NCBI GenBank assembly: GCA_026985735.1
Contig: JALSPW010000193.1
Coordinates: forward strand, 1 to 34,681
Direction: 5' to 3'
DNA from: Saprospiraceae bacterium
GTDB taxonomy: Bacteria > Bacteroidota > Bacteroidia > Chitinophagales > Saprospiraceae
DNA: 34,681 bases
In this document: in pieces, positions 1 through 34,681 of the stretch
Numbering within the stretch: the stretch's first letter is position 1
Layout: each line of letters starts with the position of its first letter
The notes under the pieces: model-generated
Databases searched by the model: none
What the model was told of the DNA's origin: nothing
What the model saw: only the letters and a program-made list of their open reading frames with translations
Translations under genes and position numbers: made by a program

Positions 1-186
1 CTTGCTGCCTTTGTAAATTTCTTTTATGGTGTTCAAGAGCAGGGATTTACCAAACCGGCGTGGACGTGAGAGAAAAAAATACTTATTTTTCAGAAGGCTG
101 TAAATATACTTTGTTTTGTCCACGTAGAGATAACCACCGGAAATCAGTTCCGAAAATTCTTGTATGCCGATAGGTAATTTTTTCAT
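1..186 (-). CDS. Partial AAA-ATPase-like protein (PF09820-type, often followed by a PD-(D/E)XK nuclease domain), N-terminus only; runs off the left edge
   Basis: Reverse complement translates as MKKLPIGIQEFSELISGGYLYVDKTKYIYSLLKNKYFFLSRPRRFGKSLLLNTIKEIYKGSK, matching the family signature YVDKT...FLSRPRRFGKSLLL (Walker A). Not in the ORF track because it is truncated. Confidence 0.9.
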   Translation of the reverse strand, partial: MKKLPIGIQEFSELISGGYLYVDKTKYIYSLLKNKYFFLSRPRRFGKSLLLNTIKEIYKGSK

Positions 187-204
187 CCGATAATGTTTGT
201 GATA

Positions 205-212
205 CAAAGATA
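205..212 (-). promoter_or_regulatory. Candidate Bacteroidota -7 promoter element (TATCTTTG) for the partial AAA-ATPase gene
   Basis: Minus-strand TATCTTTG fits TAnnTTTG, about 20 nt upstream of the ATG at 186. Confidence 0.45.
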
Positions 213-322
213 TAAAATTTTGAATAAAAATTGGAGACACGGGATAAGAATTAATGTTTGACAAAAAAAGTTAGCTTATAGCTTATGTATTTATAAATAT
301 AATTACTATCTTGCATTGAAAT

Positions 323-1540
323 ATGGATATGGAAAAAGAATTGGAAATATTGAAACGGGAACTCAGTTTAAGAAAACTGCAGATTAGAAGTCTTCAAGCT
401 ATTACCCAGGCTATTAATGAAAATATATCAAGTGAAGAATTGTTTCAGATGTACAAATCTTTTTTGAATTGGGAAATGGGTGTAAAAAAAATGGCTCTTT
501 ATACAAGAAATAATGGACATTGGCAATGTGTTTCCAAAATCAATGATTCGGATGAAATTATCAGCGTGGACTACGAAAAATTATTTAGTAAATATAAAAG
601 ACTTCATAGAATAACAGAAGATGACCCGTCTGAACTACAGCATTTTAATATATTAATTCCGGTATATCATAAGGACTTACCCCTTTCTTATGCTTTGTTG
701 GACGATTTGGAGGATAGGGATAAAATTCAATTTATAATTACTATTACCAATATTATTTCGGTTGCTATAGAAAACAAAAGACTTTTTAAAAAACAACTGG
801 AACAGGAAAGACTCAATAGGGAAATTAAATTGGCAAAGGAGGTACAACAAATGCTGATTCCCGAGCATCTTCCCAGAAATGATAAGTTTGAAATAGGCAG
901 TATATACAAACCTCATTTGAATGTTGGAGGTGATTATATAGATTTTTTTCAATTTGATGATAATAAATTTGCATTTTGTATTGCCGATATATCCGGAAAA
1001 GGAGTTGCAGCAGCGATGTTAATGGCAAATTTTCAAGCTATAATTCAAAGTTTAATATATCAATATAGGGATCTGGAAACATTTATTTTTGCTTTGAATG
1101 AAACGGTTTATAAAAGAATAACAAAAAGTGACAAATATATTACCTTTTTTATTGCAGAAGTCAATCTGGATAAAAAACAAGTCAAGTATATTAATGCGGG
1201 GCATTATCCACCGGTATTGTGCAAGGGAGATGAAATATTAAGACTTGATAAAGGATGTACGGTGATAGGAGCATTTGAAAAAATGCCAAATATAGAGGAA
1301 GAGATAATTAAATTGGATGAAGATACTCTTATTTTAACATTTACGGATGGTTTGACGGAATTGAAAAATATAGAGGGAGATTTTCTTGAAGATATTCAAA
1401 TTGAAAAGTTTGTATGCAACAATAAGAATCTCCCAATAGAAGAATTTAATAATAAATTGCTCAAGGAAATAGATCTTTTCAATGCATCTGACAATTTTAA
1501 TGATGATATTGCCATTTTGTCTTGTAAAATTAAAATTTAA
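323..1540 (+). CDS. PP2C/SpoIIE (RsbU-type) serine phosphatase with N-terminal coiled-coil and GAF-like region
   Basis: LAKEVQQMLIPEHLP...GGDYIDFFQ...FCIADISGKGVAAAMLMANFQA...NAGHYPPVL...FTDGLTELKN...DDIAILSCKI are SpoIIE-type PP2C motifs. Confidence 0.9.
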   Translation: MDMEKELEILKRELSLRKLQIRSLQAITQAINENISSEELFQMYKSFLNWEMGVKKMALYTRNNGHWQCVSKINDSDEIISVDYEKLFSKYKRLHRITEDDPSELQHFNILIPVYHKDLPLSYALLDDLEDRDKIQFIITITNIISVAIENKRLFKKQLEQERLNREIKLAKEVQQMLIPEHLPRNDKFEIGSIYKPHLNVGGDYIDFFQFDDNKFAFCIADISGKGVAAAMLMANFQAIIQSLIYQYRDLETFIFALNETVYKRITKSDKYITFFIAEVNLDKKQVKYINAGHYPPVLCKGDEILRLDKGCTVIGAFEKMPNIEEEIIKLDEDTLILTFTDGLTELKNIEGDFLEDIQIEKFVCNNKNLPIEEFNNKLLKEIDLFNASDNFNDDIAILSCKIKI

Positions 1541-1621
1541 TACCGGGATAGTACAATAATTGACGATATATTATCATTTATATTAATTATTGTAATAAAA
1601 AACAGAACAAAACAATTATTG

Positions 1622-2386
1622 ATGAAGAACAGAATATTAGCAGGATTATTAGCGCTTTTACTTGGAACTTTTGGTGTGCATAGATTTTATTTAAATGATA
1701 TATTTGGAGGGATTTTTTATTTGTTTTTATTTTTTATCACTTCAAAATTTCTGTTTCCTGTTACCACAATTTTAGGAGTGATTGAAGCTATACGTATATT
1801 CAATATGAGTAATGCTGAATTTGACGAGAGATATAATAATGGGAAATATAGCAAAGATAAACGTCGCAAACCGGCATCTCATAGGAATATCCGAGAGGTT
1901 AAAACAAGAAGGAAAAGGAGAAAAAGTTTTTTTCCGAAAAAAAATCCATTTAAGAAAAGTGCATTGGAAAAATATGAAAATTATGATTTCAAAGGTGCTA
2001 TTTCCGATTATCGTAAAGCTTTGGATATAACTCCAGACGATCCCGATTTGCATTTTCAAATAGCTAAAGCTTATTCCTTGATGGAGGATAAAGAATTGGC
2101 ATTCCGCCATTTGGATACGGCAGTAAGATATGGTTTGAAAAAACCTGAAAAAATCGATACAGACGAAGATTTGGCTTATATCAGGATTCAACCTCAATAT
2201 GAAGCATTCAAGGCTAATGGGTATGAAATTCCTGCCAAGGCAATAGGACCGGAAAAGAAAGATTTATTGGATGACGATTTGCTATTGGCACAATTGAAAA
2301 AACTTAATGAATTAAAGAAAAAAGGATTGCTGGACGATACGGAATATGAAATAGAGAAGAAAAAATTGTTGGAACTTAAGAGATAA
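1622..2386 (+). CDS. TM2 domain protein with TPR-like repeats and C-terminal SHOCT-like motif
   Basis: N-term MKNRILAGLLALLLGTFGVHRFYLNDIFGGIFY is TM2; central YENYDFKGAISDYRKALDITPDDPDLHFQIAKAYSLM is TPR; C-term LLAQLKKLNELKKKGLLDDTEYEIEKKKLL is SHOCT-like. ATG at 1622; the track's 1619 is a TTG. Confidence 0.85.
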   Translation: MKNRILAGLLALLLGTFGVHRFYLNDIFGGIFYLFLFFITSKFLFPVTTILGVIEAIRIFNMSNAEFDERYNNGKYSKDKRRKPASHRNIREVKTRRKRRKSFFPKKNPFKKSALEKYENYDFKGAISDYRKALDITPDDPDLHFQIAKAYSLMEDKELAFRHLDTAVRYGLKKPEKIDTDEDLAYIRIQPQYEAFKANGYEIPAKAIGPEKKDLLDDDLLLAQLKKLNELKKKGLLDDTEYEIEKKKLLELKR

Positions 2387-2389
2387 AGT

Positions 2390-3061
2390 ATGAGTTTAAT
2401 AGCTAAAGAATTGATTTCAGATACAATTACTGCAGTTGATCTTAATGATAAAGGTGATAAAATATTGTCCATGATGAATATCTTTCAGGTCAGACATTTA
2501 CCAATTGTAAAAGATCAAAAATTGATAAATATAATTGATGAAGATGATATATTGGTAAACGGGTTTGATAAAAAAACTTCAGAATATAATCTCAGAGATA
2601 ATAAGGTGTTTGTTAATGAAAATTGCCATATTTTTAATATAATTGACAGGTTGGCAAAAAATGATCTTTCAATAATTCCGGTTGTAGATGAAGAAGGAAA
2701 CTATCTTGGTTGTATTGCCCAACAGGATATATTTCAATATTTCGGTGATATTTTTAGTTTTGAATTTCCCGGTAGCATTATCGAATTGACAATTCCGGTA
2801 AGGGACTATTCACTGCAGCAAATCAGTCATATTGTTGAATCTGAAAATGCATCGATAATAGGTCTTATGATAAATGATGAAAATCCTAAAGATGCATTTA
2901 TGGATGTGATAATAAAATTGAACAAAAAGAATATTTCAGGTATTATATCCGCCTTTGAAAGATACGAATATAAAATAAAAGCTTCTTATTCATCCGAAAA
3001 TTATTCATTGGATACGCTCAAAGAACGATATGATGCTTTGATGCATTATTTAAATGTATAA
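2390..3061 (+). CDS. CBS-domain-pair protein
   Basis: Paired repeats ...KILSMMNIFQVRHLPIVKDQKLINIIDEDDIL... and ...IIDRLAKNDLSIIPVVDEEGNYLGCIAQQDIF... Confidence 0.85.
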   Translation: MSLIAKELISDTITAVDLNDKGDKILSMMNIFQVRHLPIVKDQKLINIIDEDDILVNGFDKKTSEYNLRDNKVFVNENCHIFNIIDRLAKNDLSIIPVVDEEGNYLGCIAQQDIFQYFGDIFSFEFPGSIIELTIPVRDYSLQQISHIVESENASIIGLMINDENPKDAFMDVIIKLNKKNISGIISAFERYEYKIKASYSSENYSLDTLKERYDALMHYLNV

Positions 3062-3076
3062 TTATTGATATAATCA

Positions 3077-4480
3077 TTGCAACGGATGAAATTTTCAGTC
3101 ACTATTTTTATTATTTTTATTTTTTCAAACATATTACCGGCTCAGATTCCTTTTGTGGTGATTGACAGTATAGAAATATCCGGCAATAGTCATACAAAGG
3201 ATTATATTATAATTAATGAATTGGATTTTGAAAAAGGAGATACGGTGTATTTTACTAAATTGGAAAAGATTTTTAATGATAATAAAAACAGATTGTTAAG
3301 TACGGGTCTTTTTGTCGATGCAGGTTTCAATTTAAAAAAATATAATTCCTATACCGGCAAGGCAACGATTTCCATTAAAATTATTGAATCCTGGTATATT
3401 TATCCCTCTTTTTATTTTGAATTGACAGATAGAAATTTTAATGACTGGTTTTATGATCACGATGCCAGATTAAACAGAATCAATATAGCGTTGGATTTAA
3501 AGCATAAAAATCTGACGGGGAATCATGATCCTTTAAAGATAAAAATACAACGTGGTATTACCAATAAACTGGAATTGCAATATATCAGACCTTTTTTGAA
3601 TATGAATCACCGAATTGGTTTTATTTTTAATTCTATGTACAAATATTCAAAAGAGATAGCTTATGATACTAAATACAATAAATTGGTATTATACATGGAT
3701 GAGAATAAATATATGTTCAGACAATTCAGATTGGTTTTAGGATTGATATACAGACCGGAATTGTATTTGACACATAAATTTGAAATGAGCTTTCATGATA
3801 ATCTTATTGATACTTTAATTCAAAACAAGTATAATTCTGTTTTTTTTATTGATAATCCGGTTCAGAGATATTTTGAATTAAAATATTCATTTTTTTATGA
3901 TAAAAGAGAATTTAAAGTTTATCCCCAAGGAGGATATTTTTTAGGGTTTTCACTGGAAAAATCGGGAGTTGGGATATTTAATGATCTGAATATTCTAAAT
4001 TTATATATTTCCGGGGAAAAATATTTTTCTATTAACAAGAATTTTATTTCTGTATATAAATTGAAAGCTAAAAAGAGATTATTTAATAACAAATCACCAT
4101 ATTTCAATAATAAATCTTTAGGATATGAAGAGAATTATCTTAATGGATATGAATTGTATGTGATTGACGGCAAAGATTATTTTTATATAAAATCCGAACA
4201 AAAAATCAAACTTTTTTCAGGTAACTTTAACTTCAAAAGGATAGTAAATATGAGTCAATTTCAACTTATTCCATATAAATTTTACCTAAGCTTTAATTTT
4301 GATTTGGGATATGTCAATAATAATATTAATTTTGTTTTAAATAATTTTGCCAACAGGTTGCTTTATGGCTATGGTCCCGGACTGGATTTGATTATTTACA
4401 ACAATTATTTCCAAATAAATTATAGTATAAATCATACCGGAGAAGGCGGGATATTTTTTCATTATAAAACCAAAATATAA
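3077..4480 (+). CDS. Outer-membrane beta-barrel protein with one N-terminal POTRA domain (BamA/Omp85-like surface antigen)
   Basis: Signal peptide, then POTRA-like VIDSIEISGNSHTKDYIIINELDFEKGDTV...FNDNKNRLLSTGLFVDAGFNL...ATISIKIIE, then an amphipathic beta-rich C-terminal region. Confidence 0.75.
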   Translation: MQRMKFSVTIFIIFIFSNILPAQIPFVVIDSIEISGNSHTKDYIIINELDFEKGDTVYFTKLEKIFNDNKNRLLSTGLFVDAGFNLKKYNSYTGKATISIKIIESWYIYPSFYFELTDRNFNDWFYDHDARLNRINIALDLKHKNLTGNHDPLKIKIQRGITNKLELQYIRPFLNMNHRIGFIFNSMYKYSKEIAYDTKYNKLVLYMDENKYMFRQFRLVLGLIYRPELYLTHKFEMSFHDNLIDTLIQNKYNSVFFIDNPVQRYFELKYSFFYDKREFKVYPQGGYFLGFSLEKSGVGIFNDLNILNLYISGEKYFSINKNFISVYKLKAKKRLFNNKSPYFNNKSLGYEENYLNGYELYVIDGKDYFYIKSEQKIKLFSGNFNFKRIVNMSQFQLIPYKFYLSFNFDLGYVNNNINFVLNNFANRLLYGYGPGLDLIIYNNYFQINYSINHTGEGGIFFHYKTKI

Positions 4481-4484
4481 TTCG

Positions 4485-5369
4485 GTGAAGAGAATACTCA
4501 TATATGGTAATTATATAAAATCATCTCATTTGAAATATCTAAATATTTTAGTTGAAAAACTAAAAAAGAATGATATTGAGATTTTTTTTTATGAAGAGTT
4601 TTTGAATTTTCTTATTGAAAATTTTAACTATAAGAATGACTGTGGCTATTTATCTCAAACGGATGATTTGATAATGAAAAAGATAGATTCTGTGCTTTCA
4701 ATTGGAGGTGACGGAACTATTTTGAATTCGGCGGTATTGGTTAAAGACAGCAGGGTCCCTATTTTGGGCATTAATTTGGGAAGATTGGGATTTTTAGCTA
4801 TTGTTGAAAAAAATAAAATAAATGATGCCATCGATTCATTATTGGCCGGTAATTATGAAATTCAAAAAAGAAGTTTGATTAAACTTATTTCCGAACCTTC
4901 GATATTTGGTGATGAAAATTTTGCTTTGAATGATTTTACTATACACAAAAGTGAAGCCCCTTCGGTTATAGCGGTACATACATATCTGGACGGGAAATTT
5001 CTTAACACCTACTGGGCGGACGGATTGATAGTTTCGACACCTACCGGTTCTACCGGCTATTCACTAAGTTGTGGAGGGCCTATAGTTTTTCCGGGTTCGG
5101 GTAATTTTATTATTACTCCCGTTGCACCTCACAATCTTACTATGAGGCCATTGGTTATTCCGGATGATTCGGAATTGAGTTTGGAAATAGAAGGTAGAAC
5201 TGATTTGTTTTTATGTACATTGGATTCACGATATAAAAAAATCACTTCGGATCATAAGATTGTGTTAAAAAAAGCGGATTTTTTGATAAATATTATTGTT
5301 TTTGAAGGTTATGATTTTACAAAAAACCTTCAGAATAAATTGAATTGGGGAAATGACAAAAGAAATTAA
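4485..5369 (+). CDS. nadK: NAD kinase
   Basis: VLSIGGDGTILNSA, GINLGRLGFLA, DGLIVSTPTGSTGYSLSCGGPIV. GTG start. Confidence 0.95.
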   Translation: MKRILIYGNYIKSSHLKYLNILVEKLKKNDIEIFFYEEFLNFLIENFNYKNDCGYLSQTDDLIMKKIDSVLSIGGDGTILNSAVLVKDSRVPILGINLGRLGFLAIVEKNKINDAIDSLLAGNYEIQKRSLIKLISEPSIFGDENFALNDFTIHKSEAPSVIAVHTYLDGKFLNTYWADGLIVSTPTGSTGYSLSCGGPIVFPGSGNFIITPVAPHNLTMRPLVIPDDSELSLEIEGRTDLFLCTLDSRYKKITSDHKIVLKKADFLINIIVFEGYDFTKNLQNKLNWGNDKRN

Positions 5370-5513
5370 CGGATAGTTGTAGAAAATATACCGGTAGTTA
5401 GCAGAAATTTAAAAAATACCTTTTTTGTGCAGACACTATATCAAATACAAAACTATATCGTTATTATTTATGTTTAGAAAATAGACTATTCGAAAAGAAA
5501 AAATATATATAAA

Positions 5514-8500
5514 ATGATTGGAATAATTAAAAAAGTATTCGGAACAAAATATGATAGGGATGTAAAAAAATACAATCCGGTTGTAATTGAAATAAATAAA
5601 TATTTTGAGGAATATAAAAACCTCAGTAATGATGAGTTAAGAAATAAAACTCTGGAATTTAAAAACAGAATAAATGATTATCTCAAAGATATAGATGATG
5701 AAATAAATAAACTCAAAGAAAATGCAAATAAAGAAGAAGATATTCATAGAAGAGAGGAGATTTATGATGCGATAGATGAATTGATAAAAGACAGGGATAC
5801 GGAACTCGAGATTATATTGAACGAAATCCTGCCAGAAGCATTTGCAGTGGTCAAAGAAACTTCCCGTAGATTTATGGAAAATGAAGAATTAATAGTAACT
5901 GCAACAGATCATGACAGGGATTTAGCTGCAACCAAATCCAATATCACTATAGATGGAGATAAAGCTATTTGGGCAAATAATTGGATTGCCGCCGGAGGAG
6001 AAATCGAATGGAATATGGTTCATTACGATGTTCAGCTCATAGGAGGAATGGTGCTTCATGACGGGAAAATTGCGGAAATGGCAACAGGAGAAGGAAAAAC
6101 ACTTGTTGCTACACTGCCTTTATACTTAAATGCATTGGCCGGTCAAGGTGCCCATTTGGTCACTGTCAATGATTATCTGGCGAGAAGAGATAGTGAATGG
6201 GTTGGTCCTATTTACGAATTTCTTTTTCTGACAGTTGATTGTATAGATAAATACAAACCTCATTCGGATGAAAGGAAAAAAGCTTATAACTGTGATATTA
6301 CCTATGGTACGAATAATGAATTCGGCTTTGATTATCTTAGGGATAATATGGTTATTTCAACTGAAGAAATGGTACAAAGAAAACTCCATTATGCAATTGT
6401 GGATGAAGTGGATTCGGTATTGATAGATGATGCCAGAACACCATTGATTATTTCAGGTCCTGTCGAAGCCGGAGAAGAAGAGGAACTATATAACGAATTG
6501 AAATTGAAAGTTGAAAAACTGATTTCCGTTCAAAGGCATCTTGCCACAAACTATCTTGCCGAAGCAAAAAAATTGATATCACAAGGAAATACAAAGGCGG
6601 AAGAAGGAGGTGGAGGACTGTCTTTATTGCGTGCTTATAGAGCTATGCCTAAATACCGTCCGTTAATTAAGTATTTGAGTCAGGAGGGAGTAAAAGTTTT
6701 ATTGCAAAAAACCGAAAACTTCTATATGCAGGAACAATCAAAAAGGATGCCATTGGTGGATGAACCTTTGTACTTTACTATTGATGAAAAAAACAGACAA
6801 GTAGAGCTGACGGATAAAGGAGCAGAGTTCTTGGCAAAAGGAGAAAATGATCCCCAATTGTTTGTGATTCCGGATATTACATCTATGATGCAGGAAATAC
6901 AAGCAAATGAAGAAATGACAGATGAAGAAAAACAGGAAGCAAGCGAAAGCCTGTCAAGGGATTTTTCATTGAAATCAAAAAGACTCCATGCTGTGAATCA
7001 ATTGTTGAAAGCATATACTTTATTTGAAAAAGATGAAGAATATGTAGTGATGAACGGAGAGGTGAAAATTGTCGACGAACAGACAGGACGTATGATGGAA
7101 GGAAGAAGATATTCGGATGGTTTGCATCAAGCTATTGAAGCAAAAGAAAGTGTAAAAGTAGGAGAAATAACCCAAACCTATGCTACCGTTACCTTGCAAA
7201 ATTACTTTCGTATGTATCACAAACTTGCAGGTATGACAGGTACAGCAGAGACAGAAGCAGGTGAATTTTGGGAGATATATAAATTGGATGTTGTTGTCAT
7301 TCCTACAAACAGACCTATCATCAGGGATGACAGACAGGATTTGGTATATAAAACCGAAAAAGAAAAAATCAATTCGGTTATTAATGAGATAGAAAAAATG
7401 AGGGAGCAAGGCAGGCCAAGTCTTGTTGGTACCACTTCCGTAGATATATCTGAGAAATTGAGTAGAATGTTGAAAATGAGAAATATTCCTCATAATGTCC
7501 TGAATGCCAAACATCATCAAAGGGAAGCGGAGATAGTCGCTGAAGCAGGACAGCCCGGAAAAGTAACCATTGCCACGAATATGGCAGGTAGAGGTACTGA
7601 TATTAAATTGACCAAAGAAGTTAAAGAGTCCGGAGGATTGGCAATAATAGCTACGGAAAGACATGAATCCCGGAGGGTTGATAATCAGTTGAGAGGTAGA
7701 GCTGGAAGACAAGGAGACCCCGGATCATCACAATTTTTTGTTTCTCTCGAAGACAACCTTATGAGACTTTTCAATTCGGAGCGAATAGCCAAATTGATGG
7801 ATAGAATGGGACATAGAGAAGGTGATGTCATTCAACATAGTATGGTAACCAAATCTATAGAAAGAGCCCAAAAGAAAGTAGAAGAGAATAACTTTGGTAT
7901 CAGGAAAAGATTATTGGAATATGATGATGTGATGAATATTCAGAGGGAAGCTATTTATAAAAAACGTAAAAATGCTTTGTCCGGAGAAAGATTGGCTGTT
8001 GATCTCTTTAATATGTTTATTGACCTTACGGAAAATATTGCTTATGGAGCAAAACAAATAAACGATTATAACGCATTTAAACTTGAAGTTTTCAGAATTT
8101 TCGGCTTCACGACTAATATTGATGAAGATACTTTTGATTCGGTGAATGAAGAAACTCTGGCATCAAAACTTTTGGAAGAAACCAATGAGCATTATAATGC
8201 GAAAATGCAAAAGTTTAATAGAATCCTTCTACCTGTTATCAAGAATGTATTTCAAAATGAAGGACATAAATATACAAAAATTTCAATTCCTTTTACAGAT
8301 GGCAGAGCAAACCCCTATCCTGTAGCTGCAGGACTGGAGGAAGCTGTGAATTCCAATGGGGAATCTGTTAGATTGGATATAGAAAAAACCGTAACACTTT
8401 CTATTATAGATCACCACTGGAAAGAACACCTCAGGGCAATGGACGAATTGAAAGATTCGGTTCAAGCTGCTTCTTTTGAACAAAAAGATCCTTTGGTAAT

Positions 8501-8813
8501 ATATAAACTGGAAGCATATAAATTGTTTGAGCAATTGGTTTATAAAGTAAATGAAGAAGTTTTATCTTATCTGATGAAAGGTAAATTGATAGTGGATGGT
8601 CAGGAGCTGGAAGAAGCCAGAGAGCAACATACCGATATGAGTAGAACTCAGACTAGCAGGCAGGATAGAGCGGCACGTGCTGCTGCCGAAAATGCAGGAG
8701 GACGACAAAAAATAGAAACGGTAAAAAGAGAAAGTCCCAAAATAGGAAGAAATGATCCATGTCCTTGTGGTAGTGGGAAAAAATATAAGCATTGTCACGG
8801 TAGATTTGAGTAA
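5514..8813 (+). CDS. secA: Preprotein translocase subunit SecA
   Basis: [51 protein letters not shown], and zinc-binding tail [20 protein letters not shown]. Confidence 0.99.
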
Positions 8814-8830
8814 CTTTTAAAATGTAAATA

Positions 8831-9490
8831 ATGAATTCTAAAGAATTAGCCCGATATATAGACCATACATTATTGAAGCCCGATATTACCAATGAGCAGG
8901 TAGATAAATTATGTTCCGAAGCAATTGAATATAATTTTGCAAGTGTTTGTATTCCACCGTATTTTGTAAAAAAAGCAAGTGAAAACCTCATTAATAGCGA
9001 AACGGTAAAAGTTTGTACGGTAATTGATTTCCCCTTAGGTTATGATTTTGTTTCGGCCAAAGTGTCATCTATTAAAAAAGCTATTGAATTCGGGGCTACG
9101 GAAATAGACGCTGTGATAAATATTCCGGCTGTCAAAAACGGAGATTGGAAAACAGTTAAGTATGAACTTGATTCGATGAGAACCATTACAAAAATAAATG
9201 ATGCTGTATTAAAGATAATTTTTGAAACTTGCTATTTGACTAAAGAAGAAATTGAAAAACTTGCTTATGCTTGTTTGGAATTTGATATTGATTATCTTAA
9301 AACAAGTACCGGTTTTGGAACAGCTGGTGCTACAGTGGAAGATGTTAAATTGATGAAAAGCATTGCCGGAAATAAAGCCAAAGTGAAAGCATCGGGTGGT
9401 ATTAGAACCAAAGAAGATGCATTGAAAATGATTAAAGCGGGGGCAAGTAGAATAGGAGCTTCTGCAGGTATAAAAATAATCGGTAGATAA
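8831..9490 (+). CDS. deoC: Deoxyribose-phosphate aldolase
   Basis: YIDHTLLKPD, VCTVIDFPLG, EIDAVINIPAVKNGDW, LKTSTGFGTAGATVEDV, KASGGIRTKEDALKMIKAGASRIGASAG. Confidence 0.97.
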   Translation: MNSKELARYIDHTLLKPDITNEQVDKLCSEAIEYNFASVCIPPYFVKKASENLINSETVKVCTVIDFPLGYDFVSAKVSSIKKAIEFGATEIDAVINIPAVKNGDWKTVKYELDSMRTITKINDAVLKIIFETCYLTKEEIEKLAYACLEFDIDYLKTSTGFGTAGATVEDVKLMKSIAGNKAKVKASGGIRTKEDALKMIKAGASRIGASAGIKIIGR

Positions 9491-9491
9491 T

Positions 9492-11159
9492 ATGTATAAT
9501 AAAGTGATTTTTTCTATGGAGGGAGTAAGTAAGATATACCCTCCCAATAAACAAGTTTTAAAAAATATCTGGCTTTCCTTTTATTATGGTGCAAAAATCG
9601 GAGTACTAGGACTAAACGGAGCAGGAAAATCCAGTTTGTTAAAAATAATAGCCGGACTTGATGATCAATATCAGGGACGTGTAACATTTGATAAAGAATA
9701 TAAAATAGGTTATTTGCCTCAAGAACCTGTGTTGGATGAGGACAAAACCGTAAAAGAAATAGTACAGGAAGGCGTAAGTGAAATTGTGGATATTGTAAAG
9801 GAATATGAAGAAGTTTCAGCAAAATTGGCAGAACCCATGTCCGATGATGAGATGATGAAAGTGATAGAACATCAAGGTGAATTGTTGGAAAAAATGGATC
9901 ACTACAATGCTTGGGAATTGGATCATACCTTGGAATTGGCTATGGATGCTTTGCGATGTCCTCCGGATGATACTAAAGTTTCCGTTTTGTCAGGAGGGGA
10001 ACGAAGAAGGGTTGCGCTTACAAGGTTACTATTGAGCAAACCAGATATTCTGCTCCTGGATGAACCGACCAATCATCTTGATGCAGAGAGTGTAAATTGG
10101 CTGGAGCAATTTTTAAAATCTTTTCCGGGTACTGTCATAGCGGTAACTCATGACAGATACTTTCTTGATAATGTTGCAGGTTGGATATTGGAACTGGACA
10201 GAGGAGAAGGTATTCCCTGGGAAGGGAATTACAGTTCTTGGTTGGAGCAGAAAGCCAAGCGCCTTGCAAATGAAGAAAAAGCCGAATCAAAGAGACAAAA
10301 AATATTAAAGCGTGAACTTGACTGGGTAAGAATGTCTCCCAAAGCACGTCAGGCTAAAGGAAAAGCAAGGTTGAATGCTTATGAATCTTTAAGCAATGCT
10401 GAAGTAAAAGAAAAAGAAGCAAAATTGGAATTGTATATTCCTCCGGGCCCTAGACTTGGTGATGTGGTTATTGAATTTAATAATGTCAAAAAAGGATTTG
10501 GTAATAGATTGCTGATTGATAATCTCAATTTTAATGTTCCTAAAAATGCTATTGTTGGAATTATAGGACCGAACGGAGTCGGAAAATCAACCTTGTTCAG
10601 AATGATAATGAATGAAGAAAAACCCGATGAAGGTAATATCGAAATCGGTAGTACGGTTCAATTGGCCTATGTTGATCAGACACACAAAGATTTACTTCCG
10701 GATAAAACAGTATATGAAGTGATTAGTCAGGGTAATGAATTTATAAATATCGGAAATAGAGAAATCAATGCAAGAGCATATTTGAGCAAATTTAATTTTT
10801 CTGGAAGTGATCAACAAAAGAAAATAGCCGTTTTATCCGGAGGGGAAAGAAACAGACTTCATTTGGCAATGACCCTTAAACAAGGAGCCAATGTAGTATT
10901 GCTTGATGAACCTACCAATGACATTGATGTCAATACCCTGAGAGCTTTGGAAGAAGCTATTGAGAATTTTGCAGGATGTGTTTTGGTTGTTTCCCATGAC
11001 AGGTGGTTTATTGACAGGCTGGCAACTCATATTCTTTCTTTTGAAGATGATGGTAAACAAATCTTCTTTGAAGGCAATTTCTCGGATTTTGAAGAGAAAA
11101 AGAAAGAAAGATTGGGGGATATCACACCAAGGAGGCCAAGATTTAAAAGTTTGTTGTAA
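9492..11159 (+). CDS. ettA: ABC-F family ATPase, EttA-type energy-dependent translational throttle
   Basis: Two ABC domains (GLNGAGKSSLLK; GPNGVGKSTLFR) with LSGGERRRVALTRLLL and LSGGERNRLHLAMTL signatures; linker and size (555 aa) typical of EttA. Confidence 0.95.
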   Translation: MYNKVIFSMEGVSKIYPPNKQVLKNIWLSFYYGAKIGVLGLNGAGKSSLLKIIAGLDDQYQGRVTFDKEYKIGYLPQEPVLDEDKTVKEIVQEGVSEIVDIVKEYEEVSAKLAEPMSDDEMMKVIEHQGELLEKMDHYNAWELDHTLELAMDALRCPPDDTKVSVLSGGERRRVALTRLLLSKPDILLLDEPTNHLDAESVNWLEQFLKSFPGTVIAVTHDRYFLDNVAGWILELDRGEGIPWEGNYSSWLEQKAKRLANEEKAESKRQKILKRELDWVRMSPKARQAKGKARLNAYESLSNAEVKEKEAKLELYIPPGPRLGDVVIEFNNVKKGFGNRLLIDNLNFNVPKNAIVGIIGPNGVGKSTLFRMIMNEEKPDEGNIEIGSTVQLAYVDQTHKDLLPDKTVYEVISQGNEFINIGNREINARAYLSKFNFSGSDQQKKIAVLSGGERNRLHLAMTLKQGANVVLLDEPTNDIDVNTLRALEEAIENFAGCVLVVSHDRWFIDRLATHILSFEDDGKQIFFEGNFSDFEEKKKERLGDITPRRPRFKSLL

Positions 11160-11170
11160 CTATGTGTTTA

Positions 11171-11213
11171 TCTATAAAATGCTTGATTTTTTAAATTTAA
11201 ATGATTTTATAGA
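11171..11213. terminator. Possible bidirectional terminator or hairpin between convergent genes
   Basis: Exact 10-bp inverted repeat TCTATAAAAT (11171-11180) / ATTTTATAGA (11204-11213) in the convergent ettA / T9SS-protein gap. AT-rich, 23-nt loop, so weak. Confidence 0.3.
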
Positions 11214-11226
11214 CAGACATTTTTTA

Positions 11227-13965
11227 TTATCTATATTTGATTTTTATAAATTTCCCGCTCTTCGTGTGATCCATATCTATACTATTTATAAAATACAGTC
11301 CGGCAGGTAAGTTTTTTATATCTATTTTGGTTGTTGTGACATCTTTAACTGCTCTAATTACCATACCGTGGATATTTATGATTTTATAATTATTAATAGG
11401 ATTTGCCAGATTGATATAATCATAGCAGGGATTAGGATAAATTTCTATTTTTCCTATGGTAGGTTCTTTTTGTGTTTGATTTGAATTTAATAAGTTTTTT
11501 ATATTTTCAACATAAATCTGTCCTCCATAAGTATCATTGCTTGCCAAACAATATATATTATCCTTTACAATTCTTACTTCATCAAGCCAAATACTGTCTT
11601 CACAAGTAAAATAATCGTTAAGTTTTCTTTTTCGTCGATCATAAAAAATCAAAGATTGATACCCTTTATAATTATAACTTAGGTATATATTTTGATCATT
11701 TGAAATACTTATTAGAGGATAGTATTCAAAATAATTCATAAAATAATATTTAAACGGAATTGTTTCTATTTGCTCCAAATTATTATTTGTTATCACTATT
11801 TTGTCATTTATCAGAAAGTGAATCTCATTATCTCCTATCGAAAACAATTTGGCGCCGGATGTAAATTCTCTCTTATATTCCATGTTATTATTTAAATTAT
11901 ATACGTATATTATTTTATCTTCATTGTTGGAAATAATAAGCTGATTATTGAAAATGTTTACATTATCACTATGCTGTAGTGTATCTTTTGGGAATGGCTC
12001 TATTATATTAATTGTTTTTAAATTTCTATCATAAATTAAATAATGCCTGATTTTATTCATAATAAACGGTTTTGTAAAATATCTTTTATCTGGGGAAGTG
12101 TATATTTGTAATTCCGTCAAGGAAGAATCTCCTTCATAAATGATATTTGTTTCAAAACCGTTGTGGTAATAAATATTATTGTTTTTTAGAAAGACAAATT
12201 CATTGTTTATTATGTGTTTTATCCTATGTGATATTTCATTTGTATATTTTGTATAACTTAAGTTATCCAGTGATACTTTGTATATTATATCATTGACTTC
12301 AGAATAGAAATAATTATTTGTATTAAAAAAATGATGATTAAATAGCTCTTTTTGGAATTCCGATAATTCAATTTTTTGATTATTTTCAGTGTTTATTACT
12401 ATTGTATTGTGTCCGCCGAATATTCTGAGTACTATATATTTATTTAACTTAAATATTTTATATTCATTTTTTGGTAAAATGATATTGCTGGCCAATATTG
12501 TTTCCATATTGGATTCTATATTATAGCAATTCAGATTTACAGTCGTATTATTGCTATCGGCAAAATCACTATTAAGGTTTAAATAATATATTTTGTTTTT
12601 TACTATTATTATTGGTTCTGTTTTTTTATCTTTAAATTTAAAAAAGTCAATATTATCATTTTCCGTTTCATCAATAATCTGTATGTCTGATGATTCGGTA
12701 TGTTGCGTAAAAAATATAAAATCGGATGATACATTCATTCTACTATTAAAACCTGCATTCTTATTTATGATGTAATTTGAAGTTTCGATGAAATTATCAC
12801 CAAATTGATACTTGTATAAACCATAACCTGTTTCATGATTGAATAAATAAAAATAATATTCACTACCGGATTTAAAGATTTTGTGAATATTTTTTTCAAA
12901 AGGGATATTGAATTGTTTTATTTCACCGGATTTTGTATTCAAAACTTCAAAATTGTGTCCCCAAGCATTTGCATTTCTCATAAATACCAGAGTGTCAATA
13001 GTATTGAAAATCGATATTGTATCGGAAATCAAATATATAGTATTGGTATTGCAATTGTAATAAGTTGCTTTATTTTCAATATTGAAAAAAAGTTTGTTGT
13101 TGCTATAAAAGACTTTTGCAAAATCAAAATATTTTTCAAAATTATATAAATTGGTTAATGAATAATCCGGTAAAGAGTAGGTTTTAATAAAATTTTTAGC
13201 ATTATTTTTTCCTAAAATACTTAATCTGTTATTGCCGGTTTGTATGATTTTATAAATATGGGATAATCCGTTTATACTTAATTTTATTTCATCGTTTTTA
13301 TCAATTGTGTATAGAACTCCCGAGCTGTCTTGTAAATATAGTAAATTATTGAGGCATTGGTTGAATTTTATTGGTTTTATATTCACCGAGGTACTTATTT
13401 TGTCTTCAAATTTTCTTTTGTATAGATATCTAAAGTGATCTTTTTCGATAATCGAATAGTAATTATTATGTGACCGGTACAAATATGATCCTTTGATAGC
13501 TGGCACAAATTTATTTAGTGTCAAATCATAAGCAAAATTATTATAATAACCAAATAAAATAATGTCTTTGCGCATTTTGATGTTTTCGGTTATACTATTA
13601 AAAGAAAATCCATTAGGATAAGATTTTGTTATTGTTTTTATATTTATAAAATCAAAAAAGGAAATACTGTCTCTATAAATTGTAATGATAAAACTATCTT
13701 TTTGCAATACTGAAATAAATCTGTCATTGCAACGGTCTAAATTTATTTTATTTATAAATTTTTTCTCATTATTATCGTATTTATATATTTCAAGTTGGTA
13801 GTTATAATTAAGAAAACAATGGTACAATTTACCATTTAGAGTAGAAATCTTATCATATGGGGAACGAAAACCATAATTTTTTAAGTTTGTTAATCTTGTA
13901 AAACTTTGTGAATGCAATACGGATGCAAAAAATAAAATAAACAAAAGATTTTGAGTTCTCATCAT
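11227..13965 (-). CDS. Large secreted protein of unknown function with T9SS type A C-terminal sorting domain
   Basis: Signal peptide MMRTQNLLFILFFASVLHSQS; C-term KIEIYPNPCYDYINLANPINNYKIINIHGMVIRAV...IDIKNLPAGLYFINS... is a T9SS CTD. The body shows repeated short beta-type segments (possible propeller). Confidence 0.85.
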   Translation of the reverse strand: MMRTQNLLFILFFASVLHSQSFTRLTNLKNYGFRSPYDKISTLNGKLYHCFLNYNYQLEIYKYDNNEKKFINKINLDRCNDRFISVLQKDSFIITIYRDSISFFDFINIKTITKSYPNGFSFNSITENIKMRKDIILFGYYNNFAYDLTLNKFVPAIKGSYLYRSHNNYYSIIEKDHFRYLYKRKFEDKISTSVNIKPIKFNQCLNNLLYLQDSSGVLYTIDKNDEIKLSINGLSHIYKIIQTGNNRLSILGKNNAKNFIKTYSLPDYSLTNLYNFEKYFDFAKVFYSNNKLFFNIENKATYYNCNTNTIYLISDTISIFNTIDTLVFMRNANAWGHNFEVLNTKSGEIKQFNIPFEKNIHKIFKSGSEYYFYLFNHETGYGLYKYQFGDNFIETSNYIINKNAGFNSRMNVSSDFIFFTQHTESSDIQIIDETENDNIDFFKFKDKKTEPIIIVKNKIYYLNLNSDFADSNNTTVNLNCYNIESNMETILASNIILPKNEYKIFKLNKYIVLRIFGGHNTIVINTENNQKIELSEFQKELFNHHFFNTNNYFYSEVNDIIYKVSLDNLSYTKYTNEISHRIKHIINNEFVFLKNNNIYYHNGFETNIIYEGDSSLTELQIYTSPDKRYFTKPFIMNKIRHYLIYDRNLKTINIIEPFPKDTLQHSDNVNIFNNQLIISNNEDKIIYVYNLNNNMEYKREFTSGAKLFSIGDNEIHFLINDKIVITNNNLEQIETIPFKYYFMNYFEYYPLISISNDQNIYLSYNYKGYQSLIFYDRRKRKLNDYFTCEDSIWLDEVRIVKDNIYCLASNDTYGGQIYVENIKNLLNSNQTQKEPTIGKIEIYPNPCYDYINLANPINNYKIINIHGMVIRAVKDVTTTKIDIKNLPAGLYFINSIDMDHTKSGKFIKIKYR

Positions 13966-14064
13966 AATAAAATTTAAATGATTTTAATAACAGACAATAT
14001 GTAATGGTTGTTATAAATCTAAACGTAGAAAATTAAAATTTGTAGATCAACAGATGAGAATATT

Positions 14065-16233
14065 TTATTGCTCAATCATACCGGTTATTTTTTTCCACAT
14101 ATCAAAAGCAGCTTTATGTTTAGCTACCTTTTTGGTTTTTCCATATCCGGTAGTTTCTATTAGTATGTCATTCCATAATATTGCAGAACAAGTACATTGG
14201 AATCTATCATAATTGTGTATAGCAGAACGCACAAATGAATATTCCGGTTTCTTAACACTTTTTTTTTCTAATAAAGTATTTAGCATACCTATATAGTTTG
14301 TTGTTCGCGATTCTGTTTTAGGTTTTTTCTTATGTTGCTTTTTTTCAACCGGAAGATATGATATTTTTGATAATAGATCGGCTGCTGCCAATTGTTTTGC
14401 CGTTTTCTTATTTGCTTCTTTTATTTCTTTAGATAAATAAACTATATTGTTGATAGTGATTTTAGCTATGGCATAAAATACAGGTTGATGTTCCATGCCT
14501 GATTTATTAAAAATAAATTCAGGGTTTTCCCATCTGTTTTCCTGACATAATTCATATAAAATGCCAATATGGTTTATTTCCCGACTTGCTATTTTATTCT
14601 TATCTTTTTCAATATTTGTTTTTATGAAATTTTCATCTTTATTATGTATTTTGGTTGAAAGATTTATTATTGATTCATTTATTTGAATTTCGTGTAAATT
14701 TATTTTGATATTTGTTATTAAGGATATAAGAATTAAATTTGCATATAACCTTGATGCTTTTTTATTTTTGAAAAAAAGGCATTTTTTGTCAATGGAGTTT
14801 GACGAAATGGATTGACCGTTTAAGTTTATAGTAGCATTTGATTGAAAAACCGGTATATGTTTGATATTTGTTTTTATTGTAGTATATTCGGGTTTATTCC
14901 AACTAAATTTTTGATTTGCCAAAGTAAATATACTTATAGTATGATGAGGATGTTTTATCAGATATCTGAATATTTTATTTTTAAATGTTTGCCATTTATC
15001 TGGGTTATTTGAATTTAGCAAGATAATAAATATCTCTTTGACACTTATTTTATTTTTATTCAGACGGGATTCAAGTAATAGCTGTAAATTTTTAGGGAGT
15101 ATGTTTTCTTCAATGGCAGTTTTTATCAATCGGTAATAATTTTTATCTTTTAAATTTAAAAAGTTCTCGTCATTCAATCGTTCCAAATAGAAATTGTGTG
15201 CTTGTTGTTTAAAAAAGGATTCTTTTTTATTTTTTATTGACAAAGCGATATTGTTGATATGATTTCCTATTTCTTCTAGATTACTAAATGAATAAGGAAG
15301 ATTTTTATTTGATATATAGTAACTAAGTTGTTGCACATTTATAAAATCTGCATATCTTCTAATGGGCGAGGTGAAATGTAAATAAGCTGGCAAATTTAAT
15401 GAAAAATGACCTTCTACAACTGGAGAATATTGTGCTTTGTTAAAGATCAAAGTAAACTTTCTAACCAAAGTTTCAATTCTGTTTAAGTCTCTGATGTTAA
15501 TGACGTTATTCACATCTTCGATAAGTTTTTTTCTATTGGGAGCAATAACTTTTGAAGTATGATTTCGATATAGACCATAAATATTTTTATTTGCAAAGAA
15601 TTTTGCTATTATACTGTTAACAAGAATCATAAATTCCTGTACAATGATATGCGAATTGAATCTTTCGTCAGGAGATAGCATTCTGATAATTCCTTCTTCC
15701 GATGTAGTCAGTTTATGTCTTAAGCTATATATTGTAATGGCCCCTTCTATCCTTCTTTTTTGAAATAAATTTTGGGCTATTTCATGGCATTTAAGTATCA
15801 TGTTATTATATTGATGATTCGGAGATTTCATGATTTGATCAGCTTGTTCATAACTGAGTTTTGCTATATTTCTGATGATTGTTTTTCTGATAACTGGAGT
15901 TTTGGTCTCTCCCATAGAATTTATAGGTATGGATATAGTGATAGCAGGTCTGTCTTTATTGTACAATAAACTTAATGAGCCTTCCGAATATCTGCGAGGA
16001 AGCATCGGTTTGTTCCGATTTTTAAAGTATTCGGTAAAACATCGTTTTTTTGCTATGATATCAATTTTTGAATCCGGTATAACTAAAGCACTAACATCAG
16101 CAATTGATATATGCAAAATATAAGCTTCATTATCTTTTTCTAACCAGAATGCATCATCGAGATCAACTGAATTGGAACTGTCAATCGTAATTCCGATTAC
16201 TTTTTCTCTTCCTTTTGTGATAATTTTATTCAT
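14065..16233 (-). CDS. RNB-domain (RNase II/R-type) exoribonuclease fused to C-terminal dsRNA-binding domains; lacks CSD and S1 domains
   Basis: RNB: GITIDSSNSVDLDDAFWLE keeps the D-x5-D-x-D-D spacing of the RNase II catalytic acids; EFMILVNSIIAKFFANKNIYGLYRNH; GHFSLNLPAYLHFTSPIRRYADFINVQQL. dsRBD-like: NHIGILYELCQENRWENPEF...KEANKKTAKQLAAADLLSKI (~14361-14574) and NYIGMLNTLLEKKSVKKPEYSF...GKTKKVAKHKAAFDMWKKI (~14083-14304); a third, more degenerate, FSWNKPEYTTI...FFKNKKASRLYANLILISLI (~14715-14906). Confidence 0.9.
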   Translation of the reverse strand: MNKIITKGREKVIGITIDSSNSVDLDDAFWLEKDNEAYILHISIADVSALVIPDSKIDIIAKKRCFTEYFKNRNKPMLPRRYSEGSLSLLYNKDRPAITISIPINSMGETKTPVIRKTIIRNIAKLSYEQADQIMKSPNHQYNNMILKCHEIAQNLFQKRRIEGAITIYSLRHKLTTSEEGIIRMLSPDERFNSHIIVQEFMILVNSIIAKFFANKNIYGLYRNHTSKVIAPNRKKLIEDVNNVINIRDLNRIETLVRKFTLIFNKAQYSPVVEGHFSLNLPAYLHFTSPIRRYADFINVQQLSYYISNKNLPYSFSNLEEIGNHINNIALSIKNKKESFFKQQAHNFYLERLNDENFLNLKDKNYYRLIKTAIEENILPKNLQLLLESRLNKNKISVKEIFIILLNSNNPDKWQTFKNKIFRYLIKHPHHTISIFTLANQKFSWNKPEYTTIKTNIKHIPVFQSNATINLNGQSISSNSIDKKCLFFKNKKASRLYANLILISLITNIKINLHEIQINESIINLSTKIHNKDENFIKTNIEKDKNKIASREINHIGILYELCQENRWENPEFIFNKSGMEHQPVFYAIAKITINNIVYLSKEIKEANKKTAKQLAAADLLSKISYLPVEKKQHKKKPKTESRTTNYIGMLNTLLEKKSVKKPEYSFVRSAIHNYDRFQCTCSAILWNDILIETTGYGKTKKVAKHKAAFDMWKKITGMIEQ

Positions 16234-16270
16234 GGATTACTATTTTCAGTCTATAATAAAAACTTGTTTC

Positions 16271-16427
16271 GTAACTACTTAGGTAGAATCATTTTGGTTG
16301 AAAAAATTCTTTTTGCGCAAAAGTACAGCAATATTTTTTGAAATAGCGCCACTATTTCTTCAATGTGTTCGACCCTTTTGGTAAAAAAAGTTTTTTATAT
16401 CTCAAAAGCACTCTACATGAGTAATTA
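16271..16427. repeat. MITE-like dispersed repeat, copy 1 (non-coding, imperfect terminal inverted repeats)
   Basis: Left end GTAACTACTTAGGTAGAATCATTTTG and right end CTCAAAAGCACTCTACATGAGTAATT are imperfect inverted repeats (about 18/24). Internal GAAATAGCGCCACTATTTCTTCAA is shared with the copy at 30840-30978. Confidence 0.65.
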
Positions 16428-16464
16428 TTGGTTTTTATCTCATAAATTTATAGACAAATATTTA

Positions 16465-17685
16465 TCACCTTACTTTTAGTATTTTTATTTCAACTCTTTG
16501 GTTTTTTCTTTTTCCCCAAAGAGTTTTATTAGAGGCGATAGGTTTTGTTTTTCCATAGCCTTTATATTTTATCCGGTACTTCGGAATACCTTTTTTATAC
16601 AAATACTCGGCTACATTTTTTGCTCTCTCTGTCGAAAGTCTGTTGCAATAGTCATCATACGGAACTCCATTTGTATGTCCGCCGATTTCAATAATCACAT
16701 TAGGATTTTCTTTTAGAAAAGTATAAATTTCATCTAAAACAGCATAGGATTCCGGCTTAATATTGCTGCTGTCAGCTTTGAAATACAGATTTTCAATTTT
16801 AATTATTTGCCCGGTGGAAATTTTATTTTTATCAAGTTTTTTTAATATTTTTTCTTTTTTGGGTAAATTTTCTTTTGGTTTTACAGTAATTTTTTTATCT
16901 TCATGGGGTTTATTTCCGGTTTTAGATTTGTCGCTATCTTTATTATCGACTTTTTTATGGGTTTTAGTATTTTTCTTTACAGGTTTAGTGGTTTTTATAT
17001 CAACCTTTGCCAATAATTCTTCTCCGGGACAAGGTATTTCTATTATATCACCGGCATTATCCAAAAGGATATTTCCATTATAAGGATTTAAAACAGGAGT
17101 TTTATAAAATGCTTCAAGCATAATGTAGTAATAATTTCTATTCGGTTTAAACCGGAAAGTATATTTTTTCCAAACGGTATTTTTCACACGTCCTGACTGA
17201 GCCAGAAGTTGAGTTTTTTTACATCTTGAAGTACTACCCCAAATTCTTAATTTTGCGGGAGTATTAAAATTTTGGTGAGTGGAATCATTAGGATCGACTG
17301 CACTATAATATTTTTCTGATCTTGCCAGATAAATACTGAATTCATAGCATTTTCCTTTGAGTAAGGGTTGTGGCAATTGTTGTGAAACCATTTCCCAGCT
17401 TTCTCTTTTCCCTCTTGTGACCATTCCCAGAAAGGTATGTCCATCTTGTGGTTTTCTGTTTACGTCAAAAAAATCGGTATTGTCTCCATGTATATCAGGA
17501 GGTGTTTCATTGTAAAAATAATAAGGAGCACAGTCTTGCCATCCCGGTAAAAAAAATAGATCGTTAGTTCCGGGTTTTGGAATACTTTCAAAAGAAGGAT
17601 TGATTAAATGTATTATCTGTCCTTGACCGGAAGTCATAGATATATTCAAAAATAAACCTACAAATAATACACAAAACTTTTTCAT
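16465..17685 (-). CDS. Exported OmpA-family C-terminal domain protein
   Basis: Signal peptide; C-term IKPESYAVLDEIYTFLKENPNVIIEIGGHTNGVPYDDYCNRLSTERAKNVAEYLYKKGIPKYRIKYKGYGKTKPIA is OmpA/MotB-like; Lys-rich linker upstream. Confidence 0.92.
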   Translation of the reverse strand: MKKFCVLFVGLFLNISMTSGQGQIIHLINPSFESIPKPGTNDLFFLPGWQDCAPYYFYNETPPDIHGDNTDFFDVNRKPQDGHTFLGMVTRGKRESWEMVSQQLPQPLLKGKCYEFSIYLARSEKYYSAVDPNDSTHQNFNTPAKLRIWGSTSRCKKTQLLAQSGRVKNTVWKKYTFRFKPNRNYYYIMLEAFYKTPVLNPYNGNILLDNAGDIIEIPCPGEELLAKVDIKTTKPVKKNTKTHKKVDNKDSDKSKTGNKPHEDKKITVKPKENLPKKEKILKKLDKNKISTGQIIKIENLYFKADSSNIKPESYAVLDEIYTFLKENPNVIIEIGGHTNGVPYDDYCNRLSTERAKNVAEYLYKKGIPKYRIKYKGYGKTKPIASNKTLWGKRKNQRVEIKILKVR

Positions 17686-17836
17686 ATTTGATTAATGTTT
17701 TCAAAAAGATATAACTAAGTTTAACTATAATTTCGTATAATAAACGATAAAAATATTTATTATTTTAAGCATTATTACTTCTTATTTGTTTTAAGATTAT
17801 AAATTTACATTATTTTAACAAAAATGTATTAAAACA

Positions 17837-19540
17837 ATGAGATGTATTGGTGTTTTATTTAGTTTGGTTTTGTTTTTTTCATTAAATGCTCAAATAGTTA
17901 TTGATGAGAACTTTGGGGATTGGGATAATTCCGGATTTAGTGTGGAAGACAATTTGAATGACGGTGTATATGGTATTGATTTTACCCGTATGAAAATCGA
18001 TAATGACGATACTTATCTTTATTTGTTTTTTAATACTTCAAAAGAAATAAACCTTCAAAGCTACAAAGATATCGCTCTTTTTATCGATATAGACGAGGAT
18101 GAAAATACCGGATATAAAATCAATGGTATGGGAGCCGATATCTCGTATTTTTTTGGTTCGCGGTATGGCTTTTATTATCGAAATTCAAGTTCTAATCAAA
18201 TTTATCATGATGATATCGGTTTGATTTCTTTACCTACGGTTACTTCCGATTCTTTTGAATTGGCAATAAAAAGACAATTCAAAATAGGTTCATATTTGAT
18301 TAAATTGACAGGTAAAATCAAAATTTTTATGCTTCAAGATGTCCAGAATGGTGATAAAATACCTGATGACTCAGGAGGGATTGAATATAAAATGAATAAT
18401 GACAATTTGGTTTTACCGTCTTTTGAAATGGAGAAAAACAGTGAAGAGCAAATCAGAATTATGTCATATAATGTAGAGAAGGATCATTATTTTGATAATG
18501 AACCTCCTTATAGTAGATTGATAAAAGCAGGTAATCCCGATATTTTATGTTTTCAGGAAATTTATAATCATAGTTCTGCCAATGTTAGAAAAAAAATACA
18601 ATCATATTTTGGAGGCAATTGGTATGATGCAAAACAAGGAAATGATTTGATAGTAGTTAGTAAATATCCTATTATCAAAACTGCCCCAATTGGTGGGAAC
18701 GGAGCTTTTTTAATCAGTAAAGACGGAAAAGAAATACTCATTATCAATAATCATTTATATTGCTGTGATAATGATTCGGGAAGACAAAAAGAAGTAGATG
18801 AAATAATGCAATTTGTAAGAAAATCAAAATCCGGAGAAGGGAATATCCCGGTATCAAAAAATACACCGATTATAATTTTGGGTGATATGAATTTTGTAGG
18901 TAGCAACCGTCAAAGAAAAACACTCATTCTTGGAGATATCTCTAATGAATATGTATATGGAAATGATTTTTTACCTGATTGGGACGGTACGATTTTTGAA
19001 GATGCCAAACCGGTAACTACCGGATATCCTGGCACTTTTACCTGGAATTCTGATAATTCGTCTTATCCAAAGGGCAGACTTGATTATTTTATTTATTCCG
19101 GATCCGTATTGCAAAAAACCAACGGTTTTGCATTGTTTACAAGATTATTGGGGAGGGATATTTTGGATAAATATCAAATGAATGCCGAAGATACGGATAA
19201 TGCATCGGATCATTTTCCTGTTTTTGTAGATTTTAAATTTATAAAACCCATGGCTGTAAAAGATGAAAATAACAATTCTCAAATAGTCTCTTGTTTTCCA
19301 AATCCGGTCAAAAATACATTAAATATTAAATTTAACAATACACGTTATTCAACCGTTTATATCTCAATTGTTGATAATTTTGGAAGAATTGCATTAAAAG
19401 AATATCGCAGGACAAAAGAAGGATTGAATATATTCCGGATAAATGTAAGTTCATTAAAATCCGGAATATATTATATGAAAATTATCGATCCGCAAGATTC
19501 TACAATTATTTGGGAAACCGGGAAAATAGTAATTGAATAA
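17837..19540 (+). CDS. Secreted endonuclease/exonuclease/phosphatase (EEP) family protein with N-terminal beta domain and T9SS sorting domain
   Basis: RIMSYNVEKDHY..., DILCFQEIYN, ILGDMNFVGSNRQR, SDHFPVFVDF are EEP motifs; C-term VSCFPNPVKNTLNIKF...SLKSGIYYMKI is a T9SS CTD; N-terminal signal peptide. Confidence 0.9.
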   Translation: MRCIGVLFSLVLFFSLNAQIVIDENFGDWDNSGFSVEDNLNDGVYGIDFTRMKIDNDDTYLYLFFNTSKEINLQSYKDIALFIDIDEDENTGYKINGMGADISYFFGSRYGFYYRNSSSNQIYHDDIGLISLPTVTSDSFELAIKRQFKIGSYLIKLTGKIKIFMLQDVQNGDKIPDDSGGIEYKMNNDNLVLPSFEMEKNSEEQIRIMSYNVEKDHYFDNEPPYSRLIKAGNPDILCFQEIYNHSSANVRKKIQSYFGGNWYDAKQGNDLIVVSKYPIIKTAPIGGNGAFLISKDGKEILIINNHLYCCDNDSGRQKEVDEIMQFVRKSKSGEGNIPVSKNTPIIILGDMNFVGSNRQRKTLILGDISNEYVYGNDFLPDWDGTIFEDAKPVTTGYPGTFTWNSDNSSYPKGRLDYFIYSGSVLQKTNGFALFTRLLGRDILDKYQMNAEDTDNASDHFPVFVDFKFIKPMAVKDENNNSQIVSCFPNPVKNTLNIKFNNTRYSTVYISIVDNFGRIALKEYRRTKEGLNIFRINVSSLKSGIYYMKIIDPQDSTIIWETGKIVIE

Positions 19541-19548
19541 TCACTTTT

Positions 19549-21282
19549 TTACTTTTTTCGCCAATTCCTTCTTTCTTTTCGTCTGTTGCCTTTTCGTTTT
19601 TTTCTCTCGTGATATCCTGTAGATACTCTTTTTCGACCGGATTTGGATTTTTGGGAGATATTGGAAGAAGATTTTTCTTTAGATATTTCCAGAGATAATG
19701 TTACATCTTCAAATTTTTGACCTGACAATACTTCTATAAGTTTTTGTTCTTTACCTTTTTCTATTTCAAAAAATGAAAAATTCTTCAGAATTTCTATTTT
19801 ACCTATTTCGGCATCACTTGAATCAAGAGCATTATTGATAAGTCCTATCAATCGCAAAGGATCCAAACGGTTTTTGGTTCCGGCATTGATAAATAATCTT
19901 GCAAATGCGTTTTTCCTTCTTTCATTTCTTGATTTTCTTTCTCTTTTTTTATTTTGAGAAACATTGATATCTTTAGCATTTTTATAATAATTTAGAAATC
20001 TATTAAATTCAGCCGAGACAAAATGTTTTATTAATTGTTCTCTGTCCAATCCTTCCAGTTTTTCAAAAATCAAAGGCATAAACGGTTCTATTTGTGTTTC
20101 ATTAACTTCGATTTTTTTCATTTTGTCTATTAAAGCGTACAATTGTTTGCTGCAAATATCTTTTCCTGTTGGTACATTGGCTTTTTCAAAGGAAATTTTA
20201 AATCTTCGTTCGAGGTCATTTATCTTTCTGCCGTCACGTGTATGAGCAATGGTAATGGATATTCCGCTTTTACCTGCTCTTCCCGTTCTGCCACTACGGT
20301 GAATATATACTTCGGAATCATCCGGTAAATTGAAGTTGATGACATGAGTAAGATCATCGATATCCAAACCCCGTGCAGCAACATCCGTAGCCACTAAGAT
20401 TTGTAAATTTTTGTTTCTGAATCTTTTCATTACTTCATCTCTTTGTGCCTGGGACATGTCTCCGTGAAGTGCATCCGAATTGTATCCGTCATGCATCAGT
20501 TTATTAGCGATCTCTTTGGTTTCTCTTCTTGTACGGCAAAATACTATACCATAAATATCGGGATTTATATCTGCAATACGTTTTAATACTTCATATTTGT
20601 CTTTGGCATGAACCATATAATATATATGCTTTACATTTTTTGCACCTATATTTGTTCTTTCAACAGATAGTTCTATATGGTTGTCCATGTATTTTTTGGC
20701 GATATTTCTGACTTCTTTGGACATAGTCGCAGAAAATAACAGTGTTTGTTTATCATCCGGTGTTTTTGCAAGAATGGAATCCAGTTCTTCTTTGAATCCC
20801 ATATTGAGCATTTCATCGGCTTCATCAAGGATAACTCTTTCTATATTTTCCAGTTTCAATTTTTTACGCTTAATCAAATCTTTGGTTCTACCCGGAGTAC
20901 CAACTACGATTTGTGCTCCTTTTTTAAGGTTTTTTATTTGAGTTTCAATGCTGGCACCCCCATATACTGCAACAATATTGAGTCCCTTGATATGTTTTGC
21001 ATAATTATTGAGATCTTTTGTTATTTGCATACACAACTCTCTCGTGGGGCTTAAAACCAGAGTTTGAGTATTTCTGTCCTGTATATTCGTCAATTGAATA
21101 GAAGGCAATCCGAAAGCAGCTGTTTTACCGGTTCCGGTTTGAGCAAGAGCTATTATATTTTGATCTGAGCTTAATAGATGAGGGATTGTTTTTAATTGAA
21201 TGGGAGTCGGGGTCTCAAAACCAAGTTCCCGGATTGCAGCTAATAATTCATTGCTCAATCCAAAGTCTGTAAATGAGTTCAT
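19549..21282 (-). CDS. DEAD-box RNA helicase (DeaD/CsdA-like) with C-terminal DbpA-type RNA-binding domain and basic tail
   Basis: ALAQTGTGKTAAF, PTRELCMQI, GTPGRTKDL, LDEADEML, FSATM, HGDMSQAQRDEVM, ATDVAARGLDID, YIHRSGRTGRAGKSG; tail ARLFINAGTKNRLDPLRLIGLINNA resembles a DbpA RBD. Confidence 0.96.
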   Translation of the reverse strand: MNSFTDFGLSNELLAAIRELGFETPTPIQLKTIPHLLSSDQNIIALAQTGTGKTAAFGLPSIQLTNIQDRNTQTLVLSPTRELCMQITKDLNNYAKHIKGLNIVAVYGGASIETQIKNLKKGAQIVVGTPGRTKDLIKRKKLKLENIERVILDEADEMLNMGFKEELDSILAKTPDDKQTLLFSATMSKEVRNIAKKYMDNHIELSVERTNIGAKNVKHIYYMVHAKDKYEVLKRIADINPDIYGIVFCRTRRETKEIANKLMHDGYNSDALHGDMSQAQRDEVMKRFRNKNLQILVATDVAARGLDIDDLTHVINFNLPDDSEVYIHRSGRTGRAGKSGISITIAHTRDGRKINDLERRFKISFEKANVPTGKDICSKQLYALIDKMKKIEVNETQIEPFMPLIFEKLEGLDREQLIKHFVSAEFNRFLNYYKNAKDINVSQNKKRERKSRNERRKNAFARLFINAGTKNRLDPLRLIGLINNALDSSDAEIGKIEILKNFSFFEIEKGKEQKLIEVLSGQKFEDVTLSLEISKEKSSSNISQKSKSGRKRVSTGYHERKKRKGNRRKERRNWRKK

Positions 21283-21515
21283 ATAGTAATTTTAAAAGGC
21301 AATTGACCTATTGTCAATTGTTATTTTGTATAAAAAATCACAAAGGTCGTATTAAATACGGATAAAACAGCATAAAGCTTTAATAAAATCACTAATTACC
21401 TTAAAAAATACCCCACCAGGCTTTTTTGTATTTTATAATTATGGGTTTTGAAGTAGTATTTATGTTTATAAATCCACTTTTGGGAATTAAAACAGTTTTT
21501 TCATTGTGATAATAT

Positions 21516-22496
21516 TTAGCTGTTAATAAATTTAGTGATTTTCTGCACCAGCCCTTTTACCAAAGGCAAATCCGGTTTATAATATGTTTCTATATTTTTC
21601 ATTCTATCAATAGGTGCTTCTTTCAATATATGATTCATTCCCGGTATTAAAAGAGTGTCTGCTTCCGGCTTGGCTTTTTTCAGAAGGTCTAAGTTTTCAG
21701 TTGAAACCTGTATGTCAGTTGTACCTTGTATTAATAAAACAGGGATATCAAGTTTTTGGATTTCTTTTGCCGGATTGTATTTAAACCATGAAATCATATA
21801 TGGTTGTACTTCCGGTCTAAAAAGAGAATATAAAAATTGTGGTACTGAATGAGTGGTATCTCCTTTTTCCAGTATTTCCAGTATTTTTATTGCAGGTGCC
21901 CTGACATAATCCGGTTGGGATTTCAGCTGATCTCTAATTATTTGATTAGCTGATTTTCCGGTTCCCGACAGGGAAATATATTTATCTACCGGTGATTTTT
22001 GTGCTGCTATCATTCCTATTAAAGAACCTTCACTATGACCTATAATTATGATTTTGCCAAAAGAGGAATCTTTTTTTAATTTTTCGATCCATTTAATTGC
22101 ATCATTGATATAATTTTCAAATCTTAAATCAGACTCTTTTAGATTTTTGATTTTGCTTTTGCCAATTCCTCTTTTATCATATCTCAATGATGCTATATTG
22201 TTTTTTGCAAGACCTTCGGCCAACATTTTGAGTGAATTGTTTTGCATTACCGGATTGTTTCCGTTCCGGTCAGTCGGACCCGATCCTGCAATTATCAATG
22301 CAATGGGAATTTTTCCCTTAATACTTGGTAAAAGCAATGTTCCTTCTATCGAAATAGTATCCATTTGCAAAATCAGAGTTTTTTCAATATAAGAAGAATC
22401 CTGATTTTTCACCGGTGTATTTTGACCAAAAAACGGTAGAGAAAATAAAACAGGAAATAATACTATAAAAAACTTTATTTTATTGATATGATGCAT
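21516..22496 (-). CDS. Exported alpha/beta hydrolase (serine hydrolase)
   Basis: ALIIAGSGPTDRNGNNP, SLRYDKRGIGKS, IIIGHSEGSLIGMIAA (GxSxG), PVLLIQGTTDIQV, GMNHILKEAP. Confidence 0.92.
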   Translation of the reverse strand: MHHINKIKFFIVLFPVLFSLPFFGQNTPVKNQDSSYIEKTLILQMDTISIEGTLLLPSIKGKIPIALIIAGSGPTDRNGNNPVMQNNSLKMLAEGLAKNNIASLRYDKRGIGKSKIKNLKESDLRFENYINDAIKWIEKLKKDSSFGKIIIIGHSEGSLIGMIAAQKSPVDKYISLSGTGKSANQIIRDQLKSQPDYVRAPAIKILEILEKGDTTHSVPQFLYSLFRPEVQPYMISWFKYNPAKEIQKLDIPVLLIQGTTDIQVSTENLDLLKKAKPEADTLLIPGMNHILKEAPIDRMKNIETYYKPDLPLVKGLVQKITKFINS

Positions 22497-22502
22497 AATA
22501 GC

Positions 22503-24119
<1,617 letters not shown>

Positions 24120-24214
24120 TTATTTAAAGGTTAGGTACCTATTGTTACGGGATGCAAAGGTAGTAAAAAATATTGAAATTGTTTTTTTAAATAACTTCTT
24201 TGTATTATTATTTG

Positions 24215-24222
24215 TATCTTTG
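24215..24222 (+). promoter_or_regulatory. Candidate Bacteroidota -7 promoter element (TATCTTTG)
   Basis: Exact TAnnTTTG match 20 bp upstream of the ATG at 24243. No convincing -33 element seen. Confidence 0.4.
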
Positions 24223-24242
24223 GTTTATTATCACTGAAATCG

Positions 24243-25235
24243 ATGACTAAAAAGAAAACAAAAAACATATTAAATATTGCGTTGAAGTTATTATTTGTAA
24301 TGCTGTTTATTATTGTAATATATAGACAGGTGTTTGTAAAAAATGATTCCGGATTGATGTGGCAGGAACTCAAGATGAATCTTCATTCAAGTAATGTTTC
24401 ATTAATGATAATCGCCGTATTATTGATGTTTGTTAATTGGAGTTTTGAAGCTTTGAAATGGCAAATTTTGACTTCTTCCTTTGAAACAATATCATTTGTC
24501 AAATCTCTTAAAACAGTGTTATTGGGTTTGGCTACCGGTATTGTTACACCTGCAAAATTGGGAGATTATTTTGGCAGGGTTTTGTTGCTTGATAATAAAA
24601 ATAATTGGAAAGGGGTGTGGGCAACATTTATTTCAGGTATTGCACAAAATCTAGTAACGGTTATTGTTGGTTTTACCGGATTGATATTCTTTACAATTGA
24701 TTATTACAAGGTAGATGATTTTCTTTTTTACTCCTTTGTATATATCGGTTTGTTTTTAATAATAATATTGATATTTTTATATTACAATATCGATTTTGCA
24801 TTGTATCTGGCAAAAAAAATCGGCTTAAAAAAGATAGTAAAAAAAATTATTGATTCAGATACGAATTCTACCGGTTTTATTACAAAAAGTATTTTGAATA
24901 AAGTATTATTTTTATCTTTTTTACGATATACGGTTTTTGCCGTTCAGTTTTTATTGATAATCAGATTTTTTGGTATTGAAGGGAATACATTTGCAGTATT
25001 AGCTGCTATTTCTATTATATTTTTTATCCAATCAAGTATCCCTTTACCTCCCGTGATGAATATTTTAGCAAGAGGGGAGGTTTCAATTTTACTTCTTAGT
25101 AATTTCACGGATAACAAAATATTGATTTTATCTTCAGCGTTCAGTATTTGGTTTATCAATATTTTAATACCATCCATAGTAGGATTGATTTTGATAATTC
25201 GTGTTAATATACCAAAATCATTTGGATATGATTAG
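24243..25235 (+). CDS. Flippase-like / lysylphosphatidylglycerol synthase TM-region (UPF0104/AglD-type) membrane protein
   Basis: Multi-TM protein with VLLGLATGIVTPAKLGDYFGRVLLL, ...SIPLPPVMNILARGEVSILLL. Confidence 0.85.
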   Translation: MTKKKTKNILNIALKLLFVMLFIIVIYRQVFVKNDSGLMWQELKMNLHSSNVSLMIIAVLLMFVNWSFEALKWQILTSSFETISFVKSLKTVLLGLATGIVTPAKLGDYFGRVLLLDNKNNWKGVWATFISGIAQNLVTVIVGFTGLIFFTIDYYKVDDFLFYSFVYIGLFLIIILIFLYYNIDFALYLAKKIGLKKIVKKIIDSDTNSTGFITKSILNKVLFLSFLRYTVFAVQFLLIIRFFGIEGNTFAVLAAISIIFFIQSSIPLPPVMNILARGEVSILLLSNFTDNKILILSSAFSIWFINILIPSIVGLILIIRVNIPKSFGYD

Positions 25236-26058
25236 ATTGTTTTCGATAGTTATATTTATTTTAAGCTTGTCCGGTAATTCGTACAGAAGTCTAAATATTA
25301 AAGATATATATGATGCAAACCAATTCTGTGATGTTGAAAATACCGCATTTGTATCAGGAGAAGAATTGACTTATACGATTTATTACAATTGGGGTATTGT
25401 GTGGTTGCCTGCAGGTGAAGTTGTATTTAATGTAAAAGAAAATCAGGAGAACTATCTTTATTCTGCGATAGGAAAAACTTTTCCGGCATATAATTGGATA
25501 TTTGAAGTTGAGGATTATTTTTACAGTTTTGTGGATAAAGAAACTTTATTGCCGGTAAGGGCAAAAAGAAATATTACCGAAGGAGGATATCGAATAATAA
25601 ACGATATAACATTTGACAGGGATAAAAAAGAAGTTAGTTCTATTGTCAAAATAAATGATAAACCTGCGAAAACCTATAAAAAGAAATATGATTCTTGTAT
25701 GTTTGATATTTTGTCGGTTATCTATAGTTTAAGAAATATTGATAAATCAAGGTTGAGTAAAGGAGATCAAATACCCTTTAATATGATGCTTGATGATGAA
25801 ATTTATCCCTTAAAATTAGAATATATAGGTAATAAATCTAAAGTTGAGGTTAAAAATCTTGGCAAATATGAAGCTATTGAAATATCACCTTCAATAATAA
25901 AAGGTAGAGTGTTTGCAAAAAACGAAAGGATGAAAGTTTGGATTTCAACCGGCAAAAACAACATACCTCTTGTTATTGAATCACCTCTCGCTGTCGGTAA
26001 AATAAAAGTTGTTCTCCAAAAATACAAAGGAATAAAATATCCTTTGATTGAAGGATGA
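25228..26058 (+). CDS. DUF3108-type exported protein
   Basis: MIRLFSIVIFILSLSGNS signal; ENTAFVSGEELTYTIYYNWGIVWLPAGEVVFNV; PVRAKRNITEGGYRIINDITFDRDKKEV; FDILSVIYSLRN. ATG at 25228 overlaps the upstream stop by 8 bp; the track's 25201 start looks too early. Confidence 0.8.
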   Translation: MIRLFSIVIFILSLSGNSYRSLNIKDIYDANQFCDVENTAFVSGEELTYTIYYNWGIVWLPAGEVVFNVKENQENYLYSAIGKTFPAYNWIFEVEDYFYSFVDKETLLPVRAKRNITEGGYRIINDITFDRDKKEVSSIVKINDKPAKTYKKKYDSCMFDILSVIYSLRNIDKSRLSKGDQIPFNMMLDDEIYPLKLEYIGNKSKVEVKNLGKYEAIEISPSIIKGRVFAKNERMKVWISTGKNNIPLVIESPLAVGKIKVVLQKYKGIKYPLIEG

Positions 26059-26321
26059 TGTTGAACAAGGCTCAAAGCTTGAAATATAAAAGACAAAAGG
26101 AAAAAGATAAGAGGAATTAAGATGACCCCAATATTAATAAAAGCATGAGTGAAAAATATTTTTCATTTTTTGCCTTTACCTCACAAAAATATCTATAATT
26201 TGTCTTGGACTATTTTATATTAATTACCGGTATGAAATAGTTCGCTGTAAATCAATTTTTGATATTTGCAGGTAGGACTTGAAAGCATGTGATAGCATGA
26301 CTTCAAAGCCGGCTTTTTAAC

Positions 26322-26351
26322 TCATAATTTACCATTCACCATTCATAATTA
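26322..26351. repeat. Short low-complexity repeat (TCATAATTTACCATTCACCATTCATAATT) in an unusually long intergenic region
   Basis: ACCATTC is tandemly duplicated and flanked by CATAATT on both sides. Confidence 0.5.
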
Positions 26352-26482
26352 AATTTCTCTTTTGTCATTCTCAATTATTTGTCTTACATTCAAACTGTTA
26401 TTAAAATCATTATTTTTAGGAGTCAGATGTTCCGAAGATATTTAAAACTAAAAAATTATTGTAATTACGATATTATGGCAGT

Positions 26483-29400
26483 CTATATGGTTTCGTTTTT
26501 ATCTTGTCTGTAATATGCTATCGTAGCCAATACAACTAATATAAATACGGATATATAAACCCATAAAGGTATGGGCACAGCATCTCCTTTGGCATAAGAA
26601 TGTAATCCGGAGAGATAAAAATTAACACCAAAATATGTCATAAGAATGGAAAATGAACCTATGACTGAAGCCAAATTAAAAATATAAACCGAACGCATAC
26701 CCTTGATCATTCTCATGTGAAGTATAAAAGCGTATATCATAATTGTAATCAATGACCAAGTTTCTTTTGCGTCCCATCCCCAGTATCTACCCCAGGATTC
26801 ATTTGCCCATACTCCCCCCAGAAAGGTGCCGATACTTAACAAAAACAGACCGATAGTCAAAGATAATTCATTTACCGCAGTTAATTCTTTTATTGTGTAT
26901 TTGATATTGGTATTTTCTTCGTTATTTCCGGATATGGATATCATTATTAGATTAATGAGGCCGAGCATTGCACCCAAGAATAAAAATCCGTAACTAGCCG
27001 TAATAACGGATACATGAATCATAAGCCAATAGGATTTCAATACGGGGACCAGGTTTGTAATTTGGGGATCCATCCAATTCATTGCCGCCACTATCATTAT
27101 CCAAGCAGCTAAAACTGCTGTAGCCGCAAGCGTAATAGGCGATTTCTTTGCTAATAAAACTCCTGCTAAGACTATTGCCCATGCGATATAAACCATAGAT
27201 TCGTATCCATTGCTCCAAGGTGCATGTCCTGCAATATACCATCTCAATCCCAAACCGAAAGTATGGAATATAAATCCTATAAATATTAAAAATATACCGG
27301 TTTTTACAGACCATTTTAAATTGATACCCGGTTTGAAAACTTTTATCAGCAATAAAATCAATAGTATAAAACCAACAGTAAAATACCAGCCTATCAGTTT
27401 GTTGAAAATAAGAGTTTTGTTGTAGAATAATTCCGCTTTAATTTTATTATCAGACGGCATATAACCGGCAGCAACGGATTTTTGATAATTTTTTAATCCC
27501 TCCAATGCAAGATTTGCATTGCTCCAATCATTTTTATTTACTCCTTCGACAACACTTTGCAAGTACCACGGAAGGAAATTTTTGACCAATACATCAGCTT
27601 CTCCAAAATCCATTTTTGATGCTTGCTCGGGTGTGTACCATTTTCTGGATGGATCATCTTTTTTAGGATAGATTTTGAGGAAACTTCCGGAGAATATCAT
27701 ATAAATAATATTGATTCTCTCATCAACTTTTATTACCGCTTTATCAAATTTTGATCTTTCTTTTTCAGGTTTATGTAATGCTTCTTCAATATAATTTGCT
27801 AAAATATATCCTGTTTTATCATCAAAAAAATCAATATAAGCAGCATATTTTCCTGTTCCTATATAATCTTCCAATTCAGGATGGCCTATTTTAACTATAG
27901 GAATATTTTGCCACTGGTGCGGGAATGTCATTATTCCAAGCATTATCTGATCCGGATTTTGCCCTGCGAATTCTTTTTTCTGAGTTATTTTTCTCACCAA
28001 TCTTGAAGACATGGTGTTTAAAGGCATAATTCTACCTCCTCTCTCCTGAATTAATATTTCACCGAATTTTTTTGCCTGTGTCTTGTTGATTATTTTGAAT
28101 GAATCGGGTAAGTTGACCTGAGCCGACGAGACAATAGTAGAAATCAATATAAAAGTTATTATTGAAGTATTATGAAGTCTTTTATCCCTGAATTTATTTA
28201 TCAGTCGATTCAATTTTTTAACTCTTGCTTTTTTTGTAAAAAAGGTTAAAATCATACCCATTGTAAGTAAAAAATATCCAAGATAAGTAATACCGGTTCC
28301 CCATGCATCATGATTGACCGAAAGGATACTTCCCGATTCGTCAGGATCATAAGACGATTGAAAAAATCTGTAACCTTTATAATCCAATACATGATTCATG
28401 TATATCCTGTAATCCATTTTAATATTGTCTTTGGGGTCTATTAATGTTATTTCGGAAGCATACGAAGAGGGGCTGTGTGAACCCGGATATCTCTCCAATT
28501 GGAAATCCCTTAGTTTTATTTTGAAAGGCAGCTTTTTGCGTATGGAGCCATAAGATATTGCAATATCGGTTTCTCCGAATTTCACATGTTGCAATTGTCC
28601 CTCCATTCCTTTATTACCCCATGCATAAACGGTTTTAATAGTATTGCCATCCGATACGTTAAATTCCAAAGCGTTAAAAGAAGCAGCTTCTATTTTTGAA
28701 GATTTTGATACAGGGATTAATTTGGCTTTGGGTATATATTCTTTTAGCACAATGTTTTCATTTTGTAACATATATAATGCTCCTGTGCCAAAATTATATT
28801 CTGTATTGGCTTTCATTGTATCAATTGATTGATCACTCATATACATTACGGTAAAAGGAAAAGCGGTTTGGATTTTTAAACTGTCATTTTTTGTATAAAT
28901 TTTCACATTGGTGTTTTCATCGGTATTGAAACCTATCATGACCGTATTATAAACTAATGTTTCTTTTTCTTTGAGAAAACCTCCCACTCTTCCTCCGGCA
29001 GTACCATGTATCAAATATAATACAGGTACTCCTTCTTTTTCATCTTTTACCAATGATTCATTTGCATTCGGGATAAATTTATTTAATGCGATGTTATATT
29101 CTTTATTTTTAAATTTTATTTTTTTATTAAAAGTATTTTTTCCAAGACTACCGAAAAGAACTTTGTTTTCAGAATTAATACTGTCAATTCCATCAGTGGC
29201 AATTATTTTTATATGAGTGTCATCTGTCAAAATATAATCGGAAGTTTCACCTTCTTTGATATGCATCAGCCCTTCGTAACTGATATATCTGGTGATAGCA
29301 GCTCCTGCAATAATAATAAGCATTGCCAGATGAAAAATAAAAATTCCGTATTTCACCTTCCGGTACAATCTGAATTTAAAAATATTAATAATCAACGAAA

Positions 29401-29578
29401 CGGCAAATAAAAGCCACAACAATTCGAACCACCATGATTTGTAAATGATTTTTTGAACAGTCATTGTCCCATAATCATTTTCAATAAAGGTGGCAACTGC
29501 CATTGCTAATGCTAAAGACAAAAACAAGGTGCCTGCAAATGAAATAGATAAGAAAAAATTGTATATTTTTTTTAACAT
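26483..29578 (-). CDS. Fused cytochrome c biogenesis protein (ResB/Ccs1 + CcsA, CcsBA-type)
   Basis: N-term ResB-like TM helices (SISFAGTLFLSLALAMAVATFIENDYGT), C-term CcsA-type WWD motif WGRYWGWDAKETWSLIT. Confidence 0.95.
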   Translation of the reverse strand: MLKKIYNFFLSISFAGTLFLSLALAMAVATFIENDYGTMTVQKIIYKSWWFELLWLLFAVSLIINIFKFRLYRKVKYGIFIFHLAMLIIIAGAAITRYISYEGLMHIKEGETSDYILTDDTHIKIIATDGIDSINSENKVLFGSLGKNTFNKKIKFKNKEYNIALNKFIPNANESLVKDEKEGVPVLYLIHGTAGGRVGGFLKEKETLVYNTVMIGFNTDENTNVKIYTKNDSLKIQTAFPFTVMYMSDQSIDTMKANTEYNFGTGALYMLQNENIVLKEYIPKAKLIPVSKSSKIEAASFNALEFNVSDGNTIKTVYAWGNKGMEGQLQHVKFGETDIAISYGSIRKKLPFKIKLRDFQLERYPGSHSPSSYASEITLIDPKDNIKMDYRIYMNHVLDYKGYRFFQSSYDPDESGSILSVNHDAWGTGITYLGYFLLTMGMILTFFTKKARVKKLNRLINKFRDKRLHNTSIITFILISTIVSSAQVNLPDSFKIINKTQAKKFGEILIQERGGRIMPLNTMSSRLVRKITQKKEFAGQNPDQIMLGIMTFPHQWQNIPIVKIGHPELEDYIGTGKYAAYIDFFDDKTGYILANYIEEALHKPEKERSKFDKAVIKVDERINIIYMIFSGSFLKIYPKKDDPSRKWYTPEQASKMDFGEADVLVKNFLPWYLQSVVEGVNKNDWSNANLALEGLKNYQKSVAAGYMPSDNKIKAELFYNKTLIFNKLIGWYFTVGFILLILLLIKVFKPGINLKWSVKTGIFLIFIGFIFHTFGLGLRWYIAGHAPWSNGYESMVYIAWAIVLAGVLLAKKSPITLAATAVLAAWIMIVAAMNWMDPQITNLVPVLKSYWLMIHVSVITASYGFLFLGAMLGLINLIMISISGNNEENTNIKYTIKELTAVNELSLTIGLFLLSIGTFLGGVWANESWGRYWGWDAKETWSLITIMIYAFILHMRMIKGMRSVYIFNLASVIGSFSILMTYFGVNFYLSGLHSYAKGDAVPIPLWVYISVFILVVLATIAYYRQDKNETI

Positions 29579-29979
29579 TATATTTTATTTTAAAACCTAC
29601 TTATATAAAGGGTTATAATAAACCGAATTTAATATCCCGCTTTTATAACCAACTACAAAAGTATAACATTAATAAATCAATAATGTTATAAAAAATGAAA
29701 AAATGAAAAATTTGTCAGTTTTGTGCATTAGCTGTTATAATATCAAACTGTTACCAATATGCTGATTATAAAAACTAATTCTTTTTCTATTTCACTATCT
29801 TGATAAGGGTTTGGTATAAAAATATTAACATTTATTAACATTTTTGTCAAAACTTTATGAAAACCTTAATATTTAAAAGTTTAACATTATTCATTTTCCT
29901 TCGTCAAACAAATATAATAAAGAAAATATATGAGAATTACAAATCTCTTTTAATATTGCCGATTAGATAAATTAAAATT

Positions 29980-30684
29980 ATGATTATGAAAACGAATGAA
30001 AAATTATTAGAAAGAAAATTAATGGGAATATCCATATTTTTCCATTTGATATTGATTATTATTGTAATGACTTCATTTATTGCTATAAATAATGAGAATT
30101 TACCGGGTGTTGAATCTCCCTATAATTATATGGAGATTAATTTTACTAATAATAGTACATCATCGGGAATTTCTTCCGCTAAAAAGAATTTGAGAAGTGA
30201 TAAAGTGGAAAAATCCAAATTTGTAACTCAGAAAGAAGAAAAAGTAAAAATAGAATCCATAGAGGAGGAAGTTAGTGATGTGAAAATTGAAAATAGTGAA
30301 AAAGTTAATAAGGATAAAGCAAAAACGAAAGAAGGAGAGGCTTCGGTTACTGAAGGTGACGGTGAAGAAGGCAATTTATTATCGGGAAAAGCTCTTGGTG
30401 AATTGGATTTTAACGGAGATGGTGTGTTTGGCAGAAAAGTGATTTATCATGCTCCTATCAGACAATTGGCAGAACAAAACGGTCGTATTGCGATTAATAT
30501 GGGAATAAATAGAGCAGGAAATGTCGTAGTCGTTGCATATAACAAAGAAAATTCAACAATAACGGATAAAAATTTGATTGTTAGAGCACTTAAGATGGCA
30601 ACTCAATATAGATTTGAAGCGGATTATACCGCACCAGCTATACAATACGGAAGATATACATTCATTTTTAATCTAAACATATAA
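29980..30684 (+). CDS. TonB-like energy-transducer protein
   Basis: N-terminal single TM anchor, charged middle linker, C-terminal NGRIAINMGINRAGNVVVVAYNKENSTITDKNLIVRALKMATQYRFEAD...QYGRYTFIFNL resembles TonB C-terminal fold. Confidence 0.65.
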   Translation: MIMKTNEKLLERKLMGISIFFHLILIIIVMTSFIAINNENLPGVESPYNYMEINFTNNSTSSGISSAKKNLRSDKVEKSKFVTQKEEKVKIESIEEEVSDVKIENSEKVNKDKAKTKEGEASVTEGDGEEGNLLSGKALGELDFNGDGVFGRKVIYHAPIRQLAEQNGRIAINMGINRAGNVVVVAYNKENSTITDKNLIVRALKMATQYRFEADYTAPAIQYGRYTFIFNLNI

Positions 30685-30723
30685 TGTCTACACTTTTTAA
30701 ATTTAGTTTTTCATTTTCGAATA

Positions 30724-30753
30724 CCGGAACAGAAAACAGTTCCGGTTTTTTTT
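30724..30753 (+). terminator. Rho-independent terminator after the TonB-like gene
   Basis: CCGGAAC AGAAAACA GTTCCGG followed by T8; 40 bp downstream of the stop. Confidence 0.88.
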
Positions 30754-30768
30754 ATCGATTTTTCACCT

Positions 30769-30793
30769 TAAAAGAACTCTGACTGGGTAGTTA
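30769..30793. repeat. Solo terminus related to the MITE-like repeat ends
   Basis: TTAAAAGAACTCTGACTGGGTAGTT matches the right end TCAAAAGCACTCTATTTGGGTAGTT of the copy at 30840-30978 (20/25). Confidence 0.5.
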
Positions 30794-30839
30794 TCTTACT
30801 TTTGAATGAACAATATATTTATAAGGAGGTTATAAGTTT

Positions 30840-30978
30840 GTAACTAGTCAGGTAGAATCGTTTTGACTGAAAAATTATAATATGTTTTGAAATAGCTCCA
30901 CTATCACTTCAAAATATAAGTTTCTTTATATACGAAAATTGAAATTTTTCAGCTCAAAAGCACTCTATTTGGGTAGTT
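30840..30978. repeat. MITE-like dispersed repeat, copy 2 (non-coding, terminal inverted repeats)
   Basis: Left end TAACTAGTCAGGTAGAATCGTTTTGACTGAAAAATT vs reverse complement of right end CAACTACCCAAATAGAGTGCTTTTGAGCTGAAAAATT (about 28/35 plus one gap). Shares internal GAAATAGCTCCACTAT..CTTCAA with copy 1. Confidence 0.7.
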
Positions 30979-31013
30979 GTATTAATTTTAAGGATTAGTT
31001 TAAAGTGGGAATT

Positions 31014-32093
31014 ATGAAAGAAATAAAATTGCAAAGAGATTATTTGAAAAAATATAATAAACCGTTTGTGATTTCCGGTCCATGTAGTGCAGAAACAGAA
31101 GAGCAATTGCTGGAAACCGCTATTGCTTTGGCTAAAACAGCTAAGGTTGATATGTTAAGAGCAGGAATATGGAAACCCCGTACACGTCCCGGCACTTTTG
31201 AAGGTGTTGGGAAAGAAGGGCTAAAATGGATGATTTCTGCAAGGGAGGAAACAGGGCTTCCCGTTACAGTGGAAGTGGCAAACACCACTCATATTGAACA
31301 TGCACTTAAAGCGGAAATCGATGTTTTGTGGATAGGTGCGAAAACATCTGTTAATCCGTTTTCCATGCAAGAGATTGCAAATGCGCTAAAAGGTACAAAT
31401 GCAAAAGTTCTGGTCAAAAATCCTATAAATCCTTCATTATCTCTATGGTTAGGTGCTATTGAGAGATTGGAGAATGTAGGAGTTAATGTATTGGGAATAA
31501 TCCATAGAGGATTTACTGAATTTGGAGACAAAGTGTATCGCAACAATCCAATGTGGCAGATTCCAATCGAACTTATGATGAAGAGACCGGACCTGGTTAT
31601 GATAAATGATCCGAGTCATATTTGCGGTAATAGGACAATGCTGCATGAAGTGGCACAGAAAGCTATGGATCTTAATTTTGATGGTATTATGCTTGAAGTT
31701 CACCGTGATCCTGATAATGCATGGAGTGATGCGATGCAACAAATTACTCCTCAAAGATTTGATGAGATTATTTCCGCGCTGCATATCAGGAAAGAAAAAG
31801 GTGAAAACCAACAAGCTGCTGAAGAGCTACATGATTACAGAAGAAAGATTGATGAACTGGATAAAGAATTGCTTTCGATTTTAAGCAAGAGAATGGATGT
31901 AGTAAGAGATATCGCTCAATATAAGAAATCGCATAATACAACAGTGTTGCAAAAAGCAAGGTGGGAAAAAATAATAAGTCGTACCTTGGAACTAAGCAAT
32001 AAATTGGAGCTAAATCCTGATTTTGTTAAAATCATTTTAAAGGCGATTCATGATGAAAGTATTGATATTCAAGAAAAAATATTAAATAGATAA
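31014..32093 (+). CDS. Bifunctional 3-deoxy-7-phosphoheptulonate (DAHP) synthase / chorismate mutase
   Basis: FVISGPCSAETEEQLLETA, MLRAGIWKPRTRPGTFEGVG, NDPSHICGNRTML, LEVHRDPDNAWSDAMQQITP; C-term YRRKIDELDKELLSILSKRMDVVRDIAQYKK is AroQ-type chorismate mutase. ATG at 31014 preferred over GTG at 31005. Confidence 0.96.
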   Translation: MKEIKLQRDYLKKYNKPFVISGPCSAETEEQLLETAIALAKTAKVDMLRAGIWKPRTRPGTFEGVGKEGLKWMISAREETGLPVTVEVANTTHIEHALKAEIDVLWIGAKTSVNPFSMQEIANALKGTNAKVLVKNPINPSLSLWLGAIERLENVGVNVLGIIHRGFTEFGDKVYRNNPMWQIPIELMMKRPDLVMINDPSHICGNRTMLHEVAQKAMDLNFDGIMLEVHRDPDNAWSDAMQQITPQRFDEIISALHIRKEKGENQQAAEELHDYRRKIDELDKELLSILSKRMDVVRDIAQYKKSHNTTVLQKARWEKIISRTLELSNKLELNPDFVKIILKAIHDESIDIQEKILNR

Positions 32094-32132
32094 GATTTTT
32101 TTTAAGAAATTTTTCATTGAATTTCAGAAATA

Positions 32133-32167
32133 TTTTGTCATTTATCGACAAAATCATATATTTTGTC
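32133..32167. promoter_or_regulatory. Evenly spaced alternating half-site array (TTTTGTC / GACAAAA / TTTTGTC), candidate operator
   Basis: TTTTGTC at 32133, GACAAAA at 32147, TTTTGTC at 32161: 7-bp half-sites separated by 7-bp spacers, in the intergenic region before the PadR gene. Confidence 0.4.
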
Positions 32168-32220
32168 GAATTACTATCCAAAACAATCTACTATGTTATG
32201 CAAGGTTCTATATTTTGTTA

Positions 32221-32228
32221 TATATTTG
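32221..32228 (+). promoter_or_regulatory. Candidate Bacteroidota -7 promoter element (TATATTTG) for padR-pspC
   Basis: TAnnTTTG match 28 bp upstream of the ATG at 32256. Confidence 0.4.
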
Positions 32229-32255
32229 CATTAAATTAATTAAAAAATATAACAG

Positions 32256-32579
32256 ATGAATGTAGAAAACACCAAAGCGCAAATGAGGAAAGGTTTTCTT
32301 GAAATGATTACGTTACTTATGATTTCAAAAGAAGAGTCTTATCCATCGGACATGATAAAGAGGTTGAAAGAAAAAGAGTTGATAGTTGTAGAGGGCACTA
32401 TGTATCCGTTACTAAACAGGTTAAAGAATGATGAATTGCTTGGATATAACTGGAAAGAATCCACTTCAGGTCCACCGAGAAAATATTATTTTATAACTGA
32501 GAAAGGGAAGGAATTTCTTGGAGAGCTTCAGAAGACCTGGCATAATTTAAAAACTGTAGTCGAGACTATTTCAAAATAA
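32256..32579 (+). CDS. PadR-family transcriptional regulator
   Basis: FLEMITLLMISKEESYPSDMIKRLKEKELIVVEGTMYPLLNRLKNDELLGYNWKESTSGPPRKYYFITEKGKEFL is canonical PadR winged helix. Confidence 0.95.
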   Translation: MNVENTKAQMRKGFLEMITLLMISKEESYPSDMIKRLKEKELIVVEGTMYPLLNRLKNDELLGYNWKESTSGPPRKYYFITEKGKEFLGELQKTWHNLKTVVETISK

Positions 32580-32594
32580 AATAAAAATAAAAAA

Positions 32595-33281
32595 ATGAAA
32601 AAAATTGTAAATATAAATCTAGGAGGTTATCCATTTACTATAGATATAGATGCTTATGATAAAATGGAAGAATATTTTGTGTCATTGGAAAAATATTTTG
32701 GTGAATATGATAATCCGCACGAGATAATTTTTGATATTGAAGTAAGAATGGCAGAATTGTTTAAGGAAAATGCAGGAGAGCATGCTATATTATCATTATC
32801 GGATGTAGATAAAGCAATAAAGATTCTTGGTACTCCGGAAGATTTTTCAAAAGATAATATTGTTGATGACGAAAATAATGAGAACGATGAGAAATCTTAT
32901 AAATCGGAAGAAAGCAATAGAAGATCTTATGAATATAGAGTTGGTAAAAAGATTTACCGTGACCCTGACAACAAGGTTATCGGAGGTGTTTGTTCAGGTC
33001 TGGCTAATTATCTCGGTGTTCCTGATCCTATTTGGATAAGACTTCTATTTGTGCTACTCTTTGTTTCGGGAATCAGTCCTTTGATTTACATTATATTGAT
33101 GATAATAATTCCAAAAGCAAAAACTACTGCTGAAAGAAAAGAGATGAGAGGAGAGCCTATTGATATTGATACTATTGCTCAGTCCATAGAGGATGAATTT
33201 AATAATTTAACGGATCAATTCAAGGGATTCAGGGATTCTTTTAAAACCAAAAGACAAAAGAGAAGAAAAAGGAGATGTTGA
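32595..33281 (+). CDS. PspC-domain membrane protein with N-terminal HAAS-like region
   Basis: KKIYRDPDNKVIGGVCSGLANYLGVPDPIWIRLLFVLLFVSGISPLIYIILMIIIPKA is PspC; follows padR by 15 bp. Confidence 0.92.
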   Translation: MKKIVNINLGGYPFTIDIDAYDKMEEYFVSLEKYFGEYDNPHEIIFDIEVRMAELFKENAGEHAILSLSDVDKAIKILGTPEDFSKDNIVDDENNENDEKSYKSEESNRRSYEYRVGKKIYRDPDNKVIGGVCSGLANYLGVPDPIWIRLLFVLLFVSGISPLIYIILMIIIPKAKTTAERKEMRGEPIDIDTIAQSIEDEFNNLTDQFKGFRDSFKTKRQKRRKRRC

Positions 33282-33292
33282 TGTTTTAAATA

Positions 33293-33337
33293 GTGTCGGT
33301 CTTTAAATATTTACGCACTTTAAAGACAGACACTAAA
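33293..33337. repeat. Long palindrome (17-bp arms, 11-nt loop), possible IS/MITE end pair or hairpin
   Basis: TAGTGTCGGTCTTTAAA (33293-33309) vs reverse complement of TTTAAAGACAGACACTA (33321-33337): 16/17 match. Confidence 0.7.
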
Positions 33338-33433
33338 TTAATTTTGTAAGTTTTCATCTGTTTAAAATTTTTTGTTTGCGAAAATTTACAAAAAAATTAT
33401 AATACATTCAGGAACTCACATAAATTTTTTTAA

Positions 33434-34137
33434 TCATAATTTTGTGTGTATTTTATGATTAATAAAATTCATGTTCGTTTCATTTAATATTGCCTTTATT
33501 TTTTTATAATGACTATCATTATATCCTCTTAATCTTCTAATGATATTACCTTCTTTATCAAATATAATCACTGTTGGAAAAGCATGTATATTATATTTTT
33601 TTTTCGAATCCCGGGGTATGAAAAACAGGATATTTAATCTTTCTATAGTATAAAAATTTTTCTAATTTTTCTGTTTTGTCAAAAGGGTCCAACTCTATAA
33701 ATTGAACATCGGGATACTCATCATGAAGTTTTTCCAATACAGGCATAAGTTTAAAACAAGGTTCACAGCCAATATACCAAAAATCAGCAACAACAATTTT
33801 ACCTTTATATCTATCTATGGTGAATTTCTCTTTATCTTTATTATTAATTCTGATAACATTTTTGCCGTCATAAACCTGTTGTGCAATATCTCCATCATGG
33901 AAATCAACAAAGATATTGTGATAAAACTTCAATGTATCATTTGGTTTATTTTGTATGATGCCATGTCCTGTTCTTAAATTTTGAACCCCTTTAGCTCCTG
34001 AATAGTATATAAAATCGTATGCTACAATTTGATTTTCATGATAAAGATAGTTTATTTTTTCCAAAAAAATCATTTATTTCCTGCGCTTTGATTATTCCAA
34101 TTAAAAAAAATAATAAAAATAATATTTTGCATTTCAT
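33434..34137 (-). pseudogene. Thioredoxin/TlpA-like secreted oxidoreductase, interrupted by two apparent +1 frameshifts
   Basis: Signal peptide MKCKILFLLFFLIGIIKAQEINDFF (from 34137), then track ORF 33591-34073 with ADFWYIGCEPCFKLMPVLEKLHDEYPDVQF (CxxC), then in another frame EKKYNIHAFPTVIIFDKEGNIIRRLRGYNDSHYKKIKAIL...KL* ending at 33434 (cis-Pro region). The joins fall at T7-GG-A6 and A9 homopolymers (coding strand). Confidence 0.85.
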
Positions 34138-34194
34138 AATTTAAAAGTTTAAAAATGTGTTTAAATAATATTTGTTCATAATATCATAAACTTA

Positions 34195-34222
34195 TCCCCA
34201 CAGGACAATAGACCTGTGAGGA
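34195..34222 (-). other. Stable hairpin in the intergenic/leader region upstream of the thioredoxin-like gene
   Basis: Minus-strand RNA UCCUCACAGG-UCUAUUGU-CCUGUGGGGA pairs along 10 bp (one G-U). No downstream U-tract. Confidence 0.45.
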
Positions 34223-34299
34223 AAGTTAGTATTATGAGTACGTTAATGGTTTTATTTTGCATATAGCTGTGCATAATAACACATTTTATAGTATTAAAA

Positions 34300-34681
34300 T
34301 TAATCTTTACCTTTCATAAATAAATCTTTAGTCAGACCCAATTTTAAACTAAAGTAATTATGATCAATTGTTTCATTTTCTATTTTGTAACTATAGGTAT
34401 TTGAAGTGGTAATTTGTGTGTTTTGATCAGTAAAATATATTTTTTGATTCAATTCATAACCATATGTTCCATTAATAAGCATATCGTAGCCTAGTTCAAA
34501 TATCAATTTAGTACTGGTTGATAATGAAAACTTTAGATACAAAGATAAACTATGGTTTATATCACTTTTCAATGTTTGATTCAATTTATAATTATAGTCT
34601 ATATATCCATATTTTTTTTCTTTACTATTTTCAATAGTTTTGTTTTTGAACAAAGGGATGTCATAATGTAAGCTGTATTGT
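34300..34681 (-). CDS. Partial CDS, probable outer-membrane/beta-strand-rich protein C-terminus; open to the right edge
   Basis: The frame stays open upstream of the track start: ...QYSLHYDIPLFKNKTIENSKEKKYGYIDYNYKL...; alternating polar/hydrophobic pattern. The track start at 34653 is an in-frame TTG, not necessarily the true start. Confidence 0.55.
   Translation of the reverse strand, partial: QYSLHYDIPLFKNKTIENSKEKKYGYIDYNYKLNQTLKSDINHSLSLYLKFSLSTSTKLIFELGYDMLINGTYGYELNQKIYFTDQNTQITTSNTYSYKIENETIDHNYFSLKLGLTKDLFMKGKD

Follow-up and report, generated by a model that had tools for sequence, protein, structure and literature searches.

A gene of a Saprospiraceae bacterium encodes a 722-residue protein in which a conserved RNB catalytic domain is followed by a helical linker and three dsRNA-binding domains (dsRBDs), and which belongs to a coherent, horizontally spread family that apparently is undescribed so far. 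The gene lies on contig JALSPW010000193.1 of assembly GCA_026985735.1, of which we analysed positions 1 to 34,681 of the forward strand; this whole stretch of 34,681 nucleotides is called the window. We consider it likely, albeit by no means certain, that the protein is an active, Mg-dependent 3'-5' exoribonuclease, where the helical linker and the three dsRBDs would replace the OB-fold clamp and hold duplex or hairpin RNA, the duplex being opened during decay. Descriptions of RNB exonucleases almost always include clamps made of cold-shock domains (CSDs) and S1, and the mechanism by which these enzymes deal with duplex RNA is an open question, in which the CSD movement and the trihelix wedge of Dis3L2 figure. 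Because the present family naturally lacks the clamps, has a shorter wedge and carries added dsRBDs, it constitutes a direct test of a duplex-fed RNB tunnel.

Catalytic domain and dsRBD tail

The gene and its features are located in the window as follows:
14065-16233, minus strand: gene of the putative RNB + three-dsRBD exoribonuclease (722-residue ORF with ATG start; Pfam RNB and dsrm; AF2 pLDDT 87.6)
16237-16239, minus strand: in-frame stop TAA, two codons 5' of the ATG (reverse complement TAA TCC ATG)
15310-16191, minus strand: RNB catalytic domain, residues 15-308 (Pfam PF00773, 2.4e-69; Foldseek to RNase R 8cdv/5xgu, about 1e-20)
16153-16182, minus strand: catalytic acidic cluster D18, D24, D26, D27 (34/34 family members; RNase II numbering via the 2id0 alignment)
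15433-15567, minus strand: RNH motif (residues 223-225) and shortened trihelix-linker region (223-267), diagnostic of the family
15346-15378, minus strand: HFTSPIRRYAD motif with R292, the RNase II R500 equivalent (34/34 members)
14953-15147, minus strand: four-helix linker, residues 363-427 (AF2 pLDDT about 90; conserved family-wide; no Pfam family)
14713-14943, minus strand: divergent dsRBD1, residues 431-507 (AF2 alpha-beta-beta-beta-alpha; hhalign to dsRBD2; below Pfam detection)
14353-14574, minus strand: dsRBD2, residues 554-627 (Pfam dsrm; GMEHQPVF loop and KKTAK helix)
14083-14301, minus strand: dsRBD3, residues 645-717 (Pfam dsrm, second stretch)

Since an in-frame TAA precedes the ATG by two codons, the protein has no N-terminal extension and conceals no CSDs, so that the preliminary description was right to let it begin, at a true start and with exact coordinates, at the RNB domain. 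Profile searches for RNB, dsrm, CSD and S1, proposed there as a check, matched the first two: PF00773 scores 234.6 bits against a gathering threshold of 29.3, and dsrm (PF00035) scores 68.8 bits against a cut-off of 23 in two stretches of the C-terminal half (6.1e-19). Neither CSD nor S1 has a Pfam match anywhere in the 722 residues.

When the protein is aligned with RNase II of E. coli (2id0), residues D18, D24, D26, D27, Y69 and R292 correspond to D201, D207, D209, D210, Y253 and R500. The four catalytic aspartates and the equivalents of Y253 and R500 are invariant in all 34 members compared, which come from six phyla. The acidic cluster and the HFTSPIRRY-type motif had earlier been taken to indicate a catalytically competent enzyme, which this conservation supports at the level of sequence; mutation of the catalytic residues in all homologues, the contrary outcome raised beforehand, is not what we find, as the residues are intact in 34/34. 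Other positions set the family apart from RNase R. The trihelix-linker region spans 30-45 residues in the family versus 59-64 in RNase R, with no exception in the sample, position 224 is N in all members versus V or I in RNase R of the same sample, and the equivalent of RNase II E390 is Q or A in every member, whereas RNase R has E. Furthermore, the Y313 equivalent is variable in 9 of the 34 members.

For the C-terminal half, Pfam gives no match over 14689-15201 of the window, which holds part of the linker and dsRBD1. The AF2 model computed from a 30-sequence alignment (mean pLDDT 87.6) contains three alpha-beta-beta-beta-alpha dsRBDs, and its pTM of 0.64 means that the single domains are reliable while their mutual arrangement and their placement relative to the tunnel are uncertain. 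An earlier AF2 model from a 4-sequence alignment (pLDDT 51) served for the middle dsRBD only. Residues 431-507 fold as helix-strand-strand-strand-helix in both AlphaFold runs, and the dsRBD1 profile of 30 members aligns with the dsRBD2 profile in hhalign at 98.8% (E 7e-16). The best Foldseek matches of the model are RNase R and Dis3L2, followed, for the dsRBDs, by TARBP2 and Loquacious (Loqs). The comparison of a structure model with RNase II/R, suggested beforehand, hence gives both a match to RNase R at about 1e-20 and C-terminal segments that fold as dsRBDs. The tail had been read as two dsRBDs without S1; the dsRBD array and the missing S1 stand according to Pfam, but the count has to be raised to three according to AF2 and hhalign.

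The helix-2 lysines K491 and K609 are conserved in at least 90% of the family, and a GxxHxPxF-type loop is found in most non-cyanobacterial dsRBD2s. The RNA-contact features of the family's dsRBDs are conserved, and these motifs suggest duplex binding. dsRBD3 of the window protein has no GPxH loop; the whole domain is missing from the two intact orthologues of the same genus and present in the Thiotrichaceae relatives. That dsRBD1 falls under Pfam detection might point to false dsRBD calls or to a spurious gene fusion. We regard the chance of such an artefact as negligible, since Pfam, AF2, Foldseek and hhalign agree independently and the same domain order recurs in 30 homologues taken from different assemblies and from complete genomes.

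Family unity, selection and distribution

Members were collected by pattern-seeded or sampled scans, so their counts are not exhaustive; in the genome-contig scan a single-protein query gave no match, and an alignment-based query retrieved members. Among the aligned members, RNB is detected in 30/30 and Pfam dsrm in 29/30. Family HMMs assign two dsRBDs to 17 of these 30 proteins, three to 12 and four to one, counts that describe rather than prove the architecture because the HMMs were made from the same alignment. That 30 diverged homologues share one architecture nevertheless shows that the domain combination is not due to chance. An RNB-domain tree, from which RNase II and 2r7d-type enzymes were left out, separates 34 family members from 20 RNase R by a 100/100 branch. 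Judged from the sequences, the family may be filed as a new subfamily within the RNB superfamily that lies outside RNase R and RNase II. Within the tree, the window protein groups with Thiotrichaceae at 100/99; this grouping of Saprospiraceae with Thiotrichaceae implies transfer between phyla.

A close pair of members (L214/L215) is under strong purifying selection, with a dN/dS of 0.067 overall, 0.040 in RNB, 0.076 in linker plus dsRBD1, 0 in dsRBD2 and 0.056 in dsRBD3. The low values in every segment indicate that nuclease and tail are both maintained. The RNB value also speaks against a pseudo-enzyme, that is, an RNA-binding regulator whose nuclease function is lost, as in Ssd1 of yeast or Zam of cyanobacteria, as does the invariance of the four aspartates and of the R500 equivalent in 34 members from six phyla; the active site of Zam, in contrast, is degenerate (PMC9145284). 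Although Q or A at the E390 equivalent and the shortened trihelix-linker in all members would fit this reading, we discarded it on catalytic-residue conservation and consider it highly improbable.

The family is scattered over at least six phyla. It occurs in Pseudomonadota (Thiotrichaceae, Pseudomonas, Vibrio, Pararhizobium, Acetobacter), Actinomycetota (Glycomyces, Rhodococcus, Mycobacterium, Streptomyces, Gordonia), Cyanobacteriota, Chloroflexota (Ktedonosporobacter) and Patescibacteria (Taylorbacteria, WWE3). Public annotation calls its members just 'RNB domain-containing ribonuclease' or 'ribonuclease R'. A survey limited to Bacteroidota, as first envisaged, would have been too narrow: in the host's own family there is a match in only 6 of 398 genomes (2 of 114 genera), and one full-length member was found among 397 genomes of other Bacteroidota, whereas the family spans these several phyla and is often found on plasmids. 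Cyanobacterial genomes match in 9 of 196 cases, the seed included and some of them weakly. Cyanobacterial ORFs of 740-777 residues (in G524, G578, G588, G614 and G620) match the C-terminal profile, composed of linker and dsRBDs, at about 1e-20 to 1e-23, and are perhaps divergent family members.

Among five genomes of the host genus, three have an intact copy, one (G002) a deleted copy and one none. A genus-restricted origin, which was first suggested, is ruled out by the members found in other phyla. Compared with L005, the deleted orthologue (L006:1405-2199, on G002:C117) lacks two internal stretches of 666 and 438 bp, both multiples of three, and shows 88-89% nucleotide identity to it elsewhere; most of RNB and dsRBD1 is gone, with one frame still open. 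This copy may be a genuine shorter form or a gene in decay, or it may stem from faulty assembly.

Genetic context and proposed function

Canonical RNase R is present in most hosts searched and in all five genomes of the host genus, that of the window included, which settles the earlier question of an rnr gene elsewhere in the genome. The host's other dsrm match, a 259-residue frame on a different contig, is probably RNase III. In Ktedonosporobacter rubrisoli (complete chromosome) and in one Glycomyces genome, the family protein is the sole RNB protein detected. This would suit a general exonuclease for structured-RNA decay or maturation, whose dsRBDs anchor on hairpins of rRNA, tRNA or mRNA and which works alongside RNase R or in its place, with no preference for true dsRNA, and so would the syntenic, widespread occurrence of the gene in Glycomyces and the position of the window copy among housekeeping genes. 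We find such a general role somewhat unlikely, given the RNase R of most hosts, the sporadic distribution with 1/397 and 9/196 genomes in other Bacteroidota and cyanobacteria, respectively, and the frequent location on plasmids. Beside the housekeeping genes that share its contig, we noted at 26483-29578 of the window (minus strand) a single ORF of 1031 residues in which a ResB-like domain is joined to one of the CcmC/CcsA type (Cytochrom_C_asm), both of cytochrome c assembly.

Many copies are carried by conjugative or mobilizable megaplasmids, with 4-5 plasmid copies in single Acaryochloris strains, and a few IMG/VR contigs, which are candidate phages, carry the family gene as well. One of the latter copies lies near genes for thymidylate synthase, homing endonuclease and endonuclease VII, as in large phages. 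The gene could accordingly serve the mobile elements themselves: plasmids and large phages would use it to get rid of duplexes between sense and antisense strands (those of replication or copy-control RNAs, or of antisense or CRISPR RNA from the host), or else to shield the host from RNA phages or competing elements. We deem this service unlikely, for PADLOC, applied to five family members and to five of the neighbours, gave no defence match, no neighbour recurs except parA beside the gene on some cyanobacterial plasmids, and many copies are chromosomal.

A conserved gene neighbourhood was rejected, there being no recurrent neighbour outside Glycomyces and near-identical Pseudomonas plasmids. 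On the Pseudomonas plasmids, the copies have a gene of the phosphoadenosine phosphosulfate (PAPS) reductase family about 60 bp upstream (L034:7121-7921 and L041:5121-5921). A type I-E CRISPR-Cas operon directly adjoins the copy on an Acetobacter pasteurianus plasmid (L040:8640-13106), and dndC, related to the PAPS reductase-family gene, is found about 2 kb upstream of a Streptomyces plasmid copy (L038:2503-4050). With no PADLOC match, an association with defence was dismissed, and we judged the CRISPR and dndC neighbours, both single cases, to be incidental.

We return to the proposed exoribonuclease, which would be fed with duplex RNA. The dsRBDs would bind A-form duplex, be it dsRNA, an antisense duplex or a long hairpin, and keep it over the RNB tunnel, whose entrance would be permanently open; the 3' strand would be threaded in and hydrolysed, as the catalytic residues suggest, and the duplex would be unwound as degradation advances. 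The lone RNB domain of RNase R does unwind structured RNA (PMC12320835). In Dis3L2, two CSDs swing by about 70 A before the duplex meets the strand-separating RNB trihelix-linker, and deletion of the whole trihelix-linker stops degradation of dsRNA but not of ssRNA, single-helix deletions causing no block (PMC10023572). As the family has no CSDs, the large movement required by Dis3L2 would be unnecessary. Against threading of a duplex stands the trihelix-linker, the wedge of Dis3L2, which is about 20 residues shorter in every member, although loss of one helix alone left Dis3L2 without the defect; the Q or A at the E390 equivalent, the variation at Y313, the dsRBD3 without GPxH loop and the lack of a conserved partner gene also count against the model. 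Since the gene is accessory and mobile and coexists with the RNase R of its host, it would most likely clear duplex or structured RNA, such as antisense RNA or foreign transcripts, that RNase R handles poorly. More tentatively, and with distinctly less confidence than in the exonuclease activity, we envisage a dedicated prokaryotic family of dsRNA-degrading exoribonucleases that megaplasmids and large phages have spread horizontally. Its dsRBDs would hand duplexes, still intact, to an RNB nuclease that works processively, and against antisense or foreign duplex RNA it would be the exonucleolytic counterpart of RNase III.

Relation to known RNB proteins and RNase III

The preliminary description knew of no characterised bacterial enzyme that combines RNB with dsRBDs, and we found no description either: a literature search, mostly of open-access rather than subscription papers, yielded no RNB + dsrm pairing by Pfam accession and no such bacterial architecture. 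In a recent RNase R review the term dsRBD is absent (PMC12320835), and a study on the phylogeny of RNB proteins in cyanobacteria distinguishes Rnb and Zam clades with dsRNA unmentioned in its text (PMC9145284). With RNase R and RNase II (TIGR02063 and TIGR02062; E. coli, B. subtilis, M. genitalium) the family shares the RNB domain, the four catalytic aspartates, the Y253 and R500 equivalents and the TSPIRR motif, but it is devoid of CSD1/CSD2, S1 and HTH and has dsRBDs added. Accordingly, the window protein scores 192.4 bits with TIGR02063 (RNase R) against a cut-off of 597.85, the match being confined to residues 13-335, and the NCBIfam RNase II model matches only the RNB part, far under its cut-off. 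Deinococcus radiodurans 2r7d and Haloferax RNase R have the RNB core in common with the family and consist mostly of the RNB domain (PMC12320835); 2r7d, with 469 residues, aligns with the RNB part only, and a dsRBD array is described for neither.

Zam and Ssd1 are divergent RNB-family proteins whose catalytic site is lost, Zam retaining CSD and S1. Giant-virus RRP44-like proteins (BFVD A0A3G5A893, A0A3G5A6P2, A0A5B8IP63) share the RNB fold, yet at low whole-chain TM-score. Those of Homavirus, Harvfovirus and ChoanoV1 align in Foldseek over 616-720 columns of the RNB + dsRBD model, which implies that some of them may also have dsRBDs.

Eukaryotic Dis3L2 also belongs to the RNB family and breaks down duplex RNA with no helicase to help it. 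It relies, however, on CSDs that can move, on S1 and on a trihelix wedge of full length and has no dsRBD, whereas the family has dsRBDs and a shortened trihelix-linker and lacks CSDs and S1. Bacterial RNase III, finally, cleaves dsRNA and has a dsRBD at its C-terminus, but its catalytic fold is unrelated and its mode of attack endonucleolytic, so that only the dsRBD is common to both. If dsRNA indeed is the substrate of the family, bacteria would possess an exonucleolytic route for duplex RNA beside RNase III.
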